Shown: positions 1 through 64,000 of the stretch, piece by piece
Numbering within the stretch: the stretch's first letter is position 1
How the letters are laid out: the number at the start of each line of letters is the position of its first letter
Assembly (NCBI GenBank): GCA_947502835.1
Contig: CANNBJ010000003.1
Location: forward strand, 1 to 64,000
Direction of reading: 5' to 3'
Length of the DNA stretch: 64,000 nucleotides
Source of the DNA: Bdellovibrionales bacterium
GTDB lineage: Bacteria; Bdellovibrionota; UBA1018; CAIMNF01
Position numbers and translations under genes: made by a program
Notes under the pieces: model-generated
Told to the model about the DNA's origin: nothing
Databases searched by the model: none
The model's input: the letters and a program-made list of their open reading frames with translations, nothing else

Positions 1-384
1 TATGGATTCGATCGATCTTTGGGGAATGCGAGCAATGAGTCTTGATTGAGACAGGCTCGCCTGTCCCGCCAAAAACATAAACCTTCTTGCGATCGTGGAG
101 GGGCTCACTCCCAGCAGCAAAGCAGCTCGATTTTGTGACACTCCGGAAACGAGAAGCTTATAGAGTGGAGCGTTGATCCTCCTTACTTTTTGATAGTAGC
201 GTGGATTGAGAGTACTTCTTGAGAAGAGCAATCCACAGGTCTTGCACTGGAATCGCTGAATCCTTCGGCTGTCGGATTTGCGACTGAAGTAGCCTTTCCG
301 GACTACATTATGATGCTCGGCAGGGGTCGTAACGCTTGGGGAGGTTGTTAATTTCAACTTTAGACTCGGGCAGCTCACACGCAT
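1..384 (-). CDS. Transposase-like zinc-ribbon/HTH protein, partial at left edge
   Basis: The reading frame is open from an ATG at 384 to the window edge (128 codons), so only the N-terminal part is visible. Residues 47 and 50 form a CxxC knuckle (QCKTCG) preceded by a basic stretch (RRIQRF). Residues of about 85-105 (SGVSQNRAALLLGVSPSTIARR, split here as SGVSQNRAA and LGVSPSTIARR) look like a helix-turn-helix. A zinc ribbon followed by HTH is typical of the DNA-binding N-terminus of IS1/ISXO2-like transposases; the catalytic part would lie outside. Only one Cys (residue 5) remains where a first CxxC is expected, so the element may be decaying. No inverted repeat is visible on the right side. 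The family call is by layout only. Confidence 0.6.
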   Translation of the reverse strand, partial: MRVSCPSLKLKLTTSPSVTTPAEHHNVVRKGYFSRKSDSRRIQRFQCKTCGLLFSRSTLNPRYYQKVRRINAPLYKLLVSGVSQNRAALLLGVSPSTIARRFMFLAGQASLSQSRLIARIPQRSIESI

Positions 385-476
385 GCCATCGACTTTTCAG
401 GAATCAGGCCAATTCGCGTTCTTTTCGGAATGCGCCTTGAAACTCAGGTGCAATCTTCGAGGGCAGTTAGTGATGG

Positions 477-1133
477 TCAAGGGGTCTGCCAGTCGGGAGA
501 GTAACAGACCGTGGTCATGATGTATCGCCAGGATGCCCGAAGGTCAGTGGATTTTTTTCCGACGGCGAGGAGGGCGTCGATGACTGCAGGGACGGGCTCA
601 TCGAGGGGATAGAAAAACTGGTAGAGTTTCGCAACCGTCTCCGGAGTGGGTTCATGCTCGGGCTTGGGACTGAACTGCCCGTACAGTTCCGGCCACGCCG
701 GGTGGATTTTTCGAATGGCCCTCTGAAAATATTTGTAGTCATTCAATAGGTCATCACAGGCGACCGCCAGGATCGCAGACCTGTCAGGCGCACTCACAGG
801 AAGAACGGTTTGCTTCGGATAATAAGAACAGCCCCGGTCTTGAATTTGGAAGGCCGGAGTTGCGCCATCAGTCTCACCTCTCATGTAATAATCGCAGGCT
901 CCTCCAAAAGGGGTACTTAATTTGGCGCCGATCGTGGCAGCCTCGGCCTCAGTCAGGTCGAAAACATCGGCCAGAACGGAACGCACATAGTAGCGGTCCC
1001 CCATTTGGATCCTGCTCTCAATTTCTGCGGTTTCGGGGCGCAATCGAAGATCATCAAAAAGAAGATTGCCGGGCTTTGAGGTGCAGGCGGAGATCAAAAC
1101 CAGCGTTGCAGTGAGAACTGGAACCTTAGACAT
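477..1133 (-). CDS. Putative outer-membrane lipoprotein of unknown function
   Basis: A 218-residue protein with a short hydrophobic signal ending in a lipobox (LISAC), which predicts lipidation at Cys17 and a periplasmic location. The mature part is rich in Tyr, Trp and Pro, carries several Cys (a disulfide is possible) and matches no family I recognise. The start overlaps the stop of the DUF1552 gene by 8 bp, so it is the last gene of a three-gene minus-strand operon and is probably translationally coupled. It may help the secreted DUF1552/cytochrome-like pair upstream; that is inference from position only. Confidence 0.8.
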   Translation of the reverse strand: MSKVPVLTATLVLISACTSKPGNLLFDDLRLRPETAEIESRIQMGDRYYVRSVLADVFDLTEAEAATIGAKLSTPFGGACDYYMRGETDGATPAFQIQDRGCSYYPKQTVLPVSAPDRSAILAVACDDLLNDYKYFQRAIRKIHPAWPELYGQFSPKPEHEPTPETVAKLYQFFYPLDEPVPAVIDALLAVGKKSTDLRASWRYIMTTVCYSPDWQTP

Positions 1134-2850
1134 TTTTCGGTGCTCCGATCAAGGATTGGACTTTGCCCGCGGAATCCTTTTGGAGAATGGAGGGGTAGGT
1201 CGTGGCCGGGGGAGTGAGTCCCATGAGGTTTGCAATCGAGGCGTGGACGTGGGCTGGGGTCAGGACTTGGTTTGAAAGCTGGGAAATCGGAGCGCCTGCC
1301 CCCCAGGTGGATCGGGTGCCGGACCCTCCGTTGATCTTGATGTCGCCCACCACCATGGGGTGATCGATCATTCCTGAGAAAAGACTGTAAGTCCCTCCCG
1401 TTTCGCCATGACCCATGAGATTCCCGGAATCATGGGGATCACGGCCGAATTCGCCGGCAAGCCCGATCACGGTGTGGTTGAAAAGGTTGTCACTCAAACC
1501 GACCGTTTTCGCCTTGAGTGCCCGGGTCAATTCATAAATGCAGGCGGCAAGGGCACGGTAGTAGCGACTGAAAATGAAGATTTGTGAAATCGCCCCGATA
1601 TTATGAACATCGTTGATCATGGCGCCCTTGAAGTTGTTTTCAAGGACCCCTGATTTACTGATTTGTGAAAAGCCTGAATTGATGATTCCCGATCCAAGAA
1701 CGAGATCCATCGACGAAGTGTATCCGATCGGATCAGTCCCTTCGGTCAACATGAACTCGGTAACCGCCATTCCGCTTGCAAGTCTATCGATGGTCACAGT
1801 GTCGCCCAGCATTTCGGTTTCGAGGTCCTGTCCCGTATAATAGGTTTTCGGAAACCCATGCCACATGATTTCAAAGGGTGCGGTTGCGCTGCCGGCGATG
1901 GTGAACTTGTCAACTCCCTGAAGGCGAAGTGCGGCTTCATTGAAAGAACGTCTGATGAGCTCTTCGTATTTCAAATAAAGTTCATTGTAACGGGCATTCA
2001 GATCCCCGAATTGGGTCAGAATCAAACGCTTGGCAGTAAGCCTATGCTCGTAGGTCTCGGGAGCGCGTCCCTTCAGCACAGAGGAGTGCGCCTTCATCAG
2101 GTCGAGTGCATGATCGATGTGTTCGCTCACCGAAGCTTCGGTCATGCGGAGAGGATTGCTTCGGGTGAGTTGGTAGTTTGAAAAAGTGGCCTTGAGCGGA
2201 CTGAGTGTGGGTGTCGGGGAAGAAATGGAGGTGAAGGTCTTTCCTTTTCTCGACTTGAAATGGCCATTGCTCCCGACACCTGCTGCGGGAAACACGCAAG
2301 GCGAGGAATCCGCAAATGAGCCGGAGAGCGAATATCCACCCGTCACAGGAACCAGGTGCATGAGTCCGCCCAAGAAATGATTGTCAATTGAGTGGACTCC
2401 GCGGATTCCGCACCAGTTTTTTGCAAGCTCGGTCATGGGAGCGCTTCCGCCGCCTGCGGTCGGTATCAGGCCCTGCCAGAGGATCGGCAGATGAACTCCC
2501 TGGAATTCAAAGGTTTCATGCACGGTTGAGTGGCTATTTCCACCTGTCGCATCGGGAATGACTTTTGTGCCAAGCATGGAAAGCTTCGGATCAGTGGGAT
2601 GGGATACAAAGTCACTGCCGCTTCCGAAGGGGCGTAAGGCAGAATCAAAGAGATGCCGTGGAGGAGATCCTGAAAGCAGAATCGTGAGATTCTTCTTCAG
2701 GCTTGAGGCATCGAGTGCCGGAGCGGCCATAGCAGCGCGGCGGAACATTCCAGAAAGCACTTGGGTCAGGAAAAGCTGAAGCGGGCTTGCAGCCAAGAGC
2801 GCACTCCCCGTGGCTCGTGCGGTGTTTTGAAGGAATTTTCTCCGATTCAT
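1126..2850 (-). CDS. Tat-exported DUF1552 family protein
   Basis: A 574-residue protein starting with a twin-arginine signal (NRRKFLQ, then a hydrophobic stretch to about residue 43), so it is probably exported folded. The body resembles the DUF1552 family, which often starts with SRRxFL and is usually encoded next to DUF1588/1592-type cytochrome proteins in myxobacteria, planctomycetes and bdellovibrios. Its biochemical function is unknown; relatives are distantly sulfatase/alkaline-phosphatase-like. The start overlaps the upstream CxxCH gene by 4 bp (ATGA). Family assignment rests on the Tat start, length and partner. Confidence 0.75.
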   Translation of the reverse strand: MNRRKFLQNTARATGSALLAASPLQLFLTQVLSGMFRRAAMAAPALDASSLKKNLTILLSGSPPRHLFDSALRPFGSGSDFVSHPTDPKLSMLGTKVIPDATGGNSHSTVHETFEFQGVHLPILWQGLIPTAGGGSAPMTELAKNWCGIRGVHSIDNHFLGGLMHLVPVTGGYSLSGSFADSSPCVFPAAGVGSNGHFKSRKGKTFTSISSPTPTLSPLKATFSNYQLTRSNPLRMTEASVSEHIDHALDLMKAHSSVLKGRAPETYEHRLTAKRLILTQFGDLNARYNELYLKYEELIRRSFNEAALRLQGVDKFTIAGSATAPFEIMWHGFPKTYYTGQDLETEMLGDTVTIDRLASGMAVTEFMLTEGTDPIGYTSSMDLVLGSGIINSGFSQISKSGVLENNFKGAMINDVHNIGAISQIFIFSRYYRALAACIYELTRALKAKTVGLSDNLFNHTVIGLAGEFGRDPHDSGNLMGHGETGGTYSLFSGMIDHPMVVGDIKINGGSGTRSTWGAGAPISQLSNQVLTPAHVHASIANLMGLTPPATTYPSILQKDSAGKVQSLIGAPKNV

Positions 2851-4307
2851 TTATTCACCCCCGCGTTTGGATCAAGAAAGAGCGGCGATGCCACCATTCT
2901 TCGAAACGTTTCCCGAACATTCTGATGTTTCTTCAGGTCAAGCCCGTACTGGATCACCAGTTCGCGAACCCATTTCTGACCCGCTGTCAGATTCAAGGGG
3001 CGTTCGGGGTTGGCCGGATCGCCCAAGACCGGAGTGACTCCTGTCAGGAAGTCGAAAAGACGACTTGCCTCACAAATGTACAGGTCGTCCTGACGGGCTA
3101 CCGCTTCACCCATTTGTTGGAGTCCTGTGACCTTTTCGTTGATCAAATCTCCTTTGTAGTTCCTGAAGAAAAGTCGCCCTTCAGGGGGGCGTTTGTAAAA
3201 ATCCGGATCGGGATTCAAATCAGGATAGGGAGCGGATGGAAATGCTGCGGTTTCAAGTGGAACAGATTGATCCGTCCAAAATCCAACCTTCACACCAGGG
3301 GCGACGTTTCCGTCGGTGGAAAAGAAGAGGCGCAAGTAAGCCATTCGCCGGATGGAAGCTCCAAACTCATCCATGGGCGCATGACAGGACATGCAGGATC
3401 TTGAGACCCTCCAGGGAATTTGTGAATTTTCCCGAACCTCACTGATCACATCATTGGAGCGGACCACGGGGAGGTCCCTGCAAAATGCATCCTGGTAGGC
3501 ATTTCTTCCGAAGAGGCGGAACGCATTGAAGACACCATCGGATCCGCCCATATTGTCGTGGGTGGCAAGATGATAGGTTTGGGTACCCAGGAAGCCCGCA
3601 CCAAAATGGGCATTCATATTCACTTTTCCAAAGTACTTTTCATAGCCGACGACCAGGGCATCCGGAATGTTTTGGGTGGAGTCCTCTATCAGGCCCTGCA
3701 GCTCCCCGCGCTCGACCAAAACGGGATTCCAGGTCGAGTAGTTGTTTCTCGGATTGTTAGGACCATGATAGTTTCCTTGGGAGAAAAACAATTTGTGTCC
3801 GTTCCATAATCGCAATTTGCTGTTCCCGCCCAGGCTCCGGATCGCCCGGAGTGAGGCCCCCCTCGTCACCACTTTTGAAAAAGGCTCACCTGCTTTCAGG
3901 AACGGATAAATAAAATGATACGAAGTCTGATTCACATCCGTGAGGTCTGCCGCAAAGGTGATCTGGCTCATCGGGTCTTCGATCGAAAAGTGACGTCGGT
4001 GGGCCGCCATCAGTGTGCCCGCAATCTTGCCGGCCAGGGGATCCGGCACGCCATTGACCAGCGGAAACCGGCCATCGGGTCCGAGTGTGGCCTTTTCAAG
4101 GAGCTCCACACAGGCATCCGTCCCCGAGACAATTCCATTTTTCACTTTCACAAAAAGGGGATCATTCGGCCGGATGCGTTCGCTGACCAGCAGCCCGTAG
4201 CACTTGGTCAGACGGCGAAGCTCAAGGTTCACCGCCGAAGCCGCGAAGCCCCGATCCGAGACCAACCCCTGAACCATCATGAGGATCAGTACCCCTACGA
4301 CTCTCAT
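2847..4307 (-). CDS. Secreted CxxCH (cytochrome c-like) partner of the DUF1552 protein
   Basis: A 486-residue protein with a Sec signal peptide (about residues 1-22, ending GFAA). A single haem c attachment motif, CMSCH, lies near residue 305 in a context (SRSCMSCHAPMD) like that of DUF1588/DUF1592-type cytochromes that accompany DUF1552 genes. It is first in a tightly overlapping operon, so the two products probably act together in the periplasm; electron transfer or an oxidative step is plausible but not shown. The promoter should lie in 4308-4345, back to back with the enhancer-like repeats of the RNA gene on the other strand. Confidence 0.75.
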   Translation of the reverse strand: MRVVGVLILMMVQGLVSDRGFAASAVNLELRRLTKCYGLLVSERIRPNDPLFVKVKNGIVSGTDACVELLEKATLGPDGRFPLVNGVPDPLAGKIAGTLMAAHRRHFSIEDPMSQITFAADLTDVNQTSYHFIYPFLKAGEPFSKVVTRGASLRAIRSLGGNSKLRLWNGHKLFFSQGNYHGPNNPRNNYSTWNPVLVERGELQGLIEDSTQNIPDALVVGYEKYFGKVNMNAHFGAGFLGTQTYHLATHDNMGGSDGVFNAFRLFGRNAYQDAFCRDLPVVRSNDVISEVRENSQIPWRVSRSCMSCHAPMDEFGASIRRMAYLRLFFSTDGNVAPGVKVGFWTDQSVPLETAAFPSAPYPDLNPDPDFYKRPPEGRLFFRNYKGDLINEKVTGLQQMGEAVARQDDLYICEASRLFDFLTGVTPVLGDPANPERPLNLTAGQKWVRELVIQYGLDLKKHQNVRETFRRMVASPLFLDPNAGVNK

Positions 4308-4345
4308 GATTCCATGATCCCAAAATTCCGCGGGTCCGAATACTG

Positions 4346-4394
4346 TGTCTCAAATGACTGTCTCCAAAGTGACGATTGCCCTTGGTTTGAGACA
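4346..4394 (+). promoter_or_regulatory. Putative enhancer (activator) sites upstream of sigma-54 promoter
   Basis: Nine-base inverted arms TGTCTCAAA (4346-4354) and TTTGAGACA (4386-4394), with a related copy TGTCTCCAAA at 4359-4368. They lie about 85-135 bp before the predicted start at 4480, where sigma-54 enhancer-binding proteins usually bind. The activator is not identifiable here. Confidence 0.55.
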
Positions 4395-4452
4395 AGATTT
4401 CCAGTGAGTTGATTGAAGCTAGGATCAGCTCCCCCTGAATGAAGACCTGAGG

Positions 4453-4469
4453 CTGGCACGATCCCTGCT
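4453..4469 (+). promoter_or_regulatory. Sigma-54 (RpoN) promoter of the structured RNA
   Basis: CTGGCACGATCCCTGCT matches the sigma-54 consensus YTGGCACGRNNNTTGCW at all fixed positions but one. The GG and GC elements are separated by exactly 10 bases. Transcription is predicted to start near G4480. Confidence 0.8.
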
Positions 4470-4479
4470 TTATAGGTTT

Positions 4480-5208
4480 GTGCCGCCGACGAGAGAAAGC
4501 GGTGAAAGGAAAGCGACACTCGATTGGTGTTTCAGCAGGTGGAAGTCCTGCCGGAGAGGATGTTCAGCGACTCCGAAGCACTTTGTTCGCGGAACGGGGG
4601 TGACCCCGCTTGGCGAAGAAAGAAAAGGCCCCGGTACCCCGGGGTCAGCGCACGAACAGGTTACAGCGCGAGCGAATCCCGCTGAAGACGGATCAAGCGC
4701 CGAGTGAGGGTGAAACTTCACGAAGGCAATACTGTGGGCCAAGAGCTGGATGTAGGCAGCCCGTCGGCTTGATCCGGATGAGGGAGTGACATGTTCCGAA
4801 GAAACAGCGATGAAAGTGCGGAACTGGTCGGATTTCGGAGGCGGCTTCAAACGCTTCCGGATCACTTGGCAACAGGTGATTGAATCCGAGCAGGTCGGTG
4901 AGGTCGACAAGCGTTGAAGATCGGGGAGCACAAACCGGTCGGAGCGAGGACCTCTGGAGGAAGCGCGTGAGCGCTTGATGAGTTGCGGATTCGTCTTTTA
5001 CGGGAATCCGGCGCCGGGAGTGGCCAACCTTGGTTTCATCTCTGCATGCGAGAAGCACGCTTAAGGAGAATGAAGCAGGGGGAATGCCGCCCGTCGAAGT
5101 GGCTCCCTCCGTCAGCCGTAGCGGGGAAAACCCAACGTGCGGTAAAACCGGGGTGGGTCGTGGATCTGCAAGCTGCAAGGCTTGTGACGCCACGACCCTC
5201 CCTTTTTT
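4480..5208 (+). ncRNA. Large structured non-coding RNA, about 730 nt, sigma-54 driven
   Basis: The segment is bounded by a sigma-54 promoter and an intrinsic terminator and contains no credible protein gene. It is dense in short hairpins, many with GNRA loops: CGGGG/GTGA/CCCCG at 4595-4608; an 8-bp stem with GCAA loop at 4861-4880; AAGCGC/GTGA/GCGCTT at 4961-4976. Others are CCCCGG/CCGGGG at 4629-4644, GTGAGG/CTTCAC at 4704-4721 and GCAGG/CCTGC at 4535-4551. Size and GNRA use suit a tertiary-folded RNA such as OLE, GOLLD, ROOL or a group II intron relative; I cannot match it to any of these with certainty. Sigma-54-driven sRNAs exist (Vibrio Qrr) but are about 110 nt. It could act with the neighbouring envelope genes or be independent. 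Confidence 0.75.
5151..5208 (+). terminator. Intrinsic terminator of the structured RNA
   Basis: Long stem GGG-U-GGGTCGTGG (5151-5163) pairing with CCACGACCC-U-CCC (5190-5202). An inner hairpin GCAAGC/GCTTGT (5168-5185) lies in the loop. Six T follow at once (5203-5208). Confidence 0.92.
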
Positions 5209-5264
5209 ACATTAATTCAATTTAATTCTTGCCATGCCGCCGGATCAATGGTTTAAGTTGACCC

Positions 5265-6293
5265 ATGATCCGGAACCCCCCATTTCCCGGTATGATCGCG
5301 GCGTTCGGGCTTTTTTCTTGTCTGAGTGCTCCGGTGGTTCATGCGGAATCCCTTGGCGCACGAATTCACTCCCTCTACGGGGAGTTTTCCGCGAATACGT
5401 CCCCCGAGGTCGGGATGCCCCCGCTCGAGAGCTTTGAGCTCGTTGCGCGGACCGTATGCAAACTTCGCGAGGAATATGCAACCGCATCGAAAATCGCATG
5501 GGTGGATTATTCGCTTCCGTCCGATCAAAAACGGTTGATCCTGTTTGATTTTGATTCCAGAAGGGTTTTGGCACGAACCTTTGCAACCCACGGATCGGGC
5601 AGCGCGGGGCATTTGCATTTTTTCGAGGAGGATCCCTCGGGAGGGATTCCTTACTCCCGGCGAAAGGTTCTCGGGTTTGGTTCGATCTCGGAGACGCGAT
5701 TCTTCAGTCTGGAACCGGGATCCAATCAAAGTTCTCTTGGATTGGCGCTTGCCGATCCGTCCTCGTATGTATCTCCGCTCTGGGGCGATCCTGCCTTGCG
5801 CATGAGCGGATTGGAGGCGGGCCTCAATTCAACGCTTCGCAGGCGGGGCGTGGTCTTCCATGCGTTTTCCTATCATGAGGACCAGGTTCTGCGAGCGCGG
5901 GCTTCACCACTCAGTGAGGGATGTCTGATGCTCCCCGGCGTCGAAGAGGCCCGAAAATGGATCGATGAGCTCAAAAATGCATTTGTGGTGATGTTCCATG
6001 AACGGTTGATTTCAAAGAACCTCAATGAAGAAAGCCACGAGCAGGATCTCGAGGTCCATCAGGTGCTGCGGTTGAAGGTGCGGGAACGATTGCGGGAAAT
6101 GGCGCTCGACTTAGGGTGGAGTGAGCGGCTGCTCGCCGAGAGAACTGAGGCCTATGAAAGGAAACTTGAAAGGGAGTGGTTGAATCGCGCGAACGAAACC
6201 TACCGGCTCATGAGAAAAGGATCACGCTTTGTCGGGGCGCAACTTCGGGATGAAACACGCTGCTTTCCGGAAGTCACCGGTAGACACATTTGA
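5265..6293 (+). CDS. Secreted murein L,D-transpeptidase-like protein (YkuD_2 type)
   Basis: A 342-residue protein with a signal peptide ending near HAES (residue 28). The central part follows the murein L,D-transpeptidase catalytic family of PF13645 type: WVDYSLPSDQKR, then SSLGLAL, then His199 (FHAFSY) and a catalytic-type Cys220 in SEGCLMLP. Such enzymes form or edit 3-3 crosslinks in peptidoglycan in the periplasm. The last 100 residues are charged and helical, beyond the usual domain. No clear ribosome-binding site precedes the ATG; a second ATG at 5292 would leave a shorter signal. It starts 57 bp after the RNA terminator and its 3' end overlaps the convergent gene by 20 bp. Confidence 0.85.
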   Translation: MIRNPPFPGMIAAFGLFSCLSAPVVHAESLGARIHSLYGEFSANTSPEVGMPPLESFELVARTVCKLREEYATASKIAWVDYSLPSDQKRLILFDFDSRRVLARTFATHGSGSAGHLHFFEEDPSGGIPYSRRKVLGFGSISETRFFSLEPGSNQSSLGLALADPSSYVSPLWGDPALRMSGLEAGLNSTLRRRGVVFHAFSYHEDQVLRARASPLSEGCLMLPGVEEARKWIDELKNAFVVMFHERLISKNLNEESHEQDLEVHQVLRLKVRERLREMALDLGWSERLLAERTEAYERKLEREWLNRANETYRLMRKGSRFVGAQLRDETRCFPEVTGRHI

Positions 6294-6822
6294 CGGAGTA
6301 GGTTTCAAAAGGCATCCCGAGGTCCGCGATGTCCGAGTCGCCGTGATCAAGACTGTAGATTTGTGCAAGTCCTTTTCGTTCAACGGTGGAAGTCCAAAAC
6401 CAAAGTCTCTTTTTTTGAAGTGAGATGAAGAGCTCGTGAAGCCCCTCGGAGTCCGCCAGGCGGATCTCATTTTCGGTTGGAAGGCGAAGGCCTCTGCCTT
6501 TGCAGTATTTTTCAGCATCAAACCAGTTCGTATTCGATTTGATACGGTCCGCCCAAACCAAGCCCTGCGCATCGCGCCAACCATCGTCCGTGCGGATGAA
6601 TTCAAAACCGGCGCTGCTCAGGCATTTTGAGCCAATGGGGGGATTTTTCATCGAACCAAGCATGGTGCAGGGAATGATGTTTGCGAGTTCGTGTTTTATT
6701 GCAGAGATCTGCCTGGATTCAGTCGAGGGACCACTGGGGGCGCATTGTTCTGATGCCTGTGAGATTCCAAAAGAGAGGAGAGACAGGCAATAAACGAAAA
6801 CCGTAAAACAACTTTGTTTCAT
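6274..6822 (-). CDS. Secreted DUF1566/Lcl-like protein
   Basis: A 182-residue protein with a Sec signal (about 23 residues, ending SQAS). Residues of about 80-180 carry the pattern of the DUF1566 (Lcl C-terminal, FGE-sulfatase-related) fold: GLVWADRI, NWFDAEKYC, GRGLRLPTENEI, then WFWTSTVE and a terminal VKCVYR. Such domains are common in secreted bacterial proteins of unknown role. Five Cys in the mature part suggest disulfides. Single gene, convergent with the L,D-transpeptidase gene. Confidence 0.75.
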   Translation of the reverse strand: MKQSCFTVFVYCLSLLSFGISQASEQCAPSGPSTESRQISAIKHELANIIPCTMLGSMKNPPIGSKCLSSAGFEFIRTDDGWRDAQGLVWADRIKSNTNWFDAEKYCKGRGLRLPTENEIRLADSEGLHELFISLQKKRLWFWTSTVERKGLAQIYSLDHGDSDIADLGMPFETYSVKCVYR

Positions 6823-6872
6823 AATTCACCCTTGATCAAGAGAGTAGAGAGCAAGCTTCGGGCCACTCAGGA

Positions 6873-7118
6873 GTGCGTCTCAGTGGAGATTGGAGGAGTA
6901 GGGTGTATAGGAATCCGACAGGTGTGGGTTTCACGGTGATTCAATTGCATATGGTTTACAAGAACATTTCACCAGTTACACCTCGTGCTACGAGGAGCGC
7001 TTGTACTTGGCAGACGGTTCCTTATCGATCTGTGGATTGCAGCGGGTTTGTCCAGTCGACCGACCGCTACGGTCGTAGGGTCTGGGGTTGGCAGAACTAC
7101 CACTTCAATTGTCCTTGA
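6873..7118 (+). CDS. Possible small ORF (81 or 55 residues) before a strong terminator
   Basis: The frame is open from a GTG at 6873 or an ATG at 6951 to 7118. The C-terminal part is unusually rich in Trp, Tyr, Arg and Cys (VDCSGFVQSTDRYGRR, then WGWQNYHFNCP), which looks more protein-like than random. Neither start has a well-spaced ribosome-binding site and no signal peptide is visible. It may be a real small protein, the tail of a decayed gene, or a chance frame in a leader RNA. The rest of 6823-7143 shows no other gene. Confidence 0.3.
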   Translation: MRLSGDWRSRVYRNPTGVGFTVIQLHMVYKNISPVTPRATRSACTWQTVPYRSVDCSGFVQSTDRYGRRVWGWQNYHFNCP

Positions 7119-7143
7119 TTTCAAACACCGAGTATTCTTCTGG

Positions 7144-7189
7144 ACGGCGTATTTCGAGTGTGAAATACGCCGTTTTTGTTTGTTTTTTT
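7144..7189 (+). terminator. Strong intrinsic terminator just upstream of pccB
   Basis: Perfect 12-bp stem ACGGCGTATTTC / GAAATACGCCGT (7144-7155 with 7162-7173), 6-nt loop, then GTTTTTGTTTGTTTTTTT. It ends only about 40 bp before the pccB start, so it is either a gene end or a leader attenuator. Confidence 0.92.
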
Positions 7190-7231
7190 CGATCATCAAG
7201 CGATGTGTTTTAGTGTAGGATGCCGCCCACT

Positions 7232-8788
7232 ATGTCAAAGCGAAGTGATGACCTTTTACGGGAGCGTGAGCGCCTTGCCGAACTCGGCGGGGGCGAAGCC
7301 AGAATCCAGAAACAACATGAGGCGGGCAAGCTCACCGCACGCGAGCGGATCGAACTGCTGCTTGATCCCGGGAGTTTTGTCGAGCTCGACAAATTTGTCA
7401 CTCATCGCTGTACCGACTTCGGCATGGAGTCTCAAAAGATTTACGGTGACGGAGTGGTTACCGGCTACGGCACGATCAATGGCCGGAAGATTTGCGTCTT
7501 CTCCCAAGACTTTACCGTATTCGGCGGCTCTCTTTCCGGCGCGCATGCGAGCAAGATCTGCAAGGTGATGGATCTTGCGCTCAAGACCGGGGTGCCCGTG
7601 ATCGGCTTGAACGACTCGGGTGGGGCACGGATCCAGGAAGGCGTCGAGTCCCTTGGCGGCTATGCCGAGATCTTCTGGCGCAATGTTCAGGCAAGCGGTG
7701 TGATTCCCCAGATCAGTTTGATCCTGGGTCCTTGCGCGGGTGGAGCCGTGTATTCACCTGCGATGACGGACTTCATTGCCATGGTCGAAGGTTCTTCTTA
7801 CATGTTTGTGACCGGTCCTGATGTCATCAAGACCGTGACTCACGAAGAAGTCACAAAAGAAGACCTGGGAGGTGCCGAGACCCACGCAGCCACGAGCGGT
7901 GTGTGTCAGATCGTCTATCCGGATGAGCGCGCGATGTTCGAAGGGGTGCGAAGGCTCCTTGATTTCCTGCCATCGAACAATCTTGATGCGGCTCCGAGAA
8001 AGGCAGCCGGGGATTCGCCCGAACGCCTTTGCACTCGAATCAATGAGATTCTGCCGGATGTATCCACGAAGCCCTATGACATCCGCCAGATCATCGAAGA
8101 TGTGATGGATGATGGAGATTTCTTTGAGATTCACAAAGCATACGCTGCGAACATTGTGGTGGGATTTGCGCGTCTGAATGGGCAAACAGTAGGAGTGGTC
8201 GGAAATCAACCCGCCCATCTGGCAGGATGTCTGGATATCGCAGCCTCCAGCAAGGCCGCCCGTTTTGTGCGCTATTGTGATGCCTTCAACATTCCCCTCG
8301 TGACCTTTGTCGATGTTCCGGGTTTCTTGCCCGGGACCGCACAAGAGTACGGCGGAATTATCCGTCACGGAGCGAAGCTTTTGTATGCGTATTCTGAAGC
8401 TACCGTGCCGAAGCTTACCGTGATCACCCGGAAAGCCTATGGCGGGGCGTATGATGTGATGTCCTCAAAGCACATCCGTGCCGATTTGAATCTTGCGTAT
8501 CCGAATGCCGAGATTGCGGTCATGGGCCCGGATGGAGCGATCAATATCTTGTACCGGAAGGAAATCCAGGACGCGACCGCGAAAGGCAATCTCGAGGAAG
8601 CGCGGGCGAAACTTGTGACCCAGTACAAAGACACCTTTGCGAATCCCTACAAGGCAGCCGAGCTCGGGTACATTGACGAGGTGATTGATCCGAAGTTCAC
8701 CCGCAGCCGACTCATCCAGGCGCTCGACTTGCTTGCAGGCAAGCGCGAGGCGGGACCTAGACGCAAACACGGGAACATCCCACTCTGA
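7232..8788 (+). CDS. pccB: Acyl-CoA (propionyl-CoA) carboxylase, carboxyltransferase beta subunit
   Basis: Transfers the carboxyl group from biotin to an acyl-CoA, probably propionyl-CoA, giving methylmalonyl-CoA. The 518-residue size and motifs fit Pcc[15 protein letters not shown] near the start, an acyl-CoA oxyanion region [17 protein letters not shown], and the C-terminal half with [29 protein letters not shown] (quoted in part: [15 protein letters not shown]) and [15 protein letters not shown]. An in-frame ATG 12 bp upstream (7220) is possible. It heads a compact operon with the biotin carboxylase and biotin carrier genes. A methylmalonyl-CoA mutase at 36694 supports propionyl-CoA as substrate, though acetyl-CoA is not excluded. 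Confidence 0.93.
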
Positions 8789-8799
8789 TCGGAGCTCAC

Positions 8800-10380
8800 A
8801 TGAAATTCGAAGTAAAAAAGAGAGAGCCCGTATTGATTGCAAACCGTGGAGAGATCGCGATCCGCGTCGCACGGACCGCAAAGATGCTCGGGTTTCCGAC
8901 TGTCGCCGTGTATTCTGAGGCGGATCGTTTCTCGGAACACGTGAAGTTTTGTGATGCGGCGGAATTCATCGGCGAGTCGGAGCCGAAGAGCAGTTATCTC
9001 ATCGCAGACAAAATCATCGCGGCCGCAAAAAAGCACAAGGCAAAATACATTCACCCGGGCTACGGCTTTTTGTCAGAACGTCCTCATTTTGTGGAGGCGG
9101 TCGAAAAGGCAGGGCTTGTGTTTGTGGGGCCATCCGCAAATTCGATGCGCGTGATGGGAGACAAGATCGAGGCCAGAAAAACGGTTGACTCGCTTGATGT
9201 TCCCCGTGTTCCGGGAAGTCCCGGAGCCGTGAAGGATGCAAAGGAGGCGCTCGAGTTTGCACGCAAGGTCAAGTTCCCGGTTCTTTTGAAGGCAGCAGCC
9301 GGCGGCGGCGGGAAGGGCATGCGTCGGGTGGACACCGAGGAGGAGCTTCTCTCGGCGTTTGAGTCTGCATCCCGCGAGGCTTTGAGCGCTTTTGGTGATG
9401 GTGCGATGTATGTCGAGAAATACATTCTCGAGCCTCATCATGTCGAGATCCAGGTGTTTGGCGATGGCAAGGGTGGTGCGATTCACTTGGGTGAGCGGGA
9501 GTGCTCGATCCAGCGCCGGCATCAAAAGGTGTGGGAAGAGTCGCCCGCGCCGATTCTCGAAGTTCATCCGGAAACCCGGAAAAAAATGTTCGAGTCCGCA
9601 GTGCGGGTTGCGAAAGTGATCAAGTACGCTGGTGCGGGTACATTTGAATTCATCGTGGATGGAGCCGGAGATTTCTATTTTCTTGAAATGAATACGCGCC
9701 TGCAGGTTGAGCATCCTGTGACCGAGTGGGTGACGGGAATCGATCTTGTGGGAATGCAACTGCTTCTTGCAGCCGGTGAACTCACCCTTCCCCCGCAAGA
9801 GAGCATCACCCGAACGGGGGCCGCAATCGAGGTCCGCGTCTATGCCGAGGACCCTGAGAACTTCCTTCCGGCGCCCGGAAAGATGGGGCGGATCGTTCAA
9901 CCGAACGGGCCCTTTTTGCGCTGGGATTCGTCGTTTGAATCGAGCGGGGAAGTTTCCATGTTCTATGACCCGATGATCGCAAAGCTTTCGGTCTGGGGGC
10001 GGAATCGTGATGAAGCGGTCGCGCGGATGAGGGTTGCTCTTGATGAACTTTCGATCGAAGCGCCTAAGAACTCCCGTGGACAGGCAAAAGGATCCCTCAA
10101 AACCAACGTGGTGTTTTTGCAACGCCTCAGTCGTTGTCCGGATGTGATCTCGGGGAATACCACGACCGATCTGATTCCAAGGAATCCGCAGCTCACGGAA
10201 AAGCTCCCTTCGGCGGATCTCAGCAAAGACGAGGCCATCGCGCTTGCGCTTCTGCGCCTGACCGAATCGCTTGACTCCAGTGCTTCAGATTCGAACTCAG
10301 CAGGGAGCGGGAGAACGGTTGCCGGCGCCTCGGTACGAACTCTTTGGAATGAGCGCTCACGTTTGGAGGCACTCCGATGA
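8800..10380 (+). CDS. pccA: Biotin carboxylase subunit of acyl-CoA (propionyl-CoA) carboxylase
   Basis: ATP-dependent carboxylation of the carrier-bound biotin. Of 526 residues, the first 450 or so form the biotin carboxylase fold: N-terminal VLIANRGEIAIRVARTAK, the ATP-grasp glycine loop KAAAGGGGKGMR near residues 163-175, and the active-site strand EMNTRLQVEHPVTE near 296-309. The biotin carrier domain is not fused but encoded by the next gene, overlapping by 4 bp (ATGA). The last 70 residues are an extension without a clear match. It starts 11 bp after the pccB stop and is surely co-transcribed. Confidence 0.93.
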   Translation: MKFEVKKREPVLIANRGEIAIRVARTAKMLGFPTVAVYSEADRFSEHVKFCDAAEFIGESEPKSSYLIADKIIAAAKKHKAKYIHPGYGFLSERPHFVEAVEKAGLVFVGPSANSMRVMGDKIEARKTVDSLDVPRVPGSPGAVKDAKEALEFARKVKFPVLLKAAAGGGGKGMRRVDTEEELLSAFESASREALSAFGDGAMYVEKYILEPHHVEIQVFGDGKGGAIHLGERECSIQRRHQKVWEESPAPILEVHPETRKKMFESAVRVAKVIKYAGAGTFEFIVDGAGDFYFLEMNTRLQVEHPVTEWVTGIDLVGMQLLLAAGELTLPPQESITRTGAAIEVRVYAEDPENFLPAPGKMGRIVQPNGPFLRWDSSFESSGEVSMFYDPMIAKLSVWGRNRDEAVARMRVALDELSIEAPKNSRGQAKGSLKTNVVFLQRLSRCPDVISGNTTTDLIPRNPQLTEKLPSADLSKDEAIALALLRLTESLDSSASDSNSAGSGRTVAGASVRTLWNERSRLEALR

Positions 10381-10895
10381 TTGAAGGGTTGGCAGGCAAA
10401 CTGAAATTGGTGTTTCTCTCAAATCCCAAGGGGCGATCGGGCGAGACCGAAGTGCGGCTCATCGATGGTTCCATCGAAAAGGTTCGCTGGCACCGCGATG
10501 ATCAGGGAATCTGGATTGAGACCGGAAGTGGATACTCGGGCTTTGATGTCCGAAAAACCGAGACGGACGAGGGTGGATTCGAGTATCAGCTGCTCCGGCG
10601 TCGGCACGCCGGGGTCCTTACCGGAGTGAGTTTCCTGAAGGCGGGCGAGCAGGGTGATGCCTCCTCAAGCGGCAAGGCCAAAAAAGGCGCACGCGTGAAG
10701 AGCCAGATGCCGGGCAAGATCGTGCGGATTCTGGTCAAAGCGGGTGACGAGGTGAAAAAAGGCCAGTCGCTGCTCGTGATGGAGGCCATGAAGATGGAAA
10801 ACGAAATCAAGAGCCCGCAAGACGGCGTGATCAAAGCAGTGAAAGTCACCGAGGGGCAGGCAATCGAAAGCGGTGCGGAGCTCTTGCTCTTCTAG
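10377..10895 (+). CDS. Biotin carboxyl carrier protein of acyl-CoA carboxylase
   Basis: A 172-residue protein whose C-terminal 75 residues are a biotinyl domain with the attachment site EAMKMENEI; the modified residue is Lys139. The first 80 residues resemble the BT-like linker region of propionyl-CoA carboxylase alpha chains, which supports the idea that a classical fused alpha subunit is here split in two. The start overlaps the pccA stop (ATGA), giving strict coupling. No terminator is visible after it; the next gene is convergent 22 bp away. Confidence 0.9.
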   Translation: MIEGLAGKLKLVFLSNPKGRSGETEVRLIDGSIEKVRWHRDDQGIWIETGSGYSGFDVRKTETDEGGFEYQLLRRRHAGVLTGVSFLKAGEQGDASSSGKAKKGARVKSQMPGKIVRILVKAGDEVKKGQSLLVMEAMKMENEIKSPQDGVIKAVKVTEGQAIESGAELLLF

Positions 10896-10917
10896 CCGTT
10901 TCCGCGGGGGCCAGTCC

Positions 10918-11790
10918 TCAGTCCTTGATTTGGCTTTCGATCAACTTACGGATCTCTTGAAAGAGATCCTTTGCACCTTCGTCGCTGATCGACGGTGAAT
11001 TCAACTTCTTTTGAGCACCGGTGGAATCAGTCAGGGTGACCGAACTCCAGCTCCCGTAAAGCTTCATGTTCTCTCCTTCTGCGGGTTGTTGATCCGGTTC
11101 CCCCTCGACTGCAATCTCGCCCTTCATCAATTTTTTTATTTTTTCCGAGAGTTCCTGCTCCTCAATTTTGAGAGTCTCGGTTCTTGGCTTGAAATTTTTC
11201 TGGAGAACCTTGATTTCAAGGGCGCTCTCCTCCGATGCCGGGGCGTCGATTGTGTACTTGAGGTCTCCTCCTCCTTCGGTTTCCCACATCAAAGTTTTGA
11301 TCGTGGCGACATCAGCCGGATTGAGCTTCTTCTCGGTCGAGGTCCGGATCAATTGGTTGAGTTCTTCGAAAAGCCCGGCAAGGCTTTCATCCTTGATGAT
11401 GGGTGACTCGACGGTGACGCACTTGCCATCCTTGTCCGTGAAAATGATCTTGGAGTCTTTCTTCTTGGAATCGGTTTCGACTTTGGTTTTCCTCTCAAAG
11501 AGGGACTTCAGTTTCTTAACCAATGCTTCATCCTCGATCTTCACGGTATGATCAACCGATTGGGAACCCACATGTCCCACCTTGACTTCGAATTTTGAAT
11601 CAAGAAAAACCAAAAGGTAATCAAGCGCATCCGCACCTGTCGAGACCCACTCCATGGATTCAAAGGGAGCCTCGGCCTGAGTGACCTTCACAGGGGGTTC
11701 CGGGGTTCCAGGCGGGGCCTTTTGGGCAGCGCAGCCGGAGGCGAGAAGGGTCAGTACCAAAAGAGAGAAAAGCGGGGATTGAATCTTCAT
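10918..11790 (-). CDS. Lipoprotein with two copies of a repeated module (module A)
   Basis: A 290-residue lipoprotein (SPLFSLLVLTLLASGC; lipid on the Cys). The mature part holds two copies of an approximately 110-residue unit: a strand-rich stretch, an acidic helix (KKLKSLFERK; EKIKKLMKG) and an end motif (SPIIKDESLAGLFEELNQLI; SPSISDEGAKDLFQEIRKLI). The same unit, and a near-identical signal peptide, occur in the lipoprotein at 13266-14534, so the two are paralogs. An in-frame ATG at 11808 exists, but the paralog and the promoter spacing favour 11790. Function unknown; probably periplasm-facing. Confidence 0.85.
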   Translation of the reverse strand: MKIQSPLFSLLVLTLLASGCAAQKAPPGTPEPPVKVTQAEAPFESMEWVSTGADALDYLLVFLDSKFEVKVGHVGSQSVDHTVKIEDEALVKKLKSLFERKTKVETDSKKKDSKIIFTDKDGKCVTVESPIIKDESLAGLFEELNQLIRTSTEKKLNPADVATIKTLMWETEGGGDLKYTIDAPASEESALEIKVLQKNFKPRTETLKIEEQELSEKIKKLMKGEIAVEGEPDQQPAEGENMKLYGSWSSVTLTDSTGAQKKLNSPSISDEGAKDLFQEIRKLIESQIKD

Positions 11791-11810
11791 GGGGCCGAAT
11801 GATCCCATGT

Positions 11811-11827
11811 TTGATTATTTTAGTCAA
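11811..11827 (-). promoter_or_regulatory. TTGAC-type promoter element/operator of module-A lipoprotein
   Basis: On the minus strand this reads TTGAC-N7-ATCAA. The TTGAC half lies 33 nt upstream of the ATG, the same distance as in two neighbouring lipoprotein genes, so it is probably the -35 element, perhaps overlapped by an operator. Confidence 0.5.
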
Positions 11828-11874
11828 GCAATATTGAGGGAGACTTCCCGATTTCAAAACCGGTACCTCGTGGA

Positions 11875-12174
11875 CTACTCTCCGCAGCCGTTCGCAACAA
11901 TCGGAGGAGTTTTTGGGCAAGGCCCCTTTTTCTTGCACGACTCCTCGATCCTCTTCTTCAAGTCCAGCTTTTGCGCACATTCGCTTTTTTTGCCAGCGGC
12001 CGAAATGAGTTTCGAAACGCAATCCGTAAGCCCTGGATTTTCGCAATCATCGGTTTCAAGCTGTCGGGCGCAAAGAGCCATTTGCCAGCGAATGAGGTCG
12101 CCACGGACGGGGCATTTTTTGGCTTCTGCGAGAGGGGAGGTAAGGAAAAGTGCAAGCACAAGGATGGTTCTCAT
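11875..12174 (-). CDS. Small secreted cysteine-rich protein
   Basis: A 99-residue protein with a Sec signal (about 18 residues, ending PLAEA) and eight Cys in an 80-residue mature part, so a disulfide-stabilised periplasmic or extracellular protein is likely. A good ribosome-binding site (AAAAGGA) precedes the ATG. It stands between the lipoprotein genes and, like them, has a TTGACT about 32 nt upstream (GTCAA at 12206-12210 on the plus strand). No family recognised. Confidence 0.75.
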   Translation of the reverse strand: MRTILVLALFLTSPLAEAKKCPVRGDLIRWQMALCARQLETDDCENPGLTDCVSKLISAAGKKSECAQKLDLKKRIEESCKKKGPCPKTPPIVANGCGE

Positions 12175-12221
12175 TCCTTTTGCTTACGGCCGGCGGGAGG
12201 AAAGAGTCAACGGGAAACGGC

Positions 12222-13007
12222 TCAGCTGCTTTTCCGGTACTGAAGAACCTCGCCAGTCGTTTTGCACTGTTCATCGAGGCATGATTTCAGGGTGAACTCC
12301 GATCCGTCGGCTTTCGCTCCTTCCACACGGTACGTGGCTCCGGACTCCTCCATATCCTTCTTTAGGGTCACGATGCACGATGTTGCCTTGAATTCAGCGG
12401 TCGAGGAAGCGCTGTCCATCAAGGCCAGGTTGGATTCCACCGACAGAAGCGAGTCATCCTTAAGTTCTGTTTCGCCGGTCTTGACCGTGAAGCTTTCGGT
12501 CTTGTTTGACGTCACAGAGTACGACTTCATTCCATCAAAGTCCTGCATCAGGATGAAGTTTTCCACCCGGAGGGCAGTGGTTTCTTTGGAAACAATCCAG
12601 GATCCGGCGAGTCCCTTGAGATTCGCGCATTCCGATCCGGTGGTACCGGATGAGCCTTTTGCATCCTGATTCCCGGACTCGGCGAGATCCACTACGGGGA
12701 TCTCGATTTTCTCTCTCTTTGGCTCTTCTTCGAATTTAAAGTCGCTGGATTGCCCGTTTGATCCTGTTTCAGTTTCTGATCGGTTCAACCCGTTAGAAGT
12801 TGCAGATGAGGATTCTTGTGGGGCGGTCGCGGAGGAGGGGGCGTTCGCAGAAGGATCCATTTGAAGGCTGTCGAGGCGAAGGCCATCCGCTTGAGTGGGC
12901 TTTGATCCCTGCTTTGGAAGGATGGGGCCGACGTTCGAGCATGCCGACGCAAAGAGGACAAGGAGGAGTGCGATTGGAAAGGAGAACTGTGTGGGTTTTT
13001 TGGACAT
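12222..13007 (-). CDS. Lipoprotein with C-terminal module B
   Basis: A 261-residue lipoprotein (lipobox FASAC). Residues of about 30-120 are a low-complexity Ser/Ala/Gln/Glu linker. The C-terminal 140 residues are a compact domain starting CANLKGLAGSW and ending with paired Cys (CLDEQC), shared with the end of the lipoprotein at 13266-14534 (CKSLRSLEGIW ... CKDESC). The GxW start recalls lipocalin-like folds, but that is a guess. A TTG codon at 13034 could extend the frame but would overlap the promoter; the ATG at 13007 fits the paralog spacing. Confidence 0.82.
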   Translation of the reverse strand: MSKKPTQFSFPIALLLVLFASACSNVGPILPKQGSKPTQADGLRLDSLQMDPSANAPSSATAPQESSSATSNGLNRSETETGSNGQSSDFKFEEEPKREKIEIPVVDLAESGNQDAKGSSGTTGSECANLKGLAGSWIVSKETTALRVENFILMQDFDGMKSYSVTSNKTESFTVKTGETELKDDSLLSVESNLALMDSASSTAEFKATSCIVTLKKDMEESGATYRVEGAKADGSEFTLKSCLDEQCKTTGEVLQYRKSS

Positions 13008-13027
13008 AGGGGCACACTTTATATTGT

Positions 13028-13044
13028 TTGACAAAAAAAGTCAA
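13028..13044 (-). promoter_or_regulatory. Perfect TTGAC-N7-GTCAA palindrome upstream of module-B lipoprotein
   Basis: TTGAC-N7-GTCAA. The minus-strand TTGACT is 33 nt before the ATG and a TATAAA follows about 15 nt later, so a promoter overlapped by a dyad operator is likely. Confidence 0.55.
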
Positions 13045-13073
13045 GAATTAATGATCTGCTTCTGAACTTTGCG

Positions 13074-13267
13074 AACTGCCCCCGAAGAATGGACCTAATT
13101 CAGAGGGGTATTGTTCTAAGTGATCGTCATTAAAACGGTTTTTCAAGGTTTATGGGATCTAGGGTCGGCTGCCGCGATTTTTGAGACGAGTCCAAGCCAA
13201 AAGCGTTGAAATGAAGCGGTCCTTGCCCTTTTCTTGGGGGCCTTAGGTCCATTCTTCGGGGGCAGTT
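13074..13267. repeat. MITE-like element: 24/25-bp inverted repeats 145 bp apart
   Basis: The left arm 13074-13098 (AACTGCCCCC, GAAGAATGGACCTAA) and the right arm 13244-13267 are inverted copies differing by one C/G in a homopolymer. Between them is non-coding DNA with no ORF. The right arm ends inside the stop codon of the lipoprotein gene at 13266. No target-site duplication is evident. This covers most of the 13008-13265 intergenic gap. Confidence 0.6.
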
Positions 13268-14534
13268 AGGATGCGACCGAATTTCCGAGTTCCTGAATTT
13301 CCGCTTCCAAGACCTTCTTCTGATCTGCAAGGTCAGAGCAGGATTCATCCTTGCAGAACACATATCCGATCTTGGTGCTTGAATTGGTCTTGCTGGCTCT
13401 CACAATCCGGAAAAAAGTCGTACTTTCAGGCGTAGTGCGGGCACTGGGGATGGACTTTTTGACCATACATGACCGTGGATCATATTCCACGGTGGAGGTG
13501 ATTTCACTTGTATTCACTGCGACGCCATTTCTTTCCGTGTTGAATACCTCCTTCGACAAAAACTTTTGGATCGGACCAGATGTGGATTCCCCGGTTGCCG
13601 GTGAGATTTCTGATCGACTTTTGTATTTGGTATCTCCTATGGCAATTGTTGACGTCCAGATTCCTTCGAGAGAGCGGAGGGATTTGCAAGCTTCCGGGGA
13701 GTTCGATGCCGGCTGATTGTTCGTTTGTTTGTCAGATCGCGAGTTATCAGCACCAAGTGAGGAGTGATCTTGCCCGGATGCAGGTTGATCCTGCCCGGAT
13801 GCAGGTTGATCCTGCCCGGATGCAGGTTGATCCTGCCCGGATGCAGGTTGATCCTGACCGGATGCAGGTTGATCCTGACCGGATGCAGGTTGATCCTGAC
13901 CGGATGCAGGTTGATCGACCTCTTTTTGTTTTTGGCTGGGATTCGATTTCTCCTCGATCAGCCGTCGTAAATCATCAAAAAGAGTTTCCATTCCTTTTGT
14001 CCGAAGAATGGGGGCGCGGATGGTCCATTCCTGATTCGCGAGGGTTTCAAGCAGGACCTTGCTCTGTGAATCACCCATCTCAAGGGAGTCGAGCACAACC
14101 TCATTCCCATTTTGGATGAGGATTCCCCCGTACTTGCCTTTTCCTTCAAACAAGGATGAGACCTTGTCCATGATGTCACCCGTCAGCACGATTTCATGAT
14201 TCATGGACGTAAAGTTGTGACGCGCAAGACTCAGGATCAACGTCCCGTCCTTGTCTTGACCAATGGAATAAAGCAGATCCTTGGAACCACTGGTCTCGAA
14301 GGTGAGTCTTGCCAAACGTAGGTCAGTTTTCCTTGCCTCGCGATCTTGATCTTCTTGTGTTTCCCCGTCTGGAGCGGGAGTGTTTTTCGGATTCCCGGGG
14401 TTGTTCGTAACGATCTTCTCGTCCGTTTTCAAATCAGCCGAATATCCCGGTTGAGCGGTGAGTTGCTGCTTTGTTTGACAGCCTGACAGCAGGGCTAAAA
14501 CCAGGAATGCGAAAAGAGGGCTTGAGGTCTTCAT
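13266..14534 (-). CDS. Composite lipoprotein: module A, seven QPASGQD repeats, module B
   Basis: A 422-residue lipoprotein (signal SPLFAFLVLALLSGC). Residues of about 70-205 form one copy of module A, ending PILRTKGMETLFDDLRRLIEEK (motif LFDDLRRLI). A hydrophilic linker follows with seven perfect QPASGQD heptads. The last 145 residues are module B (CKSLRSLEGIW ... CKDESC), as in the lipoprotein at 12222-13007. The gene thus joins in one chain the domains that two neighbours carry separately. Its stop codon overlaps the end of the adjacent inverted repeat. Function unknown; a surface or periplasm-facing role is likely. Confidence 0.85.
   Translation of the reverse strand: MKTSSPLFAFLVLALLSGCQTKQQLTAQPGYSADLKTDEKIVTNNPGNPKNTPAPDGETQEDQDREARKTDLRLARLTFETSGSKDLLYSIGQDKDGTLILSLARHNFTSMNHEIVLTGDIMDKVSSLFEGKGKYGGILIQNGNEVVLDSLEMGDSQSKVLLETLANQEWTIRAPILRTKGMETLFDDLRRLIEEKSNPSQKQKEVDQPASGQDQPASGQDQPASGQDQPASGQDQPASGQDQPASGQDQPASGQDHSSLGADNSRSDKQTNNQPASNSPEACKSLRSLEGIWTSTIAIGDTKYKSRSEISPATGESTSGPIQKFLSKEVFNTERNGVAVNTSEITSTVEYDPRSCMVKKSIPSARTTPESTTFFRIVRASKTNSSTKIGYVFCKDESCSDLADQKKVLEAEIQELGNSVAS
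13771..13916 (-). repeat. Seven 21-bp in-frame tandem repeats (QPASGQD)
   Basis: Seven direct units of 21 bp, such as TGCCCGGATGCAGGTTGATC. Four units carry GCC and three carry GAC at one position. They sit within the composite lipoprotein gene, and copy-number change would keep the frame. Confidence 0.95.
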
Positions 14535-14690
14535 GGAGCGGAAGGGTACTATGATGTATCATTTTAGTCAAGTATTAATTGACTTTCGCACTTCTCTTCT
14601 CGCGAGGCCCGGGAGCGACTCCGGCGGCATTCCGCAAGTAATTGAAATCATGAGTCTTTAATTTATCTTTAGGGCGGCGTCATTCCTGAC

Positions 14691-14717
14691 TAAAACTTTT
14701 CCAGTTTTTGCCGATAC
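14691..14717 (+). promoter_or_regulatory. FliA (sigma-28) promoter of the MotB/MotA/FHA operon
   Basis: TAAA (14691-14694), 15-nt spacer, GCCGATAC (14710-14717): matches the FliA consensus TAAA-N15-GCCGATAA except for the last base. A ribosome-binding site (GGGAGA) and the ATG follow at proper distance. Confidence 0.8.
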
Positions 14718-14738
14718 GTCTGACGGGAGAAACTGTCC

Positions 14739-16295
14739 ATGAGCTTTGATTACGACAAGGTGAAAGCCAAACAAGAGGATGCGCACGGCAACAGCTGGAC
14801 CGCGTACTCCGACCTGTTCATGATGCTTTCGACCGTGTTTCTGCTCCTCTATGTTTCGGTGGGGCTCAGAAGCCAAACCTCCGGGGTTGCGGTTCACGAG
14901 AAGATCAAGCAGCTCACCCAGAAGAACGCGGACCTTGAACAACAACTCCAAGTGTACAACACCCTTCGCGAGCAGCACATGAAGAACGAGGCCACTGAAG
15001 AGGAGGCCCAAGTTTACGACAAACTCATGAACAAATTGACCCTTCTCCAGGACGAGGCAAAAGACGAGAAGAATCGTTTGCGCCAGGCGGCCAAGGAAAA
15101 CGAAGAGAAGGAATATGCGCTCAATGAATATCAGCGTCTGATCCGGAACATCATCAACACGAACGTTCTCTCGAAAACCCAACTGGCCAAGAAGGATGTC
15201 ATCATCGCGAAAAAAGACACCATCAATGAAGAGCAGCGCCAGATGATCGAGGAACAGGAAGAGGAGATCAACGCAAATCGCGAGAAGATCGCGCAAACCG
15301 AAAAGGATCTCAAGAACAAGATTCGAGCGCTTCGCGAGGCCCGTGAGAACGAGGAAATCTCGAAGTCACAGATGGAAAAACGCATCGCTGCCCTGAAAGA
15401 GAAGTCGCAGGAGACGATCGAAGCCCTGGAGCGGAAGAACCAGAAGGCGCTCCAGAAGTTCGCGCAGCAGGAAGCCAAGATCAAGGCTGACTTTGAAGCT
15501 CAGCTCGCGCAGGAAAAATTGAGTGGCGCCGAACGGGAGCAGAGAATGGCCGAGTTCGAAGCGGAGGCGAGTGCACGGGAAGCAGCCCTGAAAGGAAAGG
15601 TCAGTGCACTTGGCTCGAAGGTGAGCGAACTTGGATCCAAGGTGGCTCAAGTCGAAGCTGAAAAGGGCAGGGCCCTTGCATCGGTGGATTCACTGCAAAA
15701 AGACCTGAAGCGCGCCCAGGAACTTGCCAATGCACGGAAAGAGCTCGCAAAGAGAATCAACTCCGAGCTGAAGCGGGCAGGTCTTTCAGGATCGGTGGAT
15801 GAGAAGACCGGTGACGTGACCCTTGCCTTCGGAGAAGAGTACTTTGATGCCGGGAGCTCGAAGCTGAAGCCCAGCATGGAGACGACGCTCAAGAAATTCA
15901 TGCCCGGGTACTCCTCGAGTCTTTTCAAGGATCCCAAGATTGCAAACAACATTGAGAACGTCGAGATTGTCGGGTTCGCATCCTCCACCTACAAGGGGCG
16001 GTACGTTCCACCAGATAGTCTCGATCCCAAGGATCGCGAAGCGATCGAATACAACATGAAGCTGAGTTCCCAGCGGGCGAATGCGATCTTCAGCCACATC
16101 GTGGACACGAAGAAAATGAGTTTCGAGCACCAGAAGGATCTTCTTCCGAAGATCAAGGTGGTGGGTCGCGGATACTTGCCGGAAGGAACGAGCGGGAAAG
16201 ATTTACCGAAAAACATGACCCAGAAGGAATTCTGCGCACGGTTCAACTGCAACCAGGCCCAAAAGGTCGTGATCAAATTTAAATTGAAGGATTGA
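14739..16295 (+). CDS. MotB-like protein: N-terminal TM with Asp, coiled coil, OmpA-like end
   Basis: A 518-residue inner-membrane protein. Residues 19-45 form one TM segment of MotB type; AYSDLFMMLSTVFLLLYV keeps the proton-binding Asp (Asp25) where MotB has AYADF. A coiled coil of about 300 residues follows, rich in Lys, Glu and Gln. The last 160 residues are an OmpA/MotB-like peptidoglycan-binding domain (FGEEYFDAGSSKLK; NMKLSSQRANAIF). The coiled coil is far longer than in flagellar MotB, so it may span the periplasm. Followed 10 bp later by the MotA-like gene. It is not a typical flagellar stator; ZorB-like or other MotB homologs are the closest concepts. Confidence 0.85.
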   Translation: MSFDYDKVKAKQEDAHGNSWTAYSDLFMMLSTVFLLLYVSVGLRSQTSGVAVHEKIKQLTQKNADLEQQLQVYNTLREQHMKNEATEEEAQVYDKLMNKLTLLQDEAKDEKNRLRQAAKENEEKEYALNEYQRLIRNIINTNVLSKTQLAKKDVIIAKKDTINEEQRQMIEEQEEEINANREKIAQTEKDLKNKIRALREARENEEISKSQMEKRIAALKEKSQETIEALERKNQKALQKFAQQEAKIKADFEAQLAQEKLSGAEREQRMAEFEAEASAREAALKGKVSALGSKVSELGSKVAQVEAEKGRALASVDSLQKDLKRAQELANARKELAKRINSELKRAGLSGSVDEKTGDVTLAFGEEYFDAGSSKLKPSMETTLKKFMPGYSSSLFKDPKIANNIENVEIVGFASSTYKGRYVPPDSLDPKDREAIEYNMKLSSQRANAIFSHIVDTKKMSFEHQKDLLPKIKVVGRGYLPEGTSGKDLPKNMTQKEFCARFNCNQAQKVVIKFKLKD

Positions 16296-16305
16296 GGAGA
16301 GCGCT

Positions 16306-17358
16306 ATGAACACGGGAGTAACGGGATATTTCTTGGATCTGTTGGTGACATTCGGAAAGGAGCTTTTGCTCCCCTTCCTGACCTTCGGCTTCGTGTCCGC
16401 CATCGCCCTGCGGTTCCTGATTTTCTGGACTGTGAAGCGGGAGGAATGGTTTGTGATGGAGTTTGAACGAAGACTTCAGCGCTACCTGATTCATGAAAAT
16501 CCCCATGGGGTTTTTTCGTTCACGGTCACGCTCAAGCGGATCCTCGAAAAAACCTTCTATGAGCTCTTCCAGACTCGAAGCGAGATGCACCGCCGGAAGT
16601 TCGACCACATCATGGCGCCCAGTGATCGCATTTTCCTGATTCAACAGGGGTCCGCCTATCTGGTTCGTGATTCCATCAAGTATGCGTCCACTCTAAGGAA
16701 GGACGAAGAGGTGGAGGAGAAGGATGAGTTGGTGGAGGTGTCCAAGCACGCCCTCTCGCTCAATCCCTGCTTCACCCGTTTGTTCGGGATCTTTCCGATT
16801 GGTGCGCTCAATGACTTCCTGAATCTGCTCCCGGGGCTTTTCATTGTAGGCGGGATTTTCGGTACGTTTCTCGGAATCATGAAGGCGCTTCCCGAACTTC
16901 AGGGTATGAATCCGAGTGATGCCGAGGGGACAAAGCTCATCATGGATACCTTCCTGGTCAAGATCGCCTTCTCGATGAGCACCTCCACCATGGGGATCCT
17001 CTATTCTGTTGCCTATACCATTTTCAATTCTTTCGTGAATCCTGAGAAGCTTTTCGTGGAGGTGGTGAATCGTTATGAGCGGAACCTGCACCAGCTCTGG
17101 CGCAAGAGCCGCAACAACGACCTTGCCGAACTCACGCGTTTTGACGAGCACCGCGATCCGGTGGAGGCTCTTGCGGAGCTCTCTCTCAAGAAGGAGATCG
17201 CTGCGGACGAAGCCAAGCGTCTCAAAAAACAGACCGAGGACCGACGGGGAATGAGCTATACGGGGCCTGTGAGCACCAAGGCCGCGCCTCCGCCAATGGC
17301 TGCGATCAATCCAAAGTCTTCACGCGATGATGAAGGGAACGGGGACTCAGCTGCTTGA
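16306..17358 (+). CDS. MotA/ExbB/TolQ-like proton channel subunit
   Basis: A 350-residue membrane protein with an N-terminal TM (residues of about 15-42) and two later TM segments carrying family signatures: GLFIVGGIFGTFLGIMKAL, split as GLFIVGG and GIFGTFLGI (compare GLLGTVxG of ExbB/TolQ), and STSTMGILYSVAYTIF. A long cytoplasmic loop lies between TM1 and TM2, and the last 100 residues are charged and probably cytoplasmic. With the MotB-like protein it should form a 5:2-type ion-driven stator. The spacing GIFGTFLG also recalls ZorA of Zorya systems, but no ZorC/D/E is present. Its stop overlaps the TTG start of the FHA gene. Confidence 0.82.
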   Translation: MNTGVTGYFLDLLVTFGKELLLPFLTFGFVSAIALRFLIFWTVKREEWFVMEFERRLQRYLIHENPHGVFSFTVTLKRILEKTFYELFQTRSEMHRRKFDHIMAPSDRIFLIQQGSAYLVRDSIKYASTLRKDEEVEEKDELVEVSKHALSLNPCFTRLFGIFPIGALNDFLNLLPGLFIVGGIFGTFLGIMKALPELQGMNPSDAEGTKLIMDTFLVKIAFSMSTSTMGILYSVAYTIFNSFVNPEKLFVEVVNRYERNLHQLWRKSRNNDLAELTRFDEHRDPVEALAELSLKKEIAADEAKRLKKQTEDRRGMSYTGPVSTKAAPPPMAAINPKSSRDDEGNGDSAA

Positions 17359-19625
17359 AACCAGGCCTTAGAATCCGCATGCGCTTTGACGGGCGCGATA
17401 CCGAAGTGGACGTGGGCGCCGATCAGTGTGTGATCGGTCGTGCGGACTTTCTTGCGGTGCGGATGCCTGCCTGTCCTACCATGAGCCGTGAGCATTTGCG
17501 GGTGGAGTACGGGGATGGCAAGGTTTGGATCACGGATCTGGGCTCATCAAACGGGACTTTCCTCGGGGGGCGAAGGCTCCCGCCGAAGACTCCGATCGAG
17601 TACCGCGGACAGGAACTGGTGGTCGGCGATCTTGAGATGGGAACCAAGGTTTGGATCTTGTACAACGACACTACGGCCCAAACCAACAAGGCCATGGAGT
17701 TGAGCGAGCGGATCCAGCTCCTGCACTTTGAAATCGCGGATCTCGAAAAAGCCAAAGCTGTTGTCGAGGAGAAGCAGCAGGTGATGGTGAAGAGGGTGGA
17801 AGACCTCATTTTCCGCGAGGTCGAGCTCTTCAAGTCCATCGACGAGCTCAAGCGTAAAATCGAAGAAGGCATGATGGAGGCGGAGTTCATTGAGCAGACC
17901 CTGAAAGACTGGGTGCTCAAGAAGGAGGCTGCCGAGATTGCGCTCAGCCAGCACGAGGCGAGCATCGCGGGGATTCAGCAATTCAATGGGGAGGAGGAAA
18001 AACTCCTCTTGGAGAAGAAATCCGAACTCGAGGCTTATCGGGCGAGTCTTGAGCAGGACCGGGCCGAGTCCAAGTCGCGCCACGAGCTGGAACTCGAGCG
18101 CATTGAGGCCGAGTCAAAGCTGAAACGGGCCCAAATTGAAAACGAAATTGAAGAGCTTAGGTCAAAAAAGCTGACAATCGAACGGGATCTGGAGGCGGCA
18201 ACCCTTGAACTCGAAACCGCGGAGCAGCGCGAACCCGAGCTTCGCGCAGAACTCCGGGGGATGGAGGACAGTCTCCATACGGCTCGTGCGGAGCTGGAAG
18301 TGGTGCGGGATCAGATTCCGCTCAGGCGCTCCGAACTGGGTGACTTGGAAGCCCTCGTAACCAGCATCCGGAAAGAAATTGAAGCATCCCAAGGGAAGGC
18401 CGCCCTCATCATCCAGGCAAGCGAGGCTGAGGTCCGCCGGATCGAGTCCGAGTCTGCGGTCAGCATTGCCAGAAAAGAAAAGGAATCGGATGACCAGATC
18501 GCCAAGTCGCGCGAGGAGTGGTTCGGGCAGAGTGAACAGAGAAAGATGGAGCTGGATGGGGTGCTTCGTGCGCGTGAGGCGCAGGCCGATCAAGCCATTG
18601 CGGCATTGAAAGAGAGTTTCGAGGCGCAAAGGACGCGTGAACGGGAATCCTTTGATGCGGAGATGCGGGTTGCGCGCGAAAAGTGGAGCGCTGAAACCAA
18701 GGCAAACGTTGAGAAGTTCCAGAGCGAGCAGACGGCAATCACGAAAGCCTGGAACGAGGAAGTGCGTGTTACAAAAGAACGGGATCTGCAAGATGTCCGT
18801 CTGATCCGTGCCACTGAAGAGCAAAAAATGCGGGAAGTGATCACCGATCATCGGGTGCGATTTGCAAAACAGGTGTCTGCAAGTGCCTTGGCAAGGATCA
18901 CCGGGGCTGATGCAAGCCTGAAGCCCGTCATGACAGGGCTCGAGGCCGAGCTGATCCGGTCCATCGAGGAGTACGCCAGGGGTGAAGGGTATCAGGTCGA
19001 ATCCCATGAGGTGAGCCAACGAAGGTTCATCCGGAAGACGATTGCCTGGGCGGCAGGAAGTGTGGCAGTGGTGCTTGCGTTGATCTATGGACCCGGATTC
19101 TTTGCGAAGAAAATCGACGTTCTGAAGGCCGAGAACGCGGCGGAAAATGCGCAGTTCATGAAGGATCTTCGGGACCAACGCGAACGAATGCTCGCACTCA
19201 AGCTTGAGCCGAGATCCGCATTTCAAGAAACCTATGTTGACAACATCCTCTACAATCCCGGCTACCTTGCGCTCAAGCAGGATGAGGCGGTTCAGAAGGA
19301 GTGGACTGCGGTTCTGTCCAAATTTTTCTTCGAGGTGTTGCTTCTCGACGACCAGAAAGTGGTGAACTACATCCCGGTCGAGACCTCCCTCGTCCGATCA
19401 CTTGCGGATGTGAACCAAGTGTTGAACACGGCCAACTTCGATGTGAATCTCAAGAAAATGAAGAGTCTTGAGGAGGAAAAGCAGACAGAACTCTGGATTG
19501 CGGCGGGGAGCAAGGACAATTGGGAAAAGCTCCGCAAGCGGGAAGCCGAATTCTATGCCGAGAAGGTGAAGTCGATGGGAGATCAAAAGGCACAAGAGCG
19601 CATCCCTGCCGGAAGCGGCCCTTAG
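17355..19625 (+). CDS. FHA-domain, long coiled-coil membrane protein
   Basis: A 756-residue protein. Residues of about 20-95 form an FHA domain with the phospho-threonine-binding signature GR, SREH and SSNGT. Residues 110-500 are an almost continuous coiled coil. A single TM lies near residues 558-580 (IAWAAGSVAVVLALIYGPGFF), followed by a roughly 175-residue domain that should face the periplasm. The likely start is TTG at 17355, overlapping the MotA-like stop (TTGA); an ATG at 17379 is an alternative. Placement in the MotAB-like operon suggests that it couples cytoplasmic Ser/Thr phosphorylation to the ion-driven complex. I know of no named family with this architecture. Confidence 0.85.
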   Translation: MKPGLRIRMRFDGRDTEVDVGADQCVIGRADFLAVRMPACPTMSREHLRVEYGDGKVWITDLGSSNGTFLGGRRLPPKTPIEYRGQELVVGDLEMGTKVWILYNDTTAQTNKAMELSERIQLLHFEIADLEKAKAVVEEKQQVMVKRVEDLIFREVELFKSIDELKRKIEEGMMEAEFIEQTLKDWVLKKEAAEIALSQHEASIAGIQQFNGEEEKLLLEKKSELEAYRASLEQDRAESKSRHELELERIEAESKLKRAQIENEIEELRSKKLTIERDLEAATLELETAEQREPELRAELRGMEDSLHTARAELEVVRDQIPLRRSELGDLEALVTSIRKEIEASQGKAALIIQASEAEVRRIESESAVSIARKEKESDDQIAKSREEWFGQSEQRKMELDGVLRAREAQADQAIAALKESFEAQRTRERESFDAEMRVAREKWSAETKANVEKFQSEQTAITKAWNEEVRVTKERDLQDVRLIRATEEQKMREVITDHRVRFAKQVSASALARITGADASLKPVMTGLEAELIRSIEEYARGEGYQVESHEVSQRRFIRKTIAWAAGSVAVVLALIYGPGFFAKKIDVLKAENAAENAQFMKDLRDQRERMLALKLEPRSAFQETYVDNILYNPGYLALKQDEAVQKEWTAVLSKFFFEVLLLDDQKVVNYIPVETSLVRSLADVNQVLNTANFDVNLKKMKSLEEEKQTELWIAAGSKDNWEKLRKREAEFYAEKVKSMGDQKAQERIPAGSGP

Positions 19626-19653
19626 GAGATCCGCTCCAGGAAACCCGCCCGAA

Positions 19654-20346
19654 TCAAAACGTGATTTTGGACTTTTCGAGGAGCTTTGCGCGATTCAGGA
19701 TCTTGATGGAGCGCCCCTTTTGCTCGATCAGCCCCTCCCGTTCAAGGTCCGCTAGGGTTCGGATCACGGTCTCCGGGGTCGTACTCGCCCATTCGGCGAT
19801 CTCTTTCCGGGTCCAGTTCTTGTCATGAAAGTTCTCGCGGAGGAATAACAGGGCTTCCGCAATCCTCTCGGCGGCGGAATGGGAGGAAACGCGTTTCAGC
19901 CTTTGCTCCATCAGGCGGAAGTCATGGGAGAGTTGCATCAGGAACTTCATGGCCAGTTCCGGGGTTTTTGCAATGAGATCCATGATGGTGGCTTTGGGAA
20001 TGAAGCAAATCTCCGCATCCTCGACCACGATCGCCGAACTTTGATAAGGCTCATCCGAAAAGAGTGCCCGGTAACCGATGAGGGACCCGTCGTTGAAAAT
20101 CTGAACAATGTGGGATTTTCCGTTCTCATCGAGTGCCTCGAGTTTGACGGTTCCCGAGGTCACACAGTAGATTCCGGTTCCGGGATTTCCCGCATAGAAC
20201 AAATACTGGCCCGCCTTTTGGCGGGTCTGGAACTTGTTTTGATCAATGAAATCGAGGTCTTGTTTTTTCAGCGAGCAAAAAAGACTCTGCGACCTGCTCT
20301 CGCAATTGCTGCAACTGTGTTTGGTCATTGCCTGGTCTTTTTGCAT
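19654..20346 (-). CDS. Crp/Fnr family transcription regulator with N-terminal Cys cluster
   Basis: A 230-residue protein with a cyclic-nucleotide-binding-type beta barrel (residues of about 25-140) and a C-terminal winged HTH (RKEIAEWASTTPETVIRTL). Near the start is C-S-N-C-x8-C (residues 12, 15 and 24), resembling the iron-sulfur cysteines of FNR, so redox or NO sensing is possible; the fourth FNR-type Cys is not obvious. An internal ATG (codon 7) could be the true start. It is divergent from a CBS-domain gene, with a Crp-spaced palindrome between them, so autoregulation is likely. Confidence 0.88.
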   Translation of the reverse strand: MQKDQAMTKHSCSNCESRSQSLFCSLKKQDLDFIDQNKFQTRQKAGQYLFYAGNPGTGIYCVTSGTVKLEALDENGKSHIVQIFNDGSLIGYRALFSDEPYQSSAIVVEDAEICFIPKATIMDLIAKTPELAMKFLMQLSHDFRLMEQRLKRVSSHSAAERIAEALLFLRENFHDKNWTRKEIAEWASTTPETVIRTLADLEREGLIEQKGRSIKILNRAKLLEKSKITF

Positions 20347-20364
20347 TGGTTTCCGTTCTCGCGA

Positions 20365-20384
20365 AACATGATCCCGGTCATGTT
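20365..20384. promoter_or_regulatory. Palindromic Crp/Fnr-type operator
   Basis: Perfect 7-bp arms AACATGA-N6-TCATGTT. The geometry equals the Crp site (TGTGA-N6-TCACA). It lies between the divergent Crp/Fnr and CBS genes, 19 bp from the regulator's start. Confidence 0.7.
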
Positions 20385-20452
20385 CTTTGTCCGGCCCATC
20401 ATACCATCAAAGAGGGGTCTTTCGCTACTCTTGGCTCAGGAGGCAAATCGCC

Positions 20453-20863
20453 ATGAGTAAATCCATTCCATTCATCCAGAAATACATGACCACCACCCCT
20501 CATTCTGTGGGTCGCGAGCAGCCGCTTGCGACTGCGCAATCCCTGATGACCCAGCACAGAATCCGCCATCTTCCCGTAATGTCGGATGGCCAGCTGGTGG
20601 GCATTTTGTCCGATCGCGATGTGAAACTTGCGATGTCTCTTCGTGGAGTCGACCCGGAAATCTGCAAAGTCGGGGAGATTGCAAATGAGGAGGCGTTCCT
20701 CGTGAAGCCCGATTCAAAGCTGGATGAGGTGGTAAAAATGATGGCCGACAAAAAGATCGGGTCGGTGCTCGTCGTGGACCATCACCGTTTGGTCGGGATT
20801 TTTACGACCACCGATGCACTTCAGGCTCTGGGCGAACTGCTTCAAACCCGTTTGGCACACTAG
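20453..20863 (+). CDS. Two-CBS-domain protein
   Basis: A 136-residue protein made of two CBS motifs ([20 protein letters not shown] and [22 protein letters not shown]), a module that binds adenosine nucleotides and often senses energy state. The ATG at 20453 is chosen for its ribosome-binding site (AGGAGG, 9 nt upstream); the frame could extend to 20387 but would cover the operator region. Stand-alone CBS proteins beside Fnr-like regulators are common in anaerobic or microaerobic regulons; the target here is unknown. Confidence 0.9.
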
Positions 20864-20873
20864 GAGCGGAAGG

Positions 20874-21077
20874 ATGGAAGCCCGTCTCTGCCTTCATTGC
20901 GGACAATCCGCTTCAAATCCGGTGCTCGCCGACTTCTGCTGTCAGGAGTGTGCGGCGATGTATCGGATTCTGGCCCGATCCCTGCTTGTCTCCCTGCATG
21001 GGGAATCCCCGAGAGTCGCGCGAGCCGGTATTCCATGCCCGCGGATTGAAAAAGATTTATCAGAGCGGAGGTGTTGA
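20874..21077 (+). CDS. Small CxxC...CCxxC metal-binding-type protein
   Basis: A 67-residue ORF with a strong ribosome-binding site (GGAGCGGAAGG). The first 30 residues carry CLHC and, 12 residues later, CCQEC (Cys6, 9, 22, 23, 26), a pattern like the treble-clef N-terminal domain of heavy-metal P-type ATPases (PF12156 type). The 3' part overlaps the ABC ATPase gene by about 80 bp in another frame. It may bind Zn or Cu, or be the remnant of a larger gene. Confidence 0.6.
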
Positions 21078-21723
21078 GGTGGCGGCCCTTCGGGGGGTCG
21101 ACCTTGATCTTTACGAGGGAGAATTTGTCGTCATTTTGGGACCTTCTGGCAGCGGCAAGTCGACTCTGCTCAACATCCTGGGGGGGCTCGACTCCGCAAC
21201 CGAGGGAGAGGTCTTCTATCGGGACCACAACCTGGTTCAGGCGGATCCGGACGAGCTGACCCGCTTTCGTCGCGAGCATGTGGGATTCGTGTTCCAATTC
21301 TACAACCTGATTTCGAGTCTCACGGCCGAGGAGAACGTGCAGCTCGTGACCGAGATTGCCGAGAATCCCATGGATGCGGCCGAAGCCCTGCGATGGGTGG
21401 GGATGGAGGGCCTTGCGGCGAGATTTCCTTCTGAGCTCTCGGGAGGCGAGCAACAGAGGGTGGCGATTGCGAGGGCCGTATCCAAGCGCCCGGACATTCT
21501 TTTGTGTGATGAGCCCACCGGAGCCCTTGATGTCGAAACGGGACGAAAGGTGATTGAGGCGATCTTGAAGGTCAATCGTGAACTTCGCACTCTTTCGGTG
21601 GTGATCACCCACAATGCGGCCATTGCCGGAGTCGCAGATCGGGTGATCAAGCTTGCGAGCGGGGGAATCGTGGAGGTGGTCCGGAATCCCAAGAAGGTTG
21701 CTGTATCGGAGCTTTCATGGTGA
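20998..21723 (+). CDS. ABC transporter ATPase (MacB/DevA/LolD-like)
   Basis: A 241-residue ATPase with Walker [10 protein letters not shown], a Q-loop in [10 protein letters not shown], signature [14 protein letters not shown], Walker [12 protein letters not shown] and the switch His (VITHN). The sequence is typical of the MacB/LolD/DevA branch, which works with FtsX-like permeases rather than with pore-type importers. The ATG at 20998 is preferred because it gives a normal N-terminus (HARGLKKIY); a GTG at 20950 is possible. The stop overlaps the permease start. Confidence 0.9.
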
Positions 21724-24077
21724 TGCGGGTGCTCGGCAGGAAGGCCATCCGAAATCTCATTTCCTTGCGTGCCCAGACGGGCGCCACCGGGATCCTCGTG
21801 ATGTTCGGTGTGGCTTCCCTCGTGTCCACGTGGAGTGCGTACGAAACCCTGAAGTCGGCACGAGATCGTTTTTACAAAAGCCACCTTCTTGGAGATGTGT
21901 TCTCCGAGTACAAGAGTGTACCCCTCTCGCTCGCCCGAAAAATCAGGTCCATTCCGGGTGTCGACCAAACCTTGTTTCGCACTTCGGTTCAGGGGTTGGT
22001 CCGGATCGGGGATCCGGCCATCGCCCGATTCCTCTCGGTCCCCTCCGGGCGTGATCCCGGGGTGAATCGCCTGCACCTTCGGGAAGGGAGATTGCCCGTG
22101 TTGGGGAGCGAAATCGAGGTTGCGCTCCATGAGGGATTTGCGAGGGCGTATTCCCTTCACCCGGGTGACCCGCTCACTGTGCAAATCGAGGGGAACCAGG
22201 TGCGCGTCAGGATTGCAGGAATCGCGACATCTCCCGAGTTTGTCTATGCGCTTGGTCCCGGGGTTCCACTCTCGGACGATCGTAGATTTGCCGTTCTATG
22301 GATGCCGGAAGAGCATTTGAACCGTCTGGCCCGGATGACAGATGCTTTCAATTCACTCGCGCTCACGCTTCGTCATCCTTCGAAAGCGGATGAGGTGAAA
22401 GGACAGGTCGATTGGATCACGAGGAATTACGGCGTGCGTGCGGCATACGGGCGGGATCGATTGATCTCCGCACGGTTCGTCGATCAGGAGATCGACCAAC
22501 AAAGAGCCTCAGCCATCATCACCCCGCTCGTGTTTCTCGGGATCACTGCGTTTCTGATCCATGTGATCTTCGGAAGATTGCTGAATCTCCAGCGGCCCGA
22601 AATCGCAACACTGAAAGCCTTGGGATATTCGAACAGGAGCATCACCCGTCACTACCTCGGCATGGTCGTGTTGATGATTCTTGTCGGATCCATTCCGGGC
22701 ATTGGAATGGGAATGTTTTTCGGGGGCATGATGACGCGAAGCTATTCCCGTTTCTTCCGGTTCCCTGAATTCTCCTTCGAGCTCGATCCCCGATCTGTGG
22801 TTGTCGGAGTTGGCATTGCGATTCTTTCCGGAGTCTTGGGAGCATTCCTGAGTTTGAGGGCGATCTCGAATCTCGAGCCATCCCAGGCCATGCGCGCGCC
22901 CATTCCCCGGCCCATGAGACACATCTTTCTGCATGCCCGCGCTCACCTCCTTTCCATGCGCTCAAGAATGGTGCTTCGAAACCTGTTTTCGCGTCCCTTG
23001 CGTCTCACCTTGACGGTTCTCGGGATTTCAACAGCATCCAGTGTGATCATTCTTGCGCTTTCTTGGGGGGACATCACCGACTTCATGATCACGACCCAGT
23101 TTCAAAGAATCCAGCACGAGGACTTGGATGTGAGTTTTCGAAGAACCGTGTCAAATGGAGCACTCCAGAGTTTACGAAACCTTCCCGGGGTTCTCGAAGT
23201 GGAGGGAGTCCGTCGGATTCCGGTGCGGTTTCGAATCGCCGGATTCTCGAAAGAGGCGATGTTGAGCGCATGGCCGGACTCCCTGCGTCTCCGTGAAATC
23301 GTCGATTCCGATCTCAATCCGGAGCCTCTTCCCCTTCAAGGGGTTCTCCTGTCGGATGCATTCCGGAGAAAAGGGGGAATTCGTGCGGGGCAGGAGGTCT
23401 TCATGGATCGGGTGGATCCGCCGTTTCAACGACTTCGATTCCGAGTCGCAGGGTTTTCGGGGGATGTCATCGGAATTGGTGCGCATTTGCGGATTCCCGA
23501 GCTCGAGGCGCAACTGAATGAGGCCCGCGGGATCAACGGCGCGCTTCTGAAAATCGACCCTCGCGAGAAGGAAGCGCTTTATTCGAGGTTGAAGGACTAT
23601 CCATTGGTGGCGAGCATCACGAGGAAGGACTCCCTCTATTACGGGTTCAAGCACACGCTTGCGGCCATGATCCGGACCGGGACCAGGCTCATCACATTCT
23701 TCGGGCTCGGAATCGCTTTCGGTGTGGTCTACAACACGATCCGGGTGAGCTTCTCCGAACGGATTCGCGAGATCGCAAGTCTCAGGGTTTTGGGACTTGC
23801 CGAGCGCGAGGCCTTTCAACTTCTCATTTCAGAGGTGGGACTCCAGCTTCTATTGGCGCTTCCCGCGGGCTGCTTCCTTGGAACCGGACTTGTGCACTGG
23901 ATGATGACGAGTGTGAATACGGAGGACTTTACATTTCCCGTCGTGATTGATGCCCGATCCTACCTCTATTCGATGGCTCTGGTGGGGGTCGCATTTGCAC
24001 TGAGTGTGGCGTCGATGCGTCAGCTCTCGAAGAAAGAGTCGATCCTCCAGACACTCAAGATCAGGGATACGGGGTGA
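21717..24077 (+). CDS. ABC transporter permease, duplicated FtsX-like domains
   Basis: A 786-residue membrane protein with two FtsX-like halves: TM near residue 20, a periplasmic domain (about 45-250), then three TM around 265-385; the same layout repeats from TM near residue 425, periplasmic domain 450-640 and final TM around 645-770. Such large permeases act with a LolD/MacB-type ATPase and a membrane-fusion protein in outward export or mechanotransmission (DevBCA-like). It starts within the last codons of the ATPase gene and ends 1 bp before the adaptor gene. Confidence 0.88.
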
Positions 24078-24078
24078 T

Positions 24079-24987
24079 ATGGAAACCAAGAACTCATTCA
24101 GAAAGAAAATTTGGTGGATCGGGTCAGGGCTGCTTCTCGCAGCGGGAATGGTCTGGGTGTTTCGTCCGAAGCCGATTGAGGTGGATGTGGCTCTTGTAAA
24201 GGAGCAGGACTTTATCGAGCGCATCGAGGCAGACGGGGTGCTCCGTTCGAAGAGACGACTCATTGTACCCGCATTCGCCATGGGCGAGATGGGGGCCGTG
24301 GATCTGAAGGTCGGGGATCGGGTGAAAAAGGGACAGACGATCACGACACTGTTTTGGGATCTTGAACGAAGTCCCCTCCGTTCACCGATCACGGGTGTCG
24401 TCTCCAAGGTGTTTCGCGAAAGTGCCGGCCCCGTGCAAAGGGGGGAGGCGGTCATTGAGGTACTCGATCCGCACGAGCTCGAAGTGGCGGTCGAGGTCCT
24501 GACTTTGGATGCCTCCCGCATCCGGTCGGGGAATCCGGCCGTGATTCAGGGGTGGGGGGAAGACGGCAGCATTGCCGCGCATGTCATCCGGGTAAGCAAG
24601 GCGGGCTTTGTGAAGGTCTCCGCTCTCGGAGTCGAAGAGGAGCGGACCGAGGTGGTGCTCGGGTTCGATTCAGGGGCGCGCGCACTTCCAAAGGAGTGGG
24701 GCAGTACCTTCCATGTCGATGTCGAAATCGAGGTGAACCGGCTTTCAAGCCAACGGGTGATTCCGGTCGGGGCCCTCGTTCGAGAGGGGGAGGGATGGAT
24801 GGTGTGGCAGCTCCGGGCTGGCCGCGCGCATGCACAGCCGGTTCGCGTGCGTGCGATTTCCGGGGGCCTGGTTGCTCTTGAACCACAATCCCCCGGACAG
24901 GAAGAGAGCCTCCTTCCTGGCGAGAGTGTGATCCTGTATCCCGGCGATTTGATTCAAAAGGAAATACGGGTGAAGGCGAGAAACTGA
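24079..24987 (+). CDS. Periplasmic adaptor (HlyD/membrane-fusion family)
   Basis: A 302-residue protein with one N-terminal TM (about residues 10-27, IWWIGSGLLLAAGMVW) and a split lipoyl/barrel-sandwich domain (KVGDRVKKGQTITTLFWD, then SPITGVVSKVF), followed by beta-barrel domains. The hairpin between the lipoyl halves is almost absent, as in short DevB- or MacA-like adaptors that do not reach TolC far into the periplasm. It completes the ATPase-permease-adaptor operon; the exported substrate is unknown. Confidence 0.85.
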   Translation: METKNSFRKKIWWIGSGLLLAAGMVWVFRPKPIEVDVALVKEQDFIERIEADGVLRSKRRLIVPAFAMGEMGAVDLKVGDRVKKGQTITTLFWDLERSPLRSPITGVVSKVFRESAGPVQRGEAVIEVLDPHELEVAVEVLTLDASRIRSGNPAVIQGWGEDGSIAAHVIRVSKAGFVKVSALGVEEERTEVVLGFDSGARALPKEWGSTFHVDVEIEVNRLSSQRVIPVGALVREGEGWMVWQLRAGRAHAQPVRVRAISGGLVALEPQSPGQEESLLPGESVILYPGDLIQKEIRVKARN

Positions 24988-24994
24988 GGGGGAC

Positions 24995-26803
24995 TCATGA
25001 GCATTCGACTTTCTTCACTCCGCCCGTGATCCGGTCCAATTTCTGCTCGGAATCCTTGAGAAGGGTCATTGTTTTCTTCTTCAGGGTGATTTTCCCGTCA
25101 CTCAAAAGCGTTTCGACCTTCGCGTGGAATTCCCGGAGTTTTTTCACGCGATTTTGCTCCCAGGTTGTCTTGCATGCGTTCACATCGAGATCAATGATGG
25201 TTTTACGGACAAGTGAGTCCGCCGTCATCACGCTCGGGCGTGATCCGGTGTAGCCATGCTCGATTTTGTCCTCCATCTGGGTTCCGATGAGGAACACGGC
25301 GCCCCAAGAAACCGGATTGATGGCATTGCTGACAAAACCCTCGCCATAGGCTTGGGTGGAGGCATCCACGGCAGACATGCCGCGGAGTCGCTTTTCCAGC
25401 ATGTTCGCAAGGTAGTAGTGAACCGCCCATGAACTCCGTTCCTGGCCCATCGAGTTCTCGGCTTCGACAAATCGGGAAGGTTCGTCATAGCACCCGATCG
25501 AGAGCAAAAGCTCCGGTTTCAGATTCTTCATCGCAACCGCTTTTTTCATGTACTCCTCGGCTTCCTCTCCGCCACCGGAGTGTTGGAGTGAAACCACATC
25601 GAGGTATTGGATGTCCGCGGGAATTCCCCGAATGCACGCATCAAGATCGTTGTCTTGGGTGTTCGAGCGGACGCAGTAGTAATCCGAGATGCTCTTCAGT
25701 TTTGAGCGGACAATCTCCTCCCCGTAGGTGTCAATGATCCCGGTCGCGACATCCGAATTCAGTGCGGAATCAATCAAGACGATCACGGCACGCTTGCCGC
25801 GAAGGGCGACTCGTTGACTCTTCTTTCCACCGGCAGCCCTGAAGATCGGGTAGGCGATGGTCGAGATTCCGGCTTTCGCGACACCCAAGAAGGAGTTTCC
25901 CACCTTGAGCGAGGCATCGAGGAGCTCGAGCGTCCCATCGAGAGTTTTCGCGGTGCCCGGATCGATGATCCCGCTGACAAAGTCACGCATTCCGTTTCGG
26001 ATCAGCTTCCCGGCGCCGCGCAGTTCGTCCCATGCGCCCGCAAGATTGTGGCCCGGGGAGCGGGTGACCGATTCGGAGGCGAGGCTCGTGATCATTGCCG
26101 GAAGGTCATAGAAGATTTTTTGAAGGGGCCAGGAAACAAGTTTTACCGGAGAGTAGACCCAAGGAGAGCGGTCAAAGTCGCTGTCCACGAGCCATTTTTC
26201 CTTCACATCCAGAAGGATCTCGCTTGGCTCCACCAAGTCGGGCTCGCGTTTGGAGTGATCCAGGGCGGCGCCCGGATGGAGAAGGGGAGTGGCTGAGTAT
26301 CCACGGGACTTCCGGATCAGGGAATTCAACGACTGTTCGAATGCAGCAAGGGATTCCGCACCGACTCCTTCGAGTTCAAAGACCGAAGCTTCGCGGGAGT
26401 TGACCCGTCCGAGGAGGTTTTTCCGAACCACTTCCGTGTCGATGGTTCCTTGCGAGAGCTTGACGAGAACATCCACGCGCGGAGACCGATAAGCGATCGT
26501 CTGTTCCGCAGGTTCGAATCGGATCTTTCGTTTTCTGCCAAAGGGAAATTCGAACTCCACGTTCCCGAGAATCGCTTTCTGGATCGTCGGGAGCCTGTAG
26601 AGCAGCACCTCGATTGCCGACGCTTCCCGGTAGCGAAGGGATCCGTTGTTCCGCTCACGCTCGGACGCAAGAAGGTGAGCGAGCCGGTAGATGCCGGCCC
26701 GGGCCACTTCCGCCCGGTCGGGGAGGGTGGGAGTCGCGCAGGCGACTTCTTTTCCGATCAAGAGGGACAAAACCAACGCCAATGCACTTCCGAAACGAAT
26801 CAT
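24995..26803 (-). CDS. Secreted protein of unknown function with caspase-like His/Cys pair
   Basis: A 602-residue protein with a Sec signal (about 23 residues, ending ACA). Residues of about 340-500 read like a caspase-fold (clan CD) domain: a hydrophobic strand VIVLIDSAL, then LDVVSLQHSGGGE with His408 and LLLSIGCYDE with Cys438, followed by an end resembling CHAT domains (AVHYYLANMLEKRLRGMSA). The spacing matches the His-Gly ... Cys dyad of CHAT and C13/C14 peptidases, but the identity is too low to be sure. Six bases separate it from the convergent adaptor gene. Confidence 0.7.
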   Translation of the reverse strand: MIRFGSALALVLSLLIGKEVACATPTLPDRAEVARAGIYRLAHLLASERERNNGSLRYREASAIEVLLYRLPTIQKAILGNVEFEFPFGRKRKIRFEPAEQTIAYRSPRVDVLVKLSQGTIDTEVVRKNLLGRVNSREASVFELEGVGAESLAAFEQSLNSLIRKSRGYSATPLLHPGAALDHSKREPDLVEPSEILLDVKEKWLVDSDFDRSPWVYSPVKLVSWPLQKIFYDLPAMITSLASESVTRSPGHNLAGAWDELRGAGKLIRNGMRDFVSGIIDPGTAKTLDGTLELLDASLKVGNSFLGVAKAGISTIAYPIFRAAGGKKSQRVALRGKRAVIVLIDSALNSDVATGIIDTYGEEIVRSKLKSISDYYCVRSNTQDNDLDACIRGIPADIQYLDVVSLQHSGGGEEAEEYMKKAVAMKNLKPELLLSIGCYDEPSRFVEAENSMGQERSSWAVHYYLANMLEKRLRGMSAVDASTQAYGEGFVSNAINPVSWGAVFLIGTQMEDKIEHGYTGSRPSVMTADSLVRKTIIDLDVNACKTTWEQNRVKKLREFHAKVETLLSDGKITLKKKTMTLLKDSEQKLDRITGGVKKVECS

Positions 26804-26893
26804 GGTGCCGCGGACGCTATCGCAATGGTTTTAATTTATCAATAGAATTTGTTTAATCGAGGCGTGCAAAGGGCCCCCATTGCGAGAACTCTT

Positions 26894-27943
26894 CTACTTC
26901 TGGACCCGTTTCAACATCCGGTTCACCTCGGTAAGCACAGTCACAAACCCGTTCGGGTGACCCTCGATCGGCCCAAGAACTCCATGCCCGCCCCCTTTGA
27001 CTTCCAGATATTTCAGGTTTGAGGGATTCTTTTTGGTCCAAGCTTGAAAGACCGACTTTGCGCTCTCACTTTGAAAAGGATCCTTCTGCCCGATCAGCAA
27101 AAGAGTCGGAGTCGTGCCCGTCGGTTGATCCTGATTCCCCCAAGGCAGGTTCCCGTATGCGGGGTCGGCGCGGGTTTGAACGGCGGGATTCTTCGCAAGG
27201 CTTCCGCTCCGGTACATCTCCGATTCCACGCCGATGGCGAACTCCAGCCCGAGCTCCCGCTCGGGCACAATCAGTCCGGTCAGAATCAATCCGTCGATGA
27301 GGCCCGGATTCCTTCGACTCACTTCGATCAGGAATCCCGAGGAGTAACAGAATCCCACGGCCACGAAGGGGCGGTTCGGGGCTCGAGCGCGCAAATCTTT
27401 CACGTACTGGGTGTAGTAGTCGATGATGCCTTCATAGGTGTCGAGCGGTGTGACGTCCGAGTTGTTTCCGCATCCGGGCAAATCCGGTGCTTCGGCGTAG
27501 ATGTCCTGGACCCGAGGGGTCTTTTTCCTCATTTGATCGAGGGCGCTTCCGGGTTCAATGTTCTTCTCGGCCTTTGTCAGAGCCTGCATCATGTTGAACA
27601 TGGAGCCACCGTGACTGATCTCTGCATTCATTCCATGAAAAAGTCCCACTACCACTGAGGCTTTTCCGGGCGCCACGCTCTTTGTGGAATAGTAAACGGT
27701 GGTCGAGTATTTTCCGTTTTCGCCGAAAGAATGGGGTCTCATGGCAAAATGCCTGAAGCGGGATCCGGCCGGAGTGACGAGGGCTGTTCCTTTCGTGGCG
27801 GGAATCACTTTCAGGGTTCGGATGGAGAGGAGTGCAGGGCAGTCGACGGGGCCTTCCTGGGTCCGGAGGGAGGCGGGATCATCATGGGCTAGCGCATGAA
27901 TGGGCAGCCCGATCAGAAGAAGAAAACCAGATAAACCAAGCAT
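26894..27943 (-). CDS. Secreted alpha/beta hydrolase with Cys nucleophile (DLH-like)
   Basis: A 349-residue protein with a signal peptide (GLSGFLLLIGLPIHALA). The nucleophile elbow reads VGFCYSSG: Cys stands where most hydrolases have Ser, as in dienelactone hydrolases (GxCxG). An acid candidate lies in IGQKDPFQSE and the His in GGGHGVLGP. The ATG at 27943 is preferred to one at 27973 because it places the signal at the N-terminus. The substrate is unknown. A short gap (26804-26893) to the next gene shows nothing notable. Confidence 0.8.
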   Translation of the reverse strand: MLGLSGFLLLIGLPIHALAHDDPASLRTQEGPVDCPALLSIRTLKVIPATKGTALVTPAGSRFRHFAMRPHSFGENGKYSTTVYYSTKSVAPGKASVVVGLFHGMNAEISHGGSMFNMMQALTKAEKNIEPGSALDQMRKKTPRVQDIYAEAPDLPGCGNNSDVTPLDTYEGIIDYYTQYVKDLRARAPNRPFVAVGFCYSSGFLIEVSRRNPGLIDGLILTGLIVPERELGLEFAIGVESEMYRSGSLAKNPAVQTRADPAYGNLPWGNQDQPTGTTPTLLLIGQKDPFQSESAKSVFQAWTKKNPSNLKYLEVKGGGHGVLGPIEGHPNGFVTVLTEVNRMLKRVQK

Positions 27944-27998
27944 TTCGGGGCGTAGACTGCCATAGCTGATCAAAAAAGTAAAATATTTTCAGACCGCA

Positions 27999-28027
27999 TT
28001 GACGCTTAGCGTTATTCAAAGTAAAAT
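27999..28027 (+). promoter_or_regulatory. Sigma-70 promoter of the HExxH-protein gene
   Basis: TTGACG (27999-28004), 17-bp spacer, TAAAAT (28022-28027). It predicts a start near 28034, about 20 nt before a strong ribosome-binding site at 28045-28052. Confidence 0.7.
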
Positions 28028-28056
28028 GCTCTCGGTTTGCGACCCGGGAGGCAGAG

Positions 28057-28119
28057 ATGAATCCAATCAATACCGTTAAATTCCTTCTTTCTGTAAGTGT
28101 TTTACCGTCTTTTTATTGA
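28057..28119 (+). CDS. Possible 20-residue leader peptide
   Basis: The first ATG of the mRNA, with a strong ribosome-binding site (GGGAGGCAG) and 20 codons (MNPINTVKFLLSVSVLPSFY, hydrophobic). It ends with TGA and is in the same frame as the HExxH gene that starts 9 nt later. It may be a coupling leader or a signal peptide interrupted by a nonsense codon. Confidence 0.45.
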   Translation: MNPINTVKFLLSVSVLPSFY

Positions 28120-28128
28120 GCGCGCTTC

Positions 28129-29826
28129 ATGAGGTGGAGCCGGCTTGCGATCAGCTTTCTAATTTGTTTTTTCCCGAACTCCGGGTTTGGTGGCCCTTTG
28201 GGCTGTCTGGAATCCCTGAAGCCTGAACTCAAGGAGAACCCTGGGAGTGCGGAGTGGAGCGCGACGATTGCAAGTCTCGGAAACCGCTACGACCGGATCT
28301 TTCCCGAGCTTGGAATTTCGCGCATGGACCCGAAGCTCAGAAAACTCACCGTGAGAGCCTTGATTGCGATTGATCTGAACTCGGCAGGGCGTGACTTGAC
28401 GCCAACCCTTGTGTTGCAGCTTCGAAATCTTTTGAGTCGTTTCAAGGGACATCCCTCATTGGAGTCGCTTTCTGCGAGTTATATCGGAAGCTTTGCCCGG
28501 GGAAATGTCGAGGACGCAAAACGTGAAGCAGCGATTCTTCTTGAGTACTTGCAGCCCTCGGAAACGGGGAGTGCCCCTTCCTTGTATGGGATTCATCCGG
28601 AGGATTCGCCGATCTGGCAAGAGACGGGAAAAGAACACTCCGCGGTGGTGGAGCGGATCACGGTCAAAGACGTCATGGGCAGGGATCATGGGATCTTCCT
28701 GCTGATGGGACACCCCGAGAATGCAACCTCCGCCGTTCAGCGCTTTCATCAGATCCTGAAGGTTCGTTACGGATCCGAGCTCTACATCAATGATGATCTT
28801 GTTCCGAGCGCACTCGGGTTTTACCAGCACAATCCGGAGGCGGGAGGCGCGGGGCCTTCCTACATCATTCTGCGAAGCGAGAACCTGAAGTCCGATTTCC
28901 TTGATTTCGTCGGCTATCACGAGGGACGTCATGTGATGTTCAAATCGGCGCGCACCCGAATGAAGCCGATCGGAGCGGTCGAAATCCAGGTCTCCGCGCA
29001 GAACGGAGTGGACCTCCCGGTGTGGTATGAGATGGATCTTCTCGTTCCGACTCCGGAAAACGAGGCGCTTCGGGCACGGCATGCACTGGACAAGAACGCC
29101 TATAGAACCTTCATGACGTTTGAAGAGAACTACAATCATGTGAAAGACCTCCAGTATGCGCCCCGCCTCAGCCATCAGAGGGTGTTGGACTTGTTTGATA
29201 CGCACGAGGTTCTGCCGCCCTACCGGCTTTTTGATCTTGAGCTGGTCAGGAGCAAGATCGATCTTCTGAATGAAATCACCTTTAAAACGAAGAATACGGC
29301 ACTGGATGCCCGTCTTCTCCTCGAGAAGGAAGTGCGGGCCCTCCAGAAGGACATCGGGAATGCTCCTTCGGTGATCCCGATTCTCGAGGGACTCGGAGGC
29401 GAGGCAATGGTTCTCGAGGTGAACGGCAGATACTCCATGAAGATCGATTTCCCGACCACCCCGGAGCGGGATCTTGCACAGGAGCTTTTGCGTGCGTACG
29501 AAACGTTCCAGACAACAAGGGAGCCTGGATTTGATTCCGGAGTCGCATCGAAAACCGAGATTGAGAACGGGTTCTTGGCTGTCCTCACACGGTTTCAGGA
29601 AACGCTTTCAGAGCGCTTGATCGAGTCCTACGATTTCGCCCTCGGGATCAAGATCGGGCTTGCGGGCCTTTCGGATCGTTTCAAGATCGTTTCAGTGAAA
29701 TCCGGAATCACGAAGGAGGAGTATCTGGACTTCAGACGGGAACTCTTCCACCAGGGCAGAACCGCAAAAAGGGCTCTCTTCAAAGAAGGGACTGGAGAAG
29801 ACGATTCCAATCCGCCCGGGCCCTGA
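28129..29826 (+). CDS. Secreted protein with HExxH zinc-protease motif
   Basis: A 565-residue protein with a Sec signal (about 22 residues, ending GFGG). Residues 264-268 read HEGRH within FVGYHEGRHVMF, a zincin-type HExxH; a Glu-containing segment downstream (FMTFEENYNH) could give the third ligand. The rest is helical and unfamiliar, and no known peptidase family was recognised. It has a weak ribosome-binding site and follows a leader ORF in the same frame. The 3' end overlaps the convergent kinase gene by 47 bp. Confidence 0.75.
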   Translation: MRWSRLAISFLICFFPNSGFGGPLGCLESLKPELKENPGSAEWSATIASLGNRYDRIFPELGISRMDPKLRKLTVRALIAIDLNSAGRDLTPTLVLQLRNLLSRFKGHPSLESLSASYIGSFARGNVEDAKREAAILLEYLQPSETGSAPSLYGIHPEDSPIWQETGKEHSAVVERITVKDVMGRDHGIFLLMGHPENATSAVQRFHQILKVRYGSELYINDDLVPSALGFYQHNPEAGGAGPSYIILRSENLKSDFLDFVGYHEGRHVMFKSARTRMKPIGAVEIQVSAQNGVDLPVWYEMDLLVPTPENEALRARHALDKNAYRTFMTFEENYNHVKDLQYAPRLSHQRVLDLFDTHEVLPPYRLFDLELVRSKIDLLNEITFKTKNTALDARLLLEKEVRALQKDIGNAPSVIPILEGLGGEAMVLEVNGRYSMKIDFPTTPERDLAQELLRAYETFQTTREPGFDSGVASKTEIENGFLAVLTRFQETLSERLIESYDFALGIKIGLAGLSDRFKIVSVKSGITKEEYLDFRRELFHQGRTAKRALFKEGTGEDDSNPPGP

Positions 29827-31273
29827 GTTCAGCAAGCACGGAATAGAGCCCCCATTGAAGGCGGTTTACGAAGAGCCAGTCGCGGGGCAGGGAGGAGGAT
29901 GCCCTGTTTTTGTTGTTCAGGATCACCCGTGCCCAGATCTCCTCCACGAAGGCCGGAGTGAATGTGAATTCTCCCTTGGTCAGGAAGGGCGAATACAAAA
30001 AGGAAATCATCTCGAAGTGGTGGTCGAAATCAAAGCACGCCGGATCCGGAACGTAGCCCATCCGGACCACAAGTTCTGCGACCTTCGTGCGATCCTTCGC
30101 AAGAAGCGCCCGAAGCAAGAGAGCGAAATCCGCGACAAACTCCGGAGTGAACTCCTTTACACTGCCGAAATCATGGAAGATCACGGAGTCATCCTGGAAC
30201 TGGAAATTGCCCGGATGGGGATCGCAATTCAAGATGCGGTGCCGAAACAGGCTTTCAAATGCGAATCGGAACAGGACGATTCCCGCCTCGTTTTTGCGAT
30301 CCTGTGATGCGACCTCGCAAAAACTGCGAAACGAGCGCCCCGTGAGGTTTTCCTGGGCAAGAACGCGTGAACTGGAAAATTCAGGAAGGGTTGCCGGAAT
30401 CTTGATGGTCGAATCCCCCTCATGGATCCGTCGGAATCGCTCCTGGTACTCACGCTCCCGCACATAGTCGCACTCAAGGTCGGCCTGACAGGCGAGCTCC
30501 TGGACAAAAGACTCGCGATCTTGTTTCCGGAAAATGAGGGTGCCGAACAGGTCGATGAAGCGGGTGTACTTCAAATCGGAGTGAAGGGATTTTTGAATGC
30601 CCGGATACTGGATCTTGAGTGCAATCCCGGTTCCATCGCGAAGGCGGGCCTCATGCACTTGTCCAATGCTTCCCACACCGAGAGGGACCGGGTTCCAGGA
30701 TGCGAAGAGAAACCGTGGGGGCGCGCCGAGTTCTTCTTCGACGACGCTCTCGATCAGATCGGTTCTGAGCGGGTTTGCATGACTTTGCAGAATTTCAAAG
30801 GGCTCTCGCAGGCTCGCGATCCCGCCTGCCTGAACGTAGCCCACCATTTGGCCGGCCTTCATCATGAGTCCCTTGAGATTTCCAAGAGTCTTCACGAGTT
30901 TGGCCGAATCCCTCGCAGGGTCCGGACTCGCGCCCGCCCACCGTAAAAGAAATCGTCCGGCAAACCGGGCGGCCAGTCCCGCAACAGCCAGGGAAAGCTT
31001 GATGTTCCTTGAAATCCCGGTCCCGGGAGGCTCGGTGGAGAGGGAACGCTCGGGCTTGGGAGCCTGGATCCCGGCTTGGTCCTCGTAGATTTCGATCAGT
31101 TTCAAGACGGGGCCCGGGATCGTGCGAGCGCCGCTCTCCCAAGAGGAGACGGCCGTATGGGCCACTCGAAACTCGCACGCAAGATCCCGTTGGGAGAGTT
31201 GGAGTGCTTCTCTCAATTTTCTCAGGCGCAAGGCCTCGGGACGGCGTTTTGATTCCGGCTGCGAGCGGGGCAT
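29780..31273 (-). CDS. Helix-turn-helix (XRE) fused to ABC1/UbiB-type kinase
   Basis: A 497-residue fusion. Residues of about 17-72 form an XRE-type HTH (LRKLREALQLSQRDLACEF ... AVSSWESGARTIPG). Residues 120-400 are an ABC1/ADCK/UbiB atypical kinase: the KxGQ motif in LMMKAGQM, PLGVGSIGQVHEA (a changed alanine-rich loop), a Lys in LKIQYPG, the catalytic DPHPGNF and the metal-binding HDFGS. UbiB proteins normally support ubiquinone biosynthesis as membrane-associated ATPases; a DNA-binding head on one is unusual. A single TM-like stretch lies at 95-115. It might be a regulator with an atypical kinase output. Confidence 0.85.
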   Translation of the reverse strand: MPRSQPESKRRPEALRLRKLREALQLSQRDLACEFRVAHTAVSSWESGARTIPGPVLKLIEIYEDQAGIQAPKPERSLSTEPPGTGISRNIKLSLAVAGLAARFAGRFLLRWAGASPDPARDSAKLVKTLGNLKGLMMKAGQMVGYVQAGGIASLREPFEILQSHANPLRTDLIESVVEEELGAPPRFLFASWNPVPLGVGSIGQVHEARLRDGTGIALKIQYPGIQKSLHSDLKYTRFIDLFGTLIFRKQDRESFVQELACQADLECDYVREREYQERFRRIHEGDSTIKIPATLPEFSSSRVLAQENLTGRSFRSFCEVASQDRKNEAGIVLFRFAFESLFRHRILNCDPHPGNFQFQDDSVIFHDFGSVKEFTPEFVADFALLLRALLAKDRTKVAELVVRMGYVPDPACFDFDHHFEMISFLYSPFLTKGEFTFTPAFVEEIWARVILNNKNRASSSLPRDWLFVNRLQWGLYSVLAELRARADWNRLLQSLL

Positions 31274-31406
31274 GGCGCGCGAATCTTACAGAATCCGACA
31301 AAAACAGGCAATGAAAAGGGGCGTTTTGGTGTTCACAATGTGGAATTCCGGAGGCTTCGGGGGGAATTCCTTCTCTTTTATAAACAAAATAAGTATAAAG
31401 CTTCGC

Positions 31407-31730
31407 ATGAAGCAGTACATTTCAATCCCCTGTCTCCTCGTCTCCCTCCTCCTTGCCGGTTGCGGCCAGGCGAACACCGCGAACGGGCATCTGGGCTCGA
31501 TCGATCAGACCGCAAAGGAGATGAAGGAGGAGCTGAAGAAGACCCGGGAGTTCCTGGATACTGCAACAACCCAGTCCCAGAGAATTGCCGATGCCCTGGT
31601 TTCGCTCCAAACCCTGGCTCAGGACATGGTGAAGATCATCCAGACCACTTTTGTGAAGAAGCCTCCGGCAGCCACTGACGATATCGATTCGGTTCTGGGT
31701 GGTGGAGCGGACGAAGGAGAAAAGAAATGA
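31407..31730 (+). CDS. Small lipoprotein with helical mature part
   Basis: A 107-residue lipoprotein (lipobox LLAGC, Cys17) whose mature part is a predicted long helix (EMKEELKKTREFLDTATTQ) and an acidic tail. The frame extends upstream but the signal peptide fixes the start at 31407; TATAAA boxes lie at 31378 and 31395. The stop overlaps the next gene by 4 bp (ATGA), so the two are co-translated. Confidence 0.82.
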   Translation: MKQYISIPCLLVSLLLAGCGQANTANGHLGSIDQTAKEMKEELKKTREFLDTATTQSQRIADALVSLQTLAQDMVKIIQTTFVKKPPAATDDIDSVLGGGADEGEKK

Positions 31731-32395
31731 AGGGATCCATGAGAAAGTCTTTTTTGTTGTCCATGTTTTTGGCTGCCCAACTTACCCATGGGGTCCGGGC
31801 AGTGGCCGGGGAAACTTCGATCTCGGAACACCACTGTGCGCCTGCTTCGATTCAGGGCGTGCACACGCTGTTCACGAAATACAATGAGTATTCGCGCATG
31901 CCCGGGGCTGCCTACACGGTGGATCTTGCAGGGGTGGAGGTTGAACTCATTCGCATGGTCAAGTCGCAAGCAAAACTCGTGAGCTCCACCGGTAAGGATT
32001 CCCGCAACAATGTCTGGATGGTTCTTCAGCCCGCTCTGGTGGAGGACGGAGCCCTCTATCCGCGGTTCTTGCTCGACTGCGGGGTGAAATGGACCGGCTC
32101 CAATCGGTTTGACCAGCTCTGCACGCTTCAAAAGGACAAGCAACACTTTGGTCTTGATGACCTCAAGATGAGTGTCCGTGCGATTCAGGGTGAAAAGGGG
32201 TGTGGGGCCAATCAAACCGGCATTCAGATTGATGTCAAAATGGTTTCCAATCCTGCGCACGTGGAAAGAATCAAGACGGGAGCCTTGGGCGCCGCCGGAG
32301 TCCTTGCTCCGCTTTTGTCGGTATTGTTTGATGAGGACAGTTTCTTTCGGGAGTACTTCAGCTTCATCTACGGCGAATGGATCAAAACCCTCTGA
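31727..32395 (+). CDS. Secreted protein of unknown function
   Basis: A 222-residue protein with a Sec signal (about 28 residues; AVAG cut region). Four Cys in the mature part and a hydrophobic segment near residues 185-205 (GALGAAGVLAPLLSVLF). It has a good ribosome-binding site (GAAGGAG) and overlaps the small lipoprotein gene, so both products are probably made together. No family recognised. It is convergent with queF, 8 bp away. Confidence 0.78.
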   Translation: MKGSMRKSFLLSMFLAAQLTHGVRAVAGETSISEHHCAPASIQGVHTLFTKYNEYSRMPGAAYTVDLAGVEVELIRMVKSQAKLVSSTGKDSRNNVWMVLQPALVEDGALYPRFLLDCGVKWTGSNRFDQLCTLQKDKQHFGLDDLKMSVRAIQGEKGCGANQTGIQIDVKMVSNPAHVERIKTGALGAAGVLAPLLSVLFDEDSFFREYFSFIYGEWIKTL

Positions 32396-32403
32396 GTTCG
32401 CTG

Positions 32404-32910
32404 CTAGTAGGGTTTCCCGAGTTCGAAAGTGTATTTCCCGGGTGCGTAGCCCGCGCGTCTTGATTCAAACAGTTCGCGATACGCTTTTTCGCCATTGTGC
32501 ATGCTTGAAAAGGGGAAGATTGCAATTCCGCCGCGTGGTGTGAACTCGCCGATGACCTCAAGGTAGCGGGGATTCATCAGGGTTCCGAGGTCATTGCAAA
32601 TTTTTTGGATGCAGTCCTCATGGAAGTCCCCGTGATTCCGGAAGCTGAAGAGATACATCTTCAGGGCCTTTGACTCCACCATCTTCCGATCCGCAATGTA
32701 GTTGATGAAGATCTTTGCAAAATCGGGTTGTCCCGTCAGCGGACACAGTGAGGTAAACTCCGTGCACACGAAGCTGACCCACTGGGGAGTCGACGGGTTC
32801 TTGTTGGGAAACGCTTCCAAAAGCCCCGGGTCATACTGGAACCCGTAGCGGGTGTCCTTTTTTCCGAGATGGCTTACGCCCTTCAGTTCTGATTTCTTTC
32901 GTCCTGTCAT
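32404..32910 (-). CDS. queF: NADPH-dependent 7-cyano-7-deazaguanine reductase
   Basis: Reduces preQ0 to preQ1 in queuosine biosynthesis for tRNA modification. The 168-residue size is that of the single-domain (YkvM-like) type. The catalytic Cys lies in TSLCPLTGQPDFA, and the family signature ESKALKMYLFSFRNHGDFHED (quoted in part: ESKALKMYLFSFR) is complete. The other queuosine genes are not in the window. It is 10 bp after the secreted-protein gene upstream on the same strand and may be co-transcribed with it. Confidence 0.95.
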   Translation of the reverse strand: MTGRKKSELKGVSHLGKKDTRYGFQYDPGLLEAFPNKNPSTPQWVSFVCTEFTSLCPLTGQPDFAKIFINYIADRKMVESKALKMYLFSFRNHGDFHEDCIQKICNDLGTLMNPRYLEVIGEFTPRGGIAIFPFSSMHNGEKAYRELFESRRAGYAPGKYTFELGKPY

Positions 32911-32920
32911 GGTGCCCGGC

Positions 32921-33808
32921 CTACTTTAAAAACGATCCTTCAAATCGATAAAGGTTGCTGATGAGATGATCGAGTTCCTCTGGAGTGAGCCGTTCGTTGA
33001 GTACGGGAATCACACGATAGCGGTCATTTATGCTCTCCATCAGTGAAAAGCAGCCCAAAAAGATGCGCTCATTGTCGGCCATCGTCGAAAAAGAAAACCC
33101 ATTTTCCGGGCCCGTTTGCGATTCGAGAAAGGCTTCCCAGCGCACCAGGCCCGGACTATCCTGCCTTGGAAAGCGCATCTGGGCTTCGCGCCGGAAACCG
33201 AGAAGCTTCTCATTGAGTGCCTTGAGTCTTGGATCTCTTTCAATCTTGACCCTGAAGGCGGCAATCTGGTGCTCTGTATCGTGCTCGGGTTTTACCTTGT
33301 CGAAAGGAACAATCGGGGTTTCGGGAGTGATGGGAAGCCCCCGTTCCTTCAGAACCGCCGCCATCTCGGGCAAGTATTCATTGGGGAGAAAAGCGGTACC
33401 CGCCTTGTTATTCACGGAAGAAATCACGCCGTTATCGAAATGAATCTCACCCAGGGCGATCAATTTTGGTTCTGCACCGAGGTACTCCTCGAGCTTTCGG
33501 TAAAGGGAACGGTGGGTGACCACGGGTGCCACTTCATCAAAATCGGGAAACCGTTCTGAGAACACCAGGTTTTGATTCTGATCCAGAATGAAGACATGGG
33601 GCCCATCGCTTAGCCTCGGAAAACTCTCTCCACGCTTTAGAATCTTGCCGAAGGAATGTTTTTCGCCTTCCCGGATCACAACATTCGCGTTCAGAGTCAG
33701 GGTGGGAAGTCTTGGTTTCAGACTTTCGGGACAATCAAGGGCCATGCCCTGACCGGGTGACGAAAGCAGACAAAGGATGATGAACCCAAACATGGCAAGC
33801 GCCTTCAT
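32921..33808 (-). CDS. Secreted protein of unknown function
   Basis: A 295-residue protein with a Sec signal (KALAMFGFIILCLLSSPGQGMA). The ATG at 33808 is chosen because a purine-rich ribosome-binding site (GGGAGTAGGAG) lies just upstream, across the guaA stop; an ATG at 33859 would overlap guaA and misplace the signal. The mature part is mostly mixed alpha/beta with LIALGEIHFDNG near residue 120, which recalls the start of ChaN/TraB-like (haem-binding or erythromycin-esterase-like) folds, but only weakly. Co-transcription after guaA is likely. Confidence 0.75.
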   Translation of the reverse strand: MKALAMFGFIILCLLSSPGQGMALDCPESLKPRLPTLTLNANVVIREGEKHSFGKILKRGESFPRLSDGPHVFILDQNQNLVFSERFPDFDEVAPVVTHRSLYRKLEEYLGAEPKLIALGEIHFDNGVISSVNNKAGTAFLPNEYLPEMAAVLKERGLPITPETPIVPFDKVKPEHDTEHQIAAFRVKIERDPRLKALNEKLLGFRREAQMRFPRQDSPGLVRWEAFLESQTGPENGFSFSTMADNERIFLGCFSLMESINDRYRVIPVLNERLTPEELDHLISNLYRFEGSFLK

Positions 33809-33815
33809 AATACTC

Positions 33816-36550
<2,735 letters not shown>

Positions 36551-36562
36551 TTATGAAGGCGC

Positions 36563-36591
36563 ATTCTAGCACAGAAACCCGAAAAGCTGAA
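36563..36591 (-). promoter_or_regulatory. Promoter of guaBA
   Basis: On the minus strand, TTCAGC (36591-36586), 17-bp spacer, then an extended -10 TGCTAGAAT (TAGAAT at 36568-36563). Starts about 20 nt upstream of guaB. Confidence 0.6.
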
Positions 36592-36693
36592 CCCTTTAAG
36601 TCGGGAATTGTTGCTGCCGAATCCATTCAATTCATTGAGTCCCGGCCCCGCTTCGTTGTGTTTACTTCCTCCTTCGAGTAAGGTTTTCCGCAC

Positions 36694-38277
36694 ATGAAAT
36701 CCTTCAACACCCGCTCGCGAATCCCAGTGAAAGAAGTCTATGGTCCGGAGGATTTGCCATCCGATCTGAAAGAACGCCTCTCCCTTCCCGGAAGCTATCC
36801 CTTCACCCGAGGGGTGCAAAAAACTATGTATCGGGGCCGGAACTGGACCATGCGTCAGTACGCAGGATTCGGAACAGCGGAAGAGTCCAATCAGCGGTAC
36901 CACTACCTGCTTTCTCAAGGAACGATGGGGCTTTCGGTTGCCTTCGATCTTCCCACCCAACTCGGATATGATCCCGACCACGGGCGCTCCAAGGGCGAAG
37001 TGGGCAAGGTCGGTGTGTCGGTTTCAAACCTCGATGAGATGAGAACGCTCTTCAAGGGCATTCCTCTTTCAAAGGTTTCGACCTCCATGACCATCAATGC
37101 CACCGCACCGATTCTCCTTTCGTTTTATGTGGCGCTGGCGGAAGAGCAGGGTGCGAGTCTTCAGGAACTTCGCGGCACGGTTCAAAACGACGTGCTGAAA
37201 GAGTACATCGCGCGCGGAAACTACATCTATCCCCCGAAAGGCGCGCTCAGGATCATCACCGACATGTTCGCCTGGTGTTCAAAGGAAATTCCAAAATGGA
37301 ATCCGATCAGCATCTCGGGCTACCACATCCGGGAAGCGGGATCGTCGGCAACCCAGGAGCTTGCGTTCACGTTCGCCGATGCGATCGCCTATGTTGATTC
37401 TGCGGTGAAGGCCGGGCTTGATGTGGATGCGTTTGCAGGACAGCTCAGTTTCTTTTTCAACGTCCATAACGATTTCTTCGAGGAAGTCGCAAAATTCCGT
37501 GCAGCGCGCAGGATCTGGGCCCGCATCATGAAGGAAAGATTCAATGCAAAGGATCCACGCTCCATGATGCTGCGGTTTCATTCCCAGACCGCGGGCTCAA
37601 CACTCACGGCCCAGCAGCCCGAGAACAATGTCGTACGTGTCGCGGTTCAGGCTCTTGCATCGGTCCTTGGCGGAACCCAATCGCTTCATACGAATTCGAT
37701 GGATGAGGCACTCGCACTTCCGAGCGAGTCGGCAGCGCTTCTTGCGCTACGAACCCAGCAGGTGATCGCATCCGAAACGAATGTGACCCAGACGGTGGAT
37801 CCGATGGCCGGCAGTTACTTTGTCGAGTCGCTGACCGCCACGATCGAGGAAGAGGTCTGGAAATACCTCTCCGAGATCGAGCGGCGTGGTGGGACGGTGG
37901 CGTGCATTGAATCCGGCTACATTCAAACGGAGATCCTGAACTCCGCCTACGAAGATCAAAAGCGAATCGACGCAAAAGATCTCGAGATCGTGGGTGTGAA
38001 TTGTTATCAGGAGTCCGGAAGCTCTAAAAAGATCGAGACCATGAAGGTTCCGGCCGAGCTCGAGGTGAAGGCGGTTGAGCGCCTCCGGGCATATCGTGCA
38101 AAACGGGCATCCGGAAAGGTTCAGGATTCGCTCAGGGATCTCTCGGCCGGGGCGCAGGGGGATGCCAACCTCATGGGCAGGATTTACCAGTGCGTGAAAA
38201 GCGAGTGTACACTGGGCGAGATTTCGGATGAGCTTCGCAAGGTGTATGGCGAATATCAGGAGTATTCGGGGTTCTGA
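36694..38277 (+). CDS. mcmA: Methylmalonyl-CoA mutase, catalytic (large) subunit without B12 domain
   Basis: Isomerises (R)-methylmalonyl-CoA to succinyl-CoA with adenosylcobalamin. The 527-residue chain is the catalytic TIM-barrel half only: [20 protein letters not shown] near residue 47, [34 protein letters not shown]-type [15 protein letters not shown]. The cobalamin-binding subunit must be encoded elsewhere, as in archaeal-type or isobutyryl-CoA-mutase-like enzymes. Together with the carboxylase at 7232-10895 it converts propionyl-CoA into a TCA intermediate. It overlaps the next gene by 1 bp. Specificity for isobutyryl- or ethylmalonyl-type substrates is not excluded. Confidence 0.9.
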
Positions 38278-38714
38278 TGAGCAAGCCGGGTCCGAAGCCT
38301 TTTTATCATGAGGGAATTCGTTTTGAGTGCCAGGGTTCCGGGAAGTGCTGCACTTCGCGCGGCTCCTATGGATTCGTTTACCTTACGCAATCGGATGTGA
38401 AACGCTTAGCGGATCATTTCGGGTTGTCGGTTGCCCAGTTCAAAAAGCAATACTGTGGAAGCAAGGACGGGCGCGTGTTCCTGATGGATCCCCCCGAGGC
38501 AAATGGGGATTGCATCTTTCTTGAAGGAGGCAATCGCTGCGGAACCTATGTGGCCAGACCCGAGCAATGCCGGACCTGGCCCTTCTGGCCTGAGAACATG
38601 AAGGCAAAGACCTGGAGGCGCGAGATCGAATCCTACTGCCCGGGAGTGGGCAAGGGACGTCTTCACACGCGCGAAGAGATCGAAACGATTTTAAGGAACC
38701 AAGAGCAGGATTAG
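38277..38714 (+). CDS. YkgJ-type cysteine-cluster protein
   Basis: A 145-residue cytoplasmic protein of the CxxCxxCC (PF03692) family, thought to bind Zn or an Fe-S cluster. Cys residues occur at FECQGSGKCC, QYCG, GDCIF, NRCGTY, EQCRTWPFWP and SYCPGVGKG, and RPxQCRxWPFWP is a family hallmark. Role unknown; the 1-bp overlap (TGATG) with the mutase gene points to translational coupling, so a link to mutase assembly or maturation is possible. Confidence 0.9.
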   Translation: MSKPGPKPFYHEGIRFECQGSGKCCTSRGSYGFVYLTQSDVKRLADHFGLSVAQFKKQYCGSKDGRVFLMDPPEANGDCIFLEGGNRCGTYVARPEQCRTWPFWPENMKAKTWRREIESYCPGVGKGRLHTREEIETILRNQEQD

Positions 38715-39367
38715 GCCCGCTTGGTTACCTTTGACTCAGGAACCGGTTCGAATTCCACAACGCCCGTATCAAGACAGAAAAAGGCACTTGCGATCATGAG
38801 TTTCTTTTCAGCGATCAGTTTTTGAACGATCGGGCTGTCTTCCTGGATTCGCTTTACGGTGTTGTGGACATTCTCAATCCCGCAAATATCTACAAGCAAT
38901 GGCTCGTTTGCGTACTTCTCAACATGCTTTTTCACGGCTGGCTTGATCCGGTCCACAAGGTCGGTGAGGTTTTGGCTCGGAAGGGGAGCCGGAGTTTTCA
39001 CATTATTGATGGTAGCCTGAATGGCTCCGCACTTGGAGTGACCCATGACAAGAACCAAGGGAGTGTCGAACTGGGTCGCGGCGAATTCGAGTGACGCAAG
39101 GAGGGAGGGAGCAATTACGTTTCCTGCGACCCGAAGCACGAAGAGATCTCCGAGTCCCTGATCAAACAGGTGTTCCGCCGGAACCCGCGAGTCCGCACAG
39201 CTTAGAATGATACAGAAGGGTTTTTGTCCGTGTTCGGAGAGAATCTTCAATTTGCTCGGAGTCGGAAAATGCTCCACTGAACGCAAGCCTTGCTGGAATC
39301 GGAGATTTCCCTGCTTCATCATTTCAAGAGCTTTCAAGGATCGTTCTGCAGAGGATTGGATTGTCAT
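38711..39367 (-). CDS. Beta-class carbonic anhydrase
   Basis: Interconverts CO2 and bicarbonate. A 218-residue protein with zinc ligands Cys/Asp-Arg in SCADSRVPAE, and His and Cys in MGHSKCGAI. RVAGN follows at the usual place. No signal peptide, so cytoplasmic; it could supply bicarbonate to the biotin-dependent carboxylase. Convergent with the cysteine-cluster gene (4-bp overlap). The AT-rich stretch 39368-39479 upstream should hold the promoter; nothing else is seen there. Confidence 0.94.
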   Translation of the reverse strand: MTIQSSAERSLKALEMMKQGNLRFQQGLRSVEHFPTPSKLKILSEHGQKPFCIILSCADSRVPAEHLFDQGLGDLFVLRVAGNVIAPSLLASLEFAATQFDTPLVLVMGHSKCGAIQATINNVKTPAPLPSQNLTDLVDRIKPAVKKHVEKYANEPLLVDICGIENVHNTVKRIQEDSPIVQKLIAEKKLMIASAFFCLDTGVVEFEPVPESKVTKRA

Positions 39368-39479
39368 GGTTCAAGGCCTTTCCGTGGGTTGGGTTCTACT
39401 GATTCCTCGGTACTATTCCCTTTTTTTTCGAATTTAAAAAATAGAAAAATATAATTTCACGATTCAAAATAAACGAATC

Positions 39480-40364
39480 TTAAATCCTGAAGTCCCTAAG
39501 GAGTGCTTCAGAAACAGGATTCTCTATTTTTCGTTTGCCTGAGATCAGGTAAATGGACTCTGTGACACCCTTGAGTTTTCCGAGTTCGATCAATTCTTTT
39601 GATTTTACGAGAGAGGCAGCCGCCAATTCGGGCAGCGGGACCACGCCGAGACCGTCCACGCCCAGGATTTTTTGCAAGGCGGTATCCTGCGTTTCCGCGA
39701 CCACGAGCGGATGGATTTTCTGGGTCTCAAAATAATGATCAAGCTCGAACCTGAGTCTGCTGTGTGCAGTGGGAAGGATTGTGGGCACGCCGCTCAGAGA
39801 CCCGGGAAACCCATCGCGAAGATGTTTGAATTTCGGGTGTGCATACACTTGGATGGGATACTCGATGATCTTTTTTGACCGGAGTTGCGATTCTCCCGAG
39901 ACCTGGTGGGGGTGATTGGTGAGAATCAGGTCCACCCGATGAGCAAGAAGTTCGCGGGTCAGATCCTGGGTCGTGCCCTCGAGGAGTGTCACCGTACATT
40001 CCGCAACCTCGTGTGCGGCCTTCACGAGCCGAGAAATCAGGTGCTTTGGAATGCTGTCAAGAGCGCCAAGTTCCACGTGGATGCGATCAGGCTGGCGGCG
40101 GTCCTGAAGCACTTCGACCAATTCAGATCCTGTCCTGAAGATTTCATCCGCATATTTCAAGGCCATTCTTCCTGATTCGGTAAGAATGAGTTTCCGGTGT
40201 TTTCGCTCAAAAAGAGGCACTCCGAGTTTGCTCTCGAGGGTTTTCAATTGGGCGCTCAGAGTGGGCTGCCCCAAACGCAACTTGTCGGAGGCACGCGCGA
40301 TGCTCCCCTCCTGGGCAATGACTTTGAAATAATAGAGATGATGGTAATTCAGCCAAGAATCCAT
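39480..40364 (-). CDS. LysR family regulator, NhaR-like
   Basis: A 294-residue protein. The N-terminal HTH (WLNYHHLYYFKVIAQEGSIA ... LGQPTLSAQLKTLE) is very close to the NhaR group of LysR regulators, which respond to Na+ or alkaline stress in enterobacteria. The C-terminal 200 residues are the usual effector-binding domain. The ATG at 40364 is chosen because it gives the standard NhaR start; the frame extends much further upstream but inside another gene. Its start overlaps the end of the DUF1275 gene by 16 bp, so the two are co-transcribed. Confidence 0.9.
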   Translation of the reverse strand: MDSWLNYHHLYYFKVIAQEGSIARASDKLRLGQPTLSAQLKTLESKLGVPLFERKHRKLILTESGRMALKYADEIFRTGSELVEVLQDRRQPDRIHVELGALDSIPKHLISRLVKAAHEVAECTVTLLEGTTQDLTRELLAHRVDLILTNHPHQVSGESQLRSKKIIEYPIQVYAHPKFKHLRDGFPGSLSGVPTILPTAHSRLRFELDHYFETQKIHPLVVAETQDTALQKILGVDGLGVVPLPELAAASLVKSKELIELGKLKGVTESIYLISGKRKIENPVSEALLRDFRI

Positions 40365-41128
40365 GATCTCAGTCCTGTAAACCGGCTCTTCCCTGTTTCG
40401 GTTCCGGGTTTGCCAAGCAGAACCGTGAAACCGAAGACGATGCAGGAAGTGAAGAGAGGAACGCCCAAGGAGTAATAGTGGTGGTCCTCGGAATATCGAA
40501 TCGAAACAATCGACCCTGCTGCAAACGCGAGGAAGCAGGCGATCCTTGAAATGTTGCTTCTTCGAAGAACCGACTGCTCCGCCCTCGATCCGTTTCCGAA
40601 CATGCTTTTCGACAAATCGATCCCGAGATCCGTGCTCAGGCCCGTCAGGTGGGTGGTGCGGATGAATCCCCCCGTCAATGTCGTGAAGCACGCGTTTTGA
40701 AGCCCGCATGCGAAGGAAAGGGAGAAGAGAAGGACGAAGTCGTGCAGATAGAGAAGGTCTTCGCCAAACGGTCCAAACAAGCCTTGTACGCCGGAGATCA
40801 ACAGGATGAGGAGCAGGACGGGAAGGGCGGCACTCACGCGCTCATAGCGAGGCGGAAGATTCCGGGCCTGGCGTGCGGAGGTATAAAGACCCGAGAAAAA
40901 AGCACCGAGGATGAAAAAAAACGGGGTCCCGAACATCTCAAGCGCAAAGGCCCATTTGCCCTCGCCGATCGCAAGACCCACTTGGGTGCCAAAACCCGTC
41001 ACGTGGGAAACAAAGCGGCCGCAAGCAAGGAAGCCGAATGAGTTGATGAATCCGGCTTGGAACGACAGCAGTGCCCAGAGCGGTAAATATTTTGATTTCA
41101 ATACTTTGTCTTTTGGCCAAGTTTCCAT
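40349..41128 (-). CDS. DUF1275 (YoaK) family membrane protein
   Basis: A 259-residue integral membrane protein with about six TM segments. Family hallmarks are FQAGFINSFGFLACGRFVSHVTG at the N-terminus (core motif AGFINS ... VSHVTG) and GLQNACFTTLTGGFIRTTHLTG in the middle (core LQNAC ... THLTG). Function unknown; YoaK proteins are common and have been linked with bicarbonate or antibiotic-resistance phenotypes only loosely. Possibly the target of the NhaR-like regulator encoded next to it. Confidence 0.9.
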   Translation of the reverse strand: METWPKDKVLKSKYLPLWALLSFQAGFINSFGFLACGRFVSHVTGFGTQVGLAIGEGKWAFALEMFGTPFFFILGAFFSGLYTSARQARNLPPRYERVSAALPVLLLILLISGVQGLFGPFGEDLLYLHDFVLLFSLSFACGLQNACFTTLTGGFIRTTHLTGLSTDLGIDLSKSMFGNGSRAEQSVLRRSNISRIACFLAFAAGSIVSIRYSEDHHYYSLGVPLFTSCIVFGFTVLLGKPGTETGKSRFTGLRSWILG

Positions 41129-41311
41129 GAATCCTCCCGAGAATGCCCAACCTTATCCGCGTGGGGATCATTCCATAAAATTGTAAATTTGAACAATTTA
41201 ATTCGTTTTTTTGGAAGCATCAGCTCTTTCGTGTGAATGGAGCGAATCAAAAGGATGGTTTGACGCGCCATGGCTTGTTGGTTACAAGGTCGGCAGGTGG
41301 AGGAATTGAAA

Positions 41312-41725
41312 ATGAAAATCCTGAACATTGTTTTTGCGGTGGTGCTCTTCTGGGGAGTCTCTGGGCAAGGTCGGGCGTATGCCCGTGATGCGGGCGGGTA
41401 CGAGGAAACCTGCCGTTTCCGGTATCGGGAAGCGATCCGGCAAATGCTTCCTGCCGTTGAGTCTTTCAATGCGGGAGGGATGTCGGCAGGAGAGTTTGTC
41501 TCTCATTTTGCGGGAGTTGAGACCCAGATTGGAGCGCTCCGAACGGTGTGCCTCTTTGAGAGCGATGAGACCCGTGCCTGCGTCCTCAGGTACAAGGCCC
41601 AATACAAAAAGATCCGGGATGAGATTGATCTCTATGCGGTTGCCAATCATGTTCAAACGGAAGTTCATCCTCGAGCCCTTTTGATCGAGGCGTCCCTTGC
41701 CGTGATTGATTTTCAATGCCGTTGA
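41312..41725 (+). CDS. Small secreted protein of unknown function
   Basis: A 137-residue protein with a Sec signal (KILNIVFAVVLFWGVSGQGRA) and four Cys in a mostly helical mature part (CRFRYREAIRQML; CLFES; CVLRYK; FQC). The ribosome-binding site GGAGG lies 8 nt upstream of the ATG at 41312, which fixes the start. Single gene; a sigma-54 promoter for the next unit begins 27 bp after its stop. Confidence 0.78.
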   Translation: MKILNIVFAVVLFWGVSGQGRAYARDAGGYEETCRFRYREAIRQMLPAVESFNAGGMSAGEFVSHFAGVETQIGALRTVCLFESDETRACVLRYKAQYKKIRDEIDLYAVANHVQTEVHPRALLIEASLAVIDFQCR

Positions 41726-41751
41726 TCTTTGCTTGAGTCCTTGTCCTGGAA

Positions 41752-41768
41752 TTGGCACGACGGTTGCT
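41752..41768 (+). promoter_or_regulatory. Perfect sigma-54 promoter
   Basis: TTGGCACGACGGTTGCT matches YTGGCACGRNNNTTGCW at every position, with the 10-nt GG-GC gap. The predicted start is near 41779, immediately before the ribosome-binding site of a 25-codon ORF. Confidence 0.85.
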
Positions 41769-41794
41769 TTGCTTGCCGGATGGAGGAAATCCCA

Positions 41795-41872
41795 ATGGCG
41801 CTCGCAGCTCGGTTTTTGCTGTTTCTCTTGATGTTGGTGTCCGTGCTTGGATTCGGAGGCTTTCGCGTTTGA
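41795..41872 (+). CDS. 25-residue single-TM small protein
   Basis: An ORF of 25 codons, MALAARFLLFLLMLVSVLG followed by FGGFRV, hydrophobic enough to span the membrane once. It has a strong ribosome-binding site (GGAGGAA, 41782-41788) just after the predicted sigma-54 start, which makes a short mRNA leader of about 15 nt. An upstream ATG at 41780 would add five residues but leave no leader. It is followed by a papain-like protease gene 48 bp later, probably in the same transcript. Confidence 0.65.
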   Translation: MALAARFLLFLLMLVSVLGFGGFRV

Positions 41873-41920
41873 CAGCAATTTTTTGTGGACTGAATTCACC
41901 CCCATGCTAAGGATAAATCC

Positions 41921-42892
41921 ATGGGGTTGATTTCAGGGGCTTTGATTTTGGGGTTTTTCGCGTCTGGTGGCTACGCTGCCGAAGGGGCAGGCGAGTGCTC
42001 GTTTGTGGATTTGCGCCCCAAAGCGGCGCTTCAAATGCGGAACCAAGGGGATATTTCCTGGTGCTACGCCCATACGGCGGCCGACCTTTTGCAGTTCGCT
42101 TCGGGCTTTTCCGAACCGGTTTCCGCAGCGGACATCGCCGTTCAATACAACAAGGGCCTGTGGCCCGGGTTTTATCGATGGGTCAATGGCACGCTCGTAC
42201 CCGAGACCGGATTTGTCGGGAGTGCCTTGAGGAAGGCTGCTGAGTCCGGCTCTTGCCGGGAATCGGATTTTCCCTCGGATTTTTGGGTCAGGGTCGACTC
42301 CGGACAGGGTGCCCCGAAACTTGGGAAAAAAACGCTCAATGTGGCCATTTCGGAGATCCTTGATCTTCAGCGGCTGGTGAGGTCGGGGATCTTCAAGGCG
42401 AGCGCTGAGCTTCCCTTTCATTATGAGTTTCCGGGTGTCGGACGGGAGGAGTTTTTCTCCGTCCTGAAAAACAATCCAAGGCAGCAGGTTCTGGAGGGGC
42501 TCCGGGAGAAAGCATGCGTGGGAAGTCGCAGGCCTTATCCGTTCGGCATCGAGTCCATTACCATGCATGTGCGTGGTCCCGGAATGTTCCGCAGGTTTCA
42601 CGAGGATCTCGAGTCGGGGCGCCCTCTGTCCCTGGATTACTTCTACGGGGTGCTTGAGAATTCGAGCCGGATCAAAAAGAGACTTGCGGATTTGCACACC
42701 TCAATCGTTCTCGGGCAGCGCTTCGATCCGGCCTCGGGAGAGTGCCAGTACCTGATCAAGAATTCCTATGGTGAAAGTTGTGGCTCCTACGACCCGAAAT
42801 GGGAGTGTCAGGGCGGCTATCTGTGGATCGGAGAAGGGGCGCTTCGCGAGGCTTCCGTCAGTTATGTGCGTCTGAAGACTCAAGAGAAGTGA
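41921..42892 (+). CDS. Secreted papain-like (C1) cysteine protease
   Basis: A 323-residue protein with a Sec signal (about 19 residues, ending GGYA). The catalytic set of clan CA, family C1, is visible: Gln-Gly ... Cys48 in RNQGDISWCYAHTAA, His259 in LADLHTSIVLGQ and Asn281 in LIKNSYGES. The usual propeptide is absent: the active Cys comes about 28 residues after the signal. Expected in the periplasm or outside the cell, hydrolysing proteins. It probably shares the sigma-54 transcript with the small membrane peptide. The 3' end overlaps nagZ by 13 bp (convergent). Confidence 0.85.
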   Translation: MGLISGALILGFFASGGYAAEGAGECSFVDLRPKAALQMRNQGDISWCYAHTAADLLQFASGFSEPVSAADIAVQYNKGLWPGFYRWVNGTLVPETGFVGSALRKAAESGSCRESDFPSDFWVRVDSGQGAPKLGKKTLNVAISEILDLQRLVRSGIFKASAELPFHYEFPGVGREEFFSVLKNNPRQQVLEGLREKACVGSRRPYPFGIESITMHVRGPGMFRRFHEDLESGRPLSLDYFYGVLENSSRIKKRLADLHTSIVLGQRFDPASGECQYLIKNSYGESCGSYDPKWECQGGYLWIGEGALREASVSYVRLKTQEK

Positions 42893-43962
42893 TCTTCAAC
42901 AAACTTCAGGTGTGCTTCGGCGCCGATCAGGCGGAGTCGCTCTTCCCGGGGCAGCTGGTTTTGGGCCAGATTGATTCCGGAGCGAACCTTTCTCACCCGA
43001 TCGATCGATGCTTTGAGCCGGACGGGGTCCAGGCGTCCCTCACCCAGCGCTCGTTTGATTGATTCCATCGCAAGCAGTGCGGCTGATTCCGAACGATAGC
43101 AAAGCACATCGCATCCGGCTTGAAGGGCCAGGATCGGCGCTTCCTCCGCACCGTAGTTTTTTGTGATCGCACCCATTTCCATGTCGTCGCTCACGACAAT
43201 CCCTTGGTACATGAGGGTCCCCCGAAGATGATCCTTCAAAAAGGTGGGGGAAAGGGTGCCGGGGTTTTTTTCATCCAGGTGCGGAAGCAGGATGTGGGCG
43301 CTCATCACGAAATTCGCACCCGACTTCATGGCGCGGTGGAACGGAATCCACTCCCGTGCACGCAGCGTTTCGAGGGGCGTGTGAACCGTCGGAAGGGATT
43401 CATGTGAATCCAGGTGGGTGTCCCCGTGCCCCGGAAAGTGCTTGATGCAGGGTTCGACCCCTTCGGTGAGATGGCCGCGCACGACGGCAGAGGCCATTCG
43501 GGTCACGAGGTCGGAGGTGTTCCCGTACGCACGATCCCCGATCACCGGGTTTGCGGGATTCGTATTGATGTCGCACACGGGAGCGAAGTTGAGTTGAATT
43601 CCGGCACAGAACAGCTCTTTTGCCTGAATCCTCGTCAGATCGAAGGTCAGATTCGGGGAGGCTTTTTCGCCCACTTTTTGCGCCGTCGGGAGAAGGGTGA
43701 AGTCTTTCCGGAACCGTTGCACCCGTCCGCCTTCCTGATCCGCCGAGATGAGTGCGGGAAGCGAATGTCCCGATTCGCGAACCCGTGATTGGATCTCATC
43801 GGTCAGTGCGATGAGCTGATCCTTTGATTCGTAATTGTGTGAAAAGAGGATGAAGAGCGGAGCCCTTTTTTGAGTGATGGTCGTGATCGTTTGAGGGGAG
43901 AGGGTTTTGCCCTCGAATCCCGTGATCACGAGTTCTGATTCCGAGTAGTCCTGATCGAGCAT
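42880..43962 (-). CDS. nagZ: Beta-N-acetylhexosaminidase, glycoside hydrolase family 3
   Basis: Removes N-acetylglucosamine from peptidoglycan turnover products (NagZ type). The 360-residue single-domain GH3 protein has ADQEGGRVQRF, the loop KHFPGHGDTHLDSHESLP containing the Asp-His catalytic dyad, and the nucleophile-strand SDDMEMGAI (Asp). No signal peptide, so cytoplasmic, as NagZ normally is. It is the last gene of a minus-strand operon after two Dpp-like permeases (9-bp gap), which suggests uptake or recycling of muropeptides. Confidence 0.93.
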   Translation of the reverse strand: MLDQDYSESELVITGFEGKTLSPQTITTITQKRAPLFILFSHNYESKDQLIALTDEIQSRVRESGHSLPALISADQEGGRVQRFRKDFTLLPTAQKVGEKASPNLTFDLTRIQAKELFCAGIQLNFAPVCDINTNPANPVIGDRAYGNTSDLVTRMASAVVRGHLTEGVEPCIKHFPGHGDTHLDSHESLPTVHTPLETLRAREWIPFHRAMKSGANFVMSAHILLPHLDEKNPGTLSPTFLKDHLRGTLMYQGIVVSDDMEMGAITKNYGAEEAPILALQAGCDVLCYRSESAALLAMESIKRALGEGRLDPVRLKASIDRVRKVRSGINLAQNQLPREERLRLIGAEAHLKFVEDHFS

Positions 43963-43971
43963 GGGGTCAGT

Positions 43972-44727
43972 CTAGTTTCGATCCTCATGGCTTAGCAAGT
44001 GGAATGAGGCAAGCAGCAGGCAAAGGGGAATGGCTGAGCAAGCAAGAATCCAAGGTGCCTCAAGGAGATAGTCCTTTCCTTGCGCTAGGAGTCTTCCCCA
44101 GGTTTCGTGCTGCGGAACGGAGGTCAGTCCAAGGAAGGAAATCGAGGTTTCGATCAGGATCAGCCTCAGGGTGACGAAGGGAAGCAAGGTGAGGATTGAG
44201 TCCCGGAGCGCGGGAAGCAGATGATACATCCAGATGTGAAGCGGAGGTGCGCCCATCGAATTCGAGGCGAGGATGAACTCCTCCGAGCGGATCTTCCGAA
44301 GAAAACTTTCGAAATACCGCACTGTGGAGGGAAGAATCATCAGGGTTGTCGCCAGATACGCGGTGAGTTCGGCCTCCGGAAAGACCACGCCCAGGGAAAG
44401 GGCCAGAAGAAGCCCGGGGAGTGCCGAGAAAAGATCGAGGGTGGAGCGGATCAGGAGTCTCAGGTGGCCCTTGTCCCCGGAAGAGAGCAAGGCCAAGGCA
44501 AGCGAGAGGGCGATGGTGAAAAGAAGAACAGGAAGCAGGGAGATCAGGGTGGAGGAAATCGACGCCAGCGTAAGGGTCGCGCAATTCCGTCCAAAGGCAT
44601 CCATCCCGGGCTGAAGTGCGCGTTCAAGCCGGTGGGCCTCGATCCGCTCCAATGGAATGCGGGCCAGAAGGGATCCTGAGAGGAGAAGAAAAATGAAAAC
44701 AGAGGCGAGCCCTCGGATCGCGCTCAT
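43972..44727 (-). CDS. ABC transporter permease, DppC/OppC-like
   Basis: A 251-residue permease with about five to six TM segments and the EAA-type cytoplasmic loop RKIRSEEFILASNSMGAPPLHIWMYHLLP (core EFILASNSMGAPP). Such permeases import oligopeptides, murein peptides or Ni. The start at 44727 overlaps the upstream permease stop (ATGA); an ATG at 44745 is also open. No substrate-binding protein or ATPase gene lies nearby, so partners must be encoded elsewhere. Confidence 0.87.
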   Translation of the reverse strand: MSAIRGLASVFIFLLLSGSLLARIPLERIEAHRLERALQPGMDAFGRNCATLTLASISSTLISLLPVLLFTIALSLALALLSSGDKGHLRLLIRSTLDLFSALPGLLLALSLGVVFPEAELTAYLATTLMILPSTVRYFESFLRKIRSEEFILASNSMGAPPLHIWMYHLLPALRDSILTLLPFVTLRLILIETSISFLGLTSVPQHETWGRLLAQGKDYLLEAPWILACSAIPLCLLLASFHLLSHEDRN

Positions 44728-45557
44728 TGGATCCTCGGATCCCACCAGGATTGAAATGCGTACCCGGCCTGCTGGGTTGCGAGCGTGAGAAATGCGGCAC
44801 TGGTCATTCCCGCCTCGAGGACGGGATAGTCACGCGAAAGAATCGCCTCCGACAAAAGACTCCCGATCCCGTTCCACTGGAACAGGGTTTCCACAAGGAT
44901 GCTTCCGTTCAACAGGAACCCGAGCTGGGTTCCGAAAAACAGGATGAATCCGCCCAAGGATGGAGCAAGCAGGTTCCGTGCAAAGACCCGGATTTCCGGG
45001 AATCCGAGAGCGCGGGCACCTCCCACGGAACCCAGAAGGACTTCCCTTTCCAGCCTGCGGGAGAGAGTCCGGTACCAGAATCCAGAAAGATGAAGCGCAA
45101 GGGTGAGGGCGGGAAGCAGCGGGTTGGGTGCCGGGAGAAAGAGGAGAAAGAGCGGCCCGAGGACCAGAATGGGAACCGAGGCCAGGATCAGACTGATCAC
45201 ATTGGATGCGGATCTCCGGATCCCCCCCAGAAAGTGGAAAAACAGGAGCCCGAAAGTCAAGGGAAGGGAAATTCCGAGGGAAAGAACCGCGAGTGCGGCA
45301 GTTCGTGTCCAGGCGTGCGAAAGGAGTGCAGGGGTCCCTTCGTCGCGAATCAGGGAGCGGGAGGCGGGAAGGGAAAAAATACGTTCCCAGGGAGTGCGAT
45401 CGAGGTTCATTCGTTTTCGGAGCTCGTCGGCATCGATGTTCACGAGCGATTCGTGGACCAGGAATTCCGCGGGATCCCCTGGAAGCAAGTAGATCGCGCT
45501 TCGTGCGAGAATCCAGATCAGTGAGAAAACCAGGAGTCCCCGGAAAAGTCCCTTCAT
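44724..45557 (-). CDS. ABC transporter permease, DppB/OppB-like
   Basis: A 277-residue permease with the DppB N-terminus (one TM, then LLPGDPAEFLV) and the EAA loop EVLLGSVGGARALGFPEIRVFARNLL (core GARALGFPE). Pairs with the DppC-like gene downstream. The start overlaps the stop of the upstream secreted-protein gene by 4 bp. With nagZ it suggests a muropeptide-recycling importer, though di- or oligopeptides are equally possible. Confidence 0.87.
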   Translation of the reverse strand: MKGLFRGLLVFSLIWILARSAIYLLPGDPAEFLVHESLVNIDADELRKRMNLDRTPWERIFSLPASRSLIRDEGTPALLSHAWTRTAALAVLSLGISLPLTFGLLFFHFLGGIRRSASNVISLILASVPILVLGPLFLLFLPAPNPLLPALTLALHLSGFWYRTLSRRLEREVLLGSVGGARALGFPEIRVFARNLLAPSLGGFILFFGTQLGFLLNGSILVETLFQWNGIGSLLSEAILSRDYPVLEAGMTSAAFLTLATQQAGYAFQSWWDPRIQ

Positions 45558-46273
45558 GGTTGGAGAAACGACTCCGCGGTTTCCCTGCTGGTTTTCACGG
45601 CCACGCGTTCAAGCGCGGGAATCTCGATGCGAACGGCATCGCCCTTGGGATTCACCCACCACATCGCCACAATCTTGTTGAATTCCACACGGAGTTTTCT
45701 TGTTTTGCTTGTATTTGCGAAATCATCCGCCCGCATTTCATAGGCGGTTCCGCGGATCACCGGCACCTCTCCCTCGACCTGGTCCTCAAGGATGGCCTGG
45801 AACTCCTTGGGTTGAACTCCTGTGATTTGCTTGTAGTTTTTATGGATCCAAACAGGAAAGAAAGAGGCGAGGATGAGTTTGGGCAGCATCTCCGCGCGCA
45901 ATGGTTTTGATTGAAGCGCTCCGGTCCTTGATTTCACCGAGAACACCCGCCCCTTCGGGTCCACTGTGCCGTCGATGACTTTTTCCTCCCCGTTCACCTG
46001 CGTTCTGAAGTTGTAAAAGAGGGGAGCGAGAGCGGGGGCGTTTTTGGCGGTGGCGCCCAGGTTTTCACTGCGGATCCTCTTGCCCTCCCGAATCCACGTG
46101 TTCAGTTGAATCTTGACGCGATCTCCCGAGATTTCCACTTTCTCGTTATAATAGGAGTGGGGGGCGTTGCGTTCACTGACGGTGTACCAGTTGTCCCAGA
46201 GGATTTCGCCTCCGGAGGAGGACATGGGGATGAGAAGGATGAAAAAAGCCGCAATTCGCCGGGTTTTTGACAT
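45554..46273 (-). CDS. Secreted protein of unknown function
   Basis: A 239-residue protein with a Sec signal (about 21 residues, ending SSSGG) and a mostly beta-strand mature part ending in a coiled tail. No family recognised. It is the first gene of the permease-nagZ operon (4-bp overlap with the DppB-like gene), so a role as accessory periplasmic protein for peptide or muropeptide uptake is possible; it is not a typical substrate-binding protein by size. Confidence 0.75.
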   Translation of the reverse strand: MSKTRRIAAFFILLIPMSSSGGEILWDNWYTVSERNAPHSYYNEKVEISGDRVKIQLNTWIREGKRIRSENLGATAKNAPALAPLFYNFRTQVNGEEKVIDGTVDPKGRVFSVKSRTGALQSKPLRAEMLPKLILASFFPVWIHKNYKQITGVQPKEFQAILEDQVEGEVPVIRGTAYEMRADDFANTSKTRKLRVEFNKIVAMWWVNPKGDAVRIEIPALERVAVKTSRETAESFLQP

Positions 46274-46362
46274 GAAGGTTCTCCTTACGTTCGGGGCGGT
46301 GCTGAGCCTAACGTATTTCAGTTATTAAGGAAAGATTCCGAAGAGGAGTCGGGAGAAAGAGA

Positions 46363-47280
46363 ATGTTCACGTTCCACATTTCCGAGTACGCAGGCTTCGT
46401 GCTGTATGCAGGGTACGCGCTCATCTTTGTTTCGGTGGGCATGTTCTCCTACATGTTGCTCTCGGAACAGGAAAACATGTCGACTGCGGAAAATCTCCGC
46501 GAGCTCGATGGAAAAAAGACCACCAATGCGTTGGTGAAAATCACCCGCCCGTTCTTCTCGCAATACCTGGTCCCCGTGGTCCGCAGCAAGTCGTTCTTCG
46601 ATGAATCCCGCGTGAAATACCGCCGCAAGATCATCAGCGGCGGACTCAAGGACCAGTTGAATGCCGACGAGTTCATCGCCTTCAAGATCTTCCTCGTGGT
46701 GTTCTTCCCCTTGGTGGCAGGGATCATCAATGCGCTCAAGCTCTATGAAGTTCCCATGTTCGTGGTCCTGGCCTTGCCGTTTGTGGGTTTCATTTATCCG
46801 GACATCTGGGTGAACGGCGAGATCAAGGATCGGCACAAAAAGGTGATCCGCTCGCTTCCCTTCGTTGTGGACCTGCTCGCGCTGTCAACCGAAGCCGGAC
46901 TCGATTTCATCGGGGCGATTCAGAAGGTGGTTGAAAAGGCCGCGCCGAGCCCCCTGATTGATGAGCTTGAGCAGGTCTTGAAGGAAATCAAGGTGGGATC
47001 GGCACGGGGAGAAGCGCTTCGCGAAATGGCGATCCGGATCAATCTCCAGGAAGTGAACTCCTTCATCGCGGTATTGGTTTCGGCGGATCAGATGGGTGCC
47101 TCGATCGGAAAGGTTCTCCGCCAGCAATCCGAACAGATCCGTGTCCTGCGGTTCGTGATGGCCGAAAAAGCGGGAGCGCAGGCAAACCAGAAACTCATGG
47201 CGCCGACGTTCGGATTGATCCTTCCTGCGATCATCATCGTCATGCTCGTCCCGTTCCTGCTTTCGGGGGGAGGGCTCTGA
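46363..47280 (+). CDS. tadC: Tad pilus inner-membrane protein TadC
   Basis: A 305-residue GspF-type membrane protein with TM segments near residues 10-30, 110-150 and 280-303 and a T2SSF domain (RSLPFVVDLLALSTEAGLDF; LREMAIRINLQEVNSFI). TadB and TadC together form the platform on which the TadA ATPase works. The layout is unusual: tadC heads the locus while tadB is 12.5 kb downstream at 59785. It is followed 1 bp later by the DUF192 gene. The ribosome-binding site is GGGAGAAAGAG. Confidence 0.88.
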   Translation: MFTFHISEYAGFVLYAGYALIFVSVGMFSYMLLSEQENMSTAENLRELDGKKTTNALVKITRPFFSQYLVPVVRSKSFFDESRVKYRRKIISGGLKDQLNADEFIAFKIFLVVFFPLVAGIINALKLYEVPMFVVLALPFVGFIYPDIWVNGEIKDRHKKVIRSLPFVVDLLALSTEAGLDFIGAIQKVVEKAAPSPLIDELEQVLKEIKVGSARGEALREMAIRINLQEVNSFIAVLVSADQMGASIGKVLRQQSEQIRVLRFVMAEKAGAQANQKLMAPTFGLILPAIIIVMLVPFLLSGGGL

Positions 47281-47281
47281 A

Positions 47282-47644
47282 ATGGCAATGAACCTCATCC
47301 GAATGCATGATCGTGTCGAGATCGCCTCCCGTGCCGAGATTGCGGACCGTTTCGGTGCGCGTCTGAAGGGGTTGATCGGACGATCCAGGTTTGAAGCGGG
47401 TGAGGGTCTCCTTTTTCCAAAGTGCAACAGCGTGCACATGTGGATGATGAGCATTCCCATTGATCTGGTGTTTCTGAAAAAGCAGGCCTCCGGATGGATC
47501 GTGCTCAGTGTTCACCCCGGACTCAGGCCCTGGAAGCTCCTGCCGGTCGGGAATTTCCGCGCCGATGATGCGCTCGAACTGCCTGCGGGAACCATTGAAC
47601 GCGCGGGATTGAAATCCGGGGAGGTGCTATGCATCGCCTCGTGA
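47282..47644 (+). CDS. DUF192 family protein
   Basis: A 120-residue protein of the DUF192 family: GLIGRSRFEAGEGLLFP, then NSVHMWMMSIPIDLVFL and VLELPAGTIERAGLKSGE-like DALELPAGTIERAGL. Most members have a signal peptide; this one does not, so it is probably cytoplasmic. Function unknown. It overlaps the next FHA gene by 16 bp and so belongs to the Tad operon. Confidence 0.88.
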   Translation: MAMNLIRMHDRVEIASRAEIADRFGARLKGLIGRSRFEAGEGLLFPKCNSVHMWMMSIPIDLVFLKKQASGWIVLSVHPGLRPWKLLPVGNFRADDALELPAGTIERAGLKSGEVLCIAS

Positions 47645-49257
47645 TCGTTTCAGGTCCCAACCGTGGAAGCTCCTTCAGTCTGGTCGAGGGTGAAAACTCC
47701 ATCGGGCGGCAGATGGACAATCATATTGTGCTCAGTTCCTCGAAAGTTTCCAAGCGGCATTGCGCGCTTGTGGTGAACACACGGGATGTGGTGCTCCGGG
47801 ATGACGGAAGCACGAATGGAACGTTCGTGAACGGAGCGCTCACGAAACAGCAAACCCTGCGATCGGGAGACAAACTTGGCGTGGGAGAGTTCGTGCTGGA
47901 GCTTGTGAAATCCCAGATGCCCGCGGTGCCGGATCCAATGCAAGAGGGTGCTCTTTCAAACGCGACCATTCCCCCGGGGTTTGGCGACCCGGGCTTTGGC
48001 GCCCCCCCTCCGGTGGAAAGAGTTACGATCGCAAAGGCGAACTTCAAGGATGCGGTTCCCGAAGTCGAGATCCCCCAGGATCCGGTTGGACGTCTGGTCG
48101 CGATCTTCGAGGGAAAGATCATGCCAAAGTTCTATGGCATGTTGATGAAAACCGAGTTTCGCTCTGTGGCCGGGACCATCTTCCTTGTGATGGGACTTGT
48201 GGCGGTCGCTGGATCCGTGATGCCGATGCAGGATCTTGCCGAGCAGAGCATCCGCAATGAGGCGTTCATCCGTGCGAAAATCCTCTCACGCGAGCTTGCC
48301 GACCGCTTTGGCCCGAACTTCGTGAATCACAACGAATCTTTGATTGATTTCTCCTTTCTTGAGACCGAGGATTCCATCAAGTCGGTCGTGATCACCAATC
48401 CCTCCTTGCAGATCATTGCTCCGGTGTCCCGGCTCAACCAGATCTACGCGGGCGGGTTTGAAGCGGTGTTTGCGCTGAAAGCGACGAAGATGTTCCGTGA
48501 AGGGCGCGAGACCGGGATCGGAATGGTGGGAACCGACCAAAACATCGCGGTTTGGGCGGAGCCGATCAAGATCACGGACACCCGGCAGTTGAAGCCGCAA
48601 CTTGCGGCGATCGTGGTGGTGGCAATCGATTTTTCGGGGAACATGATTGCCTCCGGTGGACTCGGGGTCGTCTATGGCACCGCAGCCGCCGTAGGGGGAA
48701 TCGCGCTCCTGATCGGATACCTGATCCTCATGAGGCTGTCTGCAAAACCCTATGAAGTCTTGAACGAGGAACTCGACCGGGTCCTTCGGGGAGAGATCAC
48801 CAGGGTCACCCAGGAGTTCAAGCTCGAGGAGACCAAGGGCCTCTGGGAGAACATCAATACCGCAGCACAGAGAATTCCCAAGAATGCATCTGAATCGATG
48901 AGCCTGAACGAGGTCTCCTGGGATCAGCGCCTTGAATCCTACCGGGCCCTCTCCGAGCAGGGAAAGTTCGCCTTCCTGGGCCTCGACCCGACTCTTCTCG
49001 TGGTTTCCATGAACGATATTTTTTCGGAGGCAAGCGGGATCCGCGCCGAGTCCGTCGGTCAGCCCGTGAGTGTTGCCGCAGATCAGGCTCTTTCCGCCCT
49101 TTCGAGCGATTTGTTGCGGGTCGCGTCTTCCTCCTCGAGCCGCTTTGCGAGTGATCGCTTCTCCTTCCAGGGGGACAATTATGATGTGATTGCGATCGCG
49201 GTGCCCAATGGCGATCAGAACGGTTTGGCAATCCTGTTCAAGAGGAGCGGTGGCTGA
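47629..49257 (+). CDS. FHA-domain membrane sensor-like protein
   Basis: A 542-residue protein. Residues 1-92 are an FHA domain (NSIGRQ, SKRHC, GSTNGTF: all key residues present). TM1 near 185-205 (TIFLVMGLVAVAGSVM) and TM2 near 345-367 (GTAAAVGGIALLIGYLILM) enclose a periplasmic domain of about 140 residues like a single Cache/PAS sensor. The end is cytoplasmic, with a HAMP-like helix and a PAS-like domain (residues of about 430-540). This is the topology of a receptor with an FHA input on the cytoplasmic side. Confidence 0.85.
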   Translation: MHRLVIVSGPNRGSSFSLVEGENSIGRQMDNHIVLSSSKVSKRHCALVVNTRDVVLRDDGSTNGTFVNGALTKQQTLRSGDKLGVGEFVLELVKSQMPAVPDPMQEGALSNATIPPGFGDPGFGAPPPVERVTIAKANFKDAVPEVEIPQDPVGRLVAIFEGKIMPKFYGMLMKTEFRSVAGTIFLVMGLVAVAGSVMPMQDLAEQSIRNEAFIRAKILSRELADRFGPNFVNHNESLIDFSFLETEDSIKSVVITNPSLQIIAPVSRLNQIYAGGFEAVFALKATKMFREGRETGIGMVGTDQNIAVWAEPIKITDTRQLKPQLAAIVVVAIDFSGNMIASGGLGVVYGTAAAVGGIALLIGYLILMRLSAKPYEVLNEELDRVLRGEITRVTQEFKLEETKGLWENINTAAQRIPKNASESMSLNEVSWDQRLESYRALSEQGKFAFLGLDPTLLVVSMNDIFSEASGIRAESVGQPVSVAADQALSALSSDLLRVASSSSSRFASDRFSFQGDNYDVIAIAVPNGDQNGLAILFKRSGG

Positions 49258-50315
49258 TGGCACAAGAAATCGTTCTTCGATTCAAGACCGCCCAGGTCCC
49301 CTTGCAGGAGGGAGAGTACGCGAGATTGCGGGTGCTTCAGGGCCCGGATCTCGGATCGGTCTATGTGATCAAGAGTTCCTCCCTGACTCTCGGACGGGGC
49401 GAGGGGGCTTCCCTCAGGATTTCGGACCTCAAAGCCTCAAGGGTGCATGCCCGGATCGAGTTCACTTCCAGTGTCGGTTGGCGCATGGTGGATCTCGGGA
49501 GTGCGAACGGAATCTTCTATCGGGGAGAGTTCCTCCGTGATTTCCCGCTCAAGAGCGGGGACCACTTCACTGTGGGCGACACCATTTTCCAATTCCTGAT
49601 GAATTCCGAGTCGGGTCAGGTCTTGATGGCTCCGATCGCAGATGATCCCGAGCTTGAAAAACGGGAAGTGGCCTTCGCCGAACAGAAGATCCGGGTCCGA
49701 TCCCTCGGGAAGGAAGTCAGGTTTGCGGCCGCGAAAAATGCAAAAAAGACGAGTCCGATCGTGGTGGTCCTTGCGGCTCTTTTCGCGCTTGCATACATTT
49801 ACCCCGAGGAGGCGGGACCGATTCTCTACGACTACGGTCTTGACTTCGTGGCCGATCTGATCGGCGCGCCTCCGAAAGGAAAAATGGTTCAGAACAAGAA
49901 GGTCGAAAAGAAAGCGGATTCGGAGGAGAAGGAGCGGGGACTTGCCTCGTACGGAGCCCCGAATGTCACGCCCGAGGTGGCGCGAACCGCGGAACAATAC
50001 TATCGACAGGGATTCCGCGAGTTCAAGGCCGGGAATTATCTCAGGGCACGCGAGAGTTTCGCACTCGCGCTCCAGGTGAATCCCGGACATGAGCGCGCCA
50101 GGGACTATTTCGAGAATGCGGTGAGTGAGAATGAAAGGGAAGTGAAGAGACTGATCGCCTTGGGGCGGCGGGCCCGTGATGTGGGTCGCTTCAAGCTTGC
50201 GAAAAGCTATTTTTCAACGGCTCTCCGGCACAGTGGCGAAGATCCGGAAGATCCCATGGTCATGGAAAGCAAGGAAGCCCTGAAAGAGCTTGAAACCTCG
50301 GGAGGCATGCGATGA
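49257..50315 (+). CDS. FHA-domain protein with TM segment and TPR repeats
   Basis: A 352-residue protein: FHA domain at residues of about 25-110 (SLTLGRGEG, SRVHAR, LGSANGIFY: the final Thr of NGT is Ile here), one TM near 166-183 (SPIVVVLAALFALAYIYP) and C-terminal TPR units (residues of about 245-345; AEQYYRQGFREFKAGNYLRA). The TPR part should be periplasmic if the FHA part is cytoplasmic. It starts at the A of the preceding TGA. Likely a structural link between a phosphorylated partner and the pilus apparatus. Confidence 0.83.
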   Translation: MAQEIVLRFKTAQVPLQEGEYARLRVLQGPDLGSVYVIKSSSLTLGRGEGASLRISDLKASRVHARIEFTSSVGWRMVDLGSANGIFYRGEFLRDFPLKSGDHFTVGDTIFQFLMNSESGQVLMAPIADDPELEKREVAFAEQKIRVRSLGKEVRFAAAKNAKKTSPIVVVLAALFALAYIYPEEAGPILYDYGLDFVADLIGAPPKGKMVQNKKVEKKADSEEKERGLASYGAPNVTPEVARTAEQYYRQGFREFKAGNYLRARESFALALQVNPGHERARDYFENAVSENEREVKRLIALGRRARDVGRFKLAKSYFSTALRHSGEDPEDPMVMESKEALKELETSGGMR

Positions 50316-52675
50316 GCACGCTTTTGCGTCTTGAAGTGTTTCATCAGGGCGAGCTCTTGAAGGAAATCCCGTGGGACGGGAGCACCCTCTGGGTCGGGCG
50401 CGGGGAGGATTGTGGAATCCGCCTCGATGATCGAGCGATCTCACGCAAGCATGCCGTGATCCGCCGGACCGAAAACGGGATGGAGTTTGAAAAAAAATCG
50501 AAGTTCGGTGAGGCCAAGGTGGACGGAAGGGATGTCGACCAGGTGACTCTTCACGGGGGCGAGTGCCTTGCGTTCGGGGAATATGAAATCCGCCTCAAAA
50601 AAGAGGGAAATTCCGGTACCGGGCGCGTTCAGGAAGCAACATCAGCCGCGGATGCGCCTGCATTCGAATTGGAAGACCGGCTTGGTCAGACTGCTCCGGT
50701 GTTGGACGGGAGCGATCCCATGGCGACTCCCGCAGAGGATGCTATCGTGGATCCCTTTCCCAAGGAGTCCTCTGCGATCCTCGATTTCGAACGGAACTCG
50801 GAAGCCCTTCCGGAGGTGGACTCCGGGGGCTCCGCTGCGGAGGTCGCCCTGGACGCCGGGGGTGATGCTCCCGGAGTCGATCCCTTTGCCACCCCCGCGT
50901 CCGGCGGGCAAACGGAGAGCGGGGCTCTTCCGGATTCGGGTCAGTTCCAGTTTTCAGGCCAGGACAGCGACGGAGTCACCCGTGTTTCGCGCCGCGAGCA
51001 AGGCAACACCAAGCCGATTCTCGAATTCGGGGACGCCGGGGATGGCGGACGGATTTATGAAATGGCAGACAATGAGATTGCCATCGGTCGGGCTCCGAAT
51101 TGTCACGTGATTCTGGAGGACCGGAAATCTTCGAGAAAACATGTAGTGATCTTGAAGCAGGAGAATCAATGGGTGTTGAAGGACCTTGGATCCGCCAACG
51201 GGACCCAGGTGAACGGAACTCGTGTGGAAGAGCACATTCTTGCCAGCGGGGATGAAATCCGGATCGGAGACACGAAGTTCAGGTTCAAGGTGGTTCAAGC
51301 GGACTTTGATGAAAAAAAGGCTGCGTTCCTCCAGGTTCCGCTCGAGGAGTCCCGTTCCATGTCCTCGTTTCCCGTCGACCCGGGGCCTGCGTCTCCGCCC
51401 CCTTCGATGATTCTGCCTTTTGACTCCTTCGTTCCCGGCGCGGCACCGACACCCCCCGGTGGTCCCGTCCCCGTTCCGGATTTTTCCGCCCCCGAGGACA
51501 AACGCAGTTTGATCCAGAAAGGTCTGGACCGGTTCCGTTCCGCACCTCCCCGGATGCAGTTGATTTACACGGTGCTGGTGCTCACCTTGTTCTATTTCGG
51601 TTTCTACGAGGAGGATGAAGTCGTTCAGAAGGCGAAAATCCAACCTGCTTCAGTTGCGAAAAAGGATGGGGTGAAAAAAGACGACAAGAAGAAGAAGCTC
51701 CCGGGCGGTCCGACGTTCGAAAGTTTGACCCCCGAACAGCAGGCCTACATTGATTCCGAATACAAGATCTCCCTCGAACACTTCAAGAATCGCGAGTATG
51801 ACAGTTGTCTGCTCGAACTTGGCAAGATTTTCTCCATTGTCCAGGACTACAAGGAGGCCCGCGAAGTGGAGGCCCTTGCCCGGGAGAAAAAACGCCAACT
51901 CGAGGCCCAGGAGGAGGAGCGCAAACGGAAAGAGGCTGAACGCCAGGCCGCCCTCAAGATCCAGGCACTGATCGATCAGGCGGGTCTTCTGATGGACCAG
52001 AAGAAATACAGGGAAGCGGAGGAGATTTTTCCGGAAATCGAGTTGTTGCAGCCGGAGAACATGATGGTCTCGAACTGGAGAAAGCGCATCCAGGAGGAGA
52101 ACGAAGCCATCGAGAAGGCCAAGGCCGATGCCGCGAAATTCCAGAAGAGGCAGAAGGAGATCCGGGAAGAGTTCAATGCTGCGGTGAAGACCTTCGAGGA
52201 GAAGAATTATTTCGGCGCGCTTGACAGGTTCGATGCCCTTTTGACCCGCGAGGGTCTTCCCCCGGAGCTTGCCCGCTTGGTGAAGTTGGAGATCCGCAAG
52301 GTGGAGGATGCGATCGCATCCGAGAGGGATCCGCTCCTGGAAAAGGGAAAGGCATTCGAAAAAGAGGAAAAATACACCGAGGCGTATCAGGCCTATTCCC
52401 AAGCGCTGAAAGTCGACCCCACGGACAATGAGGCCCCCGCGGGGATGAATCGAATCCGGGGAGTTGTCACGAATCGCGCCAAGGGAATCTATTCGGAGGG
52501 GGTCATTGCAGAGAGTTTCAGTGATTTCGATCTCGCAGAAAAAAAATACCGTGAGGTGCTCGAGGTGGTTCCGGTGGATCATGAGTATTTCGTGAAAGCC
52601 TCCTTGCGCATGAAAAAGCTCATGGCCCTCAAGCGCCTTTCAGGCGAGGGTGCTCCGGAGGAGATGAAAAAATGA
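50312..52675 (+). CDS. Double-FHA, single-TM, TPR-rich protein
   Basis: A 787-residue protein with two FHA domains. FHA1 is at residues of about 10-90 (LWVGRGEDCGI, SRKHAV) and lacks a clear NGT. FHA2 is at about 240-330 (IAIGRAPNCHV, SRKHVV, GSANGTQVNG). A Pro-rich linker leads to one TM near 415-432 (MQLIYTVLVLTLFYFGFY), then long charged helices and TPR-like repeats to the end. Overlaps both neighbours by 4 bp (ATGA), so the three FHA genes and the phosphatase-like gene are one unit. Confidence 0.85.
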   Translation: MSTLLRLEVFHQGELLKEIPWDGSTLWVGRGEDCGIRLDDRAISRKHAVIRRTENGMEFEKKSKFGEAKVDGRDVDQVTLHGGECLAFGEYEIRLKKEGNSGTGRVQEATSAADAPAFELEDRLGQTAPVLDGSDPMATPAEDAIVDPFPKESSAILDFERNSEALPEVDSGGSAAEVALDAGGDAPGVDPFATPASGGQTESGALPDSGQFQFSGQDSDGVTRVSRREQGNTKPILEFGDAGDGGRIYEMADNEIAIGRAPNCHVILEDRKSSRKHVVILKQENQWVLKDLGSANGTQVNGTRVEEHILASGDEIRIGDTKFRFKVVQADFDEKKAAFLQVPLEESRSMSSFPVDPGPASPPPSMILPFDSFVPGAAPTPPGGPVPVPDFSAPEDKRSLIQKGLDRFRSAPPRMQLIYTVLVLTLFYFGFYEEDEVVQKAKIQPASVAKKDGVKKDDKKKKLPGGPTFESLTPEQQAYIDSEYKISLEHFKNREYDSCLLELGKIFSIVQDYKEAREVEALAREKKRQLEAQEEERKRKEAERQAALKIQALIDQAGLLMDQKKYREAEEIFPEIELLQPENMMVSNWRKRIQEENEAIEKAKADAAKFQKRQKEIREEFNAAVKTFEEKNYFGALDRFDALLTREGLPPELARLVKLEIRKVEDAIASERDPLLEKGKAFEKEEKYTEAYQAYSQALKVDPTDNEAPAGMNRIRGVVTNRAKGIYSEGVIAESFSDFDLAEKKYREVLEVVPVDHEYFVKASLRMKKLMALKRLSGEGAPEEMKK

Positions 52676-53406
52676 GCGGTTGGAGCAAGCAAAGACTGGC
52701 GTTGAACTTCGCGGAGGCCTTTCAGGTGCAGGGGGCGAATCCTGTCCAGGAGGATTATTTCGAGATCAATGTCGATCGCGGGATCTTCCTGTTGGCGGAT
52801 GGTTTCGGGGGCAGTGCCGGACGCGAGGCTGCCGAACTCGCTGTCAAATCGGCAAGAAAGTTCATGGAACAGGAGGCGGGGGACCTTGATGCGACCCTCC
52901 CCTTCGAGCTCCGGCCCTATTATTCCTTGGCGGGAAACGTGCTTTTGAATGCGATCGCATTCGCAAATCAAACGGTCTTTCAGCGCAATCAAGGGCGATC
53001 CTGGGAGCATTCCGGGGGGGCGAGCCTGATCGCTGGGTATCTTGAAGGCAAGCTGCTCTCGGTGGCACAGGTCGGGGCCTGCAGATTGCACCTCAAACGG
53101 GAGCGCCAAATGAAACAAGTGGCCGCCCCGAAGACCCTTCTCTCCCAGGTGAACCCGTTTCTGGAGGAGGGCGAGGGGGATTTCATTCCGCTGATGAGCA
53201 TCGGAACCACGCGCAGACTTGAGCCTGAAATCGTTGAGGTTGAGCTCAAAGCGGGAGATCAGTTGTTTTTTGAAACGGCCGGGGTCGGGAAACGCCTTCG
53301 CGAGGCGGTCGGGAGGATTGCGGGCCCCTCCGTATTAAGCCAATTGGTTGACGAGGCGCAGCCGGGGCTGCAGGCCAATGCTTCGATGATCTGGCTCGGG
53401 TTTTAA
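52672..53406 (+). CDS. PP2C-fold protein lacking metal-binding Asp residues (pseudophosphatase?)
   Basis: A 244-residue PP2C-like protein. The first two metal motifs are present (VQEDYF, and ADGFGGSAG matching DGxGG). The motif that should read SDG reads TAG (FFETAGVGKRL), and the C-terminal DN reads AN (LQANASMIWLGF). So two of the metal-binding Asp are replaced by Ala, and GDSR is GACR. The protein is probably catalytically dead or altered and may act as a phospho-protein-binding partner of the FHA proteins. It is encoded directly after them (ATGA overlap). Confidence 0.82.
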   Translation: MSGWSKQRLALNFAEAFQVQGANPVQEDYFEINVDRGIFLLADGFGGSAGREAAELAVKSARKFMEQEAGDLDATLPFELRPYYSLAGNVLLNAIAFANQTVFQRNQGRSWEHSGGASLIAGYLEGKLLSVAQVGACRLHLKRERQMKQVAAPKTLLSQVNPFLEEGEGDFIPLMSIGTTRRLEPEIVEVELKAGDQLFFETAGVGKRLREAVGRIAGPSVLSQLVDEAQPGLQANASMIWLGF

Positions 53407-53426
53407 TTACATAAAAGCCATGTAAT
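53406..53426 (+). promoter_or_regulatory. AT-rich hairpin between phosphatase-like and pilin genes
   Basis: ATTACAT / ATGTAAT (53406-53412 with 53420-53426), 7-nt loop, no T tract. It could mark mRNA processing that sets pilin expression apart from the genes before it, or be an operator. Confidence 0.35.
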
Positions 53427-53449
53427 AATTACAGAAGGGAGGGGGCTCG

Positions 53450-53644
53450 GTGAAAAAGCGATCAAAGGAATCGGGACAAGCGGTTCTCGAATACATCATT
53501 CTTCTCTCCATCACCATGGGGATCGTTGTCGCGTTTGCGAAGAACATGACCTCTATTTTCGATCAGGGAGCCCCTAAAATCGGGGGGAAATTCGAGAAGC
53601 AGATCCGTGCAGGGGCTGCACCGGCGGGACTATGGAGGGAATGA
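53450..53644 (+). CDS. flp: Flp-type type IVb pilin
   Basis: A 64-residue prepilin starting with GTG (ribosome-binding site GAAGGGAGGGGG). The leader is KKRSKESGQ; the mature protein would begin at or near AVLEYIILLSITMGIVVAF, with Glu at position 4 or 5 after the cleavage Gly, as in Flp pilins, and a hydrophobic assembly helix. The tail is short and polar. It overlaps the next pilin-like gene by 13 bp. Confidence 0.85.
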   Translation: MKKRSKESGQAVLEYIILLSITMGIVVAFAKNMTSIFDQGAPKIGGKFEKQIRAGAAPAGLWRE

Positions 53645-53916
53645 ACCGTTCCGGGCAGGCAATTGCCGAATACATCATCCTGCTTGCGATCGTGGTCCTG
53701 GTCTATTCCGCCCTACTGAAGAGTCTTGGAGGGAGCAGTTCGTTTCAAGCCCTCCGCAAGCCTTTCGTCGAGCAATACAAGTATACCTACCGCTATGGAC
53801 ATCCGGATGCGAGGGGTCAAGATGATGGCGGTCCGGTCCTGATCCCCCAATACAGCGATCCCCCCGGTGCCCAGGGGGCAAACTTCAGAATTTTCATCAA
53901 TCCGTCGAAACAGTAG
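53632..53916 (+). CDS. Second Flp-like pilin with longer tail
   Basis: A 94-residue protein with the same prepilin design: MNRSGQAIAEYIILLAIVVLVYSALLKSL, split as GQAIAEYIILLAIVV, plus a 55-residue polar tail rich in Tyr, Pro and Gly (YKYTYRYGHPD). The longer tail suggests a minor or specialised pilin. Two starts are possible (53632 or 53641); the second sits next to GGAGGG, which is close for a ribosome-binding site. Confidence 0.78.
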   Translation: MEGMNRSGQAIAEYIILLAIVVLVYSALLKSLGGSSSFQALRKPFVEQYKYTYRYGHPDARGQDDGGPVLIPQYSDPPGAQGANFRIFINPSKQ

Positions 53917-53920
53917 AGGG

Positions 53921-54442
53921 ATGGAGAAGAAAGTGCAAAACCGCATTCAAGGACAGGCGCTCATGGAGTTCGTGCTCGGACTCATGGTGATCTTTTCCTT
54001 TTTCTTCTTTTTCATCCGGATGTCGGCCTTGTTTGCGGTTTCAAACTTCATCCATTATGCAACCTTCATGTCCGCCCGGGCCTACTCTTCGGGTTCTGTC
54101 GATCCGGACACGAGGGAGGAGCGCGCACGGGAGGTTCTCGATTCCACCGTTACAGGAAAGTTCAAGTCCCTCATTACCGCCGTGGATGAGCCATTGATCG
54201 GCGGAGGGCCGTACTTCAGTGCAAACCAGGCAACCGATTTTTGGAACCAGGGAGTTTCGTTTCCTTTCAAGGCCAAACTCAGTCTTCATCCTTTCACACC
54301 GAAGGATCAGGCGATTGAAATGGAGCTGGTCTCGGAGAGCTGGATGCCGACCAATCCAACACGACAGGAATGTCTGCAGGAGAAGGCGAACATCCGGCAG
54401 AACACGGGAGCTCAGGAAGTGGAGTGGGACAATGGATGCTAA
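53921..54442 (+). CDS. TadE-like pseudopilin
   Basis: A 173-residue protein with a TadE-type N-terminus: GQALMEFVLGLMVIFSFFFFF. This is one TM segment with the conserved Glu, cut by prepilin peptidase in the family. The remaining 140 residues would be periplasmic, with a C-terminal Cys pair. The ATG at 53921 gives the standard leader length; the frame extends to 53867. It overlaps the next gene by 11 bp. Confidence 0.8.
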   Translation: MEKKVQNRIQGQALMEFVLGLMVIFSFFFFFIRMSALFAVSNFIHYATFMSARAYSSGSVDPDTREERAREVLDSTVTGKFKSLITAVDEPLIGGGPYFSANQATDFWNQGVSFPFKAKLSLHPFTPKDQAIEMELVSESWMPTNPTRQECLQEKANIRQNTGAQEVEWDNGC

Positions 54443-54983
54443 AGGGCAGAGCATTCTGGAAATCGTCGTAGTGCTTCCGTTTCTGTTCATTCTTGTCGGA
54501 ATGCTCTTCCGTCTCAATCTTGGTCTTCAGATGGCGATCAACAATCTTCAATACTCGCGATCCCAACTCTATGTTCTGAGCGGAAACTCGCCTGAATACC
54601 CGAGACTCTCGTTTCGGCACAAGCTTGCGGGATCGGGACGCACCTTTGCGGAAAGGGAGCAGGATCTGATGGTTCTCGGAGTGTCCGACCCGAAGGCGTT
54701 GAGTGAGAGCGAGGAGGAAGGGTCGATGCCTGCGATTCCCCAGAAGCAAAGAGTGACCCGAGCGGGGGTTGCAGGCGGGAGCGAAGAAGCAGGCGAGCCG
54801 GAGAAGCGCACCAACGTTCGCGTGCGCGAAACCTCGGCGATTTGCACTCAAATGAATTCGGTTTCCAAAAATGTCAATTTCGACACCTCCGGGGTCGTGG
54901 GCCTGAAGGACGGGCGATGGCCGTTCCGGAAGCTGGTGTGTCAGTACGAGAAGAGATGGATCGGAGAGTACGATGAACAGTAA
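54432..54983 (+). CDS. TadE/TadF-like pseudopilin
   Basis: A 183-residue protein starting MDAKGQSILEIVVVLPFLFILVGMLFRL (core GQSILEIVVVLPF). The short leader, Gly and Glu at position 5 of the mature part are as in TadE/TadF. The periplasmic part (residues of about 35-183) is polar and has two Cys. It overlaps the cpaB gene by 11 bp. The ATG at 54432 is chosen because the upstream part of the frame lies in the preceding gene. Confidence 0.78.
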   Translation: MDAKGQSILEIVVVLPFLFILVGMLFRLNLGLQMAINNLQYSRSQLYVLSGNSPEYPRLSFRHKLAGSGRTFAEREQDLMVLGVSDPKALSESEEEGSMPAIPQKQRVTRAGVAGGSEEAGEPEKRTNVRVRETSAICTQMNSVSKNVNFDTSGVVGLKDGRWPFRKLVCQYEKRWIGEYDEQ

Positions 54984-55824
54984 AACAATGGGATTGTCCG
55001 TGATCATGGCAGGTTTCGCCGTGTTTTTTGTTCTGACGTCCGTTCAGAGCATCGAGGACAATGCGAAAACCCGCTTCGGGACCGAGATCACCGTTTTGGT
55101 GGCCCGCGACGACATCAAGGAAATGGATACCCTCGTGGAAAGCATGATTGAGTCGAAGGTGGTGCCGATGAATTTTGTGGAGCCGACTGCGATCCGGTTC
55201 AATAAAAAGGTGAAGGAAGATGAGGCGGATTTTCAGGAAGAAGTGAAAAAACTCATCGGGAACGTGGCGCTTGTGTCCATCAAGAAGGGCGAACAGTTGG
55301 CATGGAACAAGATCACTGAAGCAAGCATCAAGACGGGGCTTGCGCCCCAAGTGGCTCCGGGGAGGCGTGCGATGTCGGTGATGGTGGATGAGATCTCGAG
55401 TGTTTCGAAACTCCTGAAACCCGGCGATCGCGTCGATCTGATTTCCGTGATTGATGTGGGCGCGAGCGCCGGAGGGCGGGAAAACAAGATTGCGAAGACG
55501 TTGTTGCAGGATGTGGTGATTCTTGCTGTCGGTCGAAGTGTCACAAACAATCTTGCGAGAAAAATCGATCTCGATCCCCAGAATGGAAAAGCGAAGATCA
55601 AGTCGCTCGTCGATTACGATGGCTATTCATCGATCACGATCGAAGTGGATCCGAACCAGGCGCAGCTTCTTGCAGCGATCATGGCAGGGAGCGGAAACCG
55701 GCTCATGTTCACGCTCAGGAACAACGACGATGTGGACCGTTCCGCGCTGGCTCCCGCCCGCGCAACGGACGCACTCAACGAGGGTGTGCGCCTGCCGGCG
55801 TCCACACCGACGGGGGGCAAATGA
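54973..55824 (+). CDS. cpaB: Flp pilus assembly protein CpaB/RcpC
   Basis: A 283-residue protein with an N-terminal TM (about 5-22), a SAF-like domain (VLVARDDIKEMDTL; IKKGEQLAWNKIT) and the CpaB/RcpC core GRRAMSVMVDEISSVSKLLKPGDRVDL (core RRAMSVMVDE). It acts in the periplasm as part of the Tad secretin assembly. The end (NNDDVDRSA) is usual for the family. It overlaps the secretin gene (ATGA). Confidence 0.92.
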   Translation: MNSKTMGLSVIMAGFAVFFVLTSVQSIEDNAKTRFGTEITVLVARDDIKEMDTLVESMIESKVVPMNFVEPTAIRFNKKVKEDEADFQEEVKKLIGNVALVSIKKGEQLAWNKITEASIKTGLAPQVAPGRRAMSVMVDEISSVSKLLKPGDRVDLISVIDVGASAGGRENKIAKTLLQDVVILAVGRSVTNNLARKIDLDPQNGKAKIKSLVDYDGYSSITIEVDPNQAQLLAAIMAGSGNRLMFTLRNNDDVDRSALAPARATDALNEGVRLPASTPTGGK

Positions 55825-57584
55825 TGCGGATCCAATCAAGGTTCGGGATGGTTGCAGTGAGAGTTCTCGTGTTTGCGATGTGGACGATGATGCCATTCCC
55901 GGCTCTGTCTCAAGATGCGGCGCAGCCCGAGGTTTCGGAGCCTGAAGCAAAACAAGGCGAGGCCCAGGACAAGGAATACGCGGCAAAGAAAGAAGAGTCG
56001 GTACAGGAAGCGCCCCCCCGGCAGAAGAGACTTCCGAAGATCAGGCCCTCGTTCATGCGCTCGCGGCTCACTTCAGACAAGACGGAAATGGAAGCGGATC
56101 ATCGCGTCCTCGTCCTTGCCACCGGGGTCGACAAGGTGGTGGATCTTGATCCGGATCTCAAGCTCGCCGACTTGAATGCCAAGGACGCGATCGGGATCGG
56201 GAACACCCAAGTGGTGATGGTCAATGTCGTGAAGACCGGCGAGGACAAGCAACTCCTCATCAAGCCGGTGGGGGAAGGCGAGACCAATATCCGTGTTCGG
56301 GACCAATACGGGAACATCGCCATCATTTTCGATGTGATGGTGGCAAAGCAGAATCAAATCCGTTTTTATGAGCGCTTGAAGGAGAATTTGAAAGAGGTGG
56401 AGGGGATCACCATCTCGCTCGAGGACAAGAACATCGTGTTGCGTGGAGAGGTGTTGACGGTCGCGGATTACGGAATGATTTTCAATGAAATCGGAGACAA
56501 GGCCTACGGGGAATATGTGGTGAACAAAGTCACCATGTCGCCCGTCACCCTCGGAATTCTCTCCCGGAAGATCGAGCAGGATCTCCAGGGAGTGGTGGCG
56601 CCGACCCTCAAGGCCGAAGTCATCAACGGAAAGATCATCCTCGGTGGAACCGTCGAGTCCCCCGACCAGAAAGTGCGTGCAGTGAACCGGGCGTATTGGT
56701 TCCTTCCCGTGATTCGACTCAAGGATCCGATCACAGGCGCCATGAACATAGAGAGCATGTCGGAGGACAAGCGTGCGTTCATCCTTCAGAACGACATCAA
56801 TGTGGTGCCTCCGCCCCCGAAGCGCGACAGCAAGCTGGTTCGCTTGTCCGTATATTTTGTGGAACTGTCGAAGGATTTCATGAAAGCCTTCGGATTCAAA
56901 TGGCAGCCGGGATTCACAGCTGATCCGACCATCGCCATCGGGAGCAACGCCTCGGGTGCTGCTGCCGCAGGATCGCAGGGAGGCTTCAGTTTCAGCGCCA
57001 CCCTGAGTTCGCTCTTTCCCGCCCTTTCGGCTCCTCCCTCAAATGCCTCCTATGGGAGGGTGATGAAGTCCGGAACGATTGTGACGAAAAGCGGAAAAGA
57101 AGGAAAATTCGTCGACTACATCAATCTTCCAACCCAAACCCTGGGGCAAAACAGCCAAGTTGGTAACGGTCCTCCGATCCGCGTCGGATTCGAGGTTGCG
57201 GTCACTCCCACGATTCTCCAAGGGCAGGACGTTGAGCTCGATATGGAAGTCACGCAGACAAGCCAGGTGGGAAAGGCCGCTGCAGGCACCCCGATCACCT
57301 CCGAGCATCGAACACGGGCGAATTTGTATATGAAGTCAGGGGAAGTGGCGGCGGTCACTGCGGTGAACAAGCAGGATGTATCAACTTCATTCAACCGGGA
57401 TGATCCGAAGGTGGCGGGCTCCGGCGGGCCGACCACGGCACTCTTCAATCTGACGCGCTCGAAAAACATGAGCAAGGCCAAGGGGCAATATGTCTTCTTT
57501 GTCACACCGCTCATCATTGAAAGCGCATCGGATGGAACCGAGGACCTGAAAAAGAGCTTCAGGATGACGTCGAGCAACAGATAG
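55821..57584 (+). CDS. cpaC: Type II/IVb pilus secretin CpaC/RcpA
   Basis: A 587-residue outer-membrane secretin of the Tad apparatus. Signal peptide to about residue 30 (MPFPALSQ). Residues of about 75-165 match the pilus-assembly N-terminal domain (VVDLDPDLKLADLNAKDAIGI region), then a BON-like domain (about 175-270), then the secretin domain from about 350 on, with VGFEVAVTPTILQGQDVELDMEV (core VAVTPTILQG) and SGEVAAVTAVN near 510. It should form the outer-membrane ring through which the pilus is extruded. Confidence 0.92.
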   Translation: MMRIQSRFGMVAVRVLVFAMWTMMPFPALSQDAAQPEVSEPEAKQGEAQDKEYAAKKEESVQEAPPRQKRLPKIRPSFMRSRLTSDKTEMEADHRVLVLATGVDKVVDLDPDLKLADLNAKDAIGIGNTQVVMVNVVKTGEDKQLLIKPVGEGETNIRVRDQYGNIAIIFDVMVAKQNQIRFYERLKENLKEVEGITISLEDKNIVLRGEVLTVADYGMIFNEIGDKAYGEYVVNKVTMSPVTLGILSRKIEQDLQGVVAPTLKAEVINGKIILGGTVESPDQKVRAVNRAYWFLPVIRLKDPITGAMNIESMSEDKRAFILQNDINVVPPPPKRDSKLVRLSVYFVELSKDFMKAFGFKWQPGFTADPTIAIGSNASGAAAAGSQGGFSFSATLSSLFPALSAPPSNASYGRVMKSGTIVTKSGKEGKFVDYINLPTQTLGQNSQVGNGPPIRVGFEVAVTPTILQGQDVELDMEVTQTSQVGKAAAGTPITSEHRTRANLYMKSGEVAAVTAVNKQDVSTSFNRDDPKVAGSGGPTTALFNLTRSKNMSKAKGQYVFFVTPLIIESASDGTEDLKKSFRMTSSNR

Positions 57585-57602
57585 GAAACGGGAGGGCACG
57601 CC

Positions 57603-59765
57603 ATGGGACACATCATTGCGGTGGTCGGTGGAAAGGGAGGGGTGGGCAAGAGTGTCTTCGCCGCGAATCTCGCCATTGCGTATCAACTCAACTCCAAGCA
57701 GCGGCCGCTGATCCTGGATTTGGATTTTCAGAGTCTCGGCGACCAGAACATCATTCTCGGGTTGAATCACCCGAAAACCATCATTGATGTCACGAAATCC
57801 CAGACTTCCGTTTGGGAACCGAAGGCGGTTGCTCCGTTCATGGTGAACTCCCCCCAGGGGTACAGTCTGATCGGCGCCCCCCGTGAGGCCGCACTTGCCC
57901 GGGACATTGATCTTGACGGTTTGGGCAAGTTCCTGAAGGGCGCTTCGCAGATCTTTCCTTGGATTGTCATGGATTGCGGAAACGGAACCGAACCCCATGC
58001 CCTCAAGGCAATGGAGCAGGCAACTCTGATTTTCGTGGTCACCACACCGGATGTGATCGTGATCAATCAGACAAAGAGGATCCTGGCGAAGGTCCAGGAG
58101 CTGCTCTTTCCGCCGGAGATGGTCCAGGTGGTGGTGAACCGTTTTTCCCAAAGCAATGTCATCAACCCGCAAATGATTCAGAAGAATCTCGGGAGAAACC
58201 CCTATTTTGCGATTCCTGACGAACCCGCGACCTGCGAATCGGCTCTCGCAAAAAGTCAACCCTTCACGATTGTGAATCCAGGTGCGGCTGTTTCGAGGGC
58301 GTACTCCGATCTGGTGCGACGGATGGAGTCCACTCGAATGCTCGATCAGCTTTCAAAGCTCAACAAGCCCACCGGAGTGGCCCAAAAACTCCAGGTGATC
58401 CAGGGCGGAGCCGGGGCCGATGCACCGCCGGCGGGAGATGGGAATGCCGCGCTTCTTGCCCGCTCCAAGATCGGGGCGGTGGACCCTTGGACGAGCATGA
58501 AGCTTCGAATCCATCGGGGATTGATCGACGTGGTCGACATGAAGAAGATGAATGCGGACGTAAGCGATCCGAAGCAAAAGGAGGTCATGAGGGAGAAGAC
58601 CCAGAAGGCGATTCTCGACATCCTTGCGAAGGAAGACACGTCCACCCTCTGTCCCACGCGGGAGCTCCGGGCCCAGCTGGTAAAGGAGGTTCTCGACGAG
58701 GCCTTGGGACTTGGTCCCCTCGAGGATCTTCTTGCGGATGATTCCGTCACCGAGATCATGGTCAATGCAAGAGATCAGATCTATGTGGAACAGGCGGGAA
58801 AGCCTGGACTTTCGAAGGTTACATTCTCCAGCGAACAACAGATGATGAATGTGATTGAGCGGATCGTCACTCCGCTGGGTCGTCGCGTGGATGAAAAAAC
58901 ACCGTATGTCGATGCCCGGCTTGCGGATGGATCGAGGGTTCACATCATCATTCCCCCTTTGGCCCTTCGAGGTCCGACCATCACAATCCGGAAGTTCCCG
59001 AAAAAGCGGATCACCTCCGCCGATCTCGTGAAGTACGGTTCGATGACAACCGAAATCGCCGATTTCCTCAGGGCCTGCGTCGAGGCGAAATTGAACATCG
59101 TGGTTTCCGGGGGTACCGGATCGGGGAAAACCACTCTCCTGAATGTGCTCTCCAACTTCATTCCAGCCACAGAACGCATCATTACCGTCGAGGACGCGGC
59201 CGAACTTCAATTGGGACAGGAACATCTTGTCCGTCTCGAGACCAGGCCCAAGAACATCGAGGGCGAGGGTGAGGTGTCGATCCGGGATCTCATCAAGTGC
59301 TGTTTGCGGATGCGTCCGGACAGGATCGTGGTCGGGGAGTGCCGGGGAGGAGAAGCCCTCGACATGTTGCAGGCGATGAACACGGGACATTCGGGGTCTC
59401 TCACCACAGTGCATGCCAACAATCCTCGGGAGTGCATCGGACGTCTTGAGACCCTGGTCATGATGGCTGGAATGGGACTGCCCCTCAAGGCGATTCGGGA
59501 AACAGTGGCAAGTGCCGTCAATCTCATCATCCAGCAATCCCGTTTGACGGACGGTTCGCGGAAGGTGACTTACATCTCGGAGGTGATCGGGATGCAGGGC
59601 GAAACGGTCACAATCCAGGACATTTTCATTTACAAGCAAGAGGGGCTCGACAAGAACCGAAAAATTATTGGCAGGTTCGTGCCAACCGGGTTCATCCCGA
59701 AATTTGTCGAGGAAATGGAGGCGAAGGGCATGAAAATCTCAAGAGGACTTTTCGCGGTCAAATAA
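57603..59765 (+). CDS. CpaE(TadZ)-CpaF(TadA) fusion ATPase
   Basis: A 720-residue protein joining two Tad ATPases that are usually separate. Residues 1-265 are a MinD/ParA-like TadZ domain with the deviant Walker A GGKGGVGKS at 9-17 and a DxDF switch (LDLDFQSLGDQN). Residues of about 300-720 are the TadA/CpaF type-II/IV secretion ATPase: LGLGPLEDLLADDSVTEIMVN, Walker A GGTGSGKTTLLN near residues 500-511, and the Asp box/Walker B RIVVGECRGGEALDMLQAMNTGHSGS (core VVGECRGGEALD). The TadZ half positions the machine; the TadA half powers pilus assembly. Good ribosome-binding site GGGAGGG. Confidence 0.92.
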   Translation: MGHIIAVVGGKGGVGKSVFAANLAIAYQLNSKQRPLILDLDFQSLGDQNIILGLNHPKTIIDVTKSQTSVWEPKAVAPFMVNSPQGYSLIGAPREAALARDIDLDGLGKFLKGASQIFPWIVMDCGNGTEPHALKAMEQATLIFVVTTPDVIVINQTKRILAKVQELLFPPEMVQVVVNRFSQSNVINPQMIQKNLGRNPYFAIPDEPATCESALAKSQPFTIVNPGAAVSRAYSDLVRRMESTRMLDQLSKLNKPTGVAQKLQVIQGGAGADAPPAGDGNAALLARSKIGAVDPWTSMKLRIHRGLIDVVDMKKMNADVSDPKQKEVMREKTQKAILDILAKEDTSTLCPTRELRAQLVKEVLDEALGLGPLEDLLADDSVTEIMVNARDQIYVEQAGKPGLSKVTFSSEQQMMNVIERIVTPLGRRVDEKTPYVDARLADGSRVHIIIPPLALRGPTITIRKFPKKRITSADLVKYGSMTTEIADFLRACVEAKLNIVVSGGTGSGKTTLLNVLSNFIPATERIITVEDAAELQLGQEHLVRLETRPKNIEGEGEVSIRDLIKCCLRMRPDRIVVGECRGGEALDMLQAMNTGHSGSLTTVHANNPRECIGRLETLVMMAGMGLPLKAIRETVASAVNLIIQQSRLTDGSRKVTYISEVIGMQGETVTIQDIFIYKQEGLDKNRKIIGRFVPTGFIPKFVEEMEAKGMKISRGLFAVK

Positions 59766-59784
59766 GGCTTGTATCATAATTGGT

Positions 59785-60660
59785 ATGGGAATCTCGCTTC
59801 CATTCTGGGCCTTAGGTGTTCTGGTTTTTGTGAGTGCCTTTCTTGTGGCCGTTCAGTTTTCCGACCGGATTCTCGATTGGTTCCGCTTCCAGTCCATCGG
59901 GACCCGCGATTACATCGTCGAAAAGCTCAAGTTGATGATGATCGATGTCACACCTGAAAAGGTGCTGGCGGTTCAGATTTCATGCAGCGCGGGTCTCGGT
60001 TTGCTCGTGTTCATTCTCTGTCTTCCCCATCTCGGCGCCGGATTCGCGTTTGGATCCATGGCCATGGTTGCCGCATGGCTTGCCCCCAAACCGGTGATCA
60101 ACCTGATGTACGAGCGAAGAGTTTCCCTGTTCGTGAATCAAATGGTCGATGGCCTCGGACTCATGTCCAATGGAATGCGGTCCGGATTGTCCGTCGCGCA
60201 GGCGATCGGCCTGGTCTCCCAGGAGATGCCTCCCCCCATTTCCCAGGAATTCGAGTTGATCCTGAATCAGAACAAGATCGGTCTTTCCCTGGAAGAGGCG
60301 TTTTTGAATCTGTCCAAACGGATCGTTGCCGATGAAGTGGAGATGTTCGTGACTTCGGTCAATATCCTGAAGGAAACAGGCGGAAATCTCGCCGAAACCT
60401 TCGATACCATCACTCTCCTGATTCGCGAGCGTATCAAGGTCGAGAACAAGATCAAGGCAATGACGGCCCAGGCCTTCATGCAGGGCATGATCCTCATGTG
60501 TGTGCCTCCGTTCATGATGTTGACACTCTCTCAGACCGATCCGGAGATGATGAAGCCGATGTTCACCACGATCCCGGGGTGGATTGCATGTTCCGGGGTG
60601 GTGATTTTGGAAGTGGCGGCGTATATTGTAATCAAGAAGATAACGAAAATCGACGTGTAA
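59785..60660 (+). CDS. tadB: Tad pilus inner-membrane protein TadB
   Basis: A 291-residue GspF-type protein: N-terminal TM (about 5-25), a TM pair at about 70-105, T2SSF core VDGLGLMSNGMRSGLSVAQAI and NILKETGGNLAETF, and C-terminal TM segments (about 230-290). It works with TadC (46363) and the TadA half of the fusion upstream. The ribosome-binding site is weak. It precedes the YD-repeat gene by 11 bp, so both probably share the transcript. Confidence 0.9.
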   Translation: MGISLPFWALGVLVFVSAFLVAVQFSDRILDWFRFQSIGTRDYIVEKLKLMMIDVTPEKVLAVQISCSAGLGLLVFILCLPHLGAGFAFGSMAMVAAWLAPKPVINLMYERRVSLFVNQMVDGLGLMSNGMRSGLSVAQAIGLVSQEMPPPISQEFELILNQNKIGLSLEEAFLNLSKRIVADEVEMFVTSVNILKETGGNLAETFDTITLLIRERIKVENKIKAMTAQAFMQGMILMCVPPFMMLTLSQTDPEMMKPMFTTIPGWIACSGVVILEVAAYIVIKKITKIDV

Positions 60661-60671
60661 GGAAGCTCAAG

Positions 60672-62354
60672 ATGAAGAAGATCTCTGTATTTTTACTCGC
60701 ATTTCTCTCGGTGACAGCCGCCCATGCCCGCGCAGATGTGAGTCTGCGAAACGGGAATTTTTTCATTACCCTGCGGGACATTTCCTATCCGGGGGGGCTC
60801 GAACCCCGCATCGAGCGCGTCTACAACTCGAAATCCGATTACATGGGAATGTTCGGATACTCATGGGGGACAAAGTATGAAGTCAACCTCATTCAGGACT
60901 CCGATGGAAGTCTCGTGATTACCGAGTTCGGGGGAGGCGCAACGGTCCGATTTGTACCGAAAAACCTGACCGCGGGTGCCGGTATACCCGAGATCCTTGA
61001 GGCTGCGAAAAAGGCGGGAATGATTTCGGGATCGAAATCGATCGAGGATTTCCGGAAGCGTCTGACCGAAGACTATGCATTCCGCGCCAAGAATTACGGT
61101 GCGCTGATGAACAAGGGCCTCCTGCCCAGGAACACGGTCGCCGAAGGAACGCAGTTCACCTCCCGGCAGTTCCAGTACCAGTACGTGACCAAGGTCAAGG
61201 GTGGTTACACCCGGGTGATGGAGGAGGGCACGGTCCAAAAATTCAACGAGGCGGGCAAGCTTGTTCAACTCATGGATCGCAACAAGAATTTCATCAATCT
61301 TTCGTACGACAAGGCCGGGCATCTGGTGCAATTGGTGGACAACCAGAATCGAAAGATGAATTTCTCCTACAATGTTCATGGACATGTCGAAAGCATCAAA
61401 GGCGAGAGCGGAAAACATGCCGATTTCAAGTACAACAAAGAGGGATTCCTGGTTTATAGTCGTGATGATGCAGGGGTGGAGAACACCTTCAAGTATACGA
61501 CCGATGAGTTCCGCAACATCACCGAAATCGGATTCCCCGGCCAGAAGAATGACAAGGGTCGCCCAAAGCAGATGGTCATCACCTATTACGGGCGAGACAA
61601 GAAATCGAGCGTGAAGTCGGTGACCAATCCCGACGGTTCGATGAATGAATACGAATACCTCACTGATTTGAACTCACCGAGTTACTACGCGGTAAGGGTG
61701 ATCGCAAAAGACGCGGGAGGCGCAAAGATCAGTGATTCGAAGTATGAGTATTACTCCAAGGTGAAGCCGGGCGGGGAAGATGTGACAACTAAAATGGTCA
61801 CCACCGTGGATGGAGAGGCAACCGAGACCCTCTACGACGAGAAGCTCGGATTTCCCGTGAAGATCACCAGCAGTGGTCGAGTGACAACGATGGAATATGA
61901 TCCGAAGGGGAGAATGGTGAAGAAGGTCACCCCGTTTGAAACCACGGAACTCACGTATGACCAAAAAGTCGGCAAAGTGAGTCGGGTGGTGAAGAAGCTC
62001 AAGAGCGGGAACGTCCGGTGGAGCGAGTTCCAGTGGGACCCGGCCACGGCCAATCTTTTGACTGCGAAAAACAGCGACAAGAAACAAGTGAAGTTGGTGT
62101 ACGACACTCAAGGCCGGATTCGAGCCTTGGTGGATGGAGCCAAGCATACGATCACCTTCAAGTACAACGAGCTTTCGAAGCCCGTGGAGATTGCGGATGC
62201 CAAGCTCGGCGTTGTGAAGTTCAAGTATAAAAACAGTGGAGAAGTGGACAAGATCGAGAGCAACGGCGGGGCGAGCGTTTCGGCTGAAATCATGAGAGCG
62301 CTTCAGACCCTGATCGACATCACGGCACCGGCCGGGGTCTCGATGGGGATTTGA
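60672..62354 (+). CDS. Secreted YD-repeat (RHS-like) protein without toxin domain
   Basis: A 560-residue protein with a Sec signal (KKISVFLLAFLSVTAAHARA). Residues of about 20-60 match the DUF6531-type start of RHS proteins (GNFFITLRDISYPGG ... ERVYNS), then about 12 YD-type repeats (for example YDKAGHLVQL, YNKEGFLVYS, YDTQGRIRAL). The C-terminus ends after 20 hydrophobic residues, without the usual RHS core-plus-toxin region. The product may be a surface or cell-wall-associated sugar-binding shell protein. Its position at the end of the Tad locus suggests surface display or delivery together with the pilus. Confidence 0.85.
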   Translation: MKKISVFLLAFLSVTAAHARADVSLRNGNFFITLRDISYPGGLEPRIERVYNSKSDYMGMFGYSWGTKYEVNLIQDSDGSLVITEFGGGATVRFVPKNLTAGAGIPEILEAAKKAGMISGSKSIEDFRKRLTEDYAFRAKNYGALMNKGLLPRNTVAEGTQFTSRQFQYQYVTKVKGGYTRVMEEGTVQKFNEAGKLVQLMDRNKNFINLSYDKAGHLVQLVDNQNRKMNFSYNVHGHVESIKGESGKHADFKYNKEGFLVYSRDDAGVENTFKYTTDEFRNITEIGFPGQKNDKGRPKQMVITYYGRDKKSSVKSVTNPDGSMNEYEYLTDLNSPSYYAVRVIAKDAGGAKISDSKYEYYSKVKPGGEDVTTKMVTTVDGEATETLYDEKLGFPVKITSSGRVTTMEYDPKGRMVKKVTPFETTELTYDQKVGKVSRVVKKLKSGNVRWSEFQWDPATANLLTAKNSDKKQVKLVYDTQGRIRALVDGAKHTITFKYNELSKPVEIADAKLGVVKFKYKNSGEVDKIESNGGASVSAEIMRALQTLIDITAPAGVSMGI

Positions 62355-62422
62355 TAAACGACCAATGTTTAAAATTGTGAAACGGGATGGTCCAAGGTAT
62401 CCTGTGGATCGGGAGTGTTGAG

Positions 62423-62653
62423 ATGAAAAGCGATAAACCTTTTTTATGGAGTCTCGGAGTTCTGCTTTGCGGCCTGTTGGGCGGAATCGCTCACGCAGAA
62501 ATGAAGGCGTCCAGTAGCGTCGATTTGCCGAGCTGTTGGTGTAATTCCTGTCAATCAATGGTGCAATGTACGAACCTTGAGGATACTAATGACGCTGCCC
62601 CTGCCAGTTTCAGCAAGTCGTCTTCTGGCGGGACCGGCACCAAAGGGCAGTAG
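62423..62653 (+). CDS. Small secreted Cys-rich protein
   Basis: A 76-residue protein: Sec signal to about residue 26 (GLLGGIAHA), then a short mature part with four Cys in CWCNSCQSMVQC and a Ser/Gly-rich tail. Ribosome-binding site GGGAG and in-frame ATG at 62423; the frame opens at 62387 but the signal fixes the start. It might be a small disulfide-bonded peptide exported to the periplasm. No family recognised. Confidence 0.65.
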   Translation: MKSDKPFLWSLGVLLCGLLGGIAHAEMKASSSVDLPSCWCNSCQSMVQCTNLEDTNDAAPASFSKSSSGGTGTKGQ

Positions 62654-62705
62654 TGAGTTTTCAACCGAAAACGCTGAATCCTCCTGAAATCAAAGGTCTT
62701 TCTTG

Positions 62706-62735
62706 TTGAGTTTTGCCCTGTTTTTCCGCTATAGT
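62706..62735 (+). promoter_or_regulatory. Sigma-70 promoter of lipA
   Basis: TTGAGT (62706-62711), 18-bp spacer, TATAGT (62730-62735). A short hairpin GGGCG/CGCCC follows in the leader. Confidence 0.65.
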
Positions 62736-62771
62736 GGGCGGCATTCGCCCTGAAATGATAGCGGAGCAAAC

Positions 62772-63740
62772 ATGTCGGTGAAGTCACTGCAAAATCGTCA
62801 CGACCAAGAGCGCCCCTTGTCTCCAAGTGAGGCGAGCAGGATCGCTCCGCTCAAAAAGCCCGAGTGGCTCAAGATCCGGCCACCTGGCGGTGAAAACTAC
62901 CTGCAAATCAAGCAACTGCTTCGCGAGCGGAACCTTCATACCGTGTGTGAAGAGGCGCATTGTCCGAATGTTTCGGAGTGCTGGTCCGGGGGAACCGCAA
63001 CCTTCATGCTCGGCAGCGAAGTGTGCACGCGAGCATGCCGGTTTTGCGCGATTCAAACGGCACGACGGCCACCCCCTCTTGATCCGGATGAGCCTTTCAA
63101 GGTTGCCGAGGCGGTGTCAAAGCTGGGCTTGAAATATGTCGTCCTGACTTCGGTGGATCGTGATGATCTGCCGGATGGAAGTGCTGCCCATTTCGCTGCT
63201 ACGATCCGCGAACTGAAACGTCTTGATCCCGGTCTCCTGGTGGAGGCTCTTGTTCCCGATTTCCGCGGCGATTTGAAGTGTGTGGAAACGATCGTGGATT
63301 CCGGGTTGGATGTGTACGCGCACAATATTGAAACCGTCTATCGCCTCCAATACCGGGTTCGCGACCCGAGGGCAGGGTACCAGCAGAGCCTGAATACCCT
63401 TGAGCATGCCAAGACCTATGCGGCAGCCAGGAACCAGAGTTTGCATACCAAGAGTTCCATCATGTTGGGTCTCGGGGAGACCGAGGCCGAGTTGGTGACC
63501 GCGTTTGGCGATTTGAGAAGGCACGGGATTGATGTGCTCACTCTCGGGCAGTACCTGCGGCCCTCGCTCAAGCACTTGCCTGTCGAAAAGTATTACACCC
63601 CCGGGGAATTCGAATCCCTCGAGCTCACGGCAAAGGGAGCAGGGTTCCTGTACGTGGCATCGGGTCCGATGGTCCGTTCAAGTTACAAGGCTGCCGAACT
63701 GTTTTTGGAAGGTTTGATCCGGAAAAATCAAGAGAAATGA
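62772..63740 (+). CDS. lipA: Lipoyl synthase
   Basis: A radical SAM enzyme that inserts two sulfurs into octanoyl groups on E2 and GcvH lipoyl domains. The 322-residue protein has the auxiliary cluster motif [12 protein letters not shown] and the SAM-binding CTRACRFC (CxxxCxxC), then [14 protein letters not shown] and a C-terminal PMVRSSYKA. Both clusters appear complete. The next gene encodes a lipoyl-domain protein that is a likely substrate. Confidence 0.97.
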
Positions 63741-63754
63741 CAAAGGAGAACAAC

Positions 63755-64000
63755 ATGGAATTCAGATTGCCCGAGCTTGGAGAAGGCGTTACCGAAGGTG
63801 AATTGATCAAGTGGAAAGTGAAGGAAGGCGATACCGTAAAGGATGATCAGCCCATCTGCGAAGTGATGACCGACAAGGCCACCATTGAGATTCCTTCTCC
63901 CTTCAGCGGAAAGATCAAGCAACTCGTTGCCAAGGAAGGTGAGATTGTCAAAGTGCACCAACTGATGGTGGTGGCGGAAGTGGCGGGTGGAGCATCGCCT
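63755..64000 (+). CDS. 2-oxoacid dehydrogenase E2 (dihydrolipoyl acyltransferase), partial at right edge
   Basis: The open frame runs to the window edge (82 codons seen). The visible part is one lipoyl domain: FRLPELGEGVTEGELIKWKV near the start and the attachment motif EVMTDKATIEIPSPF with the modified Lys. The start has a good ribosome-binding site (AAAGGAGAA). The DKA motif and LGEGVTEGE are typical of pyruvate or branched-chain E2; with propionyl-CoA genes elsewhere in the window, branched-chain oxidation is possible, but the catalytic domain is not visible. Confidence 0.92.
   Translation, partial: MEFRLPELGEGVTEGELIKWKVKEGDTVKDDQPICEVMTDKATIEIPSPFSGKIKQLVAKEGEIVKVHQLMVVAEVAGGASP

Follow-up and report, generated by a model that had tools for sequence, protein, structure and literature searches.

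A three-gene operon at positions 14691-19625 of the window (the whole stretch of DNA that was analysed, 64,000 nucleotides from a Bdellovibrionales bacterium) encodes, by its open reading frames and domains, a MotB-like protein, a MotA/TolQ-class channel protein and an FHA protein (Table 1). By sequence comparison the first two form a motor pair of the Zor class, that is, ZorA/ZorB-like, related to the curated Zor families but outside them, and not of the flagellar MotAB type. The system is not unique to the window; the trio was found in the same gene order in 48 of the 60 loci read across the phylum, in many genera and families, and the synteny check proposed in the earlier note (written from the sequence letters) thus came out in favour of a conserved unit. 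Our working model, held with moderate confidence, is that the trio is a Zor-class ion-driven motor with an FHA arm that performs mechanical or sensory envelope work in the motile or attack stage.

Table 1. Features of the operon, with positions in the window
Feature	Position	Strand	Basis or remark
FliA (sigma-28) type promoter, TAAA-N15-GCCGATAC (TAAA-N15-GCCGATAc)	14691..14717	+	begins 48 nt 5' of first ATG; footprint and cross-genus enrichment
motB/zorB-like gene for a 518-aa protein: short N-in segment, 1 TM, helical stalk of ~300 residues in the periplasm, peptidoglycan-binding domain of OmpA-like type	14739..16295	+	Pfam; PADLOC ZorB1; AlphaFold
Asp25 codon in TM helix (WTAYSDLF), presumed proton-binding residue	14811..14813	+	invariant in 38 sequences
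Coiled-coil stalk, residues ~47-347	14877..15779	+	AlphaFold helices; spacing in relatives
OmpA/ZorB-like periplasmic domain, residues 348-518, invariant Cys499 and Cys504	15780..16292	+	profiles; alignment
motA/tolQ/zorA-like channel gene: 350-aa product of TolQ/ExbB/ZorA topology with 3 TM regions, lacking a long ZorA tail	16306..17358	+	profiles; hydropathy
Gene for the 756-aa FHA protein, start codon TTG	17355..19625	+	overlaps channel gene by 4 nt
FHA domain, residues 26-82	17430..17600	+	PF00498 44.9 bits, 1.6e-11
Cytoplasmic coiled coil, residues ~105-545	17667..18989	+	relatives' FHA-to-TM stretch: median ~650 residues
Single TM helix, residues 566-584	19050..19106	+	hydropathy; helix in AlphaFold model
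Conserved all-helical periplasmic domain, residues 585-756	19107..19622	+	alignment of 50 relatives; AlphaFold pLDDT 94-98 over core

Operon layout and promoter

The three reading frames listed in the earlier note are all present and, as it stated, overlap or nearly so: a 10-nt gap separates the MotB-like gene from the channel gene, and the latter overlaps the FHA gene by 4 nt. The sigma-28 promoter that it placed in front of them also held up, as a near-perfect site. The exact 11-base core of this site occurs twice in the 2.73-Mb genome, approximately the chance expectation for 11 bases (relaxed FliA-type sites number five genome-wide and four in the reversed control) and, therefore, the motif by itself is no proof of a promoter. 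The case for the promoter stands solely on position and conservation, not on the genome-wide motif count. The stretch running from the -35 box as far as the ATG shares 86-92% identity with the closest relatives, versus 29-32% for the 60 nt that precede it. Furthermore, best sites scoring at least 13 were found in 13 of 54 operon upstream regions, whereas only 11 of the 689 remaining genes in these loci had one (Fisher 5e-10); the enrichment persisted when sites were counted by genus (10/44; 5e-8) and decoy motifs never reached this score (0/54). The four Bdellovibrio-genus loci, including the HD100-like one, have no good FliA site 5' of the operon. In the source genome, which encodes FliA itself (profile match 266.9 bits), other FliA-type sites precede an MCP gene and a CheA-like gene. 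The operon promoter is more than a chance match, and the operon has the conserved upstream FliA site that marks a member of the FliA (sigma-28) regulon.

The motor pair and the FHA protein

The first gene had been described as MotB-like, with a proton-binding Asp and a 300-residue coiled coil. The Asp, presumed to bind protons, and the coiled coil are both there, with Asp25, W20 and Y23 invariant in the 38-sequence alignment (as are G412, N439, L442, S443 and R446 of the periplasmic domain), but the kinship is to ZorB and not to flagellar MotB: the PADLOC ZorB1 model PDLC00609 matched at 106 bits (5e-31). The Pfam OmpA and MotB plug models scored 27.6 and 14.5 bits. Hydropathy puts the single TM at residues 25-43. 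The AlphaFold model predicts stalk helices at residues 22-83, 87-203, 209-258 and 263-346 (pLDDT mostly 50-86) and, at pLDDT 70.6 and pTM 0.40 overall, is too uncertain to tell a straight stalk from one that is folded back; in relatives the distance from the TM to the domain core is 306-548 residues (n=46). The second gene, called a MotA/ExbB-like channel, is indeed of the MotA/TolQ class with three TM regions, but it is ZorA-like and no flagellar MotA model matched it. Its Pfam MotA_ExbB score (15.1 bits) is below the Pfam cut-off, and the PADLOC ZorA model gave 26 bits for the window channel and 43 bits for the HD100-like one. The channel core is conserved among relatives, whose channels are 282-375 aa long except for one 819-aa open frame. 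The source genome also carries other TolQ/ExbB-class genes.

Coiled-coil chance matches apart, the PDB profile matches of the motor pair were to ZorA/ZorB only, and NCBIfam Zor matches fell far under their curated cut-offs (29.5 versus 400 bits). The closest sequence relatives of both subunits are ZorA and ZorB of Zorya types I/II (PDB 8qyd, 8vvi, 8vvn), with which the trio shares a W-x-x-Y-x-D TM motif, a GTF-x-G channel motif, the 3-TM topology and, in the B subunit, an OmpA-like PG-binding domain with GFAS/GHTS replacing GHTD. It differs from Zorya in that (i) zorC, zorD and zorE are missing among the neighbour genes scanned; (ii) the channel, at ~280-380 aa, stops short of the long cytoplasmic tail of ZorA; (iii) the B subunit instead has a stalk of ~300-550 residues; (iv) the pair is accompanied by a membrane protein with an FHA domain and a coiled coil and (v) the promoter is of FliA type and inheritance is mostly vertical.

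The architecture given for the third protein in the earlier note, FHA domain, long coiled coil, TM and periplasmic domain, was found as described. A domain search revealed no enzymatic domain, and Foldseek of the periplasmic domain against the PDB gave no fold match, with nothing below E 1.8. The suggestion that the stator is controlled by Ser/Thr phosphorylation did not fare as well; the pThr-binding residues of the FHA domain are present in 39 of 50 proteins (by a simple pattern) and clearly degenerate throughout one genus group, and the only eukaryote-like Ser/Thr kinase of the source genome is far off on another contig.

Distribution and competing explanations

Relatives of the trio come from Bdellovibrionales, Bdellovibrionaceae and Bacteriovoracaceae MAGs, and the trio is present in an HD100-like genome (most likely Bdellovibrio bacteriovorus HD100) and near-universal in the Bdellovibrio-like genus. 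Its tree indicates mostly vertical inheritance with some transfer between families. In the source genus, 7 of 12 species (all >90% complete) have no relatives of the trio yet keep FliA and FliG; the trio is therefore dispensable for that flagellated lifestyle. FliG, FliA and GltG-type matches occur in every one of the 58 genomes from this class (four of the best FliA matches being below cut-off and no GltG match reaching the family cut-off) and so fail to separate trio-bearing from trio-less genomes. In one clade only a duo is kept, the third gene being replaced by one for an FHA-like/TM/ankyrin protein; the FHA-like assignment of its N-terminus is at best moderately supported by hhalign (P 4e-5, probability 70), with no Pfam FHA match. 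Two divergent relatives have a cyclic-nucleotide-binding-like protein encoded next.

Given the absence of zorC/D/E and of the ZorA tail, the mostly vertical inheritance and the FliA linkage, we did not file the trio as Zorya defence. It is improbable, in our estimate, that it represents a new Zorya type, in which an anti-phage ZorAB motor would signal to an effector carrier, namely the FHA protein. Such a system would fit the closeness of the pair to ZorA/ZorB, the resemblance of the FHA protein's rod-like cytoplasmic coiled coil to a ZorA tail, the patchy occurrence in the source genus and the transfer between families. However, ZorC-, ZorD- or ZorE-like genes, the first two of which the earlier note named as a finding that would count against its proposal, were not seen among the neighbour genes scanned, nor was any other conserved neighbour family, glt-like ones included, in agreement with the note's statement that no Zorya or gliding partner lies nearby. 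Searches of 72,556 plasmids and 50,697 phages, and of viral contigs as well, returned no relatives except a true zorA and one weak OmpA/MotB-domain match. The near-universal, mostly vertical occurrence in the Bdellovibrio-like genus, the FliA-type promoter and the lack of an enzymatic domain in the FHA protein also speak against defence. We consider it unlikely, but somewhat less so, that the trio is a Tol-Pal-like motor for envelope maintenance or peptidoglycan sensing, whose FHA protein signals envelope strain inward without large-scale movement. A PG-binding-type domain on a long stalk, a conserved periplasmic helical domain and a cytoplasmic phospho-reader would suit this role, and the ankyrin partner of the duo clade and the cyclic-nucleotide-binding-like neighbour are what a signalling branch would be expected to show, whereas FliA linkage favours a motile-stage role and the source genome has its other TolQ/ExbB-class genes.

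Bdellovibrio glides, and the trio could in principle drive a gliding machine of the Agl/Glt kind, with the FHA protein in the role of GltG. There is precedent in Myxococcus, from the same broad bacterial group, where GltG is an FHA/TM/periplasmic protein working with a TolQ-class proton channel (PMC3169522), and the HD100 FHA protein matches GltG weakly, over the FHA part. Nevertheless, the C-terminus of GltG is TonB-like while the trio FHA protein ends in an unrelated all-helical bundle, AglQ/S are ExbD/TolR-like while the long-stalked B subunit matches OmpA/ZorB models only, no glt genes adjoin the trio, and GltG-type matches are found with or without it; we regard a gliding motor as unlikely. 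Least probable is an additional flagellar stator. The trio shares with MotAB/PomAB the membrane Asp, a PG-binding-type (OmpA-like) B subunit and a FliA-type promoter, and FliG is present throughout the class, but its channel has three TM regions in TolQ/Zor topology and lacks the torque interface (FliG-contacting) of the 4-TM MotA. In addition, the source genome encodes a separate MotAB whose MotB carries the canonical GHTDD, trio-less genomes retain FliG, and the HD100-like genome has the trio besides the three published HD100 stators (motAB pairs), which are at other loci (PMC11323537).

A probable motor of the attack phase

The proposal that the trio is tied to motility or, in a predator, to the attack phase gained support from its Bdellovibrionota relatives and from published work on B. 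bacteriovorus, where FliA is a global attack-phase regulator that governs two-thirds of attack-phase promoters and has the consensus TTAAG-N16-CCGATA (PMC3627812). The HD100 MotB-like gene is probably Bd1167, judging from gene order and from position as obtained by counting genes; on this count the trio, at about 1,107,745-1,112,616, would be Bd1167-Bd1169. Bd1167 is an array-defined attack-phase gene that is down 30 min into prey, and it was described as 'coiled-coil crescentin like', a possible cytoskeletal protein, not as a motor part (PMC2797640). The main text of a predation Tn-seq report (PMC6561027) does not name the trio genes.

A plausible scenario for the Zor-class motor with an FHA arm is as follows. 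By analogy with solved homologues of the MotA/TolQ/ExbB superfamily, five channel subunits would probably surround two MotB-like subunits, and the flow of protons or Na+ via Asp25 would turn the channel pentamer around the MotB-like dimer, which may grip peptidoglycan through its unusually long periplasmic helical stalk. The FHA protein, whose FHA domain and long coiled coil are predicted to be cytoplasmic and whose helical domain, beyond a single TM, is predicted to be periplasmic, could be a dedicated output or control arm adjoining the motor; its FHA domain would read a phosphorylated partner, and the protein would either couple the motor to some structure in the cytoplasm or relay the state of the motor. 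The trio would be made with the FliA programme, that is, in the motile stage, which in Bdellovibrio is the attack phase. The process served is most likely envelope work in prey search, attachment or entry, rather than flagellar rotation or phage defence.

A bolder version, which we put forward only tentatively, is that predatory Bdellovibrionota possess a dedicated, previously unrecognised ion-driven rotary machine for prey attachment or entry, in which a Zor-type motor has a stalk that exceeds the usual depth of a periplasm and is joined by an FHA coiled-coil protein as drive arm. If this is true, Zor-type motors would form a broader family that serves the cell in several ways, with Zorya as one of its branches. 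The tasks known for ion-driven 5:2 motors are flagella, TonB import, Tol-Pal, gliding/T9SS and Zorya defence. Another would be added by a Zor-type motor that a predatory phylum preserves as a unit, that is linked to the motile/attack sigma factor and that is equipped with a phospho-reader; such a motor would also point to Zorya as one application of something older. As the trio is likely present in HD100, a model predator in which genes are routinely deleted and cells routinely imaged, the contribution of motor force to prey invasion could be tested at a specific locus; whether such a motor supplies that force bears on a long-standing question.

Conservation and promoter of the operon

The three genes encode a real and widespread machine that is undescribed as far as the open-access literature we searched is concerned, in which we found no paper describing the trio. 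It consists of a Zor-class motor, a long-stalked anchor and an FHA coiled-coil partner, and is linked to the motile/attack regulon. Relatives of the channel protein occur in 22 of the 58 genomes of the class, and its profile matched in 179 of the 369 genomes of the phylum; about 140 of these score better than about 1e-60, the remainder being partial or divergent matches. We read 60 loci, mostly 12-20 kb apiece, recognising the FHA protein by a whole-length or C-terminal profile, and found the order MotB-like, channel, FHA protein in 48. Given that the flanking genes vary from genus to genus, it is the trio that forms the conserved unit. Those relatives that have names are Bdellovibrionales, Bdellovibrionaceae and Bacteriovoracaceae MAGs. 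The channel tree requires 24 family changes versus a mean of 44.6 with shuffled labels, indicating clustering by family, and also shows some exchange between families. Moreover, 7 of 12 species in the window's own genus are without any trio relative and therefore loss or transfer of the trio occurs. The genes in the window are co-directional, with a 10-nt gap followed by a 4-nt overlap.

Features of the operon and its upstream neighbourhood in the window
Feature	Position	Strand	Detail
Protein 1 gene, MotB-like	14739-16295	+	518 aa
Protein 2 gene, channel	16306-17358	+	350 aa
Protein 3 gene, FHA	17355-19625	+	756 aa
Sigma-28 core TAAA-N15-GCCGATAc	3' end 21 nt upstream of first ATG	+	
Predicted lipoprotein ORF	13266-14534	-	encodes DQPASGQ repeats
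21-bp tandem repeat	13723-13937		about 7-8 near-identical units; source of the DQPASGQ repeats
Small lipoprotein-like ORF beyond the repeat ORF	12222-13034		
Small lipoprotein-like ORF beyond the repeat ORF	10918-11808		

Compared with the two relatives nearest to it, the window shows 86-92% identity from -49 to -1 and 29-32% in the 60 nt preceding -49, a conservation boundary that coincides with the -35 box. When the motif TTAAR-N15-17-CCGATA was scored with a threshold of at least 13, it was present in 13 of 54 operon upstreams versus 11 of 689 control genes across the phylum (P 5e-10; 10 of 44 when counted by genus, P 5e-8), and three decoy motifs gave 0 of 54. This motif corresponds to the consensus for attack-phase promoters in B. 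bacteriovorus, where two-thirds of the attack-phase programme is under FliA (PMC3627812). There are four other strict sites in the window's genome: one is upstream of an MCP gene, one of a gene for a CheA-like protein and a third precedes a membrane sensor-like ORF that has no Pfam hit. We did not see a FliA-type site upstream of the trio in any of the four Bdellovibrio-genus loci, and so FliA control is either not universal or exerted from further off.

The three proteins

Protein 1 has a transmembrane segment bearing Asp25 within WTAYSDLF; a long stretch of helix follows, and the protein ends in an OmpA-like domain. Across 38 aligned MotB-like sequences W20, Y23, D25 and F34 are invariant, as are G412, S415, N439, L442, S443, R446, C499 and C504 in the periplasmic domain. 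The distance from the transmembrane segment to the core of that domain is 306-548 residues (median 377, 46 sequences), and AlphaFold places four long helices in protein 1 (22-83, 87-203, 209-258 and 263-346) with modest confidence. At 1.5 angstrom per residue, a straight helix of 300 residues would span about 45 nm; because an ordinary Gram-negative periplasm is narrower than this, the stalk probably lies at a slant or doubles back on itself.

Protein 2 matches Pfam MotA_ExbB weakly (15.1 bits). The first of its three hydrophobic regions (21-39) is followed by a 120-residue cytoplasmic stretch and two helices, in which the motifs GGIFGTFLGI and SMSTST-GI are located. One channel-like relative on a GC-rich contig was read as an 819-aa open frame (L052:11443-13902, genome G015), which may reflect a start called too far upstream or a genuine extension.

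In protein 3 an FHA domain (44.9 bits) is followed by a coiled coil, a single transmembrane segment at 566-584 and a C-terminal domain. In its relatives the stretch from FHA domain to membrane varies from 172 to 1074 residues (median about 650). The part after the membrane, usually about 170 residues, is well conserved even among distant members and is modelled as an all-helical bundle (pLDDT 94-98 across the core); a PDB fold search with this domain gave no match. Of 50 proteins, 39 match a pattern for the pThr-type residues (GR, SR-x-H, NGT); the others include split genes, but in one genus group (L059, L120, L124, L127, L136) the sites are clearly degenerate. On these patterns phospho-reading is likely to be common, yet not needed everywhere. 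A single Ser/Thr kinase is encoded in the window's genome. At two loci (L121:10463-13735 and L138:10230-15635) the FHA frame is broken into two or three ORFs, through sequencing error or true separation of the FHA part, and genome G145 has two trio copies (L136, L137), in the second of which the FHA protein is far shorter, at 467 aa.

Kinship with Zorya and exchange of partners

In PDB profile searches ZorA was the sole match of the channel, and the B subunit matched ZorB only, unrelated coiled coils apart; the PADLOC ZorB1 model scores 106 bits against the MotB-like protein. Among 72,556 plasmids the sole channel relative was a zorA adjoining an EH-domain (zorC-type) gene and a helicase (zorD-type) gene. 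On the P. aeruginosa plasmid pPAG5 (L142:7812-8587) the interval from zorA to the EH-domain gene has no listed zorB, the frame of which looks interrupted. Zorya, however, has a ZorA tail and effector genes. Because the tail is missing from the trio and the effector genes from the neighbours scanned, and the trio's proteins fall far below the NCBIfam Zor cut-offs, it is not a Zorya system by membership criteria, although its predicted mode of action is that of a Zor-class motor. Among MotAB and related proteins, a survey from 2025 (PMC12505986) recognises a heterogeneous non-flagellar group in which functionally uncharacterised proteins and very large periplasmic domains both occur.

In a sister clade (L046-L051, L112) the motor pair is kept, the FHA gene is gone and a divergently transcribed gene adjoins motB in its place. 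The product has an N-terminal domain, hydrophobic segments and ankyrin repeats; its N-terminus gives a weak hhalign match to the FHA profile (P 4e-5, control 0.4) and may possibly be FHA-like. FliA-type sites also lie upstream of two of these partner genes. Downstream of two more divergent motor pairs comes a small protein of about 150 aa (L053:9355-9822, L054:1930-2376) that, judged by eye, resembles a cyclic-nucleotide-binding domain. The motor seems to be a module connected to differing sensory or output arms.

The counterpart in B. bacteriovorus HD100

Genome G190 (one contig, 3,782,950 bp), which we take most likely to be B. bacteriovorus HD100, carries the trio at about 1,107,745-1,112,616. 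It is distinct from all three published HD100 motAB pairs, two of which are named as Bd3021/Bd3020 and Bd3254/Bd3253 (PMC11323537); the numbers of these pairs lie elsewhere. The seventh gene past the FHA gene has a YkuD domain, and Bd1176 is an L,D-transpeptidase (PMC10482364); dnaK, at 1,228,745 in G190, is Bd1298 (PMC2797640). Counting back from the YkuD gene as Bd1176, with the position of dnaK, the MotB-like, channel and FHA genes are probably Bd1167, Bd1168 and Bd1169, perhaps shifted by one or two. If this numbering holds, the expected attack-phase expression of the MotB-like gene has already been published under another description.
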